DNA from: Clostridia bacterium
GTDB taxonomy: Bacteria; Bacillota; Clostridia; Oscillospirales; Acutalibacteraceae
Length of the DNA stretch: 64,000 nt
Reading direction: 5' to 3'
Assembly: GCA_017399405.1 (NCBI GenBank)
Contig: JAFQCT010000012.1
Coordinates: 62,001 to 126,000 of the forward strand
Part shown: positions 1-64,000 of the stretch, piece after piece
Layout of the letters: each line of letters begins with the position of its first letter
Numbering within the stretch: position 1 is the stretch's first letter
Notes under the pieces: model-generated
Seen by the model: the letters and a program-made list of their open reading frames with translations, nothing else
Databases searched by the model: none
What the model was told of the DNA's origin: nothing
Made by a program: the position numbers and the translations under genes

Positions 1-777
1 TACGATTGTGGCGTAAATAGACTTTCATTAGGACTTCAATCTGCAGTTGATAGTGAAAGGCGAATTCTTGGCAGATTAAGTGATAGAAATCAAGTTGAAA
101 AGGCGGTTAATACTGCTCAAAAAGTAGGTTTTAACAACATTACTCTTGATGTTATGTTAGGTGTACCAAATCAGACAGAACAAAGTCTTAACGAAACATT
201 AGATTTTTGCATTTCCCTTGGTGTGCCACACATTAGTGCGTATATGCTTAAACTTGAAGAGAACACTCACTTTTATAAAAATCAACACAAATACAGTTTT
301 CCTGACGACGATTTGACTGCCGATTTGTATTTACAAATGTGTGAAGCCCTTGAAAATCAAGGCATTATGCAATATGAAATCTCAAACTTTGCTAAAAAGG
401 GATTTGAAAGTCGTCACAATCTTAAATATTGGCATTGTGAAGAATATTTGGGACTTGGACCGTCTGCACATTCATTTTTAGACGGTAAGCGTTTCTATTT
501 TGACCGTGATTTTCAGGCATTTATGAATGGCAACTCCCCTATTGACGATGGTTTTGGTGGAGATTTCACAGAATATGCAATGCTTAATCTTCGTTTAGTT
601 GAAGGCTTAAATGAAAGTAAAGTTTTAGAGCGTTTTGGTCATAAAATCCCACAAGAGATGTATAAAAAATCACAGATTTTCATTGATAATGGGTATATGA
701 CCAAAAATGAAAATAGTTTAGCATTGACACGAAAAGGATTTTTAATGTCCAATACAATATTGGCGGAGATATTATAA
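1..777 (+). CDS. hemW: HemW-like radical SAM heme chaperone, 3' part
   Basis: The reading frame is open from base 1, so the gene starts before the window. The visible part opens with the segment NRLSLGLQS and continues through VMLGVPNQTEQS and the HNLKYW...LGLGPSAHSF region, all typical of HemW, the coproporphyrinogen-III-oxidase-like family. HemW proteins bind heme and a 4Fe-4S cluster and deliver heme to membrane enzymes. They are not true HemN oxidases. The N-terminal CxxxCxxC cluster motif lies outside the window and cannot be checked. About 258 residues are present of a usual 370-380. The C-terminal winged-helix-like region (EYAMLNLRLVEGL...) looks intact. It ends 13 bases before the next gene and may share its transcript. 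Confidence 0.9.
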   Translation, partial: YDCGVNRLSLGLQSAVDSERRILGRLSDRNQVEKAVNTAQKVGFNNITLDVMLGVPNQTEQSLNETLDFCISLGVPHISAYMLKLEENTHFYKNQHKYSFPDDDLTADLYLQMCEALENQGIMQYEISNFAKKGFESRHNLKYWHCEEYLGLGPSAHSFLDGKRFYFDRDFQAFMNGNSPIDDGFGGDFTEYAMLNLRLVEGLNESKVLERFGHKIPQEMYKKSQIFIDNGYMTKNENSLALTRKGFLMSNTILAEIL

Positions 778-790
778 GAGGTCTGAGAAA

Positions 791-1321
791 ATGAGAGAAT
801 ATGCCAACGATGGCAACAAATATTTGTTACCAGTAAAAATCAAATTATTTACTCCAATTATAATACTTGAAAAACTATTTGTGTTTGCAATGCTTGGTGG
901 ATTTATTGATGTTTTAGCTTTATTTGTTATACGACAAGGATTTAATAACATTACCCATAAAGACATACTTGTTTGTGTAGGTATTTTCTTGATTTTCGCA
1001 ATAATTTTTATTGTTAGTTCTCTTTCAGCACATATATTGGTTGATGACGAGAAATTTCAACACAAGTCCATTGGTGGCACAAAAACAATTTATTGGTCTG
1101 AAATTGATGAATTACAAATTAGTATTCAAGATATATATAGTGGAATGACACGAGGAATAAAACATTCACAGGGAAAAAGCATAGAACTCGAATTCAATAA
1201 AGTGAATAATAAACAATCTAAATACTTTATAAGTTGTTTCAAGGGAACTAATATAAATCCTGATATGCTTAAAAACTCAATCTTGTATACTTACGGTAAA
1301 TATAAGGGTGTGGATTTATGA
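791..1321 (+). CDS. Small membrane protein with PH-like C-terminal domain
   Basis: The 176-residue protein has two predicted membrane helices, at about residues 22-44 and 57-80. They are followed by a soluble beta-rich tail (ILVDDEKFQHKSIGGTKTIYWSEIDELQI). This shape resembles small bacterial membrane proteins with a PH-like domain, where a short helix pair is followed by a strand-rich module containing a W-x-E-I motif. No enzyme motif is visible and the function is unknown. A ribosome site AGAGGT sits 8 bases before the ATG. The stop overlaps the next start in an ATGA arrangement, so it is probably translationally coupled to the phosphoesterase that follows. Confidence 0.65.
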   Translation: MREYANDGNKYLLPVKIKLFTPIIILEKLFVFAMLGGFIDVLALFVIRQGFNNITHKDILVCVGIFLIFAIIFIVSSLSAHILVDDEKFQHKSIGGTKTIYWSEIDELQISIQDIYSGMTRGIKHSQGKSIELEFNKVNNKQSKYFISCFKGTNINPDMLKNSILYTYGKYKGVDL

Positions 1322-2271
1322 TTTGGTTTTACAAGTTAATAGCATTTATTCTTGCACTTTTTATTTATTCACCTGCAAGTGAGGTTGCGTCTTACACCAC
1401 ATTCCAAGATAATGCAAAACTTACTTTTACTGTGCTTTCTGATGTGCATCTTGAGGGTAATAACGAAGACCGTTTTAACCTTTTCGGCGAGGGAATACGC
1501 GATATAAATGCTAACAAATCAAACGATTTCATTGTTTTTCTTGGTGACAACACAATGAATGGTCAGGTTGTGGAGTTAAGTGCTTTTTACAGTATTCTTG
1601 ACGAGTACAACAGTATTGATACATATATGGTTACGGGCAATCATGACCTTTGCCCAAGCGACTATAACACCGGCGATTATGAAGATTTGCGTGACCGTTT
1701 TTTCAAGTATAAAAACGAATATAGTAAAACCCAATATGAAGATAGCGTTTATTACAGCGTAAATATTTCTGACGAGTTTCAGCTTATTGTATTAGGCTCG
1801 GAGTCTGACGCAGGAATACAAGAAGATATTTCTGACGAACAGTTAAATTGGCTTGAAAGCGAACTGAAAACAGCAAAAGATAGTGGAAAAATTGTATTTA
1901 TTTTTAACCACTACCCACTCAATAACACTTGGGCAGATGTTTGGAGTGAAGGTCATATTGGTGAAGACAGTGACCGCGTTTATGAAATCTTAAAAAACGC
2001 ACAGACACAAATCCTTTATTTTTCAGGACATTTGCATATGGGTTATTATGACGATAAACGAGAAGTTGTTTATGATGATAATGTTACCTTTATAAATGTT
2101 GCAGGATTCGGTGTTGACAACACTGACGGTGACGCAGATATACAGCACAACGGTACAGGACTTCAGGTTGAAGTATATGAAGATAACATTTTAATTCGTG
2201 TGCGCGATTTCGCAGTACACAAGTGGCTGGACATTGAATACAGAGTTGAATTATATAAAGAATATAAATAA
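1318..2271 (+). CDS. Secreted calcineurin-like metallophosphoesterase
   Basis: The 317-residue protein has an N-terminal signal or anchor segment (residues 3-20, YKLIAFILALFIYSPAS), so the enzyme domain should lie outside the membrane. The metal-binding blocks of the calcineurin-like fold are all present in order: SDVHLEG, GDNTMNG, GNHDLC, a histidine in FNHYPL and GHLHMG. These ligate a two-metal centre that hydrolyses phosphomonoesters or phosphodiesters. The substrate cannot be told from sequence. The start ATG lies inside the stop of the preceding membrane protein gene, and coaE follows after 11 bases, so the three probably form one transcript. Confidence 0.85.
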   Translation: MIWFYKLIAFILALFIYSPASEVASYTTFQDNAKLTFTVLSDVHLEGNNEDRFNLFGEGIRDINANKSNDFIVFLGDNTMNGQVVELSAFYSILDEYNSIDTYMVTGNHDLCPSDYNTGDYEDLRDRFFKYKNEYSKTQYEDSVYYSVNISDEFQLIVLGSESDAGIQEDISDEQLNWLESELKTAKDSGKIVFIFNHYPLNNTWADVWSEGHIGEDSDRVYEILKNAQTQILYFSGHLHMGYYDDKREVVYDDNVTFINVAGFGVDNTDGDADIQHNGTGLQVEVYEDNILIRVRDFAVHKWLDIEYRVELYKEYK

Positions 2272-2282
2272 GGAAAATACTT

Positions 2283-2873
2283 ATGAAAATTATTGGTCTT
2301 ACGGGGCTTACGGGTGCAGGTAAAAGCACCGTTGCACAAAAGTTGATGGCATACGGTTGTTACCATATTGATGCTGACAAAGTTGCCCGTGAAGTTATAA
2401 ACAACAATGAAAATGTCAAAAATAAGTTAAAAGAGCGTTTTGGTAGTGATGTTATAAATACAGATGGCACTACAAACCGTCCATTACTTGCTTCCCGTGC
2501 TTTTGCTGACGAAGAAAGCACAAACGCATTAAATGAAATTACTCACCCTGCAGTAATTGAAGAAATAAAATCTATAATTAAAGATATGGCAGAAGTGGGG
2601 TATCGTGGTATAATAATTGATGCAATTGCACTTTTTGAGAGCGGATTAGACTCTCTTTGTGATTTTAATGTTACAGTTGTTGCACCAAAAGAAATCCGAC
2701 TTGAACGCATTATGAAACGCGATAACATTACAGAAGAAAAAGCACTTGAGCGAATAAACGCACAAAAAGACGAGAGTTTTTTCACTAATAAAGCAGATTT
2801 TGTATTGTGGAATTACCCACCTTATGATATAAATGTAGAAATAAAACCAATCACATTACAATTAGGTATATAA
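2283..2873 (+). CDS. coaE: Dephospho-CoA kinase
   Basis: CoaE phosphorylates the 3'-hydroxyl of dephospho-CoA with ATP, the last step of coenzyme A synthesis in the cytoplasm. The 196-residue length matches the family. The P-loop is at residues 4-14 (GLTGAGKST). It is followed by the DADKVAREV segment (family HxDAD-type motif) and by a lid region with LERIMKRDNITEEKALERI. The ribosome site AAGGA lies 8 bases before the ATG. The family often sits next to polA or DNA repair genes. Here it follows a secreted phosphoesterase and precedes an aminopeptidase, a context that adds nothing to the assignment. Confidence 0.93.
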   Translation: MKIIGLTGLTGAGKSTVAQKLMAYGCYHIDADKVAREVINNNENVKNKLKERFGSDVINTDGTTNRPLLASRAFADEESTNALNEITHPAVIEEIKSIIKDMAEVGYRGIIIDAIALFESGLDSLCDFNVTVVAPKEIRLERIMKRDNITEEKALERINAQKDESFFTNKADFVLWNYPPYDINVEIKPITLQLGI

Positions 2874-2891
2874 CCGAAAGGAGAAAATATT

Positions 2892-4283
2892 ATGGACTTA
2901 AATGAAATGAAAAAAGAACTTTTTTATGAGCCAAAACACGCTATGGAAACAGTAAGTGACGAAGTAGTTAAACTTGCTGACGATTTCTGCGAAGGCTACA
3001 AAAGTTATCTTGACGAGGCAAAAATTGAGCGTGAATCTGTTGAATTTTTTGTAAAAGAAGCAGAAAAACGCGGTTACACAGAGTTTGAAAATACTAAAAA
3101 ATATAATGCTGGTGACAAAGTTTACTTCAACAATCGCGGTAAGGCAGTTATTCTTTGCGTTATGGGTAAAAAAGATATTAGCGAGGGTGTAAAAATCTCT
3201 GCTGCACACATTGACTCGCCTCGTCTTGACCTTAAACCAAATCCACTTTATGAAGATTCTTCACTTGCGTATTTCAAAACTCACTACTACGGTGGAATCA
3301 AGAAATACCAATGGACTGCAATTCCTTTGGCACTTCACGGTGTTGTTGTTAAAGCAAATGGTGAAAGCGTAAAAGTTACAATCGGTGAAGATGATAACGA
3401 CCCTCAGTTTGTAGTTACTGATTTACTTCCACATCTCGCACAAGAACAAATGAAACAGACAATGAGCGAGGGCATTAAAGGTGAGCAACTTAATATTCTT
3501 ATCGGTTCTCGTCCATTCTCAAAAGACGAGGGTAGTGAAAAGGTTAAACTTAACATTATTAAAATCCTTAACGAGAAATACGGTATTACTGAGGGCGATT
3601 TCTTAAGTGCCGAACTTGAACTTGTACCTGCATTCAAGGCTCGTGATATTGGTCTTGACAGAAGTTTAATCGGAGCTTACGGTCATGACGACAAGGTTTG
3701 TGCATACCCTGCTGCACAAGCAATTTTCAATATTGAAAACCCTGAATACACTTGCCTTACAGTGCTTACTGACAAAGAAGAAATCGGCTCTGACGGTAAC
3801 ACAGGTCTTAACTCATCATATATGAAATACTTTATTTCTGACCTTGCAAAAATGGGCGGAGTTGAACCTTGGCGAGTAATGTCAAAGTCAGAATGTCTTT
3901 CTGCTGATGTTAACGCAGCATTTGACCCAACATTCCCGGAAGTGAGTGAAAGAAAGAACTGCTCATTTGTAAACAATGGTGTTGTTATTACAAAATATAC
4001 AGGTTCTCGTGGTAAGAGTGGTACTTCTGACGCATCTGCTGAATATATGGGTAAAATCCGTAGAATGCTCAATGCAAACGATGTTGTATGGCAGATTGGT
4101 GAACTGGGCAAAGTTGACGCAGGTGGCGGCGGAACAGTTGCTATGTATGTTGCTAACCTTGATATTGACACAATTGACCTTGGTGTGCCAGTACTTTCAA
4201 TGCACGCACCGTTGGAAGTTGTTTCAAAACTTGATGTTTATATGGCTTACCGTGCATTTAAGGTGTTCTTTGAGCAAAAATAA
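2892..4283 (+). CDS. M18-family aminopeptidase
   Basis: This is a 463-residue cytoplasmic metallopeptidase of the aspartyl-aminopeptidase family, which removes N-terminal residues from peptides using two zinc or cobalt ions. The metal and catalytic positions are visible: H106 and D108 in AAHIDSPRLDLK, D266 in GHDDKV, the E296-E297 pair in DKEEIGSDG, and a late histidine in SMHAPLEVVS. Length and motif order are full, so the protein should be active. A strong ribosome site (AAGGAGAA) precedes the start. It is the last gene of the rightward block and is followed by a hairpin terminator flanked by heptad repeats. Confidence 0.93.
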   Translation: MDLNEMKKELFYEPKHAMETVSDEVVKLADDFCEGYKSYLDEAKIERESVEFFVKEAEKRGYTEFENTKKYNAGDKVYFNNRGKAVILCVMGKKDISEGVKISAAHIDSPRLDLKPNPLYEDSSLAYFKTHYYGGIKKYQWTAIPLALHGVVVKANGESVKVTIGEDDNDPQFVVTDLLPHLAQEQMKQTMSEGIKGEQLNILIGSRPFSKDEGSEKVKLNIIKILNEKYGITEGDFLSAELELVPAFKARDIGLDRSLIGAYGHDDKVCAYPAAQAIFNIENPEYTCLTVLTDKEEIGSDGNTGLNSSYMKYFISDLAKMGGVEPWRVMSKSECLSADVNAAFDPTFPEVSERKNCSFVNNGVVITKYTGSRGKSGTSDASAEYMGKIRRMLNANDVVWQIGELGKVDAGGGGTVAMYVANLDIDTIDLGVPVLSMHAPLEVVSKLDVYMAYRAFKVFFEQK

Positions 4284-4285
4284 AT

Positions 4286-4320
4286 AGAGTGCAGAGTGCA
4301 AAATGCAGAACTCAGAGTTA
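4286..4320 (+). repeat. Five-heptad 35-bp repeat element (copy 1)
   Basis: Five consecutive 7-base units of the type ARARTGC: agagtgc, agagtgc, aaaatgc, agaactc, agagtta. The element begins just after the aminopeptidase stop codon. An inverted partner lies on the other side of the terminator, at 4356-4390. Other copies are at 14269, 15684, 22640 and 57558. Confidence 0.8.
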
Positions 4321-4353
4321 AAGGCAGAGAAAATCTCTGCCTTTTTATTTTTG
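4321..4353 (+). terminator. Rho-independent terminator after M18 aminopeptidase
   Basis: A 9-bp stem (AAGGCAGAG with CTCTGCCTT) and a 5-base loop are followed by a T-rich tract. The hairpin sits between two inverted heptad elements. Confidence 0.85.
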
Positions 4354-4355
4354 CC

Positions 4356-4390
4356 GTTCTGCACTCTACACTTTGCGTTCTGCACTTATA
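4356..4390 (-). repeat. Five-heptad 35-bp repeat element (copy 2)
   Basis: On the minus strand it reads taagtgc, agaacgc, aaagtgt, agagtgc, agaacgg. Its first three bases, TAA (4388-4386), are the stop codon of spoVFB. It is the inverted partner of the copy at 4286. Confidence 0.8.
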
Positions 4391-4961
4391 ATAATATGGG
4401 TTGTGGTTGCTCTCTCGTTGCCAAAACTTCCCTGACAGTATCGGTAATATAATTAAAATCTGCTACGATTGAGTTTGGTTTGTTTATATGGTCATCTTGT
4501 CGCATAGGCACAAAGTAAATATTTTTACTGTTCATTAAAGTGCCAATATTTCGGGCACTTGTGCCGAGAGCATCGTTTGTTGAAACTGCAATTATTACGG
4601 GACGCTGATTTCTTAAATGTGCTTTTGTAGCAAGTGTTACGGAAGTGTCACTTATACCGTTTGCAAGTTTTCCAAGAGTGTTACCCGTGCAAGGTGCAAT
4701 CACCAACACATCAAGCAACTGCTTTGGTCCAATTGGCTCTGCACCGCTTATTGTATATATTATTTTTTCTTTGCAAATCTGCTCAAATTCTTCGTTAAAA
4801 TCTCGTGATTTGCCGAATCGTGTATCTGTTGTATATGCAGTATGGGACATTATAGGAATAACCCTGTAACCCTCATCTACAAGTTTTTTCATTTGTGGGA
4901 TTACTTTCTTAAATGTGCAAAAGGAACCGCACAAGGCAAATCCCACAGTTTGTTTTTGCAT
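4386..4961 (-). CDS. spoVFB: Dipicolinate synthase subunit B
   Basis: The 191-residue flavoprotein-like subunit has the segment GFALCGSFCTFKKV at its N-terminus, and the flavin-binding-like region VIAPCTGNTLGKLANGISD in the middle. This matches the B subunit of dipicolinate synthase. With subunit A it makes dipicolinic acid from a dihydrodipicolinate-pathway intermediate in the mother cell. The product, chelated with calcium, fills the spore core. The start ATG is 2 bases after the spoVFA stop and has GGAGG upstream within the spoVFA end. The stop codon coincides with a heptad repeat. Presence of this pair indicates an endospore former that does not rely only on the electron-transfer flavoprotein route used by some clostridia. 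Confidence 0.93.
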   Translation of the reverse strand: MQKQTVGFALCGSFCTFKKVIPQMKKLVDEGYRVIPIMSHTAYTTDTRFGKSRDFNEEFEQICKEKIIYTISGAEPIGPKQLLDVLVIAPCTGNTLGKLANGISDTSVTLATKAHLRNQRPVIIAVSTNDALGTSARNIGTLMNSKNIYFVPMRQDDHINKPNSIVADFNYITDTVREVLATREQPQPILL

Positions 4962-4963
4962 TA

Positions 4964-5815
4964 CTATTCCTCCCTTTGCAAGTAGTCTTGTATCTTTTTA
5001 CCTATTATCTCCCCTGCGGTTTTTGGTGTATATTTACCGGGCAGACCGAATGCTTTAATTACATCTACACCGTTTTTACGCATAAGTTCAAAATCCATAC
5101 CGTAAGGGGCAGAGGCAAGTTCAATAACTTTGCATTTTTCGTTTATGTTCTTGGCTGTTTCTTCTGTGAAAATCCCAAATGGGACTGTATTTATAATAAT
5201 GTTAAATCGATGAGCAAGAGAAGAAAGTGTTGTTATGGGATGTGCTTTACACCCTTTTATATTTGCGTCTTCACGCTGTGAGCTGTTTCGTGCAAAAACA
5301 GTAACATTACAAGAAAGTGACGAAAGCAGATTTGCGGTTTCTTTTGCTACTCTGCCATAACCCGTAATTGCATATTCCCCCATTGGCAGTGCAAAATCAA
5401 TATGCTCAAGAATTATTTTAAGAGTACCGAATGCAGTAAGCACCGCGTTTTTCTCAATAAATGCTTCATCATAGTAATCTATATAAGGAATATCCGTTTC
5501 ACGAAGACGAGAAAGCAACTCACCCTTGACTATACCGCCAAACACAAGATTTTCTTTGCCGAGAAATGATAACAATCGGTCAATAGATATCTCTTTTTTA
5601 GAAAACGGCATATTTACGGTTTTTCCGTTTCGGGTTGCGGGCAGGGGCAATATGATTACAGAGGTTTCGTCAATCATACCTTTAAGTTTGTCTGTATCGT
5701 CATCCCAATCAAAAAGTCCGTAAGAAGAAACCGCAAACCCTTGCCCCGATAAATATTCTTTAAGATATTTTTGTCTTTTATCTCCACCAACTATTACAAT
5801 ATTTCTGTTTTTCAT
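4964..5815 (-). CDS. spoVFA: Dipicolinate synthase subunit A
   Basis: The NAD(P)-binding subunit of dipicolinate synthase, about 283 residues. The N-terminus is IVIVGGDKRQKYL. A second Rossmann-like segment (YAITGYGRVAKETANLLSSL) lies near residue 150, and the C-terminal GLPGKYTPKTAGEIIGKKI is typical of the family. I place the start at the ATG at 5815, 8 bases after AAGGGTG. A GTG two codons upstream is possible but has poorer spacing. The gene heads the spoVFA-spoVFB operon. The promoter region carries a sigma-K-like pair of boxes, which fits late mother-cell expression as known for the Bacillus subtilis spoVF operon. Confidence 0.93.
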   Translation of the reverse strand: MKNRNIVIVGGDKRQKYLKEYLSGQGFAVSSYGLFDWDDDTDKLKGMIDETSVIILPLPATRNGKTVNMPFSKKEISIDRLLSFLGKENLVFGGIVKGELLSRLRETDIPYIDYYDEAFIEKNAVLTAFGTLKIILEHIDFALPMGEYAITGYGRVAKETANLLSSLSCNVTVFARNSSQREDANIKGCKAHPITTLSSLAHRFNIIINTVPFGIFTEETAKNINEKCKVIELASAPYGMDFELMRKNGVDVIKAFGLPGKYTPKTAGEIIGKKIQDYLQREE

Positions 5816-5842
5816 ATACACTTCACCCTTCCCTTACAGTAT

Positions 5843-5871
5843 TAGAATATGTTTTTTAATAAAAATTGGTG
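5843..5871 (-). promoter_or_regulatory. Sigma-K-type promoter of spoVFA
   Basis: Reading leftward, the sequence is CACC, 16 bases, then CATATTCTA. This matches the Bacillus sigma-K consensus (mACm, 16-17 bases, CATAnnnTA) at every specified position. Transcription would start just upstream of the spoVFA ribosome site. This is a consensus match only; no expression data are available. Confidence 0.7.
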
Positions 5872-5879
5872 ATTAGGTG

Positions 5880-5908
5880 TTTAATTTTTTTAGAAACTGT
5901 ATTATAAT
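5880..5908 (+). promoter_or_regulatory. Putative promoter of murC-ung
   Basis: A perfect TATAAT is at 5903-5908. The -35 region (about 5880-5885) is weak. The predicted transcript start is only about 10 bases before the preferred murC ATG. Confidence 0.45.
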
Positions 5909-5925
5909 GTAGTGTGGTGATAAAA

Positions 5926-7311
5926 ATGAGTGATATTTCTAAAGTATTAAAATCAGTAAAAGTTATACATTTTATCGGTATCGGCGGTAGCGGTATGTGT
6001 CCACTTGCCGAAATTTTGCATAGCAAAGGCTACACTTTACAAGGCTCTGACAATAACGAAAGTTCTATTGTTGACCGTATTCGTAAAATGGGCATTAAAG
6101 TTATGATGGGACAGCGTGCTGAAAATATTGAGGGTGCAGAAATGGTTGTATATTCTGCTGCTATTTCAAAAGAAAACCCTGAACTTAAAGCAGCTTTAGA
6201 TAGTGGTATTCCTACATTCCAAAGAGCAGAACTTTTAGGTGAAGTTTCCCGTCAATTTACAAACTGCATTGGCGTTTGCGGTACTCACGGTAAGACAACT
6301 GTAACTTCACTTACAGTACAAACAATGATTGAGGCAGGTCTTGACCCATCAGCTGTAATCGGTGGTAAATTACCACTTACAAACAGTTATGGTCGGGTTG
6401 GCAATACTGAAACTATCGTTATGGAATCCTGCGAATATCAGGACACATTTCTTCATATGTCACCTGATGTTGCAGTTATTCTCAATATTGATGAGGACCA
6501 CCTTGAATACTTCAAGACAATGGAAAATCTTATTTTAAGTTTCACAAAATTTGCAAATTCTGCTACAAAAGCAGTAATTTACAACGGTGATGATGAAAAC
6601 ACCCTTAAAGCCATAAAAGACATTAAGGGCAAAGAAATGATTTCATTTGGATTTGACAGTAAAAATGATTACTATGCTGAAAACGTTAAAGAATACAAAG
6701 GTGCATTCACAAAATTTGATGTAATGTATAAGGGTGAAAAGTTAGGCTCGGTTGAACTTGCAATCCCCGGTATTCACAATGTACTCAACGCACTTGCAGC
6801 TATTGCATCTGCAATCTATTCAGGTGCAAAGTTTGAGGACTGCATTAAAGGATTACAGGAATTCAAGGGTGCAGGTCGCAGATTTGAAGACCTTGGCACA
6901 TACAACGGCATTGATTTTATTGATGACTATGCCCACCACCCTGCTGAGCTCAAAGTCACACTTGAGGCGGCTATGAAAATGGGCTACAACACAGTTTGGG
7001 CAGTATTCCAGCCGTTCACATATTCAAGAACCGCTATGCATTTTGACGAATTTGTTGATGTGCTTAAAATTCCCGACCGTTGCGTTATGACTGAAATTAT
7101 GGGTTCACGCGAAGTAAATACATATGATATTTACACTTCACAACTCGCTGAAAAAATTCCGAATTCAGTTTGGTTTAACACTCAAGAAGAAGTTGCCGAA
7201 TATGTTGTGAAAAACGCAAAATCTGGAGATTTGGTGCTCACAATGGGTTGTGGCGACATTTACAAATCTGCATTTATGATGATTGAGAGACTTAAAAATG
7301 GTACAGTTTAA
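5926..7311 (+). CDS. murC: UDP-N-acetylmuramate--L-alanine ligase
   Basis: MurC adds L-alanine to UDP-N-acetylmuramic acid with ATP, the first amino-acid step of peptidoglycan precursor synthesis. With the preferred ATG the protein has 461 residues, the normal length. It shows FIGIGGSGM near the N-terminus (UDP-sugar Rossmann motif), the ATP loop [11 protein letters not shown] near residue 120, [10 protein letters not shown], and the YAHHPAEL motif in the C-terminal domain. An upstream GTG at 5914 is in frame, but it would lie at or before the predicted transcript start. The final 14 bases overlap ung, implying translational coupling. Confidence 0.95.
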
Positions 7312-7966
7312 TAATAGTTGGGACATTCTTTTAAAAGACGAATTTCAAAAGCCGTATTATCTCAATTTGAGAAAATTCTTGGTACAGGAATATAAAACTC
7401 AAACCATATACCCTCATATGAACAACATTTTCAATGCTTTGAAATATACAGATTATAAGGATGTTAAGGTTGTTATTTTAGGGCAAGACCCGTATCATCA
7501 GCCAAATCAGGCACACGGACTTTGTTTTTCTGTGCTTAAAGGCGTAAATCCCCCACCCTCATTACAGAATATGTATAAAGAAATTCACGCAGAGTATGGT
7601 TACCCAATTCCCACACACGGGGAACTTACATATTGGGCAAAGCAAGGTGTTCTTATGATGAACACAGTACTTACAGTCCGTGAAAGCCAACCAAACAGCC
7701 ATAAAGGAATGGGTTGGGAAATCTTTACGGATAATGTGATTACATTACTTAATCAAAGGCCTGAGCCAATGGTGTTTTTGCTTTGGGGTGCAAATGCGAG
7801 AGCAAAAAAGAAAATCATTACAAATCCTAATCATTTAGTATTAGAGTCAGCACACCCAAGTCCACTTTCAGCATATAACGGATTTTTCGGCAACGGTCAT
7901 TTCAAAAAAGCAAACGAATTCTTAAAATCAAAAGGCATACAAGAAATTGATTGGCAAATTAAATAA
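7298..7966 (+). CDS. ung: Uracil-DNA glycosylase, family 1
   Basis: Ung removes uracil from DNA to start base excision repair. The 222-residue protein has the catalytic water-activating motif [18 protein letters not shown] near residue 60 and the DNA-intercalation loop [12 protein letters not shown] near residue 185. Both are intact. The start is taken at the ATG at 7298, inside the end of murC. An in-frame TTG 15 bases upstream is also possible but less likely. It is followed by a strong hairpin that also serves alr on the opposite strand. Confidence 0.95.
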
Positions 7967-7976
7967 ATGCAAAACT

Positions 7977-8010
7977 AACGGCGAGAAAATCATTCTCTCG
8001 CCGTTTTTTC
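7977..8010. terminator. Bidirectional terminator between ung and alr
   Basis: A 10-bp GC-rich stem (AACGGCGAGA with TCTCGCCGTT) is followed by TTTTTTC on the plus strand. The preceding A-containing flank can serve the converging alr transcript. Confidence 0.85.
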
Positions 8011-8011
8011 T

Positions 8012-9151
8012 TTATTCAATAATTTTATTATTCTTAATATATATTCTCGGTACTCTTGGGGTGATAAGGCAACAGAATTCATAGTTAAAGCGGTAATCGG
8101 GGTTAGAAACATCTTCAACTGTGATTGTTTCGTTACCGTCTGTGCCTACCAATGTGACTTCATCTGCAATCTGCACATCCTCAAGATGTGAAACATCAAC
8201 CATAAATTGGTCCATACACACTCTGCCAACAATTTTACAACGAGTGCCACGAATCAGCACTTCACCTTTATTCGACAAATATCTTGGATACCCGTCACCG
8301 TAACCCGCTGGTACGGTGGCTATTTTCATATCTTTTTCTGCCACATAAGTTGAGCCATAACTTACTGTAAATCCTTTTTTAACAGATTTCACAAATGAAA
8401 CGCTGCTCTTGAATTCCAATGCAGGATAAAGTTTGTATTCTCTGTTCATTTCGTCTGACGGGTAAAGTCCATACGACATAATTCCGCAACGAATCATATC
8501 ACCACAGTAACCGTCAAGTTCCATAGCAGACGCACTGTTATACATATGACGAACAGGAAGATTATAGCCATCATTTATAAGTTTATCTGTAAATTGGACA
8601 AATTTCTGTTTTTGTGCATTTGCAGAAGTTTTGTCAACTGTATCAGCATTCGCAAAGTGGGTAAAAGCACCGTCAATACTTAAATTTGGAAGGTTAAAAA
8701 TAGATTTTATTTGCATTTCGCCATCTTCATCAGGCTGAAAACCGATTCTGCCCATACCAGTATCAATTTTAATATGTACTTTCGCAGTTTTTGAGAGTTC
8801 CTGTGCCTTTTTTGACAAGCCTTGAGCAGTAACAACATCAATTACTGTGCAAGTAATATCATTTTCAATTGCAGTAGCGTAATCCTGACGGAAAATCTGA
8901 CCTAAAATAAGTATTGGAGCAGTTATTCCGTTTTCGCGGAGTTCAACTGCCTCATCAATAGCGGCAACACCTAATGCCCCTGCACCCGCCTCAACAAGTG
9001 CTTTCGCTACCTCAACTGCACCGTGACCGTAAGCGTTGGCTTTAACAATACCCATAACGGTAACATCTTTGCCAAACTTCTCAATTACTGCTTTAATATT
9101 CTTTTGTATGTTGTCAAGATTGATTTTTGCATAAACTCTTTTTGGTAACAT
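8012..9151 (-). CDS. alr: Alanine racemase
   Basis: A PLP enzyme that interconverts L- and D-alanine for cell-wall synthesis. From the preferred ATG it has 379 residues. The PLP lysine is K37 in MGIVKANAYGHGA. The second-base tyrosine lies in VSYGSTYVAEKD near residue 255, followed by VPAGYGDGYPR and the C-terminal DQFMVDVS block. An upstream in-frame ATG at 9184 would add 11 residues. The downstream ATG is favoured because AAGAAGG lies 7 bases before it. In spore formers alr paralogs may be vegetative or spore-specific; no sporulation promoter was identified here. Confidence 0.95.
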   Translation of the reverse strand: MLPKRVYAKINLDNIQKNIKAVIEKFGKDVTVMGIVKANAYGHGAVEVAKALVEAGAGALGVAAIDEAVELRENGITAPILILGQIFRQDYATAIENDITCTVIDVVTAQGLSKKAQELSKTAKVHIKIDTGMGRIGFQPDEDGEMQIKSIFNLPNLSIDGAFTHFANADTVDKTSANAQKQKFVQFTDKLINDGYNLPVRHMYNSASAMELDGYCGDMIRCGIMSYGLYPSDEMNREYKLYPALEFKSSVSFVKSVKKGFTVSYGSTYVAEKDMKIATVPAGYGDGYPRYLSNKGEVLIRGTRCKIVGRVCMDQFMVDVSHLEDVQIADEVTLVGTDGNETITVEDVSNPDYRFNYEFCCLITPRVPRIYIKNNKIIE

Positions 9152-9195
9152 TTTTATACCTTCTTTGTTTACTTTTACAAACATTTATATATTTA

Positions 9196-9224
9196 TTGAT
9201 ATAACAATTTTTTTGTGATATAAT
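9196..9224 (+). promoter_or_regulatory. Sigma-A promoter of ktrBA
   Basis: TTGATA, 17 bases, TATAAT, with a TGA triplet before the -10 box. This is near consensus. The -10 box lies inside the small palindrome GTGATATAATCAC. The leader to the ktrB ATG is about 70 bases. Confidence 0.75.
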
Positions 9225-9299
9225 CACTATTAACTTATTATAATAGATTTTATTCATAAAAACAAGTTTAATCTGATTTTTAGTAAAGGAAATGCATTT

Positions 9300-10658
9300 A
9301 TGAGCAAAAAACGCTTTACTTTATCAACAACACATTTAATAATGTTAAGCTTTCTTTTTGCAATTTTTATAGGCAGTATTCTTCTTGTTCTGCCCATAAG
9401 TTCTGCTGACGGTATTTCGGTATCATACATTGATGCTCTATTTACTGCGACCACTGCAACTTGCGTAACAGGACTTGTAACTTTGCCAACCGTTACAGCT
9501 TGGAGTACATTCGGTCAGGTCGTTATACTTTGCCTTATTCAACTTGGTGGTCTTGGTGTTGTTACAGTTATGTCGGGCCTTATGATTGCTCTTCACAAAA
9601 AAATGGGAATCGCTGACCGTCTGCTTATACAAGAAGCATTTAATCTTAACACTCTTTCTGGACTTATTCGCTTTGTAAAAAAGGTTATCGGTGCAACATT
9701 TCTTGTTGAGGGTATCGGTGCACTTTTATATATGACTGTTTTCGTACCTGAATATGGACTTCGCGGTATATGGATTTCAATATTCAATTCAATTTCAGCA
9801 TTCTGCAATGCGGGTCTTGATATTATTTCGGAAAACAGCCTTTGCGAATACGCAACAAACCCTATAATCAACATTGTAACAAGTGCATTGATTATAATCG
9901 GTGGTATAGGTTATATTGTATGGTGGGATGTAATACGCGTATTACAACTTCGCAAAAAGCAAGGCAAAAAGTGTGTTCAGAAGTTGTCTTTACACAGTAA
10001 AATCGCCTTATGGATGACTGCCTTTTTAATTATTTCAGGTACACTTGCATTTTTTATATTCGAATACAATAATGAACTCACCATAGGCAATCATTCGCTT
10101 TTTGACAAATTGCAAATTTCATTTTTTCAATCTGTTACAACAAGAACAGCAGGCTTTGCTACAATTCCACAACAAAATCTTACAAATGCATCTGCGTTTA
10201 TATCTCTTGTACTTATGTTTATAGGTGGCTCACCTGTTGGTACTGCAGGCGGTATAAAAACCGTTACTGCGGCTGTTTTACTTGTAACTGCACTTGCAAT
10301 GGTACAGAACAAGAATGAAATTACTGCTTTCAATCGTTCTTTATCTCAAAAAGCTGTAAAAAAAGCAATTGCAGTTTTTTGTATGTCTTTTATAATTATG
10401 TTTATTTCAACCGTTTTACTTTCAGCAGTTAGTGATGCTCCTGCACTTGATGTTCTTTACGAAACAGTAAGTGCTACAGCAACGGTAGGTCTTACACGAA
10501 ATTTAACTCCCACACTCAATTTGTGGGGCAAAATCATAATAATTATTACAATGTATCTTGGAAGAATCGGTCCGATTTCTCTTGCTGTTGCTCTTAATAT
10601 GAAGAAAAGCAGTCAAAACATTGTAAAAACTCCAACTGAAGAAATTAGCGTTGGTTAA
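9300..10658 (+). CDS. ktrB: Potassium channel-like transporter subunit KtrB
   Basis: The integral membrane subunit of a Ktr potassium uptake system, 452 residues, with four membrane-pore-membrane repeats. The selectivity-filter glycines are visible in the four pore loops: ATCVTGLVT, FCNAGLD, TRTAGFAT and ATVGLTRN. The basic stretch between membrane segments and the compact length fit KtrB rather than the longer TrkH. The ribosome site is AAAGGA. It is followed after 15 bases by its cytoplasmic gating partner ktrA, forming a two-gene operon from a strong promoter. Confidence 0.92.
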   Translation: MSKKRFTLSTTHLIMLSFLFAIFIGSILLVLPISSADGISVSYIDALFTATTATCVTGLVTLPTVTAWSTFGQVVILCLIQLGGLGVVTVMSGLMIALHKKMGIADRLLIQEAFNLNTLSGLIRFVKKVIGATFLVEGIGALLYMTVFVPEYGLRGIWISIFNSISAFCNAGLDIISENSLCEYATNPIINIVTSALIIIGGIGYIVWWDVIRVLQLRKKQGKKCVQKLSLHSKIALWMTAFLIISGTLAFFIFEYNNELTIGNHSLFDKLQISFFQSVTTRTAGFATIPQQNLTNASAFISLVLMFIGGSPVGTAGGIKTVTAAVLLVTALAMVQNKNEITAFNRSLSQKAVKKAIAVFCMSFIIMFISTVLLSAVSDAPALDVLYETVSATATVGLTRNLTPTLNLWGKIIIIITMYLGRIGPISLAVALNMKKSSQNIVKTPTEEISVG

Positions 10659-10673
10659 GAAAGGGATAAAACT

Positions 10674-11324
10674 ATGAAAACTAATAATTCTTATGCCGTT
10701 TTTGGATTAGGTCGCTACGGACTTGCCGTAGCAAAAGAACTTGTTGAAAACGGGACAGATGTTCTCAGCATTGACCACAATGAAGAACTTATAAATGATG
10801 TTATTGGCGAACTTTCTGTTTGCAGATGTGCTGATGTTACTGACCCGGAAGTTATTAAACAACTTGGAATTTCCAACATAGATGTTGTAATTATTGCTAT
10901 ATCAGGAAGCCTTGAAACAAGCGTTATGGCTACAGCTCTATGCAAAGAAGCAGGCGTGAAAAATGTAATTGTAAAGTGCAGTAATGAGATGCATGCGAAA
11001 ATTTTAACTAAGGTCGGTGCTGACAGAATTGTTTTACCTGAACGCGAATCAGGTGTACGCCTTGCAAAAAATCTTTTAAGTTCAGGTTTTGTTGACATTA
11101 TTGAACTCACTAACAATATTTCACTTGTTGAAATTGATGTGAAACCTGAATGGGTAGGCAAATCTCTTGTTGATTTGAATTTAAGAAAAAAATACTCAAT
11201 AAATGTTATTGCTGTTCAGAAAAACAATGATGTTACAACAGATATTGACCCTACAAAACCTCTTGAAGAAACGATGAAATTAATTGTTGTTGCAGAAAGA
11301 AACAAGTTAGAAAAAATGAAATAA
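10674..11324 (+). CDS. ktrA: Potassium uptake regulatory subunit KtrA
   Basis: The cytoplasmic RCK-type subunit, 216 residues, that forms a ring on KtrB and gates it in response to nucleotide. The N-terminal Rossmann motif is FGLGRYGLAVAKEL, with the acidic ribose-binding position in LSIDHNEEL. The C-terminal RCK_C domain begins near residue 140 (ISLVEIDVKPEWVGKSLVDLNL). RCK_C domains in related proteins can bind cyclic di-AMP; that is family knowledge, not visible here. It is the last gene of the ktrBA operon and ends before a 12-bp terminator stem. Confidence 0.92.
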   Translation: MKTNNSYAVFGLGRYGLAVAKELVENGTDVLSIDHNEELINDVIGELSVCRCADVTDPEVIKQLGISNIDVVIIAISGSLETSVMATALCKEAGVKNVIVKCSNEMHAKILTKVGADRIVLPERESGVRLAKNLLSSGFVDIIELTNNISLVEIDVKPEWVGKSLVDLNLRKKYSINVIAVQKNNDVTTDIDPTKPLEETMKLIVVAERNKLEKMK

Positions 11325-11333
11325 AGGTAAAAA

Positions 11334-11370
11334 AATAGTCAGCACAAAATGAAGTGCTGACTATTTTTAT
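11334..11370. terminator. Bidirectional terminator between ktrA and trkH
   Basis: A 12-bp perfect stem (AATAGTCAGCAC with GTGCTGACTATT) with an 8-base loop and T-rich flanks serves both converging potassium operons. Confidence 0.88.
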
Positions 11371-12812
11371 GATGTTTTTTTCCATGTTGAACGCATAAAT
11401 AAAATTATAATTGGAAAGATTTCAAGACGACCTATAAGCATATTGGCTGAAAGAACAAGTTTTGAGAAATTACTGAAATCAGCAAAATTCTCAACGGGGC
11501 CAACCGCCGCAAGACCAGGACCGACATTGTTTATACAAGTTACAACCGCTGTAACTGTTGTAGTGAAATCGAAATTATCTATCGTCAAAATCAATGCTGA
11601 AATACCGATTATAAACATATAAATAACAAAGTATGTTGATGTTGTAATTACAACATCTTTTTCAATAACTGCACCGTCAAGTTTAATTGCTTTAACTCGA
11701 TTAGGGTTGATTGCACGACGAAGTTCACGGAAAGCTGCTTTAACAAGAATAATCATTCTGCCAACTTTAAGTCCACCACCTGTTGAACCTGCACACGCAC
11801 CCAAAAACATAAGTACTACAAGTACCATCTGTGACATAGCCGGCCATTGACCAAAGTCCGCAGTTACAAATCCCGTTGTTGTAATAATTGAGATTACCTG
11901 AAATCCTGCCTGACGCAATGCTGTACCAAGTGTCTCAACCATTGGATAAATGTTAAATATTATAAGTAATACAGATACGCCGATTACCGCAAGATATGTC
12001 CAAAGTTCTTCACTCTTGAAAACTCGCTTAAATTGTTTGATTAAAAGCAAATAAAACAAATTAAAGTTTATTCCGAATAACAACATAAACAGTGAAATTA
12101 CAACTTCTGCACCAAGATTGTTATATGCTGCAATACTTGCATTTTTTACTGAAAATCCGCCTGTACCCGCAGTTGCGAATGCAGTTGTAACACTATCATA
12201 AAGTGGCATTTCACAACACAGTAACGCTATAATTTCAGCAACTGTTAAAACGCCATAAATTATGTAGAGAATACGAGCTGTAACAGTAGTTTTTGAAACA
12301 AGTTTACCAACAGTAGGTCCGGGGACTTCTGCTCTTAAAATATGCATTGACTGCATATCTTTTTGTGGCAAAATTGCAAGTACAAAAACTATAACACCCA
12401 TACCACCAATCCAATGGGTAAATGAACGCCAAAAAAGGATACTTTTAGGCAATGTTTCTATACTATTAAGTATTGATGCACCCGTTGTTGTAAATCCCGA
12501 TACAGTTTCAAAAAACGCATCAACAAAGGAAGGTATTGCACCTGAAAACACAAATGGTAATGCACCAAAAAATGACATCAAAATCCACGATAATGATACA
12601 ATTGCAAATCCTTCACGGGCATAAATTGTTCGTTTTTTCGGCTTTGGCAAAGTGAGAAGTGAGCCTGCAAGTAACACCAATGCAATTACAATCCCGTAAA
12701 CATATAAAAGATTTTCTTTGAAATAAATTGAAACCGCCATAGGCAACAACAATAAAAGTGCTTCTGCCTGTAAAAGTCTGCCTACGGTTTTAGACACCAT
12801 TTTATAATTCAT
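11367..12812 (-). CDS. trkH: Trk potassium uptake membrane subunit TrkH
   Basis: A membrane potassium transporter subunit, 481 residues, longer than KtrB because of two extra N-terminal helices (LLQAEALLLLLPMAVSIYF and the next). Pore-loop glycines are seen in TVSGFTTTGAS, ATAGTGGFSVKN, TTTGFVTADF and NNVGPGLAAVGP. The motif SFTHWIGGMGVIVF is characteristic of TrkH. It lies 11 bases downstream of trkA and is co-transcribed with it. It is a second potassium system, separate in sequence and orientation from ktrBA next door. Confidence 0.93.
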   Translation of the reverse strand: MNYKMVSKTVGRLLQAEALLLLLPMAVSIYFKENLLYVYGIVIALVLLAGSLLTLPKPKKRTIYAREGFAIVSLSWILMSFFGALPFVFSGAIPSFVDAFFETVSGFTTTGASILNSIETLPKSILFWRSFTHWIGGMGVIVFVLAILPQKDMQSMHILRAEVPGPTVGKLVSKTTVTARILYIIYGVLTVAEIIALLCCEMPLYDSVTTAFATAGTGGFSVKNASIAAYNNLGAEVVISLFMLLFGINFNLFYLLLIKQFKRVFKSEELWTYLAVIGVSVLLIIFNIYPMVETLGTALRQAGFQVISIITTTGFVTADFGQWPAMSQMVLVVLMFLGACAGSTGGGLKVGRMIILVKAAFRELRRAINPNRVKAIKLDGAVIEKDVVITTSTYFVIYMFIIGISALILTIDNFDFTTTVTAVVTCINNVGPGLAAVGPVENFADFSNFSKLVLSANMLIGRLEIFPIIILFMRSTWKKTS

Positions 12813-12823
12813 TTATTTTCGCC

Positions 12824-14182
12824 TTACTCAAAAATTTCGTTAATACTGCTTATATGATTGCGTTTTGTAACAACCACAAGGCTGTCATCTTTTTCAATGC
12901 AATCATTACCACCAGGATATATAACTTTGTGATTTCTTATAATGCAAGCAATCAAAGTATCCTCTTTAAGTTTAATATCTTTAAGAGGTACACCAATTTC
13001 ACTAAAATCAGCGTTAATGTTAAATTCAAGCGCTTCAACCTGACCGCCTACAAGTTTATATAGAGTCTGCACGCTTGATTCTTCACCCGAGTTTTCTAAA
13101 GCACGAACAAAGGCAATTATTCTGTTTGCTGCAATTGCTTTTGATGAAAAAGCACTATCCATACCAATGCTTTCAAGCACCTGATATGAAACTCTGTTTA
13201 CTTTGGCAACGGTTTTGCTGATGCCAAGAGAATTTGCATACATAGCAGAAATAATGTTTTCTTCATCAATTGTAGTAAGTGCTACAAATGCATCTTGTCC
13301 CTCAAGACCTTGTTCCAATAAAACTGCACGGTCAGTACCATCACCGAAAATAATATCTGCGTCAGGTAAAATTTCGCAAAGGTGTTCACAACGCTTCATA
13401 TCATTTTCAATAATCTTAACATTATAGCCACCGGTTTCACAAAGCTGACGAGCAAGATAATAACCCATTTTACCGCCGCCAGTAATCATAATATCTTTTG
13501 TTCTGTGCTTATATATCTTCAACTTTTTCATAAAGTTTACAAGCACACCGCGAGGTGCAGTAATATGAATTCTGTCGCCCGCTTTAAGTATAAAATCACC
13601 GTGCGGAATAATAACTTCATCTTTACGCTGAACTGCACATACAAGAATTCTAACATTGAACTTATCAAAAATGTCAGTAAGTTGCATATCGCACAACGGG
13701 TTGTTCGCATCAATTTTCACTTCTGCAAGGTCAACAAGTCCACGATAGAATGTTTCAATATTGATTGCATTAGGGAAACGAAGAACTTTTGCGATTTCAT
13801 TAGCCGCATCAAGTTCAGGGTTTACAATCATACTAAGTCCTAACTCATCTTTGAAAAATGGCACTTGCTTTAGGTAATCAGGGTTACGCACTCTTGCAAT
13901 TGTGTGCTCTGCCCCCGCTTTTTTTGCCATAAGGCAAGAAAGAATATTAAGTTCATCAGATGATGTTGCCGCTACAAAAAGTTGTGCATCACTAACGCCT
14001 GCTTCTAACTGTACTTCATAACTTGCACCGTTTCCGCAAACGCCCATAACATCGTATGAGTTTACCATCTGTTCAATTACTTTTTGATTTTTGTCAATAA
14101 CAATAATATCGTGACCTTCAAGAGAAAGATGCTCAACAAGTGTGGCACCAACCTTACCGTCACCTACTATTATGATTTTCAT
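12824..14182 (-). CDS. trkA: Trk potassium uptake regulatory protein TrkA
   Basis: This peripheral protein has 452 residues and a tandem layout of RCK_N, RCK_C, RCK_N, RCK_C. The first Rossmann motif is IIVGDGKVGATLVEHL at the N-terminus. The second is MITGGGKMGYYLARQL near residue 230. It binds NAD(H) and controls TrkH gating. The duplicated architecture distinguishes it from the single-unit KtrA nearby. Its own promoter lies just upstream and it leads the trkA-trkH operon. Confidence 0.94.
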   Translation of the reverse strand: MKIIIVGDGKVGATLVEHLSLEGHDIIVIDKNQKVIEQMVNSYDVMGVCGNGASYEVQLEAGVSDAQLFVAATSSDELNILSCLMAKKAGAEHTIARVRNPDYLKQVPFFKDELGLSMIVNPELDAANEIAKVLRFPNAINIETFYRGLVDLAEVKIDANNPLCDMQLTDIFDKFNVRILVCAVQRKDEVIIPHGDFILKAGDRIHITAPRGVLVNFMKKLKIYKHRTKDIMITGGGKMGYYLARQLCETGGYNVKIIENDMKRCEHLCEILPDADIIFGDGTDRAVLLEQGLEGQDAFVALTTIDEENIISAMYANSLGISKTVAKVNRVSYQVLESIGMDSAFSSKAIAANRIIAFVRALENSGEESSVQTLYKLVGGQVEALEFNINADFSEIGVPLKDIKLKEDTLIACIIRNHKVIYPGGNDCIEKDDSLVVVTKRNHISSINEIFE

Positions 14183-14218
14183 TTTTATTCACCCTAAAAA
14201 TAATTATAACTAAAAAGT

Positions 14219-14247
14219 ATTTTATCACAATAGAATTGATTTTACAA
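14219..14247 (-). promoter_or_regulatory. Sigma-A promoter of trkA-trkH
   Basis: On the minus strand: TTGTAA, 17 bases, TAAAAT, with TGA immediately before the -10 box. Confidence 0.65.
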
Positions 14248-14268
14248 TGTTTTTGTGGTAAATTGTAA

Positions 14269-14303
14269 TAAATGCAGAATGCAAAATTCATAATGCAGAA
14301 TTG
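14269..14303 (+). repeat. Five-heptad 35-bp repeat element (copy 3)
   Basis: Units taaatgc, agaatgc, aaaattc, ataatgc, agaattg. It ends 12 bases before the ATG of the EEP-family gene, and its last bases merge into that gene's GAGG ribosome site. Confidence 0.8.
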
Positions 14304-14315
14304 AGGCTGAATGTT

Positions 14316-15230
14316 ATGTCTAAAAAAGTTAAAACGATACTTACAATACTTATTTCACTTCTACTTGTTATTACAGTTGTAATTGGTGGATTTTTTGCGA
14401 TTTTCCCTATGAAACCAAAAGTAGAAATCAAATCTGCACAAGAGCGGATTGAAAACAAAAGCGAGATTTTTGTTGCAAGTTATAATACAGCAGCACCTTG
14501 GGGCAACCTTCTTGAAGGCACATACACAACACGCAGAATGCACCTTTGGGCAAATCAAATCAATAATATTTTACCCGACTCATTAGGTGTGCAAGAAATC
14601 AATAGTTTTTGGGTTGAAGATTTGAAAGAAATGTTGCCACAATACGCGTATTACGGGGTTAAGCGTGGCGGCGATGAGAATGAGCAAAAATCTGAAATGA
14701 ATGGTATTTATTATCTTAAAGATAAGTTTAATTTGCTTGAAAGTGATACATTCTGGATTTCAGAAACACCCGAAACCGAGTCGAAATATGAAAATGCAGG
14801 TTGTTACAGAATATGCTCTTATGTTGTGCTTGAAAATAAAGCAACAGGATTTACATATATTCATATGAATACTCATTTTGACAATTCAAGTGTTGAAGCA
14901 CAAAATCTTGGTGGAAAATTGGTGGTTGAATACGCAGAAAAACTTACTCAAAAATATGAAAACGCACCAATTGTTATTACCGGTGATTTTAATCAATATA
15001 GTGATGGCGAATCAGTAAAAGCACTTGCCGATAAAGGCTATACAAACGCAAATGGCGGTGATAAAACACCTACATATCACGGTTGGGGTGAAAACTCACA
15101 TGCCGAGCCTATTGATTATATTTTTGTAAAAGACTTTACCGCAAGCGATTACAAGGTGCATTCAGACACAAATACAAAAACAGATATTTCTGACCATTAT
15201 ATGATAAGTGCTAAACTCAATGTAAAGTGA
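14316..15230 (+). CDS. Membrane-anchored or secreted EEP-family phosphohydrolase
   Basis: The 304-residue protein has an N-terminal hydrophobic segment (residues 8-30, ILTILISLLLVITVVIGGFFAIF) acting as a signal or anchor. The endonuclease/exonuclease/phosphatase fold motifs are present in order: VASYNTAAPWG, LGVQEINSFW with the metal-binding glutamate, HMNTHFDN, VITGDFNQYSDGE, PIDYIFV and the terminal SDHYMISA with the catalytic Asp-His. The extracellular placement suggests a phosphodiesterase or phosphatase acting on nutrients or envelope lipids. The exact substrate is unknown. An upstream in-frame TTG is less likely than the ATG, which has GAGG 9 bases before it. Confidence 0.85.
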   Translation: MSKKVKTILTILISLLLVITVVIGGFFAIFPMKPKVEIKSAQERIENKSEIFVASYNTAAPWGNLLEGTYTTRRMHLWANQINNILPDSLGVQEINSFWVEDLKEMLPQYAYYGVKRGGDENEQKSEMNGIYYLKDKFNLLESDTFWISETPETESKYENAGCYRICSYVVLENKATGFTYIHMNTHFDNSSVEAQNLGGKLVVEYAEKLTQKYENAPIVITGDFNQYSDGESVKALADKGYTNANGGDKTPTYHGWGENSHAEPIDYIFVKDFTASDYKVHSDTNTKTDISDHYMISAKLNVK

Positions 15231-15240
15231 TAAGATTGAA

Positions 15241-15422
15241 AAATTGGAGTTTGTCGGGGTGTTCGCGTAGTGGCAGGCTTCCACGCCTGCGTTGTAGGGG
15301 CGATTCACGAATCGCCCGTTTGAGAATGTGCTGTAACCTTTGAAACGGGTCATTCGTGAATGACCCCTACAAGGTATGTTTGTTGAATTGAAGTAATTAA
15401 AGAGCCCGACAAACTCAAATTT
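15241..15422. mobile_element. MITE-like element with 18-bp terminal inverted repeats
   Basis: The left end AAATTGGAGTTTGTCGGG (15241-15258) and the right end CCCGACAAACTCAAATTT (15405-15422) are inverted repeats with one mismatch. The same ends bound a second element at 41528-41746 with a different interior. There is no coding capacity. Flanking bases also show weak inverted similarity. No clear target-site duplication was seen. Confidence 0.65.
15294..15370. repeat. Nested inverted-repeat element inside the MITE-like unit
   Basis: The left arm (15294-15318) begins GTAGGGGCGATTCACGAAT. The right arm (15346-15370) is its imperfect inverse, ending in ATGACCCCTAC. The arms are 25 bp with a few mismatches and are separated by 27 bases. 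Each arm is itself a short palindrome, CGATTC-ACGAATCG on the left and TCATTC-GTGAATGA on the right. Confidence 0.7.
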
Positions 15423-15488
15423 ATCAATTCATTTTGTATATTTCCCCACCTCTCACACAAACTACTAAAAAACGAAAGGTTGATTTTT

Positions 15489-15647
15489 ATGGTTTATGTT
15501 TGTGAGGTTTGCGGTTGGATGTATGACGAAGATGCAGGGTGTCCCGAAATGGACATAACTCCCGGCACAAAATTTGATGATTTACCCGATAATTTTGAAT
15601 GTCCCTTGTGCCATGTAGGTAAAGAACTGTTTGCACCTGAAAAATAA
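15489..15647 (+). CDS. Rubredoxin
   Basis: A 52-residue iron protein with the two cysteine pairs of rubredoxin: CEVCGW at residues 5-10 and CPLCHVGK at residues 38-45. The expected aromatic and acidic framework (YDED, PGTKFDDLPDNFECP) lies between them. One Fe bound by four cysteines carries single electrons in the cytoplasm, often to oxygen- or peroxide-detoxifying enzymes in anaerobes. The second pair is followed by histidine where glycine is more usual, a minor variation. The ribosome site AAAGG lies about 9 bases before the ATG. A hairpin begins at the stop codon, so this is a single-gene unit. Confidence 0.93.
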   Translation: MVYVCEVCGWMYDEDAGCPEMDITPGTKFDDLPDNFECPLCHVGKELFAPEK

Positions 15648-15677
15648 AAGGTCGGTATTATACCGACCTTTTATTTT
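15646..15677 (+). terminator. Terminator after rubredoxin
   Basis: An 11-bp stem (AAAGGTCGGTA with TACCGACCTTT), a 3-base loop and a T-rich tail. The stem starts inside the stop codon. Confidence 0.88.
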
Positions 15678-15683
15678 TGAATA

Positions 15684-15718
15684 ATTTTGCACTTTGCGCT
15701 TTGCATTTTCCATTTTAT
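15684..15718 (-). repeat. Five-heptad 35-bp repeat element (copy 4)
   Basis: On the minus strand it reads aaaatgg, aaaatgc, aaagcgc, aaagtgc, aaaatta. It lies between the rubredoxin terminator and the GH13 gene. Confidence 0.78.
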
Positions 15719-15728
15719 ATGCTATACT
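15701..15728 (+). promoter_or_regulatory. Possible promoter of the alpha-glucosidase operon
   Basis: TTGCAT, 16 bases, TATACT. The -35 box would be supplied by the heptad repeat. The boxes are only moderately good. Confidence 0.35.
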
Positions 15729-15770
15729 TATATTTGTATATATTCTAACAACAAATAGGGGTGTTGCTTT

Positions 15771-17444
15771 ATGAAAAAAGCTTGGTACAAAGAAATGGTA
15801 GTTTACCAGATTTGGCCTCGTAGTTTCAAAGACTCTAACGGTGACGGTATTGGTGACCTTGAGGGTATTTACGAGAAACTTGACTATGTTAAGTCAATAG
15901 GCATTGACGCTATCTGGTTCTCACCACTTTTCAAATCAGCAAATGCTGACTATGGTTATGATATCTCCGACTATATGGACATTAACCCTGAATACGGTGA
16001 TATGGAAACATTCAAAAAAGTTCTTAACGCTTGTCACGAACGCGGAATGAAAGTGTTTATGGACCTTGTTGTTAACCACACATCTACTGAACATCATTGG
16101 TTCAAAGAGGCTTGCAAGAGTGTAGATAATCCTTATCACGATTACTACATTTGGCGTAAAGGTAAGGGCAAAAACGGTAAAAAACCACCTAATAACTGGC
16201 TTTCAACATTTGAGGGCGGTGCTTGGGAATATGTTCCTGAAGTTGACGAGTATTATCTTCATGTATTCACAAAAGGTCAGCCTGACCTTAATATGGATAA
16301 CCCAAAAGTCCGTGAAGAAGTTAAGAATGTTATGAAATTCTGGCTTGATATGGGTGTTGACGGTTTCCGTGAAGATGTTATTACATACATTTCAAAACGC
16401 GAGGGACTCCCTAACGCTATTCCAATTCCTGTTGCTGCAGGTATGGAACACTACAACTGTGGTCCTCACCTTTATGAATATCTTAAAGAGTTCCACGATG
16501 ATGTTCTTTCAAAATATGACTGCTTCACAGTTGGTGAAGGTCCATTGATTACTCCTGAAAAGGTTCTTCGTTTTGTAACTGAAGACGATACTCAGGTTCT
16601 TAAAACTATGTTCAGTTTTGACCACCTTGAAGCAGACTGCTTTATGACTGACTGGATTAAGACTCCATTCAATCTTAAAAAGATGAAAAAGTGCTACCAG
16701 AAATGGTATGACGCTATGAATGGCAAGGGTTGGCACACACTTTACCTTGAAAACCACGACCATCCACGAATTGTTGACCGTTATGGCTCACTTAAATACA
16801 GAGTTGAAAGTGCAAAAATGCTCGCAACAATGTGCTATTTGCAAAAGGGTACTCCTTTCATTTATCAGGGTCAGGAAATTGGTATGACAAATATCCAGCT
16901 TAAGTCAATTGACGAGTTCAAGGATATGATGACATTCAACAATGAAAAGACTTTTGCAAAACTCGGTATTAAGGGCGAAAAATTCTTAAAGATGGCTAAC
17001 GCAGGTTCTCGTGAGAACTCAAGAACTCCTGTTCAATGGGATGACAGTGAATACGCAGGCTTCTCAACAGTTGAGCCTTGGTTTAATCTTAACGAGAATT
17101 ACAAAGAAATCAATGTGGCACAGGCTGAGGCTGACGAAAATTCAATCCTTAACTACTACCGTAAACTTCTTAAATTCCGTAAAGAACACGAAGTTGCAAT
17201 TTATGGTGATTACAAAGAGCATTACAAGAACAGCGACAAACTTTATGTTTATGAAAGAAATCTTGATGGTGAAAAAATCCTTGTGGTTTGCTCATTCTCT
17301 GAAAAGAGCGTAAACTTTGAAGCACCTGAAGGCATTGACTTATCAAAAGGTGAACTTGTTCTTGCAAACTACAAACTCACTCCACTTACAAACAACTCTT
17401 TTGTAACTCGTCCTTATGAGTGCAGAGTTTACTATTTCAAATAA
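15771..17444 (+). CDS. GH13 alpha-glucosidase (oligo-1,6-glucosidase type)
   Basis: A 557-residue cytoplasmic glycoside hydrolase with the complete GH13 barrel signature. The N-terminus VVYQIWPRSFKDSNGDGIGDL is followed by DLVVNHTS near residue 98, the nucleophile D202 in GVDGFREDVI, the acid/base E256 in FTVGEGP, and D330 in LENHDHPR. The calcium-type loop DSNGDGIGD marks the oligo-1,6-glucosidase, trehalose-6-phosphate hydrolase and alpha-glucosidase subgroup. There is no signal peptide, so it cleaves imported oligosaccharides. Two GPH-type sugar transporters follow directly, which suggests import of an alpha-glucoside followed by internal cleavage. The exact linkage preference cannot be read from sequence. 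Confidence 0.9.
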   Translation: MKKAWYKEMVVYQIWPRSFKDSNGDGIGDLEGIYEKLDYVKSIGIDAIWFSPLFKSANADYGYDISDYMDINPEYGDMETFKKVLNACHERGMKVFMDLVVNHTSTEHHWFKEACKSVDNPYHDYYIWRKGKGKNGKKPPNNWLSTFEGGAWEYVPEVDEYYLHVFTKGQPDLNMDNPKVREEVKNVMKFWLDMGVDGFREDVITYISKREGLPNAIPIPVAAGMEHYNCGPHLYEYLKEFHDDVLSKYDCFTVGEGPLITPEKVLRFVTEDDTQVLKTMFSFDHLEADCFMTDWIKTPFNLKKMKKCYQKWYDAMNGKGWHTLYLENHDHPRIVDRYGSLKYRVESAKMLATMCYLQKGTPFIYQGQEIGMTNIQLKSIDEFKDMMTFNNEKTFAKLGIKGEKFLKMANAGSRENSRTPVQWDDSEYAGFSTVEPWFNLNENYKEINVAQAEADENSILNYYRKLLKFRKEHEVAIYGDYKEHYKNSDKLYVYERNLDGEKILVVCSFSEKSVNFEAPEGIDLSKGELVLANYKLTPLTNNSFVTRPYECRVYYFK

Positions 17445-17457
17445 GAGGTAAAAAACA

Positions 17458-18843
17458 ATGAATAAAAATAATGCAAAACTCTCACCACGTCTTTGGATTG
17501 GTATGCTTATGTGTTCATTCATAGGTGGCCTTGCATGGAATGTGGAAAATATGTATTTCAACACATTCTTATGGAATGAAGTTTATGAAGGCTCCGTAGG
17601 TGTCACAGCATTGACCTATACTGACGCTGTTAACATTATGGTTACTTTCTCTGCTATTGTTGCAGTTGTAACAACCTTTATTATGGGTACTCTCAGTGAA
17701 AAAATGAAAAACCGTAAAGCGTTTATCTCTTTTGGTTATATTGCTTGGGGTATTATTACAGCTCTTTTTGGTTTTATTACAAAAGACAACGTTGCAAATC
17801 TTTTCGGAATTTCAGACGCTGTTAAAATTGTTATTACAACTGCTTGGGTCGTTGTTGTAATGGATATGATAATGACCTTTATGGGTTCAACTAGTAACGA
17901 CTCTGCATTCCAGGCATGGGTAACAGACGTTACAACTCCTGAAACAACACAAAAAGTTGAAACAGCATTTACTTTTGTCGGCTTTATTGCAATGGCTGTG
18001 ATTATGGTTGTCGGCTCACTTGCACAGGGCGGTGTGATTCCTTATAGCATATTCTTCATCGGTCTTGGTATAGTTGTTACATTAGCAGGTATTGTTGCTC
18101 TTTTTGTAGTTGATAATCCAAAGAAGCTTGAGGATGCAAAGAAAGATGCAACCACTCCAAAAACAAGCTATTGGGCAGACCTTTTCTATGGGTTCAGACC
18201 AAGTGTAATTAAAGAAAACAGCAAACTTTATTTAATTCTTGTGGCAACAGGTATCTTTAACTGTGCATTCCAGGTATTTTTCCCATATCTTTTAACTTAT
18301 TTCAGTGAAGTTGTTATCAAGGCAAACGAAACCTTATTTGCTGCAATGCCAATAAGTCTTATTGTTGTAGCAGCAGTGGCAGTTATTACACTTGTAGCGG
18401 GAATTGTTATTTTATTGAAGGTTTATAATAAGAGCAAGGCAGCTGCATTTATTCCAAGCGTAATTTCTCTTATTGTTGGTCTTTTAGTTATGTTCTTTGC
18501 AAAGACAAATCTTTATCTTATGCTTGTTGGTGCAGCATTTACACTTGTTGGTTACATTGTAATTATGATTCAGTTTGGTGCAAATGTGCGTGACAGTATT
18601 CCACAGGATAAGGTTGGACTTTTCCAGGGTGTAAGAATGATTTTCTTCGTGCTCATTCCTATGGTAGTTGGTCCTACACTTGGCAACATCGCAACAAAGA
18701 ATTCAACAGTTATAATCACTGACGTATCCGGTGCAGAGTCAATGCTTCCAACAGAGATGATGTTCCTTTACGCTGCAATTGTTGCAGTATTTATCTTTGT
18801 TCCATTGTTTGCATATCTTAAAAAGGATAAAGAAAACACATAA
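17458..18843 (+). CDS. GPH/MFS-type sugar:cation symporter (first paralog)
   Basis: The 461-residue membrane protein has about twelve helices and a cytoplasmic TLSEKMKNRKAFISFGY loop between helices 2 and 3, a motif of the glycoside-pentoside-hexuronide and MFS families. A central loop (DNPKKLEDAKKDATTP) separates the two six-helix halves. It starts 13 bases after the GH13 gene with AGAGGT before the ATG, so it is co-transcribed and probably imports that enzyme's oligosaccharide substrate. The next gene is a close paralog with the same motifs (FYGFRPSVIK, QFGA.VRD.IP.DKVGLFQG). Confidence 0.85.
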   Translation: MNKNNAKLSPRLWIGMLMCSFIGGLAWNVENMYFNTFLWNEVYEGSVGVTALTYTDAVNIMVTFSAIVAVVTTFIMGTLSEKMKNRKAFISFGYIAWGIITALFGFITKDNVANLFGISDAVKIVITTAWVVVVMDMIMTFMGSTSNDSAFQAWVTDVTTPETTQKVETAFTFVGFIAMAVIMVVGSLAQGGVIPYSIFFIGLGIVVTLAGIVALFVVDNPKKLEDAKKDATTPKTSYWADLFYGFRPSVIKENSKLYLILVATGIFNCAFQVFFPYLLTYFSEVVIKANETLFAAMPISLIVVAAVAVITLVAGIVILLKVYNKSKAAAFIPSVISLIVGLLVMFFAKTNLYLMLVGAAFTLVGYIVIMIQFGANVRDSIPQDKVGLFQGVRMIFFVLIPMVVGPTLGNIATKNSTVIITDVSGAESMLPTEMMFLYAAIVAVFIFVPLFAYLKKDKENT

Positions 18844-18892
18844 TATTAAATGTCAAAAAACGCCTGAAAAACGGCGTTTTTGATATTAAATG
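18843..18892 (+). repeat. Hairpin flanked by 10-bp direct repeats
   Basis: A 9-bp stem (AAAAACGCC with GGCGTTTTT, 18856-18881) lies between two copies of ATATTAAATG (18843 and 18883). It could be a weak terminator or an RNA-stabilising hairpin between the two transporter genes, setting different expression levels. The T-run is part of the stem. Confidence 0.6.
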
Positions 18893-18913
18893 CAGGCAAA
18901 GAGGTGAAAAAAT

Positions 18914-20305
18914 ATGAACAATAAAAAAGGTGGACTTTCAATGCGCATCTGGATAACAATACTTATCTTTATGCTTATGGGGTCAATTGCCAATGGTGTT
19001 GAGTCTATGTTTCTTGGGTTGTATCTGAACAACACTGTTTTCAAGCATGGCTCAATGGGTGCACCACTTACATTGACTGATACTATTAACCTTATTTCCT
19101 CATTGTCGGCTGTAGTAATGGGAGTTACCACTTTTGTTGTTGGCACTATCAGTGAAAAAATGAAAAACAGAAAACTGTTTATTTCAGTAGGATATATCCT
19201 GTGGGGTATAGTTATGCTTGTTTTCAGCTTTATAAGAGGCGGAAATGTAGGCAGATATTTTGGACTTACTGAAATGTCTGATATTGTTTTTACTACCGCT
19301 ATGCTTGTTATTGTATTTTCACTTATATTGACACTTCTACGCGCTACCACTAATAACACCAGCTTTAATGCGTGGGTTACAGATGTTTCAACACCTCAGA
19401 CATCTGCAATAATTGAAACCTGTTTTACACTTATAGGTTTTGTTGCAACCGCTGTTATTACATACCTAGTAACAAAAGCTCAATCTGATGAAGGCGATTA
19501 CAGTGATGTTTTTCGTTTTCTAGGAATGGTTGCAATACTTGTAGGCACTCTTGGCTTTGTTCTTTTTGAAAAACCAAAACAGCTTAAAAATCTTAAGAAA
19601 AAGAAGGAAAAAGAGGAGCAGATAGGTTGGAAGGATGTTTTCTACGGTTTTCGGCCTAGTGTTATTAAGAAAAACAGCAATCTTTATTTAATACTTTCAT
19701 CAGGTTGTCTTTTCAACTGTGCATATCAGGTGTTTTATCCATACCTTTTTATTTATCTGGCTTCGGTTGTTATTCCTGCAAACAAAAATATAGAGACTCA
19801 CCCATTAAAAATATTAAGCCTTATAGTAATAGCACTTATTATTGCGGTTGTTTCTATTATCCTGCTTATGAAGATTTACGCAAAGAATAAATCAATACCT
19901 TTTATTTCAAGCGTTTTATGCTTTGTTGCGGGACTTCTTATTTTATCATCAACCAAAAATATTATGGGTATAATTATAGGTCTTACACCGGGTCTTATTG
20001 GCTATGCTATTATTATGATTCAATTCGGTGCTACCGTGCGTGATAATATTCCAAAAGACAAGGTCGGACTTTTTCAAGGTATCCGAATGATTTTCTTAGT
20101 TTTTCTGCCGAAAATTGTAGGCCCTACACTTGGTAATATTGCTTCAACAAATTCTAGCGTTACATATATGGATAATGGCTCTGAAAAAGTGCTTCCAACA
20201 GAAGCTATGTTCCTTTACGCAGCAATTGTTGCAGCACTTATCTTTATTCCAATGCTTGCCTTCTTAAAGAAAGATAAAGAAAAAACCTTGAAAGAATCCA
20301 AATAA
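18914..20305 (+). CDS. GPH/MFS-type sugar:cation symporter (second paralog)
   Basis: The 463-residue protein is built like its upstream neighbour. It shares about twelve helices, GTISEKMKNRKLFISVGYILWG, the central charged loop (LKNLKKKKEKEEQIGW), FYGFRPSVIKKNS, and QFGATVRDNIPKDKVGLFQGIRM. The pair clearly arose by duplication. Differences cluster in the predicted helices, which suggests that the two transport different but related sugars. The ribosome site GAGGTG lies 7 bases before the ATG. A terminator follows, so the operon is GH13 plus two transporters. Confidence 0.85.
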   Translation: MNNKKGGLSMRIWITILIFMLMGSIANGVESMFLGLYLNNTVFKHGSMGAPLTLTDTINLISSLSAVVMGVTTFVVGTISEKMKNRKLFISVGYILWGIVMLVFSFIRGGNVGRYFGLTEMSDIVFTTAMLVIVFSLILTLLRATTNNTSFNAWVTDVSTPQTSAIIETCFTLIGFVATAVITYLVTKAQSDEGDYSDVFRFLGMVAILVGTLGFVLFEKPKQLKNLKKKKEKEEQIGWKDVFYGFRPSVIKKNSNLYLILSSGCLFNCAYQVFYPYLFIYLASVVIPANKNIETHPLKILSLIVIALIIAVVSIILLMKIYAKNKSIPFISSVLCFVAGLLILSSTKNIMGIIIGLTPGLIGYAIIMIQFGATVRDNIPKDKVGLFQGIRMIFLVFLPKIVGPTLGNIASTNSSVTYMDNGSEKVLPTEAMFLYAAIVAALIFIPMLAFLKKDKEKTLKESK

Positions 20306-20322
20306 CTTCTTTGAAAAACAAC

Positions 20323-20359
20323 ACCGCCCTACAGAACAATCTGTAGAGCGGTTATTTTT
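20323..20359. terminator. Terminator between transporter and leuD
   Basis: A 12-bp stem with one C-A mismatch (ACCGCCCTACAG with CTGTAGAGCGGT), then TTATTTTTTT on the plus strand. A T-containing flank on the other side may stop leuD transcripts too. Confidence 0.8.
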
Positions 20360-20370
20360 TTGCACTATAC

Positions 20371-20850
20371 TTATTTCAATGAAGCGAGTAATCCACCTTT
20401 TGAAATAATATTCTGAATAAATTCGGGAAATGGCTGAGCTTTATAACTTGTGCCTTTTGTAACATTTGTGATAACGCCTGTATCAAAGTCAACTGCAACC
20501 TCATCACCATTTTCGATTGCATCACAAGCTTCAGGACATTCAAGGATAGGAAGTCCGATATTAAGTGAGTTTCTGTAAAAAATTCTTGCAAAAGTCTTTG
20601 CAATAACGCAAGAAACACCTGCAGCTTTAATAGCAATAGGAGCGTGCTCACGAGAAGAGCCACAGCCAAAATTAACACCTGCAACCATAATGTCGCCATC
20701 TTTTACTTTGTTAATAAATTCTTTGTCGATATCTTCCATACAATGTGCTGCCAATTCCTTGTGGTCAGCAGTATTTAAGTATCTTGCAGGGATAATAACG
20801 TCTGTATCAACATGGTCACCGTATTTATGTACTGAACCTTGAATTTTCAT
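20371..20850 (-). CDS. leuD: 3-isopropylmalate dehydratase small subunit
   Basis: With the ATG at 20850 the protein has 159 residues, the size of the short LeuD type. It shows [14 protein letters not shown] near the N-terminus and the swivel-domain motif [18 protein letters not shown] near residue 60. It pairs with LeuC to isomerise 2-isopropylmalate to 3-isopropylmalate in leucine synthesis. AGGAGG in the end of leuC precedes this start, and the gap to the leuC stop is 1 base. A longer upstream frame exists only because it reads through leuC out of phase. Confidence 0.94.
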
Positions 20851-20851
20851 A

Positions 20852-22114
20852 TTAAAGTACCTCCTCTGGTGTACAAATGTATCCAGCAATCGCACTTGCA
20901 GCAGCCACATATGGACTTGCAAGATAAACTTCACTTGTAGGATGTCCCATTCTGCCTACAAAGTTACGGTTTGTAGTAGAAATCGCCTTTTCTTCTGCGG
21001 CAAGAATACCCATATGACCGCCAAGACAAGGACCGCAAGTTGGTGTTGAGAATACAGCACCTGCTTCTACAAAGATTTCAGCAAGACCTTCTCTTACACA
21101 TTGGAGATATACATTCTGTGTTGCAGGAATAACGATACAACGAACATTTTCGTTAACCTTTTTGCCTTTAAGAACTTCAGCAGCAGCACGCATATCTTCA
21201 ATTCTACCGTTTGTGCAAGAGCCGATAACTGACTGGTCAACGAAAATTTTATCGAATTCCCCAACAATGTGAGCATTTTCAGGAAGGTGAGGGAATGCAA
21301 CTGTTGATTTAAGTTCGCCTAAATCAATATTGATAACTTCGTCATAAACTGCATCTTCGTCTGCTGTGAAGATTACAGGCTCACGGTCAGTTCTGCCTTT
21401 CATATATTCGAGAGTCTTTTCATCAACTGGGAAAATACCGTTCTTTGCACCACATTCAATAGCCATATTTGCGATACAGAATCTGTCGTCCATTGAAAGA
21501 TTTGCGATTCCGTCACCTGTGAATTCAAGTGAACGATAGAGTGCACCGTCAACACCGATTTTGCCGATAAGGTGAAGAATCAAATCCTTACCGCTAACCC
21601 ATTTATTGAACTTCCCTGTAACATTAACTTTGATTGCAGATGGTACCTTAAACCAGGCCATACCTGAAATCATACCCGCAGCCATATCAGTTGAGCCAAC
21701 ACCTGTTGAGAATGCACCAAGTGCACCGTATGTACAAGTGTGAGAGTCAGCACCGATAACTGTGTCACCTGAAATTACAATTCCTTTTTCAGGGAGCAAA
21801 GCGTGTTCAATACCCATCTGTCCCACATCAAAGAAATTCTTGATTTTATATTCTCTTGCAAACTGTCTAACCTGTTTGCAGTGTTCAGCAGATTTAATGT
21901 CCTTGTTAGGTGTGAAATGGTCCATAACAAGAGCAATTTTTTCTCTGTCAAAAACATCAGTAAAGCCTTTTGCTTTCATTTCGTTGATTGCAACAGGGCT
22001 TGTAACATCGTTACCCATTACTAAATCAAGACGAACATTGATAAGCTGACCGTCTTCAACCTTATCCAATCCTGCATGTGCTGCAAGGATTTTTTGTGTC
22101 ATTGTCATTCCCAT
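20852..22114 (-). CDS. leuC: 3-isopropylmalate dehydratase large subunit
   Basis: An aconitase-family protein of 420 residues from the preferred ATG, which has AGGGAG 9 bases upstream. The three iron-sulfur ligands are in VIGSCTNGR and in the pair TPTCGPC. The segment [23 protein letters not shown] is typical. With LeuD it forms the 4Fe-4S isopropylmalate isomerase. Length and motifs match the two-subunit, homoaconitase-like branch found in many anaerobes. It starts 1 base after the ilvN stop, so the three genes are translationally linked. Confidence 0.94.
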
Positions 22115-22115
22115 A

Positions 22116-22625
22116 TTATTCAACTCCCTTAATGTTTCTGTCGCCACTTTCAAGAGCAGTAAGGCCTGAACGAGAAAGTTCACAAATACCATGCTTTTCC
22201 ATTTTATCAATAAACTTGTCAATAAGGCTTGGAAGACCTGTCATTTCAGCAGTAATTGTTGTGTGGCCAATGTCCATAACTCTTGCACCAAAGCCATTGA
22301 TAGTTTTAAGAACTTTTTTTCTATCCTTATTAAGTGCGTGAACTTTGATAAGAAGAATTTCTGACTGAATTGTCTGGCTCTCGTCAAGGTTGATAACCTT
22401 AATAACCTCTTCAAGACGAGAAAGTTGCTGTTCAACCATTGTAACCTTGTATTCTTCAACATCAGAAACGATTGTCATTCGTGAAAATTCAGGACTTTCA
22501 GTTTCAGAAACTGTAAGGGACACAACATTGTATCCGCGACGAGCAAAAAGTCCCGCAACTCTTAAAAGCACACCTGTACGGTTATAAACAAGTGCTGATA
22601 AATAAATTCGTTTAGTATTTTCCAT
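22116..22625 (-). CDS. ilvN: Acetolactate synthase small (regulatory) subunit
   Basis: A 169-residue protein with an N-terminal ACT domain ([27 protein letters not shown], residues 6-32) that binds branched-chain amino acids, and a C-terminal domain of the ALS small-subunit type. It activates the catalytic subunit and gives it valine feedback inhibition. The start at 22625 has GAGG 9 bases upstream. A longer frame would begin in the heptad repeat and is rejected. The catalytic subunit gene ilvB and ilvC are not in the window, so the small subunit is separated from its partner and tied to leuCD. Confidence 0.92.
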
Positions 22626-22639
22626 AGTGTTATACCTCA

Positions 22640-22674
22640 ATTCTGCATTTTGCATTCTGAATTCTGCATTTATA
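22640..22674 (-). repeat. Five-heptad 35-bp repeat element (copy 5)
   Basis: On the minus strand it reads taaatgc, agaattc, agaatgc, aaaatgc, agaattg. Its first heptad begins with the TAA stop codon of galM (22672-22670). The element spans nearly all of the galM-ilvN spacer. Confidence 0.8.
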
Positions 22675-23707
22675 CAGTAATCTTATAAATTGTTGTAGTT
22701 TTTACCGTTTCGTCCTTATCAAAAACACAGTTATAGAATGTTGGTGTGTTTGTTGCATTCGGATAATACTGTGTTTCAAGGCAGAAGCCACAACGGAAAT
22801 CCATTGGAGTATTATTCTTACCGATTTTACCCTCAAGGAAATTGCCGACATAGAGTTGCATACCCGGTAAATCAGTAAGGCAATCAAGTCTTACACCGTT
22901 AGGAGCAGTAACAGTAGCAGCAAGACGAAGCTCCTTGTTATAATCGTTAATGCAGAAATTGTGGTCGTAACCGTTACCTGCATCAAGCTGTTCATAATCC
23001 ATACCGATATCTCTGCCGATTGTTTTTGGCTCTCTGAAATCGAACGGAGTGCCTGTGACATCTCTGATTTCGCCTGTTGGCACAAGTCCTTCACCCATAG
23101 GAGTGAATGCGTCAGCATTTATGTAAAGTGTATGGTCAAGAATGTCGCCATTCTGGTAGCCTTTAAGGTTAAAGTAAGCGTGATTAGTAAGGTTGAATGC
23201 AGTCTTTTTGTCGGAAACTGCTGTGTAGTCCATAATAATCTCGTTCTTGTCAGTAAGAGTGTAACGAACTGTGACTTTTTTATTACCTGGGAATCCCTCT
23301 GTACCGTCAGCACTGAAATATGAGAACTCAACAGAGTCAGAGTCAACGATAATCGCATCCCATACTGCAGTTGAAAATTCTCCGTTACTGTGAAGTGTAA
23401 CATCACCGTGAGTAGTTGTAACAGGAACTTTTACTCCGTCGATTGTAAGACCGCCTTCAGAAATTCTGTTTGCAACAGGACCTACTATCATACCCTGATA
23501 ATCGTGACGATTTTCAAAACCTTCCATATCGTCAAAGCCGAGCAATAAATCAAGCTCATTTTCATCTTTATCTTTTACTAAAATGCTTTGTAGGGTAGCA
23601 CCGTAAGTGATAAGGTTAATCTTCATATTATTGTTGTTTTCAATAAGAAAAGCGTCAACTTGTTTACCGTCTTTTGTAACACCAAAAGCTGATTTTGTAA
23701 TGCTCAT
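22670..23707 (-). CDS. galM: Aldose 1-epimerase (galactose mutarotase)
   Basis: GalM interconverts alpha and beta anomers of galactose or glucose. From the ATG at 23707 the protein has 345 residues. The start is supported by AGGAG 8 bases upstream; a longer frame lacks a ribosome site. The active-site pieces are visible: NRISEGGLTID, FNLTNHAYFNL with the catalytic histidine, DHNFCIN, and the catalytic base glutamate in FCLETQYYPNA near residue 315. No gal operon is nearby. It may share a transcript with ilvN, from which only a heptad element separates it. Confidence 0.93.
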   Translation of the reverse strand: MSITKSAFGVTKDGKQVDAFLIENNNNMKINLITYGATLQSILVKDKDENELDLLLGFDDMEGFENRHDYQGMIVGPVANRISEGGLTIDGVKVPVTTTHGDVTLHSNGEFSTAVWDAIIVDSDSVEFSYFSADGTEGFPGNKKVTVRYTLTDKNEIIMDYTAVSDKKTAFNLTNHAYFNLKGYQNGDILDHTLYINADAFTPMGEGLVPTGEIRDVTGTPFDFREPKTIGRDIGMDYEQLDAGNGYDHNFCINDYNKELRLAATVTAPNGVRLDCLTDLPGMQLYVGNFLEGKIGKNNTPMDFRCGFCLETQYYPNATNTPTFYNCVFDKDETVKTTTIYKITV

Positions 23708-23811
23708 TTTTCCCACTCCTGTTAAGAAAATATATACATAAAATATTATATAATTATAAGTCTTTAATGTCAATACTTTAATGCGCTAAAGTCAACATAA
23801 TCTTTATAATT

Positions 23812-23853
23812 TTTTCAAAACAAAACTGTCGATTTTTTGAAACCGACAGTTTT
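23812..23853 (-). terminator. Terminator after the BNR-repeat gene
   Basis: A 10-bp stem on the minus strand (AAAACTGTCG with CGACAGTTTT), followed by GTTTTG. It separates the ROK/BNR operon from galM. Confidence 0.7.
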
Positions 23854-23856
23854 TCT

Positions 23857-25143
23857 TTATTTTATTAGTTTTTCAACATCATTTAACTTAATGCGTTTTG
23901 ATACAATAAAGGTTTTACGCTTTTGTTTGCCTTTATCAGTATCATATTTGCCTGTTTCTTTCTCTTCAGTTGAGAAAATACCATAAGATGAGGTTACAAT
24001 TGTACCGTCACCGAGTACCACATTGCCACAATAACCCGTATCAGCATTAGCCACGATTGACGGTTTATTTTGATGGTCAAGATATGTATGTGCAATCTTT
24101 ATTCTGTACTGACCTTCTGTACCATTTTTAAGGTCATCGTAAGTGCCAACCCAAGCAACCCAACCTTCAGAATACCATTTTAACTCTCCGCCAAGTTTAC
24201 GCATTCGTTTTACGCGTTTACGGTCACGCTCAATTGAACGGAATGTAATAAAAAGTCGTCCGTCATTTGTATATTCTGCTTTATGACGCTCACCGTTAAG
24301 AGCAAATGGTGCTTCTTTAGGTCTTGACCAAGTTTTACCCTCATCATTTGAAAAAATCAAAAGTGATGTGCAAGTTTTCTTGTTGCAACGGGCAATAAGA
24401 CAAAGCTCATCGCCTGTGCCCATATCTGAACGGACACATTCAACTTCGCAGATACCTGCATAAAGTTCAATGTCACGATACTGTGAAAGATATGGTTCAG
24501 GCTTTGACCAAGTGTAATCACCATTTTCATCGAAAGTGAGAATAGTTTTGTAATTCACAAAACTGTAGTCGTGGAAAATGCCCATCCACTTATCAACAAA
24601 CTCGCCATTCTCTTTAAGTCGGGTAAGTGATGCCATAGCAACTATGGGGATTAAAGGCATTTCGCTGTCATTATCCCAAAAACGCTTAAATTCTGTCCAA
24701 CTTTTACCCTCATCAAGAGAAACTGAACTGTTAAAACCACCGGGAGTGGACATACCCGGCCATTTTGAGTTTGCTGAAATCAAAATCAGTTTTTCTGAAC
24801 CGTCTCTGAACTGCAAGCGATAAACTGTTGGTGTTTCAAGAGATTTCTCCCAAGAAATCGGTTGATTTTCAATTTCTTTATCGTAGGAAACGCCACCATT
24901 GTCACTTATTTTTGAAAGCACAGCACCTTTACCGTGCCCTTTTGGATAAAGTGTAAGAATATCGCCATTGTTGAGAAGTACTGAGTCAGGGTGACCTAAA
25001 TACCCCGCATTATCATCAACGATTGAGTATTTATAAAGGTATTTTAACTCCTCAGATGTATTTTCAGGTTCAACACTCAAATCAACCATAGGAATTGTAT
25101 AATAGCCATATTTTTTTGGAAATGGTTTTTTCTTAAAAAACAT
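23857..25143 (-). CDS. BNR/Asp-box repeat protein, sialidase-like
   Basis: The 428-residue protein carries several Asp-box repeats of the sialidase-type propeller: ISDNGGVSY near residue 84, SLDEGKSWTEF near 150 and SNDEGKTWSRP near 273. Asp-boxes stabilise the propeller and do not prove sialidase activity. An arginine-rich central part (RSIERDRKRVKRMRK) and the absence of a signal peptide are notable. The protein appears cytoplasmic. It starts right after a ROK sugar kinase, with GGAG before the ATG, so it is part of a two-gene sugar operon. It could act on an imported sugar or glycoside. A sialidase role is only one possibility. Confidence 0.7.
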   Translation of the reverse strand: MFFKKKPFPKKYGYYTIPMVDLSVEPENTSEELKYLYKYSIVDDNAGYLGHPDSVLLNNGDILTLYPKGHGKGAVLSKISDNGGVSYDKEIENQPISWEKSLETPTVYRLQFRDGSEKLILISANSKWPGMSTPGGFNSSVSLDEGKSWTEFKRFWDNDSEMPLIPIVAMASLTRLKENGEFVDKWMGIFHDYSFVNYKTILTFDENGDYTWSKPEPYLSQYRDIELYAGICEVECVRSDMGTGDELCLIARCNKKTCTSLLIFSNDEGKTWSRPKEAPFALNGERHKAEYTNDGRLFITFRSIERDRKRVKRMRKLGGELKWYSEGWVAWVGTYDDLKNGTEGQYRIKIAHTYLDHQNKPSIVANADTGYCGNVVLGDGTIVTSSYGIFSTEEKETGKYDTDKGKQKRKTFIVSKRIKLNDVEKLIK

Positions 25144-25145
25144 AA

Positions 25146-26048
25146 TTATTTACTCCAGGTCTTTAATCTTTCACTTGCAAGCCAAGCTGCACCAAGCATA
25201 CCTGCTTTGTTGCGAAGCTGTGCTTTCACGATTCTTACATGTTTGTAATTATCCTCAAGTTGTGCCTGAACTTTTTCGTTAATATCTTTAATAAGCATAT
25301 CCTCTGACATAATGCCACCACCAAGAACAATAAGGCTTGGATTAAAAATATAGCAAAGATTACGAAGTCCTAATGCAATTTCATCTTCCCAATTATTGAT
25401 TTCTTCGATAATAATAGGATTTTTAAGATTTTCAGGTTCAAAAATCTGTCTGCCATTCATAGGTTTACCCATACGCTCTGAAACTGATGTTGTGAACACA
25501 CGACAAGCAGCATAAGCCTCATAACAACCTATTCTGCCACAAGTGCAAGGTCTGCCATCTTTATGGGTTGCCATGTGACCCATTTCGCCACCTGCATATC
25601 TTGAACCACGATAAACATCACCATTAATGTAAATACAACCGCCAACACCCGTGCCATAAGTAAGGCAAAGGAAATCCTTTTCACCTCTTGCCGCACCAAA
25701 ATGAGCCTCACCGATAGCAGCACAGTTTACATCGTTGTCAACCGCAACAGGCACACCGAATTCTTTTTCAAAAACGCGAAGACAAGTGTGGTTGTAGTTA
25801 GGAATATTACCTACACCATCGTTAATTGTTCCTGTTTCAATATTCACCTGACCGGCTGTTGAAATGCCGATAGCATCATACTGTCCTTCATACTCTTTAA
25901 GCTTTGCTTCCATAGCACGAAGTACCATGTTGTCAGTATCTTTATATGTGTTTGTAGGGAACTCTTCTGAAAAAAGCACCTCAAAATTTTCGTCAACCAA
26001 GCCAAATTTAATTGCTGTACCACCAACATCAAATGCTATAATTTTCAT
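25146..26048 (-). CDS. ROK-family sugar kinase
   Basis: This 300-residue sugar kinase has the ATP phosphate loop FDVGGTAIKFGL at the N-terminus and the catalytic aspartate D106 in VDNDVNCAA. The ROK zinc site is formed by H158 and C168, C170 and C175 in GHMATHKDGRPCTCGRIGC. ROK kinases phosphorylate glucose, N-acetylmannosamine, N-acetylglucosamine or fructose, and sequence alone does not decide among them. The operon partner with sialidase-like repeats makes an amino-sugar kinase such as N-acetylmannosamine kinase a reasonable guess. There is no helix-turn-helix domain, so it is a kinase rather than a ROK repressor. It is transcribed from a good promoter at 26094-26122. Confidence 0.88.
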   Translation of the reverse strand: MKIIAFDVGGTAIKFGLVDENFEVLFSEEFPTNTYKDTDNMVLRAMEAKLKEYEGQYDAIGISTAGQVNIETGTINDGVGNIPNYNHTCLRVFEKEFGVPVAVDNDVNCAAIGEAHFGAARGEKDFLCLTYGTGVGGCIYINGDVYRGSRYAGGEMGHMATHKDGRPCTCGRIGCYEAYAACRVFTTSVSERMGKPMNGRQIFEPENLKNPIIIEEINNWEDEIALGLRNLCYIFNPSLIVLGGGIMSEDMLIKDINEKVQAQLEDNYKHVRIVKAQLRNKAGMLGAAWLASERLKTWSK

Positions 26049-26093
26049 AATCTGTAATCTCCTCGTTATTTAAGATAATACATAATTAAATCA

Positions 26094-26122
26094 ATTATAT
26101 AGTATTTTTCTCTTTTTTACAA
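26094..26122 (-). promoter_or_regulatory. Sigma-A promoter of the ROK/BNR operon
   Basis: On the minus strand: TTGTAA, 17 bases, TATAAT. Confidence 0.7.
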
Positions 26123-26221
26123 TAAAAATCACATAAAAAGTTATGGGTATATTGATTTTTCTTTTGCGTGTCAAAAATCACTCTTCTTTTTTGTATAAAT
26201 TGTTAATTTTTAATTTTGGAC

Positions 26222-26250
26222 TTGTATATTTTATTAAAATAGTATAAAAT
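26222..26250 (+). promoter_or_regulatory. Putative promoter of the foldase gene
   Basis: TTGTAT, 17 bases, TAAAAT, in an AT-rich region about 75 bases before the start codon. Confidence 0.55.
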
Positions 26251-26326
26251 AGATGCGTTAATGTGAAAAAGTATATTTTCTTTTTCATTTTATTGTCAAA
26301 AATGTTTGTAAAGGTGGTTTTTCCCA

Positions 26327-28066
26327 ATGGAAAACAACAAGACTCAGGCGGAAATTTACCGCGAAGAGCGTAAAGAAAGACTTGCTAAGGCTGCTGCAAA
26401 GCAAGCTAAAAAGTCTCCAAAACTCTCAAAAACCAAAAAAATTGCAGGTAAGGTAATTGCTATTCTTCTTGCAGTTGTTGTAGCACTTGGTGCAGTTGGT
26501 GGAGTGCTCAATTTCTTTGGTGTTCCACAAAAAGTACTTAAAGTATCAATTGGTGATTCTGACTACAGTTTCTCTGTTGCTGAATTCAACTATTATTACT
26601 ACAACACATGGTACAATTACCATAGTACCGCATATCAGTATGAATCATATTATGGTGAAGGTATGGGTGCTAGTCTTACCGGCTATGAATACACAAAAGC
26701 ACCAACTGAGCAGGAATATACAGATGATATGATTGCTATGACAGGTCTCACTCTTGAAGACCTTGGTAATCCTGAAAACGCAACATGGGCTGATGCATTT
26801 ACTTACGCTACAATCAACAACATTATTCAGATTAAGTTTGGTGCACAGAAAGCAGAAGAAGCAGGCATTACTCTTACTGAAGAAGAAGAAAACGAGATTG
26901 ACGAGTATATTAAGAGTATCAGTGATTCTGCAAAGAGCAATGACTATTCTGTTGACAGATGGCTTCATACACAAATCGGTAAAGGTCTTTCTGAAGACCT
27001 TATCTATGAGTTCCAAAAAGAAGCATATCTTGCAACTGCTTACTTTGAAAAACTTGAAAAAGACACAAACAACGCAATTACAGAAGATGAAATCACTTCA
27101 GAATACAAAGCAAATCCTGATTTCTATGACATCTTAAATGCAAGAATTTACACATTATCAGCAGTTGAAGCAAATGTTAAAGATGATGCTACAGCAGAAG
27201 AAAAGAAAGCAGCAGAAGACAAAGCTGCAACTGAAACAAAAGCAAATGCTGATAAATTTATCAACGCTGTAACTGATGAAGAATCATTTATTAAGACTGC
27301 ACAAAACGCTATTCTTACAGAAGATAATAAGAGCACAATTAAAGCAGAAGACAGCACAAAGGCTGAAAATATTGGTTACGCTGACCTTGAAGCAGTTAGT
27401 GAAGACCTTGCAAAATGGGCTTTTGATGATGCAAGAAAAGTTGGCGATAAAACTGCAATCAAAAACGGTGACGGTTCATATACACTTATTTACCTTACAG
27501 CACTTCCTCACAAAGATGTGCGTGCAAGTTCGAATGATGTAAGACACATTCTTGTTGCTTTTGACGAAAAAACAGATGACGAAGGCAACGCAGTAACTCT
27601 TACAGACGCTGAGGTTGCAGAATACAAGGCAGAGGCACAGAAGATTCTTGACGAATTCAACGAAAATCCTACAGTTGAAAACTTTGCAGAGCTTACAAAG
27701 AAATATACTGATGATGTTGACTCAGAAGGCAACCCAAATAACGATGGTCTTTATGAGAATGTTGCTGACGACGGACAGTATGTTGAAGCATTCACAAACT
27801 GGGCAGTTGACGAAACCCGTAAACCTGGCGACACAGGCATTGTTCAAACTGAATATGGCTTCCATGTAATGTATTATGTTGAAGCAAATGATGACGCTTG
27901 GCATGCATCAGTTAAAGAAGCTATTTTTGCAGAAAAATATGCAGCAGTTACAGATGATGTTATTTTTGAAATTATGAAAGAAGTAAACTTCAAGAATTCA
28001 ACTCTTAACTGGGCAAAGGAAAAACAAAACGATTTCATTGCAAAAATCGTTATGAGTAACTTTTAA
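26327..28066 (+). CDS. Membrane-anchored parvulin-type peptidyl-prolyl isomerase
   Basis: This 579-residue foldase has a short basic cytoplasmic tail (residues 1-40), one membrane helix (about 41-65) and a large extracellular part. A SurA/PrsA-like chaperone region is followed by a parvulin domain at about residues 400-525 (VRHILVAFDEK, then FAELTKKYTDD, GLYENVADDGQYVEAF, GDTGIVQTEYGFHVMYY). The parvulin histidine and the terminal FHVM motif are present. It should assist folding of exported proteins at the membrane surface. Unlike lipoprotein PrsA it has no lipobox and uses a helix anchor. It is a single-gene unit with a strong terminator. Confidence 0.88.
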   Translation: MENNKTQAEIYREERKERLAKAAAKQAKKSPKLSKTKKIAGKVIAILLAVVVALGAVGGVLNFFGVPQKVLKVSIGDSDYSFSVAEFNYYYYNTWYNYHSTAYQYESYYGEGMGASLTGYEYTKAPTEQEYTDDMIAMTGLTLEDLGNPENATWADAFTYATINNIIQIKFGAQKAEEAGITLTEEEENEIDEYIKSISDSAKSNDYSVDRWLHTQIGKGLSEDLIYEFQKEAYLATAYFEKLEKDTNNAITEDEITSEYKANPDFYDILNARIYTLSAVEANVKDDATAEEKKAAEDKAATETKANADKFINAVTDEESFIKTAQNAILTEDNKSTIKAEDSTKAENIGYADLEAVSEDLAKWAFDDARKVGDKTAIKNGDGSYTLIYLTALPHKDVRASSNDVRHILVAFDEKTDDEGNAVTLTDAEVAEYKAEAQKILDEFNENPTVENFAELTKKYTDDVDSEGNPNNDGLYENVADDGQYVEAFTNWAVDETRKPGDTGIVQTEYGFHVMYYVEANDDAWHASVKEAIFAEKYAAVTDDVIFEIMKEVNFKNSTLNWAKEKQNDFIAKIVMSNF

Positions 28067-28082
28067 TCAGTAAAAAATTATA

Positions 28083-28116
28083 GCCACGCAGATACACTTT
28101 CTGCGTGGCATTTTTT
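28083..28116 (+). terminator. Terminator after the foldase gene
   Basis: A 10-bp stem (GCCACGCAGA with TCTGCGTGGC) followed by six T. Confidence 0.92.
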
Positions 28117-28214
28117 ATATAAAAATTTTTTCTAAAAGTTTTGTGACATATTGGTATTTTTGCCACTACCTTACAAAGACCGGTTTTTATACGGAGAGGA
28201 AGGAGGTTTTTGTC

Positions 28215-28763
28215 TTGTCCGGAACTGATATTAAAAAGAAAGCTGACAAACTACTTGAAGAATATTGTCAGAATTACAAAACAAGTTTATATAAATACGC
28301 GTATTTAAGAACAGGACACGACAAAGATGCGGCAGAAGACTGTGTTCAGGAAGCTTTTATGGTTATATACAAACGATTGCGCAAAGGGGAAGAATTCTCG
28401 CAACCAAAAGCATTCCTTTACAGAACAGTTGATAATTTTGTTAAGGAACACTTAAGAGACTTACAGAAGCGGAAGAAAATTCAAGACGCAACAATAGGGG
28501 AAAGTGCGTTTTTCGAGTTGCCTGTTTTCCAAAATCTTGATGAGCAGACCGAAAACGAAATTATAAATGCTGTATTCAAAGAAATGAGCGATAAAGAAAA
28601 AGTTATTTACAGAAAACGCTACATAGAAAAATGTAATGTGCGTGACATAGCAACTGAATATAATATTTCAGTTTCAACCGTCACCACAAGGCTTTACAGA
28701 ATAAGACAAAAAGCCGAAGATATTGTAAAACGAGAACTTTCAGAAAGGGGGATTTTTGAATGA
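28215..28763 (+). CDS. ECF-type RNA polymerase sigma factor
   Basis: A 182-residue sigma factor with only regions 2 and 4. Region 2 holds YKYAYLRTGHDKDAAEDCVQEAF (about residues 24-46). Region 4 holds the helix-turn-helix KCNVRDIATEYNISVSTVTTRLYRIRQKA near the C-terminus. I place the start at the TTG at 28215, 8 bases after a long ribosome site (AGGAAGGAGG). The in-frame codons upstream include no start with a similar site. The stop overlaps the start of the large membrane protein downstream (ATGA), the usual arrangement of an ECF sigma factor with its anti-sigma. It would direct an envelope- or environment-responsive regulon, including possibly its own operon. Confidence 0.88.
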   Translation: MSGTDIKKKADKLLEEYCQNYKTSLYKYAYLRTGHDKDAAEDCVQEAFMVIYKRLRKGEEFSQPKAFLYRTVDNFVKEHLRDLQKRKKIQDATIGESAFFELPVFQNLDEQTENEIINAVFKEMSDKEKVIYRKRYIEKCNVRDIATEYNISVSTVTTRLYRIRQKAEDIVKRELSERGIFE

Positions 28764-31700
28764 CAAACACAAGAGTAGCAGAACTTATAAACCAGAACAA
28801 TTTTGTAAGTATTCTTAAAAATGAACTCTATGCACTTATTGACGAAGAGTTAGCAAAAGACACAGAAATGGATTGCGACCTTATTGATGAACTTGTAAAC
28901 GCTATTGAAGCATTAGAACAATGCGAAGACGAAAATCCCGCAGTAGTACTCCCCTTAATCTTCGCAGATGGCACACTCCTTTCAAAACGAATTCGTAATA
29001 AAGTGAACGGTAAAAAGACACTTATGCGAATTACTGCTTTAGCTGCAGCGTTTGCTATGATTCTTTCAGGTGCTAATCAGATTCCTACAAGCGAGGGTAA
29101 AAGCGTACTCGTTTATGCAGTTGACGAATTTTTAGAGGGTATTGGCGAAATCTTTGGTATTGAAAAACTTCTTGAAAAAGAAGAAACTCCAACAACCCCT
29201 GAAATTGAAGAAAGCACAACAACTCCTGAAAAAGTTGAAGAAGAAATTAAAGAACAGAGCAAAGAGCCGATTGCTACCGCACCTGAAATTGTTAGCATTG
29301 GACTTATAACTTACGGTAGTTTCAAATCTTCTTATCTTTGGAAAGAAGAACTTGACCTTACAGGGCTTAAAGTTGTTGCAGTTTATTCTGACGACACTGA
29401 AAAGGTAATCCCTGTAAGTGATTGTGAAATTTCAGGATTTAACTCACTTAAGCTTGGTGAACAACTCGTTACTGTAAAATACAAAGGTGTTTCCGCATTC
29501 TTCAAAGTAACCGTTTCAAAAACCGAACAGAATAATGCTGAAACAAGAAAGATTACTAATATTGAGTGTAATGTTACAGGTAAAGATGTTATTGTTCCAA
29601 AGGGTACTGAAAACCCTGCCATAGCTAATAATGTTAAATACCGTTATGTTTATTCTGATGGTACATTCTCACCATGGACAGCTTGCAAGGATGCAGAATT
29701 AGTTTCAGAATATGACAGCGAACTCATTGATACTCCACAAACTCTCACTTACCAAGCACCTAACGGAATGACATTCACTATCAATGTTATTGTTTATGAC
29801 AACACTGTACCTGAAGAGTTGAAAGTTATAAGACTTGAGGTTTCTGGAATACCTAAAGCTATGAAATACTATCCAACAAACCTTTATAAGTGCTATACTT
29901 ATGTAGGTGAAGAGGTTGACTTTACACAGTTTGAACTCAAAGTAACCTACGAAGATGGCTCTTTCAAACACAAAACACTTGCAGACAGCAAAATTCAGGC
30001 TTTTGGCACAATGAGAACTGATAGACCTTCATCATATAAAGGCTATACAATCACCTTTGCTTATGGTGATGCGACAGTTGATTTTAAGTATGATGTACTT
30101 ATCAAACCTGAAATTCAAGCGTGGTTTGTTGATGAAACAAGATGGGATGTTTATTATGTAAACGAAGCACCACAAGAATACAATGCCTCTACCCTTGTTA
30201 CTGCAAATATGACAGACTCAAACGAAAGAATTTATCTTGATGTTGAGGTTAAGGGCTACGACCCAAATAAGATTGGTTATATTGAATTAGAAATCTATTA
30301 TAACGGTGAAAAACTTTGCGATTATATAAGCGGATTTATTTATGGTGACACAGGCTTTGCGGTAACTTCACGTCCAATTACTGACGCTGAAGCATTACCA
30401 AGCAAGTTAAACCATACACCTTATGTTATTGCTAACAAATGCATAGGTAACGGTAATTTTGAAACCTATGCAGATATTAAAGACCAGCTTAAAGGCGGAA
30501 TAGTTGATGACCCAAATCAATATTACCAAAGCACTACTGCAGGCGAATTGAAAGCTATGGGTATTTCAAGTTTTAGTGTAAGATGTATTGACCATGCAAT
30601 TGTTGAATATAAAATCCGTGCAGACCAGAAAATTACCGAAATTGGTACACATACTGCACAAGTTTATCTTTATAACACTAAAACTAATGACAATGGCTGG
30701 TCTTATCAACGAGACGGTATCGCACAAGACCTTTCATATACGACAACGATAAAAGAACAACCAGTTAAATATGAAGTTGATGCCCCTAACAACATTAAAA
30801 TAAATATTCAGGATATTTATTCTGAATTTTATGACAAGCTTCATGTGTATGCAGTCTATGAAGACGGTAGAAAAGAAGAAATCTTTGACTATACTGTAAA
30901 GAGATATTCACCATCACTTGAAACCACATCATCTCGTTTAGATATATTTATTCGTTATCCTTCAGGTAATGGTCAATATAGACAGGTTTATATTTACAGT
31001 GATGGCTATGAGGACTCTTTCTTTATTACGGTAAGTGATTATCGTAAGGAAAAGGAAAATTATTATGCAGTTGGTGAAAAGGTCCCTGCTGTTGATGTTG
31101 TATTCTCTTCTGCAAAGAGGGAAGATTTAGACTCCTTCTACACAACTGAAACCGCGACACACATCCTTGAAAAATGGGATATTGAAGGTTGGGACACATC
31201 AACACCTGGCGAAAAGGAAGCTACAATTATTTATCATAGCCCTATCGGTGATTTGAAAACTACATATAAATATATTGTTATTCCTGAATATCTTGAACCT
31301 ACATGCACAATAGTTTTCAATGAAGGCGTTGTTTATGATATAAGATATGGACTTGTTAAAGACACTTACAAAGTGATTTATACAGACAGAGTAGGTAAAA
31401 CTCACGAAATAACCGATTATATGGTTTCATACAACAATAATTCAACAATAACTGTTCATGTGAAAAACCCTTATAATCCAATTTATGAGGAAACATACTT
31501 TGTAGATATTGAAAATGCTGTGGGCAGATGTGAAAACTTCAAGGCAGAAAAGCTTGAAGACGGTAGCATTAAAATTACTGCCGATTGTCCTTATTATCCT
31601 GAAAACGGAACAATGAAATTTTATTTAAGTTATCCTACAGGAAAAGGACAATACGGAACAGTATACAAGACCATTAAAAGTTCTACACCTGAATTTATTA

Positions 31701-31828
31701 TCACACCCGAAATGCTACAATCTGGTATAGATGTTGCAAGATTTGAATTCCGTGCATATATTGTTGACAAGAATACTCATAGTGAATATAAAGTATATAC
31801 AAAAGTAATTGATTTTTCTCTTGTATAG
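28760..31828 (+). CDS. Giant membrane protein with Ig-like domains, probable anti-sigma factor
   Basis: The 1022-residue protein has a cytoplasmic acidic N-terminus (residues 1-85), one hydrophobic segment at about 89-106 (MRITALAAAFAMILSG), a Thr/Glu/Pro-rich stalk at 140-172, and a long exterior part. That part contains several Big_3-type Ig-like modules. The first, at about 189-254, has DLTGLKVVAVYSDD...LGEQLVTVKYKGVSAFFKVTV. Another lies at about 380-450 (VDFTQFELKVTYEDGS). Translation is coupled to the ECF sigma gene by a 4-base overlap. From this I infer that the N-terminus holds the sigma factor and the exterior senses a surface, polymer or stress. No peptidase or carbohydrate-binding motif is recognised, and the anti-sigma domain itself is not a clear match to a named family. 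Confidence 0.7.
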   Translation: MTNTRVAELINQNNFVSILKNELYALIDEELAKDTEMDCDLIDELVNAIEALEQCEDENPAVVLPLIFADGTLLSKRIRNKVNGKKTLMRITALAAAFAMILSGANQIPTSEGKSVLVYAVDEFLEGIGEIFGIEKLLEKEETPTTPEIEESTTTPEKVEEEIKEQSKEPIATAPEIVSIGLITYGSFKSSYLWKEELDLTGLKVVAVYSDDTEKVIPVSDCEISGFNSLKLGEQLVTVKYKGVSAFFKVTVSKTEQNNAETRKITNIECNVTGKDVIVPKGTENPAIANNVKYRYVYSDGTFSPWTACKDAELVSEYDSELIDTPQTLTYQAPNGMTFTINVIVYDNTVPEELKVIRLEVSGIPKAMKYYPTNLYKCYTYVGEEVDFTQFELKVTYEDGSFKHKTLADSKIQAFGTMRTDRPSSYKGYTITFAYGDATVDFKYDVLIKPEIQAWFVDETRWDVYYVNEAPQEYNASTLVTANMTDSNERIYLDVEVKGYDPNKIGYIELEIYYNGEKLCDYISGFIYGDTGFAVTSRPITDAEALPSKLNHTPYVIANKCIGNGNFETYADIKDQLKGGIVDDPNQYYQSTTAGELKAMGISSFSVRCIDHAIVEYKIRADQKITEIGTHTAQVYLYNTKTNDNGWSYQRDGIAQDLSYTTTIKEQPVKYEVDAPNNIKINIQDIYSEFYDKLHVYAVYEDGRKEEIFDYTVKRYSPSLETTSSRLDIFIRYPSGNGQYRQVYIYSDGYEDSFFITVSDYRKEKENYYAVGEKVPAVDVVFSSAKREDLDSFYTTETATHILEKWDIEGWDTSTPGEKEATIIYHSPIGDLKTTYKYIVIPEYLEPTCTIVFNEGVVYDIRYGLVKDTYKVIYTDRVGKTHEITDYMVSYNNNSTITVHVKNPYNPIYEETYFVDIENAVGRCENFKAEKLEDGSIKITADCPYYPENGTMKFYLSYPTGKGQYGTVYKTIKSSTPEFIITPEMLQSGIDVARFEFRAYIVDKNTHSEYKVYTKVIDFSLV

Positions 31829-31836
31829 ATAAAAAC

Positions 31837-31880
31837 ACCACCTTGTTCGTTTTGTTCATTGAACAGGGTGGTTGTTTTTT
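31837..31880 (+). terminator. Terminator after the sigma/anti-sigma operon
   Basis: A 12-bp stem with one G-T pair (ACCACCTTGTTC with GAACAGGGTGGT) followed by TTGTTTTTT. Confidence 0.9.
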
Positions 31881-31988
31881 ATCTGTATTATAAATACTTG
31901 GATTTTTGATTAAATTTTGCTTTTGAGACCGTAGGTTTACGAGTATAAGTCAAGGGTGAAAAAGTGAAATTTCGCAAAAAGACTGCAT

Positions 31989-33113
31989 TTATTTCTTTTT
32001 TAATATTTTTCTTGCGGTTACTAATCCTACTGTTGCTACAATGCCTGCAACTGCACCTTTGATAAGTGGCATTGCTGCGTCAAAGCTATTTGGTGCATAA
32101 GTGTATGCGTTATAACGGATTTTCTTTTCTACCTTGAAATCGGGTAAATCTTTAATCTCGATTGTTGTTGTTTCAAAGTTCTTCACATCATTTTCTTGGA
32201 AGTCGAAAATGCGTACTCCCCTTTTATCTGCAGGACCGTAAACATTAAATCCGCAACCTTGGGTATAACCCATTTTCATACCCTTGTATTCGCCCATAAA
32301 CGAGTTATTATGGTCGTGACCAAAGAACATAGCAAACACATCGCCTTTTTCGTTAAGAGCATCAAATTCGCCTGTATTCGCTTCAGGTGTTGCAGGAGTT
32401 TCCCACACAAAAGAACGGTCATTGATTACACAACATTCAGGGTTTAAGTCAAAGAACTTGCCTGCGTGGTCACGGTACCCCGTTGCTACGCCTTTTTTCT
32501 TTGGAACTTCCATAAGCAAATTCCACATTTCAGGCACAGGAATATGTTGAAACATAATCGTTGGCACATATTTCCCATATTTTTCTTTAAGTTCATCACG
32601 AAGCCCTTTATACCACTCAATTTGTCCAACGGACACAGGACTGCAACGACCATTAAGGCTCATTGAAAGACTATCAATCAAAAGCACATTGAGTTTAGGG
32701 CTACCGTCTTCACCCATAACGAGAAGATTATGGTTGCAATAACCGTCAATATTGTCATCTGCATTAAATGCAAGGCAATTTTCATGCTGTTTATAGAGTT
32801 CTAACTGATGCTGTTTATTTGCAGCACATTGGTCATCGTGATTACCGAAAACGAATGTAAAAGGCACGCCCATTTCGTCAATTGGTTTAAGAAGATTATC
32901 AATTGCAATTTTTGGATTTGCTTTTCTGTCGCCAATATTAAATGTAATGCCATAACCTTTTAACTGGTCACCACTAAAAACAACCAAATCGGGTTTTGCT
33001 TTTTTAAGAGCACAACGAATGAAATTCACCGTATCAGGTGATGTCCAACTTGTGTCTTGTGTATCCGCAATCTGCATTATTCTGAATTTGCCATTATTAA
33101 ATTTAAGTTCCAT
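31989..33113 (-). CDS. Tail-anchored calcineurin-like phosphoesterase
   Basis: A 374-residue metallophosphoesterase with the metal-site blocks IADTQD (residues 15-20), FSGDQLKG, VFGNHDDQC, FQHIPVPE and FFGHDHNNSF. The DTQ variant of the first motif is seen in purple-acid-phosphatase-like proteins. There is no N-terminal signal. A C-terminal hydrophobic segment (IKGAVAGIVATVGLVTA), followed by a basic RKILKKK, looks like a tail anchor, which would place the enzyme on the cytoplasmic face. The substrate is unknown. It is a single gene on the minus strand. Confidence 0.82.
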   Translation of the reverse strand: MELKFNNGKFRIMQIADTQDTSWTSPDTVNFIRCALKKAKPDLVVFSGDQLKGYGITFNIGDRKANPKIAIDNLLKPIDEMGVPFTFVFGNHDDQCAANKQHQLELYKQHENCLAFNADDNIDGYCNHNLLVMGEDGSPKLNVLLIDSLSMSLNGRCSPVSVGQIEWYKGLRDELKEKYGKYVPTIMFQHIPVPEMWNLLMEVPKKKGVATGYRDHAGKFFDLNPECCVINDRSFVWETPATPEANTGEFDALNEKGDVFAMFFGHDHNNSFMGEYKGMKMGYTQGCGFNVYGPADKRGVRIFDFQENDVKNFETTTIEIKDLPDFKVEKKIRYNAYTYAPNSFDAAMPLIKGAVAGIVATVGLVTARKILKKK

Positions 33114-33189
33114 AATATCACCAAGGGTATTATAACAAAAAGAAATAGCGTATTCAAGTATGTTAAATGCACCGTCATGTGCAAATCAT

Positions 33190-33327
33190 GTGATTTATCA
33201 CAATTCATGATGAAATCAATTCATGCAAACTTGTTTGCAATTCATTTTATTAATGATTTGCTTTGTATTAATTGGCTACGCCATGATTTCTCGATTCGCT
33301 CCATGAATTGAATTCTTACGAATTCAT
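33190..33327. repeat. Array of short hairpins separated by AATTCAT boxes
   Basis: Seven boxes of AATTCAT or its inverse (ATGATTT/ATGAATT) start at 33202, 33218, 33239, 33253, 33283, 33303 and 33321. Between and around them are small perfect hairpins: GTGATTTATCAC, TGCAAACTTGTTTGCA, GGCTACGCC and GAATTCTTACGAATTC. The first three boxes point one way and the next three the other way. The array fills the spacer between pckG and the phosphoesterase. No coding potential is seen. Confidence 0.6.
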
Positions 33328-33339
33328 TAAATAAATAAC

Positions 33340-33366
33340 AAAAACGGAGCCGAAGCCCCGTTTTTC
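33340..33366 (-). terminator. Terminator after pckG
   Basis: A stem with a UUCG-type tetraloop on the minus strand (AAAAACGGGGC-TTCG-GCTCCGTTTTT) followed by GTTATTT. Confidence 0.9.
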
Positions 33367-33376
33367 AAAATTTAAC

Positions 33377-35167
33377 TTATTTAAGGTTTGCCTTGAGTGT
33401 TTCAAGTTCTGCTTTAAGTGTTTCAGGAAGTTTGTCGCCGAATTTTGCATAGAACTCTGCAATTCCGTCTGCTTCAGCTGCCCAAAGGTCTTTATCAACA
33501 TCAAGAATGCTTTCAAGTGATTCAACTGTTACTTCACCTTCAAGACCTTCAATGTTGATGTCTTTTGCGTATGGAAGGTAACCGATTGCTGTTTCCTGAG
33601 CGTCTACTTCGCCTTCGCAACGCTTGATAATCCATTCGAGAACACGAAGGTTATCGCCGAAACCTGGCCACATAAAGTTGCCTTCATCATCTTTTCTGAA
33701 CCAGTTAACATTGAAGATTTTTGGAGCTTTATCAGCATCAAGAGTCTTACCAATGTCAATCCAGTGCTGCCAGTAGTCACCCATATTGTAACCGCAGAAT
33801 GGAAGCATAGCCATTGGGTCACGGCGAACAACACCTACTGCACCTGCTGCAGCTGCTGTTGTTTCAGAAGCCATAATTGAACCAACGAATACACCGTGAT
33901 TCCAGTCGCGTGACTGATATACGAGTGGAGCAAGTTTTGCACGACGGCCACCGAATACGAATGCTGAAATTGGAACACCTGCTGGGTTTTCAAATTCAGA
34001 ACTGATACATGGGCAGTTTACTGCTGGAGCTGTGAAACGGCTGTTTGGATGAGCAAGGTTTTTGCCTTCTGCTTTCCATTCAACACCATTTGTCTTGATT
34101 CCTGTCCATTCCTCTGCATTTACAGGAGGATTCTTGTCAAGACCTTCCCACCAAACTGTATTATCGTCAAGGTTACGAGCAACATTTGTGAAGATTGTGC
34201 CCTTCTTTGTTGAAGCAAGAGCATTTGGGTTTGACTTAACATTTGTACCAGGTGCAACACCGAAGAAACCGTTTTCAGGGTTGATAGCATAAAGACGACC
34301 GTCAGGGCCTTTTCTAATCCAAGAAATATCGTCACCTACGCACCATACTTTGTAACCCTTTGCAAGATATCCTTCAGGTGGAATAAGCATAGCAAGGTTT
34401 GTTTTACCGCAAGCTGATGGGAAAGCAGCACAGATGTACTTAACTTCGCCCTTTGGATTTTCAATACCAAGAATAAGCATATGTTCAGCCTGCCAGCCTT
34501 CGTTTTTACCCTGATATGAAGCAATACGAAGAGCAAAGCATTTTTTACCAAGAAGAACATTTCCGCCGTAACCTGAGTTTACTGAAATGATTGTGTTATC
34601 TTCAGGGAACTGGCAAATCCATCTCTTTTCAGGGTCAATGTTGCATTTGCAGTGAAGACCACGAACCCAGTCATTGCTTTCGTCGCCAAATGCTTCCATA
34701 ACCTTTGTGCCAACACGAGTCATAATAAGCATATTAAGAACAACATAGATTGAGTCAGTAAGTTCAATACCAACTTTTGCAAGAGGTGAACCAACAGGGC
34801 CCATTGAGTAAGGGATTACATACATTGTTCTACCCTTGTAGCTGTCTTTTGCAATATCATAAAGCATTGCGTATGCTTTTTCAGGGTCCATCCAGTGATT
34901 TGTTGGACCTGCGTCTTCTTCTTTCTTTGAGCAGATAAGAGTTCTGTCTTCAACACGAGCAACATCGTTAACTGCTGTTCTGTGGTAGTAGCAATCAGGA
35001 AGAAGGTCCTGATTAAGTTTTACCATTTCGCCGGTTGCACAAGCTTCTGCACGAAGTGCTTCTGTCTGTTCTTCGCTACCGTCAATCCAAACGATTTTGT
35101 CAGGCTTAACAAGTTCTACCTGTTTGTCAATCCATTCAAGAATTGACTTGTTCTTTGTGAGTGCCAT
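33377..35167 (-). CDS. pckG: Phosphoenolpyruvate carboxykinase (GTP)
   Basis: The 596-residue protein converts oxaloacetate and GTP to phosphoenolpyruvate, CO2 and GDP, or the reverse in fermenters. The GTP-family P-loop with its reactive cysteine is in AFPSACGKTNLAML near residue 275. FVGSIMASETTAAAAGAVGVVRRDPMAMLPFCGYNMGDYWQHW is the guanine-site region. The family length of about 600 and these motifs separate it from the 525-residue ATP type usual in Firmicutes. The promoter is strong and the ribosome site AAAGGAG lies rather far (12 bases) from the ATG. It is a single-gene unit. Confidence 0.95.
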   Translation of the reverse strand: MALTKNKSILEWIDKQVELVKPDKIVWIDGSEEQTEALRAEACATGEMVKLNQDLLPDCYYHRTAVNDVARVEDRTLICSKKEEDAGPTNHWMDPEKAYAMLYDIAKDSYKGRTMYVIPYSMGPVGSPLAKVGIELTDSIYVVLNMLIMTRVGTKVMEAFGDESNDWVRGLHCKCNIDPEKRWICQFPEDNTIISVNSGYGGNVLLGKKCFALRIASYQGKNEGWQAEHMLILGIENPKGEVKYICAAFPSACGKTNLAMLIPPEGYLAKGYKVWCVGDDISWIRKGPDGRLYAINPENGFFGVAPGTNVKSNPNALASTKKGTIFTNVARNLDDNTVWWEGLDKNPPVNAEEWTGIKTNGVEWKAEGKNLAHPNSRFTAPAVNCPCISSEFENPAGVPISAFVFGGRRAKLAPLVYQSRDWNHGVFVGSIMASETTAAAAGAVGVVRRDPMAMLPFCGYNMGDYWQHWIDIGKTLDADKAPKIFNVNWFRKDDEGNFMWPGFGDNLRVLEWIIKRCEGEVDAQETAIGYLPYAKDINIEGLEGEVTVESLESILDVDKDLWAAEADGIAEFYAKFGDKLPETLKAELETLKANLK

Positions 35168-35240
35168 AATAAATGTTCGCTCCTTTATATAAAATTCATT
35201 TTAATAACAAAATAAGTCCAAACTTTACCTATTTTAACCA

Positions 35241-35269
35241 ATTATACAATATTTATAATTTTTTTTCAA
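35241..35269 (-). promoter_or_regulatory. Sigma-A promoter of pckG
   Basis: On the minus strand: TTGAAA, 17 bases, TATAAT, near consensus. The leader is about 65 bases. Confidence 0.78.
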
Positions 35270-35291
35270 TAGTAAAAATGTTGATATTCTG

Positions 35292-36314
35292 TTAAATTAC
35301 TGTGTACTTTTCGGTAATATCGGCAGTTGCCTTACCGTTTAAGTCCATATTTGCAGTTGTGCCACTCAAATACTCAAAATACCCTTGTGCACCAACCATT
35401 GCACCATTGTCCCCGCAAAGTGACAAATCAGGCAAATATAAATCCCAATTTTTCTCTTTTGCAAGGGTTTCCATACGACTGCGAAGTACCGAGTTTGCTG
35501 AAACACCGCCTGCAAGGACTAATGTTTTTTCGTTGTGCATTTCCATAGCCTTAATTGTGTTATCTGCAAGGCAATTTACAACTGCATTGATAAATGACGC
35601 ACCAACATCGGCAGGATTTAACGCCTCGCCTTTCTGCGTTGCGTTATGCACAAGGTTGATTACATTTGTTTTAAGTCCTGAAAAACTGAAATCCAACGGA
35701 CTGCCATCAACACGAGGTTTAGGGAATTTATATTTTGTATTATCCCCATTTTTTGCAAATTTATCAAGATTTACGCCACCGGGATATGGAAGTCCTAAAG
35801 TTCGTGCCGCTTTGTCCATTGCCTCGCCTGCCGCGTCATCGCGAGTGCGACCAACAACCTCAAAATCGGTGTAGTCATTTACTTTACAAAGCAAAGTGTT
35901 ACCACCTGACACTACAAGGCACATAAAAGGTGGTTTAAGGTCTTTATGAGTAATATAATTTGCCGCAATATGTGAACGAAGATGGTGCACAGGCACAAGC
36001 GGTTTGCCACTTGCTAACGCCAAACCTTTTGCATAGTTTACGCCCACAAGCAAAGCACCAATAAGACCGGGTGCATAAGTTACACCAATCGCATCAACAT
36101 CAGCAATAGTGCAATTTGCGTCACTTAACGCTTTTTCTACTACCCAAGAGATATTTTCGGTATGTAAGCGTGATGCGATTTCAGGCACAACTCCACCGAA
36201 CACTTTATGCTTTTCAATTTGAGTTGATACTACGCTTGAGAGTACTTCTCTGCCATCTTCAACAACAGCCGCAGCAGTTTCGTCACATGAACTTTCAATT
36301 GCTAAAATTTTCAT
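35292..36314 (-). CDS. tsaD: tRNA N6-threonylcarbamoyladenosine transferase TsaD
   Basis: A 340-residue ASKHA-fold protein that, with TsaB and TsaE, transfers threonylcarbamoyl to A37 of ANN-decoding tRNAs. N-terminal ESSCDETAAAVV, the metal-binding histidines in VPVHHLRSHIAANYI near residue 110, and VVSGGNTLL near 135 are all intact, as is the C-terminal LAGGVSANSVLR. It starts 2 bases after the phosphatase/acetyltransferase fusion gene and is the last gene of the polA operon. Acetyltransferase RimI and TsaD are neighbours in many bacteria, which fits the fusion upstream. Confidence 0.96.
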   Translation of the reverse strand: MKILAIESSCDETAAAVVEDGREVLSSVVSTQIEKHKVFGGVVPEIASRLHTENISWVVEKALSDANCTIADVDAIGVTYAPGLIGALLVGVNYAKGLALASGKPLVPVHHLRSHIAANYITHKDLKPPFMCLVVSGGNTLLCKVNDYTDFEVVGRTRDDAAGEAMDKAARTLGLPYPGGVNLDKFAKNGDNTKYKFPKPRVDGSPLDFSFSGLKTNVINLVHNATQKGEALNPADVGASFINAVVNCLADNTIKAMEMHNEKTLVLAGGVSANSVLRSRMETLAKEKNWDLYLPDLSLCGDNGAMVGAQGYFEYLSGTTANMDLNGKATADITEKYTVI

Positions 36315-36316
36315 AA

Positions 36317-37177
36317 TTATTCCTCTAAATAGTATGTATAGATAAATGCATCTTCGTTTGGTTTTGAGTAAAAGTTTTTTCTCTCGCCAATTTTCTTAAA
36401 TCCACATTTTTCGTATAATTTTATTGCATTTTGGTTGCTTTCACGGACTTCAAGCGTTACAAAAAGCGCTTTTTCAAGTTCACTTTGTTTAAGTAAGTGA
36501 TTTACCAATCTTTTTCCGTAACCTTTACCGCGATAATCTGAACTTACCGCAACATTTGTTATATAAACTTCACCGCAAATGTTATTTGAACCGATATAAC
36601 CAAGCAATTTTTCATTATCACGAAGTACATAAAATCTTGCAGTATCGTTTGTAAGCTCGTCTTTTAATGACTCCTCACTCCAAGGTTCAGAAAAGCACGC
36701 TTTTTCTAACTCTGCAATTTCTTTTATGTCACTTTCTGTCATTTCACGGACAAATGTTGTATTCTGTATTCTTTCAAGAATTTCAGGGAATTTGCTTTCA
36801 AGTTCTTTTGCACATTCCTCATATACCTCAATAGGTCTGCCGAATGGGTCAGGCACATTTAGAACAATTATTTTTGACTCGTCACAATGACGACACAAAA
36901 CCGATTTATGCGACTCACTCATACAGAAAAACAAATCAGTTGTAAGTAAGTGTTCGGGGTTAATATTTCTTGCTCTGTGGTTTGAGATGTCAATACCCCT
37001 ACTACTTGCAACAAGAATTGAATTTATGCTGACTGCGTCACCAGGGAATGCACCAACTCCAGCACTACCAACCTCGATATCTGTTATGTTATTCTCTTGT
37101 AAATATTTCTTAAAAAGTCCTTCTGCTAAAGGACTTCTGCAAGTGTTACCACTGCAAATAAACATTATTTTTTTCAT
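36317..37177 (-). CDS. Fusion of low-molecular-weight protein phosphatase and RimI-type acetyltransferase
   Basis: This is one 286-residue protein with two domains. Residues 1 to about 140 form an LMW tyrosine-phosphatase/arsenate-reductase-like domain with the C8-x5-R14 loop (CSGNTCRS) and the general-acid motif VPDPFGRP near 112. From about residue 143 there is a GNAT domain of RimI type (MTESDIKEIAELEKACFSEPWSEESL, then VAVSSDYRGKGYGKRLVNHLL for acetyl-CoA binding, and NAIKLYEKCGFKKIGERKNFY). There is no stop or frame change between them. RimI acetylates ribosomal protein S18 in other bacteria. The phosphatase half may act on phosphotyrosine or phosphoarginine. The preferred ATG has AGGG 6 bases upstream and lies 2 bases after the polA stop. 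Confidence 0.88.
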   Translation of the reverse strand: MKKIMFICSGNTCRSPLAEGLFKKYLQENNITDIEVGSAGVGAFPGDAVSINSILVASSRGIDISNHRARNINPEHLLTTDLFFCMSESHKSVLCRHCDESKIIVLNVPDPFGRPIEVYEECAKELESKFPEILERIQNTTFVREMTESDIKEIAELEKACFSEPWSEESLKDELTNDTARFYVLRDNEKLLGYIGSNNICGEVYITNVAVSSDYRGKGYGKRLVNHLLKQSELEKALFVTLEVRESNQNAIKLYEKCGFKKIGERKNFYSKPNEDAFIYTYYLEE

Positions 37178-37179
37178 AA

Positions 37180-39765
37180 TTAACCCTTGGCATCGTACCA
37201 TGTGCGACCTGTATTTACATCTGCACGCAAACGCACTTTCATCTGGCAGGCGTTTTCCATTTCTTCTGATAAAATCTTGGCAGCTTTTTCGATTTCATTT
37301 TCAGGGGCTTCAACAATCAGTTCGTCATGTACCTGAAGAATAAGTTTTGCATCCATTTTTTCTTCTTTAAGACGGTTATAAACTCGTACCATTGCGATTT
37401 TGATAATGTCGGCCGCAGTACCCTGAATAGGCATATTTCTTGCTACTCGTTCGCCGAATGCTCTTAACATTCCATTTGAAGAATTAAGTTCAGGCAAGTA
37501 TCTTCTTCTGCCCCAAAGAGTTGAAACATACCCCTTTTCTTTTGCATCTTTTGCAACAGTTTCCATATACTTGTCAACACCTGCATAATGGCGAAGATAA
37601 CCTTTAATATAGTCGTCAGCCTCTTTACGAGTTACGCCGATATCCTTTGCAAGTGAAAACGCACCAATACCGTAAACAATACCGAAGTTTACCGCCTTTG
37701 CACGACTACGCATTAAAGGTGTTACAAGTTCAATTGGCATATTGAAAACTTGTGATGCTGTAACAGTATGAATATCAACCTCATCATTAAAAGCTTTAAT
37801 CATTTCTTCATCGTCTGCAATATGGCTGAGTACGCGAAGTTCGATTTGAGAATAGTCGGCATCGGCTAAAAGGCAACCGTCTTTTGCAACGAAAAATCTT
37901 CGCATTTCTCTGCCGATTTCTTTACGAACAGGAATGTTTTGAAGATTTGGCTCTGTTGACGAAATTCGTCCTGTTCGAGTTTCAGTTTGTATGAATGACG
38001 AGTGTATTCTACCATCTTCACCGATTACTTTCAAAAGTCCCTCACAATATGTTGAATAAAGTTTTGAGAGGGTTCTGTACCAAAGGATTTTTTCAACAAT
38101 TGGGTTTTCGTCTTGTAAACTCTCAAGCACATCAGCATTTGTTGAATAACCACTTTTTGTCTTTTTCTTTGCAGGTAGTCCTAACTTTTCAAAAAGGACT
38201 ACACCTAACTGTTTTGGTGAATTGATATTAAACTCTTCACCTGCAAGTTCATAAATTTCACTTTGTATTTGTTTAAGTTCCCCGCTGATTTTTTGCGTAA
38301 ATTCTGCAATTCCTTGACGGTCAACTGCAAAACCCAAATGCTCCATAGATGCCAATACTTCTGCAAGTGGCATTTCAACATTATAAAGCAAATATTCTTG
38401 TTCATTTGTCTCAATTTCAGTAGTAAGACGAGTGCTTACAGACTTCATAACTGCACATTCAATTGCAAGTGGCAAGTCAGATTTCACCTTTGGAATAGGT
38501 GCTTTGTACTCCTCACAAAGTCGCAAAGGGTTATACCCATTTGCTGACGGATTAAGAATATATCCTGCAAGTGATGTGTCGAGTTTTAATCCCTTGATTT
38601 CAATATTATTAAGAAATGCAAATCTGTATAAAAGTTTTGAATTGTCAGTATATTTCTTAATATTTTCGTCTTCTAAAAGGTCTTTTACAAACTCAAAATA
38701 GCCAAAATGCATTGGCTCAAGGTGATAAACTGTGTTATCACACAAGAAACAAAATTGAGGGTTATCCAAATCTTTATAATCAACAGTAAAATATGCGTTT
38801 TTTTCTGTTCTTATTTTGCTTAAAAGTTCGTTTAAGTCAAAATCTGCAGTAAAATCAAGTTCTTTGACTTTTTCTTCTTTCTTTTCGGCAACAGTTGGTG
38901 CACTAAGATTAAGTTTTTCAATGATTTTGAACATTTCAAGGTCTGCAAGCATTGTGCGGACTTTCTGCTCATCTGCATTTTGCGGAACTAAATCATTTAA
39001 TTCGCAATCGATTGGCACATTGTTGATAATTGTGCCGAGTGTATAACTTAAAAACGCTTTTTCTTTATCATTTACAAGTTTGTTTTTAAGATTTTCTTTG
39101 ATTTCAAGAGTATCAATATTATCGTAAATGTTCTTGATTGAAGTAAACTTCTGTATTAAGTCCCCTGCAGTTTTCTGCCCTACACCTGCAACACCGGGAA
39201 TACAGTCAGACGAGTCACCCTGAAGTGCTTTAATGTCAATCATTTGTAATGGTGTAACACCGTATTCTTCTTTAATTCTTGACGGTGTGTAGATTTCAGT
39301 TGTAGTTGTACCCATTTTTGTATGAGGGAGTAAAACTGTAACATTATCGCGTACAAGTTGGAATGAGTCACGGTCACCTGTTGCGATAAAACATTCGTCT
39401 CCATTTTTGCACATTTCTGCTACTGTACCAAGAATATCGTCTGCCTCATAACCCTCTAAAGATATGATTTTATAACCCATAGCAACAAGAAGTTCTTTGA
39501 GCACAGGTAACTGCCCCGCAAGTTCAGGTGGCATACCGTGACGGTTAGCCTTGTATCCGTCATACATTTTATGGCGGAATGTTGGTGCTTTAAGGTCAAA
39601 AGCGATAGCAACACCGTCTGGCTTTACCTCATCACGAAGTTTCATAAGTATTGTAAGAAATCCGTAAATACCGTTGGTAAAGCGACCGTCTTTCGTTGAT
39701 AATGCACGGATTCCGTAGAATGCACGATTTAATATACTGTTACCGTCAATTGCTAAAATTTTCAT
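37180..39765 (-). CDS. polA: DNA polymerase I
   Basis: An 861-residue replication and repair polymerase. The N-terminal 5'-3' exonuclease (residues 1-290) has DGNSILNRAFYG, EGYEADDILGT and GDSSDCIPGV. The middle domain has FTVDYKD where active proofreading enzymes have a DxE metal pair, so 3'-5' exonuclease activity is probably lost, as in Taq and Bacillus enzymes. The polymerase domain is complete: motif A DADYSQIELRVLSHIADD, motif B RAKAVNFGIVYGIGAF and motif C QVHDELIVEAP. It heads an operon with the phosphatase/RimI fusion and tsaD. Confidence 0.96.
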   Translation of the reverse strand: MKILAIDGNSILNRAFYGIRALSTKDGRFTNGIYGFLTILMKLRDEVKPDGVAIAFDLKAPTFRHKMYDGYKANRHGMPPELAGQLPVLKELLVAMGYKIISLEGYEADDILGTVAEMCKNGDECFIATGDRDSFQLVRDNVTVLLPHTKMGTTTTEIYTPSRIKEEYGVTPLQMIDIKALQGDSSDCIPGVAGVGQKTAGDLIQKFTSIKNIYDNIDTLEIKENLKNKLVNDKEKAFLSYTLGTIINNVPIDCELNDLVPQNADEQKVRTMLADLEMFKIIEKLNLSAPTVAEKKEEKVKELDFTADFDLNELLSKIRTEKNAYFTVDYKDLDNPQFCFLCDNTVYHLEPMHFGYFEFVKDLLEDENIKKYTDNSKLLYRFAFLNNIEIKGLKLDTSLAGYILNPSANGYNPLRLCEEYKAPIPKVKSDLPLAIECAVMKSVSTRLTTEIETNEQEYLLYNVEMPLAEVLASMEHLGFAVDRQGIAEFTQKISGELKQIQSEIYELAGEEFNINSPKQLGVVLFEKLGLPAKKKTKSGYSTNADVLESLQDENPIVEKILWYRTLSKLYSTYCEGLLKVIGEDGRIHSSFIQTETRTGRISSTEPNLQNIPVRKEIGREMRRFFVAKDGCLLADADYSQIELRVLSHIADDEEMIKAFNDEVDIHTVTASQVFNMPIELVTPLMRSRAKAVNFGIVYGIGAFSLAKDIGVTRKEADDYIKGYLRHYAGVDKYMETVAKDAKEKGYVSTLWGRRRYLPELNSSNGMLRAFGERVARNMPIQGTAADIIKIAMVRVYNRLKEEKMDAKLILQVHDELIVEAPENEIEKAAKILSEEMENACQMKVRLRADVNTGRTWYDAKG

Positions 39766-39845
39766 AACGCAACTCCAAAATCATAGTTGTAAGTAGTATA
39801 ACATATTTTAGTAATAAATACCATATTAAAACAGAAAAATAATTG

Positions 39846-39874
39846 TTGACATTTGCATTATTGAGTGATAAAAT
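39846..39874 (+). promoter_or_regulatory. Sigma-A promoter of the T-box/trpB unit
   Basis: A perfect TTGACA, 17 bases, TAAAAT, placed just before the T-box leader. Confidence 0.82.
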
Positions 39875-39880
39875 TCTTGT

Positions 39881-40150
39881 AAGTTAATATTTAACCAACA
39901 AACCGATGATAAAGAGTAGTAGTTGATTTGTTTCGTTTGTAGAGAGCCGATGGTGGTGGGAGTTCGGTATCGAAAATTTCAATGAATGGACTTTTGAGGG
40001 CAATCCGATATGTAGGTGCGACGGAGGGCAACCGTTATAGTGCTGAGTGTATATTTGTACACGGTGAGTGCGTAGGTTTACTACGAATTTGGGTGGTACC
40101 GCAGATTTTTCAGTCTGTCCCATATTATTGGGATGGACTTTTATTTTTTG
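39881..40150 (+). promoter_or_regulatory. Tryptophan T-box riboswitch
   Basis: A leader of about 270 bases with T-box features in order: a Stem I region with an AGAGAG start near 39940; a specifier-like GAA-TGG-A at 39985-39990, whose TGG (39987-39989) is the tryptophan codon; the T-box core GGGTGGTACCGC (40091-40102); and a terminator hairpin (about 40112-40140) followed by a run of T. Uncharged tRNA-Trp would pair with the specifier and the core and prevent termination. The gene it controls, trpB, agrees with the specifier. The specifier assignment is by motif; I did not fold the whole stem. Confidence 0.9.
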
Positions 40151-40241
40151 TAGGTGATATTATGATACTTTTAACAAAACGATGGCGATAGCACAAATAG
40201 CTTTTAGAAATAAAACATATTAGATTTTAGGAGATATAATT

Positions 40242-41462
40242 ATGATTTTGAACAATGTTGATTTTGAAACTTATTTTAACAATTATCCTGACAAAAATGG
40301 TTATTTCGGCAAATACGGTGGAGTTTATATTGACGACAAATTAAAGGCTGCTATGGCTGAAATTACTGAGGCATATTTTTCAATTTGTCAGTCAAGAAAG
40401 TTTATTGCAGAACTTCGCAGAATCCGTAAAGAGTTTCAGGGCAGACCTACTCCTGTAACACATCTTGAAAGACTTTCAGACGCTCTTGGCGGTAAAGTTC
40501 AGCTTTATGCAAAGCGTGAAGACTTAAACCATTCAGGTGCTCACAAACTTAACCACTGTATGGGTGAAGCACTTCTTGCAAAATATATGGGCAAGAAAAA
40601 GATTATTGCAGAAACCGGTGCAGGTCAGCACGGTGTTGCTCTTGCTACTGCGGCTGCATATTTTGGTCTTGAATGTGATATCTATATGGGCTCTGTTGAC
40701 ATTAAAAAGCAAGCTCCAAATGTGGCAAGAATGAAAATTCTTGGTGCAAATGTGGTTGAGGTTACTCACGGGCTTCAGACACTTAAAGAAGCAGTTGACG
40801 CTGCATTTGACGCATACAGCAAAGAATATGAAAACTCAATTTACTGCATCGGCTCAGTTTTAGGCCCTCATCCATTCCCAATGATGGTACGCGATTTCCA
40901 AAGCGTTGTTGGTATTGAGGCAAGAGAACAGTTTATTGAAATGACAGGTCATCTTCCTAACGCTATTGTTGCTTGTGTTGGTGGCGGTAGTAACGCAGCA
41001 GGACTTTTTGCAGGATTCTTAAATGACCCTGTTGATATTTACGGTATTGAGCCACTTGGTCGCGGTCCTAAACTCGGTGACCACGCTGCAAGTCTTAAAT
41101 ATGGTACTGAGGGCATTATGCACGGATTTAACAGCATTATGCTTAAAGATGAAAACGGTGAGCCTGCTCCTGTTTATTCAGTTGCAAGCGGTCTTGATTA
41201 TCCATCATCTGGCCCTGAACACGCATTCTTACAAGAAATTGGCAGAGTTAAGTATGATGTAATTGATGATGAAGAAACAATTGACGCATTCTTCAAACTT
41301 TCAAGAATGGAAGGTATTATTCCTGCTATTGAAAGTTCACACGCAGTTGCATATGGTATGAAACTTGCACAGACTATGGAACACGGTTCAATTCTTATTA
41401 ACCTTTCAGGTCGTGGCGATAAAGATATGGACTATGTAATCGAAAATTACGGAATAAGATAA
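40242..41462 (+). CDS. trpB: Tryptophan synthase beta subunit
   Basis: A 406-residue PLP enzyme that condenses indole with serine to give tryptophan. The N-terminus ([10 protein letters not shown]), the PLP lysine K102 in [16 protein letters not shown], the catalytic glutamate in [11 protein letters not shown] and the phosphate-binding [10 protein letters not shown] are all canonical for the TrpB1 type. There is no trpA, nor any other trp gene, in the window. It either partners with a distant TrpA or uses free indole, which is plentiful in the gut. It is controlled by the T-box upstream and has AGGAG 8 bases before its ATG. Confidence 0.95.
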
Positions 41463-41492
41463 AAACACAAAATAAAGAATAGTATAAACACT

Positions 41493-41525
41493 ACTCCCCG
41501 CATACATTGTGGGGAGTTTTGTTGT
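41493..41525 (+). terminator. Terminator after trpB
   Basis: A 10-bp stem with one G-T pair (ACTCCCCGCA with TGTGGGGAGT), then TTTTGTTG. Confidence 0.82.
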
Positions 41526-41527
41526 GC

Positions 41528-41746
41528 AAATTGGAGTTTGTCGGGGTGTTAAAGAATAAAGAATAATGAATAAAGAATAAAATCGGAACTGCGTTGCTAT
41601 TATAGATTACCCCCCTCAGTCAAATGCTACGCATTTGCCAGCTCCCCCGCAAGGGTGGAGCCCAATATAGCCTTCCCCCTTGAGGGGAAGGTGGCACGAA
41701 CGAAGTGAGTGACGGAAGGGGGTAAAGAGCCCGACAAACTCAAGTT
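41528..41746. mobile_element. MITE-like element sharing terminal repeats with 15241-15422
   Basis: The left end AAATTGGAGTTTGTCGGG and following GTGTT are identical to the first element. The right end (41724-41746, AAAGAGCCCGACAAACTC...) differs by one base from the first element's right end. The interior is unrelated: an AAAGAATAAAGAATAATGAA run, followed by a nested inverted-repeat unit (41609-41723). Confidence 0.65.
41609..41723. repeat. Nested repeat with ACCCCCCTCAGTC ends
   Basis: It starts ACCCCCCTCAGTC and ends GACGGAAGGGGGT, an imperfect inverted repeat. It contains several small palindromes such as AAATGCTACGCATTT, and a GAACGAAGTGAGTGAC stretch. Similar wording recurs at 43741-43843. 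Confidence 0.65.
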
Positions 41747-41785
41747 TATCTGACTGATTATTAAAATTATATCGAGAAAAACTAC

Positions 41786-41814
41786 TTGATTTATGAATTA
41801 AAACATACTATAAT
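41786..41814 (+). promoter_or_regulatory. Promoter of tRNA-Pro
   Basis: TTGATT, 17 bases, TATAAT, placed 17 bases before the mature tRNA end. Confidence 0.8.
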
Positions 41815-41831
41815 GATTAAGCATTATTTTT

Positions 41832-41907
41832 CGAGATGTAGCGCAGGTGGTAGCGCGCCACGTTCGGGACGTGGATGCCGCAGGTTCGAATCCTGTCATC
41901 TCGACCA
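41832..41907 (+). tRNA. tRNA-Pro (CGG anticodon)
   Basis: A complete 76-base cloverleaf. The acceptor stem CGAGATG pairs with CATCTCG. The anticodon stem is CCACG with CGTGG, around the loop TTCGGGA with anticodon CGG. The T arm is GCAGG-TTCGAAT-CCTGT, and CCA is encoded at the 3' end. It reads the proline codon CCG. Confidence 0.95.
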
Positions 41908-41916
41908 ATATAAAAT

Positions 41917-41951
41917 CCCGGCTACTTTCGTGGTCGGGTTCTTACTTTTAT
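41917..41951 (+). terminator. Weak hairpin after tRNA-Pro
   Basis: An 8-bp stem with two wobble pairs (CCCGGCTA with TGGTCGGG) followed by a T-rich stretch. It may partly terminate the tRNA and allow readthrough to the MATE gene, which shows no clear promoter of its own. Confidence 0.45.
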
Positions 41952-41962
41952 AAGGTGAATTT

Positions 41963-43318
41963 ATGAGCAGACGAAGTATTGATATGGTCAGTGGACCAAT
42001 TTTCAAAAATGTTATATCTTACACAATTCCAATTATCTTTACAGGGATTTTACAGTTGCTTTTTAATGCTGCTGACTTGATTATTGTAGGTCAGTTCTGT
42101 GGCAGTATTTCTGTTGCTGCAGTTGGTGCAACCGGGTCAATTACAAATCTTATTGTAAATCTTTTTGTAGGACTTTCAGTTGGCACAGGCGTTGCGGTTG
42201 CACAAGCACTTGGAGCAAATGATACCCGAAAAGCCCACCGTGCAGTACATACTGCAATCCCAACGGCACTTGTAGGTGGTGCAATACTCACAGTAATCGG
42301 CGTTTTCTTTTCTAAAACTTTTCTTATTTGGATGGGTACCCCCACCGATGTACTCCCCTTATCTGCAACATATATGAAAATTTATTTTGGCGGTATCATC
42401 TTTATGATGATTTACAACTTTTGTGCATCAATTCTTCGTGCTACGGGAGATACAAAATCACCACTCATTTTTCTGACTATTGCAGGAGTTATAAATGTTG
42501 TTCTTAATGTGATTTTTGTTACTATTTTTGATTTGAATGTGGCAGGTGTTGCTTTGGCAACAACTATTTCGCAAGGTGTTTCGGCAACTCTTGTAGTGCT
42601 CGCCCTTGTTAAACGAAGTGATGCTTGTCAGTTGCATTTTTCACAACTGAAGTTTTATAAAGATGAGTTTTTACAGATTCTTAAAATCGGCTTACCTGCA
42701 GGTATTCAAGGCTCACTTTTCTCGGTTTCTAATGTTATTATTCAATCATCTATAAACTCATTCGGCTCGGCAGTTATGTCAGGCAACGCGGCTGCACTTA
42801 ATATTGAAGGATTTATCTACATTGTACTTAACGCATTCCACCAGACAACACTCAACTTCACAGGGCAGAATGTTGGTGCTAACAAATACCGCCGTGCAAA
42901 AAAAGTTTTTATTATATGTCTGATTTGCGTGTTTGTAATCGGTATTGTTTTATCACTTACTATGTATCTTTTAGGACCACAGCTTTTATCAATTTACATT
43001 ACTGACTCACAAGAGGCAATTGAGTGCGGACTTTTAAGAATGAGTTGCTTGTTTATTCCTTATTTCCTTTTAGGACTTATGGATGTTTCGGGTGGTGGAC
43101 TTCGCGGTATGGGTGTATCCCTTGCCCCGATGCTTATTTCAGTTATTGGTGTTTGCGGATTCAGAATTGGTTGGATTTACACTATCTTCCAATTACCACA
43201 ATTTCACACTCCGGAGTGGTTGTATCACTCTTACACAATCTCGTGGGGTATCACATTCGTAGCACAAACAATTGCATATTTTATAATTTATAACAAGAAA
43301 AAGAAACAGATTAAATAA
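41963..43318 (+). CDS. MATE-family efflux transporter
   Basis: A 451-residue membrane protein with twelve predicted helices in two related halves. The N-terminal block (FKNVISYTIPIIFTGILQLLFNAADLIIVGQF) and the matching region after residue 230 (ILKIGLPAGIQGSLFSVSNVIIQSSINSFG) are typical of the DinF/NorM superfamily, which exports drugs or metabolites with sodium or proton exchange. The conserved NAADLIIVG and ALGAND segments are intact. The substrate is unknown. The ribosome site AAGGTG precedes the ATG, and a very strong terminator follows the stop. Confidence 0.92.
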   Translation: MSRRSIDMVSGPIFKNVISYTIPIIFTGILQLLFNAADLIIVGQFCGSISVAAVGATGSITNLIVNLFVGLSVGTGVAVAQALGANDTRKAHRAVHTAIPTALVGGAILTVIGVFFSKTFLIWMGTPTDVLPLSATYMKIYFGGIIFMMIYNFCASILRATGDTKSPLIFLTIAGVINVVLNVIFVTIFDLNVAGVALATTISQGVSATLVVLALVKRSDACQLHFSQLKFYKDEFLQILKIGLPAGIQGSLFSVSNVIIQSSINSFGSAVMSGNAAALNIEGFIYIVLNAFHQTTLNFTGQNVGANKYRRAKKVFIICLICVFVIGIVLSLTMYLLGPQLLSIYITDSQEAIECGLLRMSCLFIPYFLLGLMDVSGGGLRGMGVSLAPMLISVIGVCGFRIGWIYTIFQLPQFHTPEWLYHSYTISWGITFVAQTIAYFIIYNKKKKQIK

Positions 43319-43322
43319 AAGA

Positions 43323-43357
43323 ACAGGACGAGGTGTGAAAACCTCGTCCTGTTTTTT
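43323..43357 (+). terminator. Terminator after the MATE gene
   Basis: A perfect 12-bp stem (ACAGGACGAGGT with ACCTCGTCCTGT) and a T run. Confidence 0.94.
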
Positions 43358-43386
43358 GAATTATTAAGTTTTAGTTGGTGGGTTTA

Positions 43387-43445
43387 TCGGACACGGAAGA
43401 ACCGTCCCCTTGTGTTCGCTATTGTGTTACTTGTCCCCTTGTGTT
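43387..43445. repeat. REP-like GGGGAC element
   Basis: Two direct copies of GTCCCCTTGTGTT (43404 and 43433). The first is preceded by GGACACGGAAGAACC, which can partly fold back on it. This wording resembles GGGGACGGTTC-type palindromes dispersed in clostridial genomes; that likeness is from general knowledge. The element runs into the 3' end of the small gene on the minus strand. Confidence 0.6.
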
Positions 43446-43657
43446 ATTTTCGACCTTGAAAAATCTACACCTTTCTTGGCACAGTTATTATGAAGGTAGT
43501 AAACATCCTTATCTGGATAAGTAGTTAATTTCACGCACTCTCCCGGTAAAATCATACAATCACAATGATAACAAAGTTCTTCCTGCTCGAGCGCAACTTC
43601 TTCATAGTCGCAAAGCTCGGCTGCGCCATCTTCAGTCCAATAATAACGTACTTTCAT
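43427..43657 (-). CDS. Small cysteine-rich hypothetical protein
   Basis: A 76-residue protein with six cysteines: one at residue 16 (ELCDYEE), a CYHCDC cluster at residues 29-34, one in GECVKL and one in HNNCAKK. This pattern suggests a zinc-ribbon-like metal site, with HNNC supplying the last ligands. AGGGG lies 10 bases before the ATG. The last residues (ITQGDK) are encoded by a REP-like repeat, so the natural C-terminus may have been altered by the repeat. Function unknown. Confidence 0.6.
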   Translation of the reverse strand: MKVRYYWTEDGAAELCDYEEVALEQEELCYHCDCMILPGECVKLTTYPDKDVYYLHNNCAKKGVDFSRSKITQGDK

Positions 43658-43740
43658 TTTTTATTTCCCCTTTATCATTGTTTTAACTGTTGTATGTCTA
43701 TCAATCAAGGAACAGTTAACTGGCATCATCCCATACATTT

Positions 43741-43843
43741 TTGAGATTCTTCGCTACGCTCAGAATGACAACTCCCTCAGTCAACTTCGTTGACAGCTCC
43801 CTCAATGAGGGAGCGATTGCAGACCGTGGAGGCCTGCCCCTAC
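43741..43843. repeat. Composite of three dispersed repeat modules
   Basis: First comes a GAGATTCTTCGCTACGCTC-type module. Next is ACTCCCTCAGTCAACTTCG...GAGGGAGC, related to the interior of the element at 41609. Last is CCGTGGAGGCCTGCCCCTAC, whose inverse resembles the interior of the element at 15241. No open frame of interest is present. Confidence 0.6.
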
Positions 43844-43866
43844 ATTACAACTCTACTATTCTCGAC

Positions 43867-43892
43867 AAAAAAGGGTGTCTTTTTAGACACCC
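43867..43892 (-). terminator. Orphan terminator on the minus strand
   Basis: An 8-bp stem (GGGTGTCT with AGACACCC) followed on the minus strand by six T. No minus-strand gene lies between it and the glgA terminator at 44539, so the transcript it would end is unknown. Confidence 0.75.
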
Positions 43893-44017
43893 CAACATAT
43901 TAAGAATACCAAATTTTTATTCAAATGTCAATAGATTTCTCATATTTTTAATAGTATAATGCACAAATTCTACTTAATTAACAATTAAAAACTATCAACT
44001 TTATACAAAATTACATA

Positions 44018-44046
44018 TTGTTTTTTCACTTTTTCTATGTTATATT
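44018..44046 (+). promoter_or_regulatory. Promoter of the putative RNA gene
   Basis: TTGTTT, 17 bases, TATATT in a strongly AT-rich stretch. The next 420 bases lack a normal gene and end at a terminator. Confidence 0.6.
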
Positions 44047-44380
44047 ATAGACACAGAAAGGAAAAGGTGATTCCAATGTACAGGTAAAAACCAAACCCAA
44101 AGTAAACCAAAAGGTTTTACAAGAAAAGGATAAAGGTGGTTCCAATGTACAATTGAAAATCCGAATTCAATCTTAAAGAAAAGGTTAAAAGTTAAATAAT
44201 AAAACTACCTGAGTAAAAAGATTGAACCCTGAAACGACTTTTTGAAAAATGAATATTCCTACACAAAAAAGTCCATCTCACTTACGAGATTTAATATAGA
44301 TTATGTAGGAAAGTGTTTAGGTGATATGGAATGTAAGAGTTATCAAAAGGTCGGAACATTAAGAAAGAGAGGTACACAAA

Positions 44381-44413
44381 ATGAAGTTAGATATCAAGAG
44401 TGAACAGAAATAA
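44381..44413 (+). CDS. Possible 10-residue leader peptide
   Basis: ATG with GAGAGG 8 bases upstream, encoding MKLDIKSEQK. Its stop codon (44411-44413) lies inside the first arm of the terminator hairpin, an arrangement seen in attenuators. It is very short, so translation is speculative. Confidence 0.3.
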   Translation: MKLDIKSEQK

Positions 44414-44474
44414 CCCTCCAAGCCAAGTAAAAGATGTGTAAAGAAACATCGGCTTTGAGGGTTATTTCTTTTTG
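44406..44474 (+). terminator. Long terminator of the putative RNA gene
   Basis: A 13-bp perfect outer stem (AGAAATAACCCTC with GAGGGTTATTTCT), continued by AAGCC/GGCTT and GATGT/ACATC inside, then TTTTTGCCCTTTTTT. Confidence 0.9.
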
Positions 44475-44538
44475 CCCTTTTTTATGTCTTGATTTTAATT
44501 ATAAACTATGATGTAAGCTATAAATTCATATTTACACA

Positions 44539-44568
44539 AAAAAGCGAAGTCAAACGACTTCGCTTTTT
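44539..44568. terminator. Terminator after glgA
   Basis: A 13-bp perfect stem (AAAAAGCGAAGTC with GACTTCGCTTTTT) and a 4-base loop, symmetrical enough to act in both directions. Confidence 0.9.
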
Positions 44569-44570
44569 GT

Positions 44571-45998
44571 TTAACCTTTAAGAACTTCTTTATAAAGTCT
44601 TATATATTCATTTGCAGATTTGCCCCAACTGTTATCACATTCCATAGCACGCTTAACAAGAATGTTCCAACCCTCTTTATTAGAGTAGCCACCGATTGCT
44701 CTCTTGATTGTATAAAGCATATCGTGAGCGTTATAAGTTGAGAATGTAAATCCGTTGCCCTCGCCATCGCCACTATCTTTAATGCTATCACGAAGGCCAC
44801 CTGTTTCACGGACAATCGGAATAGTACCGTAACGAAGTGAAATCATCTGTGAAAGTCCGCAAGGCTCACTCTTAGAAGGCATTAAGAACAAGTCGCAACC
44901 TGCATAAATTTTCTTTGAAAGTGATGGAATAAAGCCGATTTTAAGTCCCATTTTGTCAGGGTATTTATCTGCCATTTCCTTGAAGAAACTTTCATACTGC
45001 CATTCGCCTGAACCGAGAACTACAAACTGAATATCTTCAGTTGCAAGAAGTTCGTCAAGAACTGCTTTAACAAGGTCAAGACCTTTATGACCAACAAGAC
45101 GAGTAACCATACCCATAACCGGAACATCTGGGCGTACAGGCAAGCCGAAGTATTCCTGAAGTTTTGCCTTGTTAACCGCTTTCTTTTCTTCAAAATCAGC
45201 TGAAGTGTAATTCACTTCAATATCCTTGTCAGTTTCAGGGTTATAAAGGATTGTATCAATACCATTTAAGATACCGCTTAACTTCCAAGAACGCTGATTG
45301 AGAATAATATCAAGACCATGTGAATACCAAGGGTCAAGAATTTCGTTAGCATAAGATGGGCTAACTGTTGTAACTCTGTCAGCACATTCAATAGCACCCT
45401 TCATAAAGTTGCAGTCACCGTCATATTCAACAAGAGATGCACAACTGTCAGGAAGTCCTACAACATCACCTAAAAGGTCCATACCATAAGTACCCTGATA
45501 CTGAATGTTATGAATTGTAAACACTGTTTTGATATTTTCAAAGCCAGGTCTGTTTGCATAAAGTGTATTGTAATAAACAGGAGTCAATGCTGACTGCCAG
45601 TCATTACAATGGATAATGTCAGGTTTGAAATCAATATGAGGAATAATTTCAAGCACTGCACGAGCAAAGAATGCAAAACGCTCTGCATCATCATAATAGC
45701 CATAAAGACCGTCGCGCTTAAAATAATACTGATTGTCGAGAAGATAGTAGATTACTCCACCTGCTTTTGCTTCAAAAACACCGCAGTACTGTCTTCGCCA
45801 TGCAACAGGAACAGAAATACTTGTTACAAATTTCATTGTGTCTTTCAGTTCCTGACTGATTGTGTCATAAAGAGGCATTACAACGCGTGCACCGATAAGT
45901 CTTTTGCGGAGAGCCTGTGGAAGACTACCTGCAACATCACCTAAACCGCCACTTGCCTTGAATGGAAGTGCCTCACTTGCAACATATAAAACTTTCAT
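44571..45998 (-). CDS. glgA: Glycogen synthase (ADP-glucose)
   Basis: A 475-residue GT5 glucosyltransferase that extends alpha-1,4-glucan from ADP-glucose. The N-terminal ADP-glucose binding segment is KASGGLGDVAGSLPQAL (residues 14-30). The GT-B C-terminal domain has MVTRLVGHKGLDL, FLMPSKSEPCGLSQMISLRYGTIPIVRETGGLRDSI with the catalytic E-x7-E type motif. Length is full. Its ATG shares one base with the glgD stop codon, so translation is coupled. It is the last gene of the glgB-C-D-A operon. Confidence 0.96.
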   Translation of the reverse strand: MKVLYVASEALPFKASGGLGDVAGSLPQALRKRLIGARVVMPLYDTISQELKDTMKFVTSISVPVAWRRQYCGVFEAKAGGVIYYLLDNQYYFKRDGLYGYYDDAERFAFFARAVLEIIPHIDFKPDIIHCNDWQSALTPVYYNTLYANRPGFENIKTVFTIHNIQYQGTYGMDLLGDVVGLPDSCASLVEYDGDCNFMKGAIECADRVTTVSPSYANEILDPWYSHGLDIILNQRSWKLSGILNGIDTILYNPETDKDIEVNYTSADFEEKKAVNKAKLQEYFGLPVRPDVPVMGMVTRLVGHKGLDLVKAVLDELLATEDIQFVVLGSGEWQYESFFKEMADKYPDKMGLKIGFIPSLSKKIYAGCDLFLMPSKSEPCGLSQMISLRYGTIPIVRETGGLRDSIKDSGDGEGNGFTFSTYNAHDMLYTIKRAIGGYSNKEGWNILVKRAMECDNSWGKSANEYIRLYKEVLKG

Positions 45999-47113
45999 TA
46001 GATTACAATCTCCTTACCTATATAAACCGGATAGTTTTCTGCGCCTGAGAGTGTTTTGTTTGGTGTGATAACAACGCTCTTATCTGCAACAACGCAATTA
46101 AGTGATGCGTTTTGTGCTACGAAACCATCTTGCATAACGATTGAATTTTTAACAACTGCACCTTTTTCAACGCGTACACCACGGAAAAGAATTGAGTTTT
46201 CAACTGTACCCTCAATAATACAACCATCAGCAATAAGCGAATTTTTCACATCTGAGCCAAGACCGTAAATTGCTGGCATATCGTCACGAACTTTTGTGTA
46301 AATCGGTCTGTCTGCATTGAACAAATCGTCACAATTAGCAGGGTCAAGAAGTTCCATATTTACTTTGAAATAACTTTCCATTGACTCGACTGTTGCAGCA
46401 TAACCTGTTGCCTCGTAACCGTAAATGTTAAGTTTATCAACATTACCTTGAATAATATCTGCTTCAAAATCCTTGTAATTAAGGCTGATAGCATCATTGA
46501 TAAGTCTTTCAAGAAGTGCTTTCTTCATAAAGATAACATTAAGTGAATAATTTACATTTTCCTCTGTTACAGGAGAAATTGAAATCTTTTCTGCCTTGTT
46601 ATCTGCATTCATTGAAAGAACAACAACATCAGTAAGATTTGGCTTTTTGCCATTCTTATAAACGATTGTAATGTCAGCATTTTTTGCTGTATGGTAATCT
46701 GTAAGAGCGTCAATATCAAGGTTAAGAACTGTGTTACAATCTGAAAGAAGCACATATTCTTCATTTGAACGACTGATAAAGCCCATAATACCTTTAAGAG
46801 ATGCAAGTTTATCAGCATTTCCGCCTGCCTCATTAGTTGAGAATGGAGGAAGAATGAAAAGACCGTCATTTTTACGGGATAAATCCCAAGGTTTACCTGT
46901 TCCTACATGGTCCATAAGGGATTGGTAGTTGCTCTTTGTAAGCACACCAACTTTTTCAATACCTGCGTTTACCATATTTGAAAGAGTAAAGTCAATAAGA
47001 CGATAACGAGATGCAAAAGGCACTGAACCCATTGTACGAATACCTGTAAGTTCGCTGATACACTCGTCATAAGCATTTGAAAATACGATACCAACTATAT
47101 TTTTACCTGTCAT
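45998..47113 (-). CDS. glgD: GlgD subunit of glucose-1-phosphate adenylyltransferase
   Basis: A 371-residue nucleotidyltransferase-like protein with a left-handed beta-helix tail (EGTVENSILFRGVRVEKGAVVKNSIVMQ). Compared with GlgC next door, the N-terminal glycine-rich nucleotide loop is changed to VFSNAYDECI, so it is probably a non-catalytic or regulatory subunit. In Firmicutes GlgD forms a heteromer with GlgC and raises its activity; that is family knowledge. It starts 1 base after the glgC stop. Confidence 0.94.
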   Translation of the reverse strand: MTGKNIVGIVFSNAYDECISELTGIRTMGSVPFASRYRLIDFTLSNMVNAGIEKVGVLTKSNYQSLMDHVGTGKPWDLSRKNDGLFILPPFSTNEAGGNADKLASLKGIMGFISRSNEEYVLLSDCNTVLNLDIDALTDYHTAKNADITIVYKNGKKPNLTDVVVLSMNADNKAEKISISPVTEENVNYSLNVIFMKKALLERLINDAISLNYKDFEADIIQGNVDKLNIYGYEATGYAATVESMESYFKVNMELLDPANCDDLFNADRPIYTKVRDDMPAIYGLGSDVKNSLIADGCIIEGTVENSILFRGVRVEKGAVVKNSIVMQDGFVAQNASLNCVVADKSVVITPNKTLSGAENYPVYIGKEIVI

Positions 47114-47114
47114 C

Positions 47115-48332
47115 TTATTTATCCTCCTTTACTACATCTTCATCTACCATTGCTTTTGGTGCTACGAATGCACCTTCGTGCACTGTTACGCCTGCACCAA
47201 CAACTGCAACGCCCCAATCGTCACGATTAGCCATTTCTTCAGGAGTTGCACCAACAACTGCACCTGCTTCAATAACTGCATTTTCAGCAACCATTGAATA
47301 CTGAACAACTGCACCTTTTTTAACAACTGTGCCCGGCATTACGATTGAATATTTAACCTCTGCACCCTCTTCAATAACAACATCATTGAAAAGGATTGAG
47401 TAGTCAACATCACCATAAACTCTTGAGCCTTCTGAAATCATTGAGTTCTGTACTTTTGCGTTTGCAGAAATGTAATGAGGAGGGCTGACAGGAGTTTTTG
47501 CATAAATTCGCCAACTTGTGTCTGACAAATCAAGGTCAACTTTCGGGTTAAGAAGGTCAAGGTTTGCTTCCCACAAACTGTCGATTGTACCAACATCTTT
47601 CCAATAACCATCAAAAAGATATGCAAACATCTTTTCACCGTCTGCGTGCATCTTTGGAATAACATTCTTACCGAAGTCGTTGCTTGAATTAGGGTCCTTT
47701 TCATCGTCAATAAGATACTGACGAAGTTTGCTCCAAGTAAACACATAAACACCCATTGATGCCTTGTTACTTCTTGGATTCTTTGGTTTTTCTTCAAACT
47801 CGCTGATTGAGTTATCGTCATTAAGAATCATAAGACCAAAACGACTTGCTTCTTCCCAAGAAACTTCAAGCATTGCAATAGTACAAGCAGCACCTTTTTC
47901 TTTGTGGTACTCAAGCATTTTGTTGTAATCCATTTTATAAATATGGTCACCTGAAAGAATTACAACATATTCAGGGTCATAACGGTCAATAAAGTTAATA
48001 TTCTGATAAATAGCGTTTGCAGTGCCCTTATACCATTCTGTACCCTTAATCTGCTGATAAGGTGAAAGAATATGAACACCACCATTAGCACGGTCTAAAT
48101 CCCAAGCCTGACCGTTGCCTATGTAATCGTTAAGTTCAAGTGGTTGATACTGTGTAAGCACGCCCACAGTAGTAATACCGGAGTTCACACAGTTTGAAAG
48201 TGGGAAGTCGATAATTCTGTATTTACCGCCATAAGGTACAGCAGGTTTAGCAATGTTCTTTGTAAGAATTCCAAGACGGCTTCCCTGACCGCCTGCAAGA
48301 AGCATTGCAATACATTCTTGTTTTCTTGCCAT
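47115..48332 (-). CDS. glgC: Glucose-1-phosphate adenylyltransferase catalytic subunit
   Basis: A 405-residue enzyme that makes ADP-glucose from ATP and glucose-1-phosphate, the committed step of glycogen synthesis. The catalytic loop [33 protein letters not shown] is intact at residues 12-44. It is followed by [14 protein letters not shown] (metal aspartate) and EFEEKPKNP, with a beta-helix domain at the C-terminus. GGAGG lies 7 bases before the ATG. It works with GlgD encoded next. Confidence 0.96.
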
Positions 48333-48345
48333 ATTTATTCCTCCA

Positions 48346-50238
48346 TTATCTTGTTTTTTGAAGATAGATTGTTGACATTGGTGGTAAATCGAGTGATATG
48401 CTTTGCTCGAATCCGTGCATACTCTCTTTTTGCCATTTTATTTTTTCAGGTTGTGCTTTTCCTGTTCCGCCATATTTAGCGTCATCAGAATTAAACACAA
48501 TCTTATAATTTGACCTTGCGGGAACACCTATTTTGTAATTATCGCGGGCAACAGGAGTAAAGTTGCAAACTGCAATAATTTCTTTACCCTTTTCGTCAAT
48601 TCTACGGAATGAAATTACTGAATTATCATTGTCATCCGCCGAAATCCACGAAAAACCTTCCCACGAATGGTCAACCTGCCAGAGTGGTGCGTTTGCTTTA
48701 TAAAAGAGATTGAGTTCTTTTGTGTATGTCTGCAACTGACGGTGTGCATCATACTCTAAAAGCAACCAATCAAGACCTTGTTTATAATTCCACTCAATGA
48801 ACTGACCGAATTCACTGCCCATAAACATAAGTTTTTTACCGGGATGAGCCATCATATAACCCATAAACGCTCTTACCCCTGCAAACTTTTCTTCATAAGT
48901 ACCGGGCATTTTATTTATAAGTGAACATTTACCGTGCACAACCTCATCGTGTGAGATTGGCAAAATAAAGTTCTCTGAAAATGCGTAGAAGAATGAGAAT
49001 GTAATACAGTTGTGGTTACCTTTTCTGTAAAGCGGGTCCATTGAGAAATAGCGAAGAATGTCATTCATCCAACCCATATTCCACTTATAGTTAAAACCAA
49101 GACCGCCCATATAAACAGGTTTTGTAACCATTGGCCAAGCTGTGCTTTCTTCTGCAATAAGTAAGCTACCGTGATAATCACGGAAAACATTCATACTTAA
49201 CTTGTTAAGAAAATCTATTGTTTCAAGGTTTTCGTTGCCACCGTCTTTGTTAGCAATCCAATGACCGTCATCTCTGCCATAATCAAGATAAAGCATAGAT
49301 GCAACTGCGTCAACACGAAGTCCGTCAATGTGGTATTTATCAAGCCAGAACATTGCACTTGAAATTAAGAATGATTGAACTTCGTTTCTGCCGAAGTCAA
49401 ATACTTTTGTACCCCATTCAAGATGTTCACCTTTGCGAATATCCGCGTATTCATAGCAAGGTGTACCGTCAAACTCATAAAGACCGTTTGCGTCTTTCGG
49501 GAAGTGGGCAGGTACCCAGTCAAGAATTACGCCAATACCGTTTTTATGGCACATATCAACAAGATACATTAAATCGTCAGGTGTACCATAACGGGATGTT
49601 GCTGCAAAATAGCCTGTAACCTGATAACCCCAAGAGCCATCAAAAGGATATTCTGTAAGTGGCATAAACTCAATATGAGTGTAACCCATTTCTTTCACAT
49701 AAGGGATTAACTCCTCTGCCATTTTTCGATATGAATAGAAATTACCGTCTTCATACTGTTTCCACGAACCTGCGTGTACTTCATAAATATTGACAGGTCT
49801 GTCATACTGAGCTTTCTCGCGTTTTGCTTTTTCCCATTTTGCATCAGTCCATTTGTAATTACCTAACTCATAATACTTGGTAGCATTATCGGGACGAGTT
49901 TCCATATGATACCCGTAAGGGTCACTTTTCATAAGTTTTCTGCCATCTTGTGTGACGATACAGAATTTATATGAATCATAGACTTTTACATTTTTTATGT
50001 AAACTTCCCAGATGCCCCCTGCAGTTATGCGTTCTGCCTTATTTGCGTCATCATTCCAACCATTGAAATCACCGCTGACGCTGACAGACACCGCATTGGG
50101 TGCCCAAGTTCTGAAAACAACTGTTTCATCATCAACACGGTGTGCACCCATATACTCATAAGTACGGGCATTATTACCCTGATGGAACAAATACACAGGC
50201 ACTTGAGCCTCATAGTTATTGTTTTGAGAGTCCGTCAC
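48346..50238 (-). CDS. glgB: 1,4-alpha-glucan branching enzyme
   Basis: The glycogen branching enzyme, about 630 residues. A CBM48-type domain at residues 15-110 ([41 protein letters not shown]) precedes the GH13 barrel. Catalytic residues are visible: [16 protein letters not shown] (nucleophile), [10 protein letters not shown] (acid/base) and [12 protein letters not shown]. It cuts alpha-1,4 chains and rejoins them as alpha-1,6 branches. I prefer the GTG at 50238, 8 bases after GAGG, over another GTG three codons upstream that overlaps that ribosome site. It is the first gene of the glg operon. Confidence 0.95.
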
Positions 50239-50292
50239 TTTTTTCACCTCACTAATATTTGCAATAAATCATAATTCTACTTATACAGATAT

Positions 50293-50321
50293 ATTCTATC
50301 ACTTCAAAATTGTATTTTCAA
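50293..50321 (-). promoter_or_regulatory. Sigma-A promoter of the glgBCDA operon
   Basis: On the minus strand: TTGAAA, 17 bases, TAGAAT, with TGA before the -10 box. Confidence 0.65.
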
Positions 50322-50451
50322 GTGAAATTTGCACAAAATACTCAAATCCATAACAAATTTCATTACAGCCATTTGTGCACTTTGTTACAAAATTTGGCAG
50401 TAAATACGAGAAGCAAAACAGAAAATGTCGTTTTGAGAAGTTTTGTGTAAC

Positions 50452-50482
50452 AAAAAAGAGCCTGCTCAATTGAGCAAGCTCT
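50452..50482 (-). terminator. Terminator after the anchored hypothetical gene
   Basis: An 11-bp stem with one mismatch (AGAGCTTGCTC with GAGCAGGCTCT) and six T on the minus strand. Confidence 0.85.
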
Positions 50483-50500
50483 GTAATTCACATATTCAAA

Positions 50501-51421
50501 TCAATATGCAACTGTCCACCATTCTTCGAAGCCAAGACCTACTGAGAAGTTACCCATATAAAGAATCATTGGAAGGTCGAAATAGTATTCAACAAGGTTA
50601 CCTGTTGATTTTTCAATTTTTGCTTCGGCTGTTGTTGCTTGATAATCGCAATTTGGTTCAAGAGAATTGATAATTGGAACATCTTTGATTGGGTCTTGAA
50701 TTGACTCTTTTGTAAGAACAGATGCAACCGCACCAACTTTTTCACCTGCTTTTGGATTCTTTGCAGGTTTTACTACAACTGTAATAATGTAGTAGTTGCC
50801 TTCTTCTTTACAATCAATACTCTTAATATCATCTTTTGTAAGTCCACAAGTTGCACCTGATGGTGGGAAGTTACCAGCAATATCAGCACCTGTGTATGTA
50901 ACATTTGTATCTTCTGCCTTGAGAAGTGAACCCATAAGACCTTTACCGGCTGCTTCAATAATAGGATTACCGCCTGCGTCAACATGTTCATTATAGTTAT
51001 AAGCGTTTTTCTTTAACTGTGTAGCACTCTTTGCGTTTGTTTTAACACCTGAAAAAGCCTTAACGAACAAATCAAACTGCATTGTTTTTGAAGTCATAAC
51101 AGTTGCAGCTTCACCGCCCTGACTATCAGTATTTGAATCATCAGGAATTGCAGGAGTCTGGTTGTTATTATCTACATTCTGGTTTGAGTTAGAGTTAGAG
51201 TTATTACCCTGTGACTGTGAATTAACAACGAATGTTTTATTTTTAAGAACAGTTGCAAGACCGATTTTTGTGAAAGCCACTGATGTTGCACTGTAAACAA
51301 TTACAATTGCAACACAAATTGCAATTGTTTTAAGGAAAAGATTAGTAAACTTTTTTCTCTTTTCAGCTTTCTTTTCTACTTTAGCCTTATACTGTTCGGG
51401 AGTAAGCTGTTTTTTAGCCAT
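50501..51421 (-). CDS. Single-pass membrane protein with long extracellular domain, unknown function
   Basis: The 306-residue protein has a Lys/Glu-rich cytoplasmic start (residues 1-25), one membrane helix (about 28-52, LFLKTIAICVAIVIVYSATSVAF), and an Asn/Ser/Gln-rich low-complexity linker (about 68-95). After the linker comes an extracellular domain ending in LPMILYMGNFSVGLGFEEWWTVAY. No known family motif is recognised. The conserved-looking tail and the secretion layout suggest a surface or envelope role. It has its own promoter and terminator, so it is a single-gene unit next to the glg operon but not part of it. Confidence 0.75.
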   Translation of the reverse strand: MAKKQLTPEQYKAKVEKKAEKRKKFTNLFLKTIAICVAIVIVYSATSVAFTKIGLATVLKNKTFVVNSQSQGNNSNSNSNQNVDNNNQTPAIPDDSNTDSQGGEAATVMTSKTMQFDLFVKAFSGVKTNAKSATQLKKNAYNYNEHVDAGGNPIIEAAGKGLMGSLLKAEDTNVTYTGADIAGNFPPSGATCGLTKDDIKSIDCKEEGNYYIITVVVKPAKNPKAGEKVGAVASVLTKESIQDPIKDVPIINSLEPNCDYQATTAEAKIEKSTGNLVEYYFDLPMILYMGNFSVGLGFEEWWTVAY

Positions 51422-51461
51422 TTTATGAAACCCCTTTCAAAAATTAAACCTTTACCACATT

Positions 51462-51490
51462 ACTTTACAACAAAATGGGCAAAATGTCAA
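51462..51490 (-). promoter_or_regulatory. Promoter of the anchored hypothetical gene
   Basis: On the minus strand: perfect TTGACA, 17 bases, TAAAGT. Confidence 0.6.
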
Positions 51491-51521
51491 TAACAAACTT
51501 AAAAATCACCTCTCTTTAATA

Positions 51522-51550
51522 TTGTATTAAAGGATTTTTTGTGTTATTAT
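51522..51550 (+). promoter_or_regulatory. Promoter of plsC
   Basis: TTGTAT, 17 bases, TATTAT, with a TGT triplet (extended -10) in front. Confidence 0.55.
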
Positions 51551-51614
51551 ATTATACACATTGTTGAGGAAATATAGTTTTGGGGTACAAATCTAAATAT
51601 TCGAGGCGTAAAAA

Positions 51615-52367
51615 ATGAAAGACTTCAAAAGAAAAGCATTCAGTTGGAAAGTTGTATTCAAAATAATAGGTCATTTGTTATTTGTGATGAATCCTAAAAT
51701 TATTTGGTATAAGCATCTTGATAAAAAAGGTAAAGCTGAAAAGCGTGATGCTTTAGGCTTTAAGGCAGTTAAAAAGTGGGCAAAATTTGTAACAAAAGCC
51801 GCAAAAATGGATATTACTGTTGAGGGGCTTGAAAAAATTCCCACAGACAGACCTTTACTTTTTACCCCTAACCACCAAAGTTATGCTGACATTCCGTTGC
51901 TTTTACATGTGTTAAAAGACTTTAACTTTGGATTTATGATGAAAATTTCACTTGCAGGTGTTCCCTTTATAAGCGGTATCAGTAAAATGATTAAGAGTGT
52001 TCCCGTAAATCAGGAAAACCCTCGCGAAGCAGTTAAAGCTATTCACAAAACCATTGAAAACATTGAAAGCGGTCATTCAATGCTTATTTTTCCTGAAGGT
52101 AAGCGTGGATTTTCAAACACTCCTGATGAATTCAAAAACGGTGCTTTCAAAATTGTTCAGAAAACAGGGGTTACGGTTGTTCCTATTTATATAAGAAATG
52201 TATTCAAAGTTTTTGAGGGCAGTAACGGTATTATTACCCCAACCTCTATAAAAGTTACAATTCTTGACCCTATTGAAACAGGCAATATGACCCGTGCTGA
52301 TGTTAAAGAGTTGCACGACAAAGTTCATAGTGTGATTCTTGAAGAGTCAAAAAAATATAAAGATTAA
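51615..52367 (+). CDS. plsC: 1-acyl-sn-glycerol-3-phosphate acyltransferase
   Basis: A 250-residue acyltransferase that makes phosphatidic acid from lysophosphatidic acid at the membrane. The catalytic HX4D motif is in TPNHQSYADIPLL near residue 92, and the glycerol-phosphate motif FPEGKRGFSN is near residue 160. A hydrophobic N-terminal stretch (VVFKIIGHLLFVMNP) probably places it on the membrane. It is a single-gene unit with its own promoter and terminator. PlsC-like proteins may also modify other lipids, so the substrate is assigned by family only. Confidence 0.88.
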   Translation: MKDFKRKAFSWKVVFKIIGHLLFVMNPKIIWYKHLDKKGKAEKRDALGFKAVKKWAKFVTKAAKMDITVEGLEKIPTDRPLLFTPNHQSYADIPLLLHVLKDFNFGFMMKISLAGVPFISGISKMIKSVPVNQENPREAVKAIHKTIENIESGHSMLIFPEGKRGFSNTPDEFKNGAFKIVQKTGVTVVPIYIRNVFKVFEGSNGIITPTSIKVTILDPIETGNMTRADVKELHDKVHSVILEESKKYKD

Positions 52368-52381
52368 TAACATAACTTTTT

Positions 52382-52414
52382 AGGCAGTCTGTAAATAAAG
52401 ACTGCCTGTTTTTT
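52382..52414 (+). terminator. Terminator after plsC
   Basis: An 8-bp stem (AGGCAGTC with GACTGCCT) and GTTTTTTG. Confidence 0.88.
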
Positions 52415-52427
52415 GTGCTTTGTAATA

Positions 52428-52456
52428 TTGAATAATATAAATTTTTATAGTATAAT
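52428..52456 (+). promoter_or_regulatory. Sigma-A promoter of the sulfatase gene
   Basis: TTGAAT, 17 bases, TATAAT. Confidence 0.78.
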
Positions 52457-52488
52457 AAATTGATAATTTTTCCTGAGGAGGAAGCAAA

Positions 52489-54540
52489 ATGAAAAAAGGA
52501 ATAATTTTTGACAAGTCAAAAAAAGTATTTCCAATGATTGTTATGGCAATTGGCATTGTTCTTGCCCTTGCATTACAGATTATGCGACTTAATATGGTTG
52601 CAGTTGTAAATGTGGCATTTATGTGCATTGTGGTTGCTCTTATGATGTTGGGGCTTTTTATCTTCAAAAAACTTTATGTGTGGAACTTCATCACATACGG
52701 TATCAATGCGTTAAGCGTAGTTCTCTATTACACAATCTGGGGTGCTGACGCAGGTTTTGGTGCATTTACAAGCGGTAAAGCAGGTTGGGCATCAGTTGAA
52801 CACGCATTAACTTCTGGTGCTGACAGTGCGAATTTCTTAATTCGTCTTGGCGGTAACCTTTTACTTCTTTTGCCTTGTATTATTATGTTCACAGCACTTT
52901 TACTTGTTGGCAAAAAGCAAATCAAAAACAAAAGTGCTCATGTTGTAGTTACAAGTATTATCAGTATTTTACTTGCAGGTACATCTGCATTTTATGTAAT
53001 CACAATGAATCTTCGTTCAGAGCCGAATGTAGAAAGACTTTGGGACGGTCACAACGATTATCTTGACGGTGTTGATGAAGCAACTGAAGGCAAACCGAAT
53101 GTGCTTTTCATTATGATGGATGACTTAGGTTGGGGCGATATTTCACTTAACGGTGCTATCTATGATACTCCAAACATTGACAGCATTGGTGAAGACGGTG
53201 TTTGCTTTGATAACTTCTATTCAAGTTATTCAGTTTGCTCACCTGCTCGTTTCAGTCTTATGACAGGTCGTTATCCATTCCGCGGATATGCTGATAATGT
53301 TATTTATCCTACACAGCAGACACTTTCACCATTTGCATCAACCCGTCTTTTCAACTCTATTGAAATGGGTAACAATTGTGACGGTATGCTTGGTGATGAA
53401 ATCACAATTGCTGAAGTTTTCCAGAATGCAGGTTACAACACAGGTGCATTCGGCAAATGGCATCTTGGCGATTATGGTGAATATCTTCCTACAAATCAAG
53501 GTTTTGACTACTTCTATGGTAGCCACCATGTAAACGATATGACTCCATTCTATTATGTTGAAGAGGAAAACGGTGCTTATGAAATTGTTCACGGTACTAA
53601 CGAATTCTTCAAAGATGGCAAAAAAGACCAAAGTCAAGCAAGCGAATGGATTCACGAGTCAATCAACGATTGGATTACAGATAAAGTTACAAATTCTGAC
53701 GAACCTTTCTTTGCATACTATGCAACTCCATGGCCACACGGTCCTGTTTTTGCAGGTGACGATTTTGACGGTGCAACAGGTATGGGTACTTATGTTGACT
53801 GCGTAACAGAGTTTGACTACTACTTAGGTGAACTCTTTAACACTCTTGAAGAACTTGGTGTCATGGACGATACAATTATTGTATTCACAAGCGATAACGG
53901 TCCTGCACTTGAGGGCTCAACAGGTGAACTTCGCGGTGGTAAATATCTCGCTTATGAGGCAGGTCAGAAAGTTCCGTTTATGATTAAGTGGAATAACAAT
54001 GGTGGTCTTTGGGAATCAGGTACAACAAGAGCACAGAGTTCAGTTCTTGCAGATATGTTCCCAACTCTTATTGAACTTTGCGGAATCACAGGTAATGGCG
54101 GTACAGCAAACTACTTGCCAACTGACAGAACTATTGATGGTGTTTCAATGCTTCCTGTTCTTAAAAATGATACTGCAATTCATAACGAAGACCATCCAAT
54201 TCTTCATATGAAACGCGAAAAACTTAAAGCACTTCAGTACACAATGACAACTGACGAAGTTCTTGCTCGTGAAGAATACAAAGATTATACATACCCTGTT
54301 CTTACTGAAAATGATTATATAACATTCAAGTACTTCCGTAAGATGCAGAATGATAACCCTGCATTCTTCGATAAGACAAGAAAAAATTGGTTATTCGTGC
54401 TTAACGACGATAAGAGCGAAAGTTATAACCGTACAAGCACATACCCAACAATCGCAGAAGAACTTAACGAAAAAATGGATGAAGTTATGAAAGACTTCAA
54501 AGAAAATCGCCGAGGTATCAACTACGATTACTATAAATAA
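52489..54540 (+). CDS. Membrane sulfatase with five N-terminal helices
   Basis: The 683-residue protein has five hydrophobic segments in the first 175 residues, then a full arylsulfatase domain. NVLFIMMDDLGWGD (about 205-218) gives the metal aspartates. The C250-S-P-A-R254 motif in SVCSPARFSLMTGRYPFRG is the site where cysteine becomes formylglycine. GKWHLGDYGEYLP and VFTSDNGPALEGSTGELRGGK complete the active site. The layout of five helices plus an exterior sulfatase-fold domain copies that of lipoteichoic acid synthases, but those use threonine rather than formylglycine. The next gene encodes the activating radical SAM enzyme. A true sulfatase that cleaves glycan sulfate at the cell surface is most likely. 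Confidence 0.88.
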   Translation: MKKGIIFDKSKKVFPMIVMAIGIVLALALQIMRLNMVAVVNVAFMCIVVALMMLGLFIFKKLYVWNFITYGINALSVVLYYTIWGADAGFGAFTSGKAGWASVEHALTSGADSANFLIRLGGNLLLLLPCIIMFTALLLVGKKQIKNKSAHVVVTSIISILLAGTSAFYVITMNLRSEPNVERLWDGHNDYLDGVDEATEGKPNVLFIMMDDLGWGDISLNGAIYDTPNIDSIGEDGVCFDNFYSSYSVCSPARFSLMTGRYPFRGYADNVIYPTQQTLSPFASTRLFNSIEMGNNCDGMLGDEITIAEVFQNAGYNTGAFGKWHLGDYGEYLPTNQGFDYFYGSHHVNDMTPFYYVEEENGAYEIVHGTNEFFKDGKKDQSQASEWIHESINDWITDKVTNSDEPFFAYYATPWPHGPVFAGDDFDGATGMGTYVDCVTEFDYYLGELFNTLEELGVMDDTIIVFTSDNGPALEGSTGELRGGKYLAYEAGQKVPFMIKWNNNGGLWESGTTRAQSSVLADMFPTLIELCGITGNGGTANYLPTDRTIDGVSMLPVLKNDTAIHNEDHPILHMKREKLKALQYTMTTDEVLAREEYKDYTYPVLTENDYITFKYFRKMQNDNPAFFDKTRKNWLFVLNDDKSESYNRTSTYPTIAEELNEKMDEVMKDFKENRRGINYDYYK

Positions 54541-54556
54541 ACCATAATAAATTAAG

Positions 54557-54591
54557 CCCCATTGAAAAGTTGATTTTCAATGGGGTTTGTT
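54557..54591 (+). terminator. Terminator/hairpin between sulfatase and maturase genes
   Basis: A 12-bp stem (CCCCATTGAAAA with TTTTCAATGGGG) followed by TTTGTTAT. The T tract is short, so readthrough is possible. Confidence 0.7.
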
Positions 54592-54598
54592 ATATAAT
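54570..54598 (+). promoter_or_regulatory. Promoter of the maturase gene, inside the hairpin
   Basis: TTGATT, 17 bases, TATAAT. The -35 box lies in the loop and second arm of the preceding hairpin. Confidence 0.65.
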
Positions 54599-54628
54599 TA
54601 GGTTATTAAAGTTTATGGAGAAAATGTT

Positions 54629-55723
54629 ATGCCACCACTTTCAATTATGATTAAACCTGCATCAAGTCTTTGTAATATGCGTTGTGAATACTGTTTTTAT
54701 CACAATGTTACAGAACTGCGTCAGGTTTCGTCTTTTGGTATTATGACAAACGATACTGCCGACAATTTAATAGAAAAAGCACTGCACTTTGCTAACGGTG
54801 AAAGTGTAGCCTTTGCTTTTCAGGGTGGTGAGCCTTTAATGGCGGGACTCCCCTATTTTCAGCATTTTGTTGAGAAAGTAAAATCTGCAAACAAACTTAA
54901 TAGTCAGATTTATTTCAGTACACAGACAAATGGCACATTAGTTACTGACGAGTGGTGCGAGTTCTTCCATAAGAATAATTTTCTTGTAGGATTAAGTCTT
55001 GATGGTAATTTTGAGCATAACAAGTTCCGTGTTGATGCAAATCGCGAAAATGCTTTTTATCGTATTCTTAACGCTGCTGAAAAGTTCAAAAAGCACAAAG
55101 TTGAATTCAACATTTTAACTGTTCTTACCGGTTATTGTGCTGATAATATTGACGATATTTATAAGTTTTTCCGTAGCAAAGGTTTCAGGTATTTACAGTT
55201 TATTCCGTGTTTGCGACCATTTAATGACAATACTGAAAGCGAACTTTATATGACACCACAGCAATATGGTGATTTTCTTGTTAAGTGCTTTAACTACTAT
55301 GTTAAAGATTATGTGCGTGGTCAATATACAAGTGTGCGATGGTTTGATAACATTGTGCATCAATTTTTAGGCAACAAAACTGAACAATGCGGAATGTGTG
55401 GTCATTGTATGCACCAGTTTGTTGCAGAGGGTAACGGCAATATTTACCCTTGCGACTTCTATTGCACTGACGAGTGGTATTTAGGCAACATCAATGACGA
55501 AAACGAAAACTTTGACACACTTGCTCATTGTGAAAAGGCAATTGAGTTTTTAAGAGAAAGTCTTGCAGTGCCCGAAAAATGCAAACAATGTAAATTCTAC
55601 CCGGTATGTCGTGCAGGTGGTTGCAAGCGTACAAGAGCAGACCGTGACTACTGCGAAAGCTATAAAAAATTCTTCTCATCTTGTCTGCCACTTTTCAGAG
55701 CATTCATAAATGAGAAGAAATAA
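54629..55723 (+). CDS. Anaerobic sulfatase-maturating radical SAM enzyme
   Basis: This 364-residue radical SAM enzyme carries the cluster motif C15-x3-C19-x2-C22 (SLCNMRCEYCFYH), with an AFQGGEPLMAG SAM-binding segment near residue 70. The C-terminal SPASM region is rich in cysteines (CGMCGHCMHQF, CDFYC, CKQCKFYPVCRAGGCKR). Enzymes of this type oxidise the active-site cysteine or serine of sulfatases to formylglycine without oxygen. The direct neighbour is a Cys-type sulfatase, its evident client. Maturation occurs in the cytoplasm before the sulfatase domain is exported. Confidence 0.93.
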   Translation: MPPLSIMIKPASSLCNMRCEYCFYHNVTELRQVSSFGIMTNDTADNLIEKALHFANGESVAFAFQGGEPLMAGLPYFQHFVEKVKSANKLNSQIYFSTQTNGTLVTDEWCEFFHKNNFLVGLSLDGNFEHNKFRVDANRENAFYRILNAAEKFKKHKVEFNILTVLTGYCADNIDDIYKFFRSKGFRYLQFIPCLRPFNDNTESELYMTPQQYGDFLVKCFNYYVKDYVRGQYTSVRWFDNIVHQFLGNKTEQCGMCGHCMHQFVAEGNGNIYPCDFYCTDEWYLGNINDENENFDTLAHCEKAIEFLRESLAVPEKCKQCKFYPVCRAGGCKRTRADRDYCESYKKFFSSCLPLFRAFINEKK

Positions 55724-55735
55724 AAACATATAAAC

Positions 55736-55767
55736 AAAAAGCAGGACACATAGTGTCCTGCTTTTTT
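55736..55767. terminator. Terminator between the maturase and the small-protein cassette
   Basis: A 14-bp stem (AAAAAGCAGGACAC with GTGTCCTGCTTTTT) with a 3-base loop. It is symmetrical and serves both converging units. Confidence 0.92.
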
Positions 55768-56191
55768 ATGACATTATATAAAGAAGTGCCATTATAAGCA
55801 TTTCGTCTGCACCCTCGCTTTTTAATAGCATTATAAGTCCCATAAGCATTGCTTTATCAGGCTCGGCAAAAAGTGTTTCAAGGGTATTCTGTTTGACTTG
55901 TGGTTGCGGTTTATTTTCTTTTTTGGGCGGTTTTGGAGTCTCTTTACTTTCTTCCTTAAAAAACTCCTTAAAACTTGGATAAGCGCTGTTTTCGGGGAAA
56001 TTAGGCGGCATATTAGTCACTTTTGGTGTGATTGGTGCTGACTCGTACTGCGTTTTCGGTTTCGGTTTTTCTCTTTCAAAATCTTCTTGTGCTTTTTCTA
56101 ATACTGCGTCAGTGTTTTTCTGCATTTGTCGCACTCTTGCCATTGCTTTTTGTTGCATATTCTGGATTTCGGAATAAGAATAATTATTCAT
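55766..56191 (-). CDS. Small hypothetical protein, third of a three-gene cassette
   Basis: The 141-residue protein has an N-terminal helical part (residues 1-40, QNMQQKAMARVRQMQKNTDAVLEKA), a Pro/Lys-rich low-complexity middle (about 42-105), and a hydrophobic C-terminus (MLMGLIMLLKSEGADEMLIMALLYIMS). No signal peptide or known domain is seen. The start follows the previous gene's stop directly. The hydrophobic tail resembles a short peptide found in the other two cassette proteins, which suggests they interact. I do not recognise a named family. A role in sporulation is possible in such an organism, but nothing in the sequence proves it. Confidence 0.7.
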   Translation of the reverse strand: MNNYSYSEIQNMQQKAMARVRQMQKNTDAVLEKAQEDFEREKPKPKTQYESAPITPKVTNMPPNFPENSAYPSFKEFFKEESKETPKPPKKENKPQPQVKQNTLETLFAEPDKAMLMGLIMLLKSEGADEMLIMALLYIMS

Positions 56192-56518
56192 CTAAAACAA
56201 TCCTTTCAGAAGTGGCAACACCTGCATAAGTTGTAAAAACTTCACTGCTTCGTCTGCCTTTTTCTGCCTTTCCGTATTAAGCATTGGTTTCAAATCCATA
56301 ATAAGACGAGTGCGATAATCTTCTTTATTCATTTGCCCCATCACACTCATTATTTTACTGACAGTATTCATATCTATAGGAAAATCAGGAGTTTTTTGCG
56401 TTTCTTTCGGTTTTTCTTGTTGTGGCTCGTTATTATTCATTAAAGATTCTGCTACACTTTTAATCTTCGCCATATCTTCATCACTTACTGACGCAAGTAA
56501 ACTTTCAATATCAATCAT
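56192..56518 (-). CDS. Small hypothetical protein, second of a three-gene cassette
   Basis: The 108-residue acidic helical protein starts MIDIESLLASVSDEDMAKIKSVAESL and has a Gln/Lys/Pro-rich linker (about 30-48). It ends in LIMDLKPMLNTERQKKADEAVKFLQLMQVLPLLKGLF, an amphipathic helix with a hydrophobic end. The start ATG overlaps the end of the upstream gene by 8 bases and the stop abuts the next start, so the three proteins are probably made in fixed ratio. No enzyme motif, membrane helix or signal is present. Confidence 0.7.
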   Translation of the reverse strand: MIDIESLLASVSDEDMAKIKSVAESLMNNNEPQQEKPKETQKTPDFPIDMNTVSKIMSVMGQMNKEDYRTRLIMDLKPMLNTERQKKADEAVKFLQLMQVLPLLKGLF

Positions 56519-56723
56519 TTTTACCCTCCGTAAATTTTCTTAATAATTCTTGTGCTTGCGGAGTTGAGAGTAATTGCTCAAGGGCGGTTCTGTCACTCAT
56601 AACCTCTTGCAATTTCTTGCTTTGTGACGGATTTAGCTTTTTCATTAAAAAGTCCTGTGCTTCATTTTTATCTTTTTGATTTTTCATTTTTTCTACTATT
56701 TCATCAAAATTGTTGTTACTCAT
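56511..56723 (-). CDS. Small hypothetical protein, first of a three-gene cassette
   Basis: With the ATG at 56723, preceded by GGTGG, the protein has 70 residues. An in-frame ATG five codons upstream overlaps that site and is less likely. It is highly charged and helical (NNFDEIVEKMKNQKDKNEAQDFLMKK). The second half, LNPSQSKKLQEVMSDRTALEQLLSTPQAQELLRKF, resembles small clostridial proteins of unknown role. It begins the cassette and is divergent from the phosphoesterase gene at 56792. Confidence 0.68.
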   Translation of the reverse strand: MSNNNFDEIVEKMKNQKDKNEAQDFLMKKLNPSQSKKLQEVMSDRTALEQLLSTPQAQELLRKFTEGKND

Positions 56724-56791
56724 TGAAAACACCACCATTATATTGTATAATAGATATGTAATATACTATGAGCGTAAAAGGGGTAATATGA

Positions 56792-57253
56792 TTGCGAATA
56801 CTTGTTTTGTCCGATTCTCACGGTGATTATTTCACAATGCAAAAGATTATAAAAGCACAACCAGATGCAGAAGTTGTAATCTTTCTTGGTGACGGTCATT
56901 ACGATTTTGAGCGTTGTAAATCACTTTTAGACGGTAAAATAATTTATGCTGTTAAAGGCAATAATGATTTTCATTGTGATTACCCTAAAAATGCAATTAT
57001 CTGCGAGGGCGGAATAAAAATCTATATTACTCACGGTCATTATGAATATGTTAAAAGTTCTTTTGGCAGATTGATTACAGTGGCAAAGGATAATAACTGT
57101 ACTCTTGCTCTTTACGGTCACAGACATGAGCAAAGAGAAGAAAACTGTGACGGAGTTAAGTTGTTTAGTCCCGGTGCAGTAAAAAATGACGAATATGGTG
57201 TAATTGATATTGTTGACGGCGGATATATTTGTATAGGCATAAAAATAAAATAA
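56792..57253 (+). CDS. YfcE/MJ0936-type phosphodiesterase
   Basis: A 153-residue compact metallophosphoesterase with motifs LSDSHGDYF (residues 6-14), FLGDGHYDF, VKGNNDFHC, ITHGHYEYV and LYGHRHEQ, followed by FSPGAV. This is the short YfcE class of cytoplasmic phosphodiesterases, whose natural substrate is unsettled. The start is a TTG with AAAAGGGG 8 bases upstream. A nearby ATG is out of frame. It may be co-transcribed with the two-helix membrane protein that follows. Confidence 0.88.
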   Translation: MRILVLSDSHGDYFTMQKIIKAQPDAEVVIFLGDGHYDFERCKSLLDGKIIYAVKGNNDFHCDYPKNAIICEGGIKIYITHGHYEYVKSSFGRLITVAKDNNCTLALYGHRHEQREENCDGVKLFSPGAVKNDEYGVIDIVDGGYICIGIKIK

Positions 57254-57275
57254 ATTTATTTATGGAGGGATAATT

Positions 57276-57560
57276 ATGACAATCTATGATTTGAAAAACA
57301 AAGACCTTAAAAAGTATTTTAGAGAATTTGCAAAGACCACTTATGGTAAAGTTGTTTTCTGCCTTGCTTATATTGTGCCTTTTATTATGGCAATTGTCTG
57401 CACAGAAACTGCAATACTTTCCAAAATGTATTGTGGCTCATTTTTTGCAGGCAACAGTAACCTTATTAAATATCTTTTATTCCTTTTAGTGTCATTTGTT
57501 GTCGGCTCAGCTTATTTCTACCGTGAATTTGATAAATTTTTGCAGGTGAAATATAAATAA
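57276..57560 (+). CDS. Small two-helix membrane protein
   Basis: The 94-residue protein has two hydrophobic segments, at about residues 22-46 (KVVFCLAYIVPFIMAIVCTETAIL) and 61-82 (NLIKYLLFLLVSFVVGSAYF). A charged N-terminus (LKNKDLKKYFREF) precedes them. GGAGG precedes the ATG. No family is recognised. The TAA stop codon is also the first three bases of a heptad repeat element. Confidence 0.65.
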   Translation: MTIYDLKNKDLKKYFREFAKTTYGKVVFCLAYIVPFIMAIVCTETAILSKMYCGSFFAGNSNLIKYLLFLLVSFVVGSAYFYREFDKFLQVKYK

Positions 57561-57592
57561 GTGCAAAACACAAAGCGCAAAGCGCAAAATTA
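57558..57592 (+). repeat. Five-heptad 35-bp repeat element (copy 6)
   Basis: Units taagtgc, aaaacac, aaagcgc, aaagcgc, aaaatta. Its TAA start coincides with the stop codon of the preceding gene, and it ends at the base of the next terminator stem. Confidence 0.8.
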
Positions 57593-57625
57593 AGGGACTG
57601 TGAATTTTCACAGTCCCTTTTTTTA
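57592..57625 (+). terminator. Terminator after the two-helix protein gene
   Basis: A 13-bp stem (AAGGGACTGTGAA with TTCACAGTCCCTT) and a T run. Confidence 0.9.
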
Positions 57626-57626
57626 G

Positions 57627-58052
57627 TTACTTATCAATTCTTTTATAATCTCTGATAAAGAGTGTTTGAAAAGCAATTAAATATATTGATAATATTACAG
57701 CTATAGTCAACCACAGCACATCGCTTTTTTCATTAACAAATGGGCCAAAATACAAATTACACAAAATCGGTGAAAGTGTGGGAACAAATCCAAGTCCGCA
57801 CAAGACTGATGTTGCCTTTGAAAATTTCATAGAATACAAAGTAAATGAAACAACTGCAATTACAATTAAACACAAGCTGAACACAGCCAAAGGCATCATT
57901 CCCGTTTCAGATTCAAACAAAAAATGTTTTAGTTTTGATGGTAACGGTAGTTGTATAAACGTTCCCTGTAAATAAAAAACAATAAAATAAACGTAACTTA
58001 TTAAAAAAGCGATATTGGTTGTAAGAGCTATTGTTTTATTTGTTTGTTTCAT
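57627..58052 (-). CDS. Four-helix membrane protein of unknown function
   Basis: With the ATG at 58052, preceded by GAGGTG, the protein has 141 residues and four predicted helices: about 8-28, 50-72, 77-98 and 110-132. The second pair is rich in Leu, Val and Ile. An external loop between helices 1 and 2 has QLPLPSKLKHFLFESETGM. No motif or family is recognised. The gene stands alone between two terminators, upstream of nothing else on its strand. Confidence 0.68.
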   Translation of the reverse strand: MKQTNKTIALTTNIAFLISYVYFIVFYLQGTFIQLPLPSKLKHFLFESETGMMPLAVFSLCLIVIAVVSFTLYSMKFSKATSVLCGLGFVPTLSPILCNLYFGPFVNEKSDVLWLTIAVILSIYLIAFQTLFIRDYKRIDK

Positions 58053-58131
58053 AAAATCACCTCTTTCTATATTTATAATTGCATAAACACTAAAAAATGT
58101 CAAGCAATGATTTGTTGCATTGCATATTACA

Positions 58132-58168
58132 TATAAAAAAAGTACCCCTCGGGTTGTTCCCGAGGGGT
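58132..58168 (-). terminator. Terminator of the ribosomal protein operon after rplQ
   Basis: A 10-bp GC-rich stem (ACCCCTCGGG with CCCGAGGGGT) followed on the minus strand by ACTTTTTTTAT. It marks the end of the secY-to-rplQ block. Confidence 0.93.
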
Positions 58169-58200
58169 TAATTTTATTGGTTTATTAAAGCCTTACCGCA

Positions 58201-58548
58201 TTAGTCATTGATAAGTTCGATGATGCACATTTCTGCAGCGTCGCCTCTTCTTGGACCAGTTTTGATAATTCGTGTGTAACCACCGTTTTTATCAGCATAC
58301 TTTGGTGCAACTTCTTCCATCAACTTTTTAGCAACTGCTTCTTTTGTGATGTAAGAATAAACCTGTCTCTTTGAATGAAGACTGCTGTCTTTTGCAATTG
58401 TAATCATCTTTTCAGCCATAGCCTTAACTTCTTTGGCTCTTGTAACTGTTGTTTCAATCTGACCATTCTCAATAAGATATGTTACCATACCTCTGAGCAT
58501 AGCCTTGCGGTGATCGCTTGTTCTGCCGAGTTTTCTTGTTCCTGGCAT
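58201..58548 (-). CDS. rplQ: Ribosomal protein L17
   Basis: A 115-residue protein of the large subunit, with [25 protein letters not shown] at the N-terminus and [20 protein letters not shown] at the C-terminus, typical of bacterial L17. It is the last gene of the alpha operon, 18 bases after rpoA. Genes for the ECF vitamin-transporter ATPases that often follow L17 in Firmicutes are absent here. Confidence 0.97.
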
Positions 58549-58566
58549 GTCAAAATCACTCCTTTA

Positions 58567-59517
58567 TTATTCGTCGTCCCTACGAAGAGAAAGACCAAGT
58601 GATTCAAGTTTTGCCATAACCTCTTCAAGAGATTTTCTACCAAGGTTACGAACTCTCATCATGTCTTCTTCTGTTCTGTTTGTCAAATCTTCAACTGTGT
58701 TGATGCTTGCACGCTTTAAGCAGTTGAATGAACGAACTGAAAGGTCAAGTTCTTCAATAGTCATTTCAAGAACCTTTGTCTTTGAGTCGTCATTCTTGAC
58801 AATCATTGTCTCTGTTTCTCTTGCTTCTTCTGAAAGGTCAACAAAGAGATTGAGATGGTCTGTAAGGATTTTTGCGCCGAGAGAAACGGCATCCTGTGCT
58901 GAAATTGTACCGTTTGTCCAAGCTTCAAGTGTAAGCTTGTCATAGTCAGTAATCTGACCAACACGAGTATTTTCAACTGTATAGTTCACCTTTAATACAG
59001 GTGTATAAATTGAATCTATTGCGATTACGCCGATAATTGGCTGCATAAGCTGTTTGTTTCTTTCTGCTGAAACATAACCTCTGCCTTTATCACAAGTGAG
59101 TTCCATTTTAAGAACACCACCGTCTTCAAGGTTTGCGATTACGAGTTCAGGATTAAGAATTTCAACTTCTGAATCAACCTGAATATCACCAGCTGTAACC
59201 TGGCACTTGCCACTTGCATCGATATAAAGTGTTTTTGGACCGTCACCGTGAATTTTAAGGATTACACCTTTAAGATTCAAAACGATTTCAGTTACATCTT
59301 CTTTCACACCGTCAATGGTTGAGAATTCATGAAGAACACCTTCAATTTTCGCTGAAGTAATTGCATAACCTGGAAGTGATGACAAAAGTACGCGTCGAAG
59401 GCTGTTACCAAGTGTTGTACCGTAGCCTCTCTCTAATGGTTCAACTACGAATTTGCCATAAGTTCCGTCAGCAGATAAATCAAGTGCTTCAATGCTGGGC
59501 TTCTCAATTCCTATCAT
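58567..59517 (-). CDS. rpoA: RNA polymerase alpha subunit
   Basis: This 316-residue subunit has an N-terminal assembly domain beginning near [30 protein letters not shown], and a C-terminal DNA- and regulator-binding domain (about 240-310) with [47 protein letters not shown]. Two copies scaffold the core polymerase. The alpha-CTD is intact, including the UP-element-binding region. It lies in its usual place between rpsD and rplQ. Confidence 0.97.
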
Positions 59518-59582
59518 TCAAAACCCTCCTAACTGAGTACAGAAAAATCATTCTGCTAAATGTTATTATTGATTCAAGCCTA

Positions 59583-60209
59583 TTATTTAGAATAAAGCTC
59601 GACGATAAGATGCTCTTCAACAGGAACTGCAATTTCTTCTCTGTCTGGAAGCTTAACAACCTTAGCTGAAAGCTCTTCTGCATTCTTATCAAGCCATGCA
59701 GGAACTGGACGAGATGCGTTAGCTTCAAGAACTTCCTTAATCTTAACGCTTTCTTTGCTGTTGTCCTTAATTGATACTACATCGCCTGCTTTAAGAAGGT
59801 ATGATGGAACATCAACCTTCTTACCGTTTACACGGAAGTGAGCGTGAATTGTGAGCTGTCTTGCTTCTGCACGGGATGATGCCCATCCGAGAAGATAAAC
59901 AACATTATCAAGACGGCTTTCACAAATCTTCAAAAGGTTTTCACCGACAATACCCTGACGCTTTTCAGCCATCAAGAAATATTTATAGAACTGTCCTTCC
60001 TGAATACCATAATATCTCTTTGCAGTCTGTTTTGCACGAAGCTGCAAGCCATATTCAGAAACTTTTTTGCGGTTCTGTCCGTGCTGACCAGGAGCGTATG
60101 AACGACGCTCAAGAGCACATTTACCAGTATAGCAACGGTCGCCTTTAAGGAAAAGTTTCTTTCCTTCACGACGGCAGAGCTTACAAACCGCACCGGTATA
60201 TCTTGCCAT
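59583..60209 (-). CDS. rpsD: Ribosomal protein S4
   Basis: This 208-residue protein has the zinc-ribbon type N-terminus ([30 protein letters not shown], four cysteines) and an S4 RNA-binding domain (about 95-155, [46 protein letters not shown]). S4 starts 30S assembly. In several bacteria it represses its own operon by binding the leader RNA upstream of rpsM, which here is unusually structured. The four-cysteine version is retained, unlike in zinc-sparing paralogs. Confidence 0.97.
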
Positions 60210-60232
60210 AATCTGTTACCTCCAAATTTCTG

Positions 60233-60634
60233 TTATACACGTCTTCTCTTAGGTGGGCGGCAGCCATTGTGAGGAATTGGAGTTACATCTTTAATCATTG
60301 TAACTTCAAGACCTACTGTCTGCAATGCACGGATTGCAGCTTCACGACCTGAACCTGGGCCCTTAACGTATACTTCTACGGTTTTCATACCGTGGTCAAT
60401 CGCAACCTTTGCTGCTGTTTCAGCAGCTGTCTGAGCAGCGAATGGTGTAGATTTTCTTGAGCCTCTGAAGCCCATCTCACCTGCACTTGCCCATGATACT
60501 GCGTTACCCTGAGTATCAGTGATAGTAACGATAGTATTATTGAAGGTGGACTGAATATGAACTGCGCCTTTTTCAATGTTTTTCTTTTCACGGCGTCTGC
60601 GTGTAACAGCGCCTTTTTTAACTTGCTTTGCCAT
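60233..60634 (-). CDS. rpsK: Ribosomal protein S11
   Basis: A 133-residue 30S platform protein near the mRNA exit. It has [46 protein letters not shown] and the conserved C-terminal [18 protein letters not shown]. It lies between rpsM and rpsD in the standard alpha-operon order, with 17 bases to rpsM and a good ribosome site. Confidence 0.97.
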
Positions 60635-60651
60635 TATTTAGCCCCTCCTTC

Positions 60652-61020
60652 TTACTTCTTCTTGTTAGCAATTGTCTTCTTTGGTCCCTTGCGTGTACGA
60701 GCATTTGTCTTTGAACGCTGACCTCTTACTGGGAGATTCTTGCGGTGACGAACGCCTCTGTAGCAACCAATTTCAACAAGTCTTTTAATATCAAATGCTG
60801 TTTCTCTTCTGAGGTCACCTTCAACAGTGATGTTGTGTTCGATGTACTCACGAAGTTTTGAAACGTCTTCTTCGGTTAAATCCTTAACACGAGTGTCTGG
60901 ATTGATACCTGTTGCAGCAACAATGTCACTAGCTGTTTTTCTGCCTATACCATAGATGTATGTGAGACCGATTTCGATTCTCTTTTCTCTTGGTAAGTCA
61001 ACACCTGAAATACGAGCCAT
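60652..61020 (-). CDS. rpsM: Ribosomal protein S13
   Basis: A 122-residue 30S head protein with [29 protein letters not shown] and the basic tail [28 protein letters not shown]. It contacts the P-site tRNA and the 50S subunit. It is separated from rpmJ by 141 bases, where most Firmicutes have a short gap. That space carries several consecutive hairpins, the last ending just before the GGAGG ribosome site. Confidence 0.97.
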
Positions 61021-61035
61021 TTACAGTTGCACCTC

Positions 61036-61161
61036 CATTTTCAAAATGTGGCTTTATAGCCTTTTGTTAATATCGTTCCTTAGTACTTTAGAAACGATTG
61101 AGCGATAGGTGCTCAAGATAAATTCAAGCTGCTCTGCAGTTGCAGCTCATTGCGATTTATC

Positions 61162-61163
<2 letters not shown>
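61036..61163 (-). promoter_or_regulatory. Structured leader between rpmJ and rpsM
   Basis: Five successive hairpins. In transcription order: a two-part stem AAGATAAAT/ATTTATCTT plus AGCTGC/GCAGCT (61115-61163, including two bases of the rpmJ stop codon); GAGC/GCTC (61100-61114); ATCGTT/AACGAT (61072-61098); GGCT-TTAT-AGCC (61050-61061); and CATTT-TCA-AAATG (61036-61048) right beside the rpsM ribosome site. There is no T run, so it is not a terminator. The position matches that of the S4-binding leader of the Escherichia coli alpha operon. Confidence 0.6.
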
Positions 61164-61281
<118 letters not shown>

Positions 61282-61309
61282 TTACCTCCTAAAAAATGCT
61301 GTCAAAATT

Positions 61310-61528
61310 TTACTTTGAACGCCATGTAATTCTACCGTTGTTAAGGTCATAAGGTGAAAGTTCAACTGTTACCTTGTCGCCCGGAAGAATTCTGATGTAG
61401 TTCATACGAAGTTTGCCCGAAATACGAGCGTGTACTTTGTGTCCGTTTTCAAGCTCTACAATAAAGAATGTATTAGGAAGAGCTTCAACGACAGTACCTT
61501 CAACTTCAATCATATCTTGTTTTGCCAT
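61310..61528 (-). CDS. infA: Translation initiation factor IF-1
   Basis: A 72-residue OB-fold protein ([60 protein letters not shown]) that binds the ribosomal A site during initiation. Length and sequence are standard. It has GAGGG before its ATG and lies 4 bases after the KOW-domain gene. Confidence 0.97.
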
Positions 61529-61532
61529 AAGT

Positions 61533-61769
61533 TTAACCCTCTTTCGATAATGCTTTTCTTAATGCTCTGTCCGTTAAGAACATATCCTGAGAAATAAGTT
61601 TATTTGTTTTTACTATGTGTTTCGGATTTTTTCTTTTGGGATTGTTCAAAAGTCTTTCTTTACCGTCACAAACATAAACATATTTCCCATCAAATTCAGT
61701 GACACACATAAGTCGGTCTTTTTCGCGACCTGCGTTACAAATGACTAACTCACCTTTACAAAACTCCAT
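61533..61769 (-). CDS. KOW-domain RNA-binding protein, L14e-like
   Basis: A 78-residue protein starting with a KOW-like segment ([48 protein letters not shown]), similar to the eukaryotic/archaeal L14e fold. Such proteins are found between map and infA in many clostridia. They are presumed to bind RNA or the ribosome, but their role is not established. The gene has GAGG 8 bases before the ATG and is co-transcribed with its neighbours. Confidence 0.85.
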
Positions 61770-61781
61770 AAGTTATACCTC

Positions 61782-62531
61782 TTAAAGTTTAGTTAAAATG
61801 ATTGGCTCGCCTTTTGTAATTGCTATTGTGTGTTCAAAGTGAGCGGACAGTTTACCATCAAGCGTTTTGACGGTCCAACCGTCAGGCAAACATTTAATTG
61901 CCTTTGAACCCATATTTATCATTGGCTCAATTGCAATTGTCATGCCGGGTAAAAGTCTTTGACCTCTACCGGCTGTTCCGTAATTCGGAACTGACGGGTC
62001 TTCGTGAAGATGTGTTCCTACCCCATGCCCTGTGTATTCACGGACAACCGAGAAACCTCGTTCTTCGCAATAGGACTGAATTGCAAATGCTATATCGCCG
62101 ACTCTGTTGCCTGCAACAGCCTGTTCGATACCTAAATAAAGGCTCTCTCTCGTTGTGTCGCACAGCCGCTTTGCTTCATCGGAAATTTTTCCACAAGCAA
62201 AAGTAGCAGCATTGTCACCGTTATATCCATTCACTTTAGCACCCAAGTCGATACTTACTATATCGCCCTCTTTAAGCACTCTCTTTTTTGAGGGAATGCC
62301 GTGAATGACCTCGTCATTTATGGAAATACATGCTGTAGCAGGAAAACCGTTATAATTGAGAAAGTTTGGTTCAGCACCTTGCTTCTTTATATATCGGTAA
62401 GCAATCTGGTCAATCTCGTATGTTGTAATACCTGGTTTGACCGCTTCACCTGCTACTTGTAATGCTTCTGCTGAAATCTGACACGCTTTACGCATTATAT
62501 CAATTTCTTTTGCAGTTCTAAGCACTATCAT
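61782..62531 (-). CDS. map: Methionine aminopeptidase, type I
   Basis: A 249-residue enzyme that removes the initiator methionine from nascent chains. The five metal ligands are visible: D in SIDLGAKVNGYNGDNAATF (two aspartates), H in GHGVGTHLHEDPSVPNY, E in TIAIEPMINMG, and the final E in HFEHTIAIT. A longer frame reads into adk, but the ATG at 62531 has GGAGG 6 bases upstream and lies 1 base after the adk stop. That is typical of the adk-map pair. Confidence 0.96.
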   Translation of the reverse strand: MIVLRTAKEIDIMRKACQISAEALQVAGEAVKPGITTYEIDQIAYRYIKKQGAEPNFLNYNGFPATACISINDEVIHGIPSKKRVLKEGDIVSIDLGAKVNGYNGDNAATFACGKISDEAKRLCDTTRESLYLGIEQAVAGNRVGDIAFAIQSYCEERGFSVVREYTGHGVGTHLHEDPSVPNYGTAGRGQRLLPGMTIAIEPMINMGSKAIKCLPDGWTVKTLDGKLSAHFEHTIAITKGEPIILTKL

Positions 62532-62532
62532 G

Positions 62533-63165
62533 TTAATCCTCCAAAACTTTGAAAACAAGAGCTGTTGTATCAGCAACCTCTTCTTGTCCTTCTACTATTA
62601 CTAACTTACCTGTTTTTGAATAGTAGTCTTTAAGTGGCTCTGTCTGTTCGTGATAAACTGAAAGTCTGTCAAGCACTGTTTCAGGACTATCATCTTTACG
62701 CTGAACAAGTTCATCACCACATACATCGCAGATACCGTCTTTAGATGGTTTCTTGTATTCAAGATGATAAGTAGCACCACACTTTAAGCAAACGCGTCTG
62801 CCTGAAAGTCTTGCTGTAATCTTTTCATCAGGAACTTCGATATCAACAACTTTGTCGATTACGATACCCATCTTATCAAGAGCTTCTGCCTGTGGTATTG
62901 TTCTTGGGAAACCATCAAGAATGAAACCATTCTGGCAATCACTCTCTGCAAGTCTCTCTTTAATAATACCTATAACAACATCATCTGGAACAAGCTTGCC
63001 GGCATCGATATAGGACTTAGCTTTAAGTCCCATATCTGTACCGTTTTTAAGAGCTTCTCTGATGATATTACCTGTTGAAACAGCCGGAATATTGAATTTT
63101 TCACAAATCTTTTCCGCCTGAGTACCTTTTCCTGCACCTGGTGCACCGAGAAGGATTAAGTTCAT
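62533..63165 (-). CDS. adk: Adenylate kinase, zinc-lid type
   Basis: A 210-residue enzyme that converts AMP and ATP to two ADP. The P-loop is LLGAPGAGKGTQ (residues 4-15), with GFPRTIPQAEAL in the middle. The lid holds four cysteines (CLKCGATYH and CDVCGDEL) that bind zinc, as in many Gram-positive bacteria. The ATG at 63165 has GGAGG 8 bases upstream. A longer frame would overlap secY and is rejected. It lies 16 bases after secY in the standard order. Confidence 0.96.
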   Translation of the reverse strand: MNLILLGAPGAGKGTQAEKICEKFNIPAVSTGNIIREALKNGTDMGLKAKSYIDAGKLVPDDVVIGIIKERLAESDCQNGFILDGFPRTIPQAEALDKMGIVIDKVVDIEVPDEKITARLSGRRVCLKCGATYHLEYKKPSKDGICDVCGDELVQRKDDSPETVLDRLSVYHEQTEPLKDYYSKTGKLVIVEGQEEVADTTALVFKVLED

Positions 63166-63181
63166 ATCATTTACCTCCGAA

Positions 63182-64000
63182 TCAATCAAGGAAGCCTTTA
63201 TAGTGACGCATCATCATCTGGCTTTCGAGCTGTTTCTCTGTTTCAAGAGCAACGCCGACCATAATGATAATTGATGTACCACCAACAGCAAGGTTCATAC
63301 CATATTCTGTGAAAAGGCCTGCAATCTGTGAGTAGATGATTGGGAACATTGCTACAACACTCAAAAGAAGAGCACCGATAAGTGTCATTCTGTTAAGAAT
63401 GTTTGTAATGTAAGAAACTGTTGGTTTACCTGGGCGGATACCTGGGATTGAACCGCTGTTCTTACGAAGGTTATCTGCCATTTCAATTGGGTTATACTGG
63501 ATAGCCGCATAGAAATAAGCAAAGAAGATAATAAAGATAAAGTAGATTGTTCCATAGAATGGGTGTGTCTGACCAAGCCATACTGTTGTAAGCTTATTCC
63601 AGAAACCACCTTCTTCACCTGGAGCAAACATAGCGATTGTAGGAAGAATTGAAAGCACTGAGCTTGCAAAGATAACAGGGAGAACACCGCACATATTAAC
63701 CTTAATAGGCATATGAGTATTCTGACCGCCGTACATCTTACGACCTACAACGCGTTTTGCGTACTGAATCGGGATTTTTCTCTCACCATTGTCCATCCAA
63801 ACGATGAAGAAAATCATACCAACAAGAGCAATTGCAGCGATTGGAACAAGTACGAAGTAAGCGCCACCTCTGTCCATATACTGATAAAGGTTAGCGATTG
63901 TTGTTGGCATACGAGCAACGATACCTGCAAAAAGAATCATTGAAATACCATTACCGATACCCTTTTCGTTAATCTGTTCGCCAAGCCACATTACAAGTGC
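63182..64000 (-). CDS. secY: Preprotein translocase subunit SecY, C-terminal part
   Basis: The frame continues past the window edge with ALVMWLGEQINEKGIGNGISMILFAGIVARMP, the well-conserved middle of SecY. About 272 C-terminal residues are visible, with helices 5-10 and the cytoplasmic loops that contact SecA and the ribosome (DNGERKIPIQYAKR, RPGKPTVSYITNILNRMTLIGALLLS). The C-terminus ends ESQMMMRHYKGFLD. The N-terminal half, including the plug, lies outside the window. Confidence 0.96.
   Translation of the reverse strand, partial: ALVMWLGEQINEKGIGNGISMILFAGIVARMPTTIANLYQYMDRGGAYFVLVPIAAIALVGMIFFIVWMDNGERKIPIQYAKRVVGRKMYGGQNTHMPIKVNMCGVLPVIFASSVLSILPTIAMFAPGEEGGFWNKLTTVWLGQTHPFYGTIYFIFIIFFAYFYAAIQYNPIEMADNLRKNSGSIPGIRPGKPTVSYITNILNRMTLIGALLLSVVAMFPIIYSQIAGLFTEYGMNLAVGGTSIIIMVGVALETEKQLESQMMMRHYKGFLD

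Follow-up and report, generated by a model that had tools for sequence, protein, structure and literature searches.

A candidate family of autonomous structured RNAs with few-codon reading frames in Clostridia

The locus studied here lies in a 64-kb stretch of Clostridia DNA (the window, meaning that whole stretch) and, by its sequence matches, belongs to a family scattered across Clostridia. Its members appear to be autonomous, peptide-coding structured RNAs that have no Rfam match and whose anatomy would be categorically new. On balance we favour the reading that the locus makes an RNA of about 420 nt with a peptide-coding 3' end, and that its very short 5' reading frames (mini-ORFs) load ribosomes which stabilise or regulate it. 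The features of the locus are as follows.

43999..44010 (+): upstream promoter box CTTTATACAAAA (family form TTTTGTACAAAA), immediately 5' of the -35, from the line-up of elements
44018..44046 (+): promoter, -35 TTGTTT at 44018-44023, 17-nt spacer, -10 TATATT at 44041-44046, by sequence reading; the layout is found by eye in most of 66 elements
44076..44087 (+): mini-ORF 1, ATG TAC AGG TAA (M-Y-R-stop), with Shine-Dalgarno (SD) AGGTGA 5' of the start
44145..44156 (+): mini-ORF 2, ATG TAC AAT TGA (M-Y-N-stop), with SD AGGTGG 5' of the start
44166..44226 (+): helix P2, 44166-44174 with 44218-44226, from the predicted fold
44235..44353 (+): long-range helix P3, 44235-44245 (CGACTTTTTGA) with 44343-44353 (TCAAAAGGTCG), 11 bp, from the fold and from own-versus-cross pairing
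44256..44311 (+): inner helix P3b, 44256-44263 with 44304-44311, seen by eye in L014, L015 and L098
44269..44290 (+): H-type pseudoknot, S1 44269-44272/44280-44283 and S2 44275-44279/44286-44290, from a shuffle test and relatives
44319..44336 (+): degenerate third box, AGGTGATATGGA-ATG-TAA (start-stop), left out of the box tests; relative L002 has a similar stretch
44367..44372 (+): SD GAGAGG of the 3' ORF
44381..44413 (+): 3' ORF, peptide MKLDIKSEQK, stop TAA
44406..44473 (+): intrinsic terminator, stem 44406-44424/44451-44469, apical hairpin GATGT/ACATC and T-tract, from the fold and covariation

Much of the original prediction reads out of the sequence as it had been described: the TTGTTT-17-TATATT promoter, the roughly 420 transcribed nucleotides without a normal-sized ORF followed by a strong hairpin and T-tract, the 20-base box in two copies 69 nt apart with one difference, and the degenerate third copy. 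What had been noted as a 20-base box combines a ribosome-binding site with a reading frame of 2-4 codons. The terminator stem is present but had been drawn too short at 13 bp, as pairing extends over 18 of 19 positions, with a single mismatch between runs of 13 and 5 pairs; it starts in the last codons of the 3' ORF and takes in the stop codon. The predicted transcript is more stable than its dinucleotide shuffles (z = -4.97, 0/100 equally good). The sole listed ORF of at least 40 aa inside the unit, a 53-aa TTG ORF, was rejected because its frame is not kept: the 90%-identical L002 has a 1-nt gap in it (MAFFT alignment).

The -35 hexamer of the window agrees with TTGACA at 3/6 positions, and the promoter is absent from the output of a simple sigma-70 scan. 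By eye, most of the 66 elements have a TTTCTGNGTTTTGCATAA-like upstream box, a ACTTTNTACAAAATT-like box at about -42 from the -10, a TATATT -10 and a -35 that is often TTGAAA or TTGCAA; in about ten of them the script chose another AT-rich hexamer. The family form TTTTGTACAAAA is found with at most three mismatches in 42/66 elements against about 15% of shuffles, and with at most one mismatch in 16/66 against 0.1% of shuffles, leaving 24/66 with none within three. This common promoter region suggests shared regulation.

Reading frames at the two ends

The 5' box has the form GGT-N-CC(A/G)-ATG and is present in 76/102 distinct elements, with one to three mini-ORFs per element near the 5' end; under this strict pattern 26/102 elements have no box, and four elements are truncated upstream. 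An early stop follows after 2-4 sense codons in 78/78 distinct boxes (after exactly three in 73/78), compared with 144/506 of the other ATGs in the same regions that run for at most four sense codons. These 78 boxes thus have the makeup of a regulatory minigene, with an SD, a start, a few codons and a stop, and with a length that appears selected. The encoded peptides are led by MYR (27) and MNR (12), followed by MYN, MFR, MYK, MRR, MRN, MAK, MEE and others, and two mini-ORFs start with GTG. The last codon is AGG in 41/78 boxes; AAG, AAC, AAT, AGA, CGG and more make up the rest.

Some elements carry additional boxes. In L161, downstream of 365 on the minus strand, there are three tandem M-F-R-stop boxes, and L060 (5708-6352, minus strand) and L116 have three short boxes each; the latter two also carry a box-like GGAACAGTCCT-ATG without an early stop, outside the strict pattern, which speaks against the short-frame reading. 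The repeated boxes in L161 and L060 look as if the unit had expanded by duplication.

Single-sequence folds repeatedly offer a hairpin at the mini-ORF, in which the SD pairs with an ACC past the stop and CC pairs with the AGG codon. We rejected this hairpin as the conserved feature because covariation is absent despite that recurrence, own pairs scoring 2.78 and cross pairs 2.79 (p = 0.67). An early stop is retained in 32/32 distinct boxes whose codon 3 lacks GG; together with the missing covariation this indicates that the short frame, not the hairpin, is the conserved feature. In the structures predicted for 51 elements, pairing takes up most of the mini-ORF SD (mean unpaired 0.21, above 0.5 in only 6/51) and leaves the AUG open (0.77). 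The paired SD argues against free ribosome loading, and mini-ORF initiation may itself be regulated.

A ribosome or tRNA trap would use the same frames differently: the mini-ORFs would yield di- or tripeptidyl-tRNA drop-off, titrating tRNA or initiation, and the hairpin at the 3' ORF would add a pause. The repetition of mini-ORFs up to three times (L161, L060, L116) and the frequency of AGG as the closing codon fit such a trap, as does the toxicity of minigenes via peptidyl-tRNA drop-off (PMC8708949, excerpt). We nevertheless think a trap unlikely, since the last codon is not fixed, the SD is predicted to be paired, and the conservation of the 3' peptide and of the pseudoknot would be left unexplained.

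At the other end of the element, an SD, an ATG and an open frame of 8-10 codons occur in 37/37 modules, which came from blastn and all fitted the 3' ORF. The peptide consensus is M-(M/K)-LDxKxxQK, typically M(M/K)LDIKSEQK-stop. In these modules L, D and K5 are invariant while the codons vary (Leu is TTA in 30, CTG in 4, TTG in 2 and CTT in 1), and the stop is TAA in 29, TAG in 5 and TGA in 3. Positions 4, 6 and 7 are variable, Q8 is replaced by E in a single case, and an in-frame 3-nt deletion has removed the last codon from one copy. The 58 distinct ten-codon frames give the same picture, with the limit that the pattern used to collect elements fixes L, D, K5 and Q/E, so that residue conservation is partly built in there. 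Comparison shows that the 3' ORF has persisted while its codons changed synonymously and its stop took all three forms. A conserved small peptide, recognised here by its coding signature rather than by translation, is what a dual-function sRNA would carry. A peptide-level pattern with third positions free matched 25 places in 24/300 family genomes, with none for the reversed-pattern control; in the class set it matched 6/283 genomes, of which five are true and one has two matches in unrelated frames, with one match for the control. This pattern has no room for the second M/K codon, and the genome of the window is therefore unmatched.

The terminator shows two-sided changes in 11/16 consensus pairs, stop-codon columns included. 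The stop codon is part of the stem base and the partner strand changes along with it, UGA facing UCA and UAG facing CUA. The SD of the 3' ORF is predicted to be moderately open (mean 0.59 unpaired, above 0.5 in 31/51).

No other part of the element is as well conserved in DNA as the 3' segment, and sRNAs are typically stand-alone units that end in a terminator; both points would suit a base-pairing sRNA that recognises target mRNAs through this segment as an antisense seed, the peptide being secondary. However, the variation has the shape of codons (Leu TTA to CTG, three stops, the in-frame deletion), and free codons 4, 6 and 7 are hard to reconcile with a seed, which makes this explanation unlikely.

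Folded middle domain

Between the 3' arm of P3 and the 3' ORF there are typically 35-45 nt. Pairing is stronger between the two arms of one element than between arms exchanged among elements (-12.2 versus -10.3 kcal/mol, 71 elements, p = 3.6e-12), own pairing being among the best 20% in 34/71, while in 37/71 more than 20% of cross pairings equal it. Against shuffles P3 is weaker, with z below -1.64 in only 38/98 elements. RNAalifold, run after the own-versus-cross test on a 19-sequence P3 alignment, returned no structure because the P3 arms do not align.

The pseudoknot, which is enclosed by P3, scores 15.8 over 73 elements against 9.9 for the shuffled null (p = 2.9e-11); 29/73 elements beat their own shuffles at 5% and 14/73 gave no pseudoknot, and the window element scores 21, with 1/20 shuffles as good. 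Examples are TAAAG-g-TCTCG-CTTTA-CGAGA, AAAAG-aa-TTCCG-CTTTT-CGGAA and AAG-gaa-ATCTTG-CTTA-CAAGAT. When 47 S2 hairpins were found regardless of S1, the 20 strongest (those with an S2 score of at least 6, picked blind to S1 and including many similar ones) all had a 4-bp S1 at a 1-3-nt gap. In 16 aligned rows, taken from the 47 for S1 pairing with a 2-nt gap and so biased upward in percent paired, 97.9% of cells pair, compared with 36-60% when slid. Two-sided changes occur in 7/9 pseudoknot pairs of these selected rows; row L073 is shifted by one column and counts against the pairing. Near-duplicates had been removed at a similarity of 0.75 in the P3 and pseudoknot tests and of 0.70 in one other analysis. 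Covariation supports P3 and the H-type pseudoknot in many, not all, elements.

This is a different pseudoknot from the one originally drawn, which joined 44236-44243/44265-44272 with 44256-44263/44304-44311. The first of those helices rivals P3, the type of pairing that relatives support, and its second arm was off by one nucleotide (44236-44243 pairs with 44266-44273). The other pair of arms looks right as the nested inner helix P3b, judged by eye in a few relatives. As for a stand-alone noncoding RNA, the description holds in that the unit looks autonomous, structured and pseudoknotted, and fails at noncoding, given the mini-ORF boxes and the conserved 3' ORF. Covariation, whose absence would have spoken against a structured RNA, was found in more than ten diverged homologs. 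Conserved reading frames, which would also have spoken against it had they been of normal size, do exist in the homologs, yet lie far below that size. That the RNA is purely noncoding, with its ORFs there by chance, would accord with the covarying structure; 78/78 early stops, and a 3' ORF that varies synonymously and uses every type of stop codon, make it highly improbable.

Variants of the middle domain exist. Ten allied class members share a second motif, a hairpin ACAC-RRCG-GUGU followed by a ATATAGAT-like stretch, and a P3 pair CGCCTTTTG/CAAAAGG; some members from the genus of the window have a similar GCACAGACG..ATATAGAT motif. Six loci of f35, another family (L152, L157, L159, L160, L171 and L172), carry CACGACGGTG, ACG and a ATATAGAT-like stretch, all upstream of P3.

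Distribution and genomic context

We searched with R1, a covariance model of the 3' module built on 37 sequences, and tallied genomes at E <= 0.001, counting that of the window in the genus, family and class tallies. Matches were found in 8/40 genus genomes (all at E <= 1.3e-18; at E <= 0.1 there were 16/40, of which only these 8 are counted), in 30/300 family genomes, where several rows repeat one terminator as seen from the other strand, and in 16/291 class genomes, two of them weak (1.6e-4, 8.6e-4). Within family f35 the figure is 10/16 genomes. By blastn there were matches in 55/398 family genomes, chiefly in two modules, one being the 5' box and the other the 3' end; this tally takes in short single matches that may be chance, with two candidates scored per genome. 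A degenerate DNA pattern for the 3' ORF found at least 80 loci in genome contigs, and among those matches listed all were MAGs titled Clostridia, Oscillospiraceae, Ruminococcus or Faecousia, most of them named for animal gut samples. With opposite-strand duplicates of the terminator left out, a genome has one to four copies. The patchy distribution indicates that the function is not essential.

The Rfam search that the original prediction had proposed found nothing near any family cut-off by E-value over the element, in the window or at 12 related loci; at the gathering score it found only a T-box and tRNA, both elsewhere in the window. No title describing such an RNA, nor its peptide sequence, was found in the open-licence PMC papers searched.

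Three further observations concern the window itself. The T-box leader, at 39897-40125, precedes an ORF at 40242-41462 that we take to be tryptophan synthase beta. A 76-aa cysteine-rich small ORF (43427-43657, minus strand) lies between a presumably MATE-like gene and the element. Parts of the stretch at 43741-43850 (TTCTTCGCTACGCTCAGAATGAC and CTCCCTCA..TGAGGGAG) resemble what we presume to be a dispersed repeat, perhaps the repeat cluster of the original prediction.

The sole match in the plasmid collection is the 861-kb pMM35_01 of the human-gut species Vescimonas fastidiosa, where the copy (L131, 5810-6095) lies between a TetR gene and spoVAC. It has a 2-codon mini-ORF (ATG ACC TAA) and the 3' peptide MMLDIKSEG, with its TAG in the stem. 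This record, in whose gene table there are known gaps, lists no gene at the match. A search of phages at 1e-5 was negative (at a limit of 1, a lone match at E = 0.4, which is chance) and two exact patterns found nothing in viral contigs; with only the one plasmid-collection record besides, we rejected a phage or plasmid origin.

A homologous upstream gene, apparently marking the same locus, is found in L001, L061, L092 and L108; a DNA query with the upstream gene gave no match in 10 genus genomes without the element, in a search that had no positive control. A selfish or horizontally moving cassette without host function could be patchy, with one to four copies per genome in varied contexts, as observed. 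It is nonetheless very unlikely in view of the shared upstream gene, the phage, viral and plasmid results, and the lack of noticeable ends, repeats or mobility gene (by inspection only).

The gene downstream of the element is on the same strand in 36/77 loci and on the opposite strand in 41/77; these are the 77 of 82 loci that have a downstream gene, the other five having none, and the ORF calls are rough, having missed the annotated spoVAC in Vescimonas. In the window, the glgA-like gene downstream is convergent to the element. There is no common neighbour, the largest neighbour cluster covering 13/82 loci. With downstream genes on either strand and no shared neighbour, the unit most likely acts alone. 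A cis attenuator or riboswitch-like leader, which the overlap of the peptide stop with the terminator stem resembles, would need a co-directional downstream gene, and we rejected it as barely credible on this strand split, there being also no neighbour family beyond those 13 loci.

Proposed action and comparison with known systems

In the autonomous, peptide-coding RNA that we favour, ribosomes on the mini-ORFs would form one or two peptide bonds and then stop. They would thereby act as a roadblock that shields a mostly untranslated RNA from 5'-3' decay, brought about by an enzyme of the RNase J type, and/or control whether the 3' ORF is translated. Between this site of loading and the 3' ORF, with its fairly open predicted SD, the pseudoknot domain would form a divider. 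The effector would be the conserved peptide, synthesised up against the hairpin, in trans or as a nascent chain; we propose it as effector or nascent-chain sensor because it is the best conserved product. The RNase J step is extrapolated from Bacillus, where the RNase J1 5' exonuclease accounts for the effect of a 5' roadblock on long untranslated regions (PMC3997798, excerpt), and SD occupancy at a leader mini-ORF protects mRNA in the cases presented in the excerpt of PMC8708949.

More tentatively, the element may be a ribosome-interacting RNA in which docking at the mini-ORFs, the pseudoknot and the 8-10-residue peptide at the terminator hairpin together make a signal, for example a translation-state sensor with a peptide output. 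If true, this would make the element the first of its kind among ribosome-interacting RNAs. Reading frames of a few codons are easily taken for noise, yet here they are conserved across Clostridia families in an autonomous RNA together with a pseudoknot, and the 8-10-residue peptide is to our knowledge among the shortest conserved peptides. The effect of such minimal translation is directly testable, as is whether annotation misses genes this small.

The RNA possibly works like dual-function RNAs. B. subtilis SR1 and S. aureus RNAIII are dual-function sRNAs of this kind, stand-alone RNAs with a short ORF that is longer than here. The element resembles them in being an autonomous transcription unit, as judged from the sequence of its promoter and terminator. 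Dual-function sRNAs act by base pairing, and we know of none with mini-ORFs of about three codons. Like tmRNA, a stable pseudoknotted RNA with an internal ORF of about 10 codons, the element joins a pseudoknot to a short frame; unlike tmRNA it has its own AUG and SD, and there is no Rfam tmRNA match within the 64-kb window. The leader peptide tnaC is terminator-coupled and likewise places a short peptide beside a terminator, but our element has no consistent downstream gene and is free in its type of stop codon.

Vibrio VcdRP, as described in the excerpt of PMC8672173, is likewise a stand-alone promoter-to-terminator RNA with a short ORF, which is longer (VcdP, 29 aa). The raiA/ModT RNA of Firmicutes (PMC11706538, excerpt) also stands alone and has a conserved structure; our element differs in having coding features and no Rfam match. 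Closest to the mini-ORFs in form are the minigenes of axe-txe, LEE4 and ycbK, which in the excerpted account (PMC8708949) also consist of an SD and a very short ORF of two to six codons and serve regulation or mRNA protection. Those are cis leaders of a protein gene, whereas here the mini-ORFs open an autonomous RNA and can be repeated, and the sole cistron that follows them is the 3' micro-ORF.
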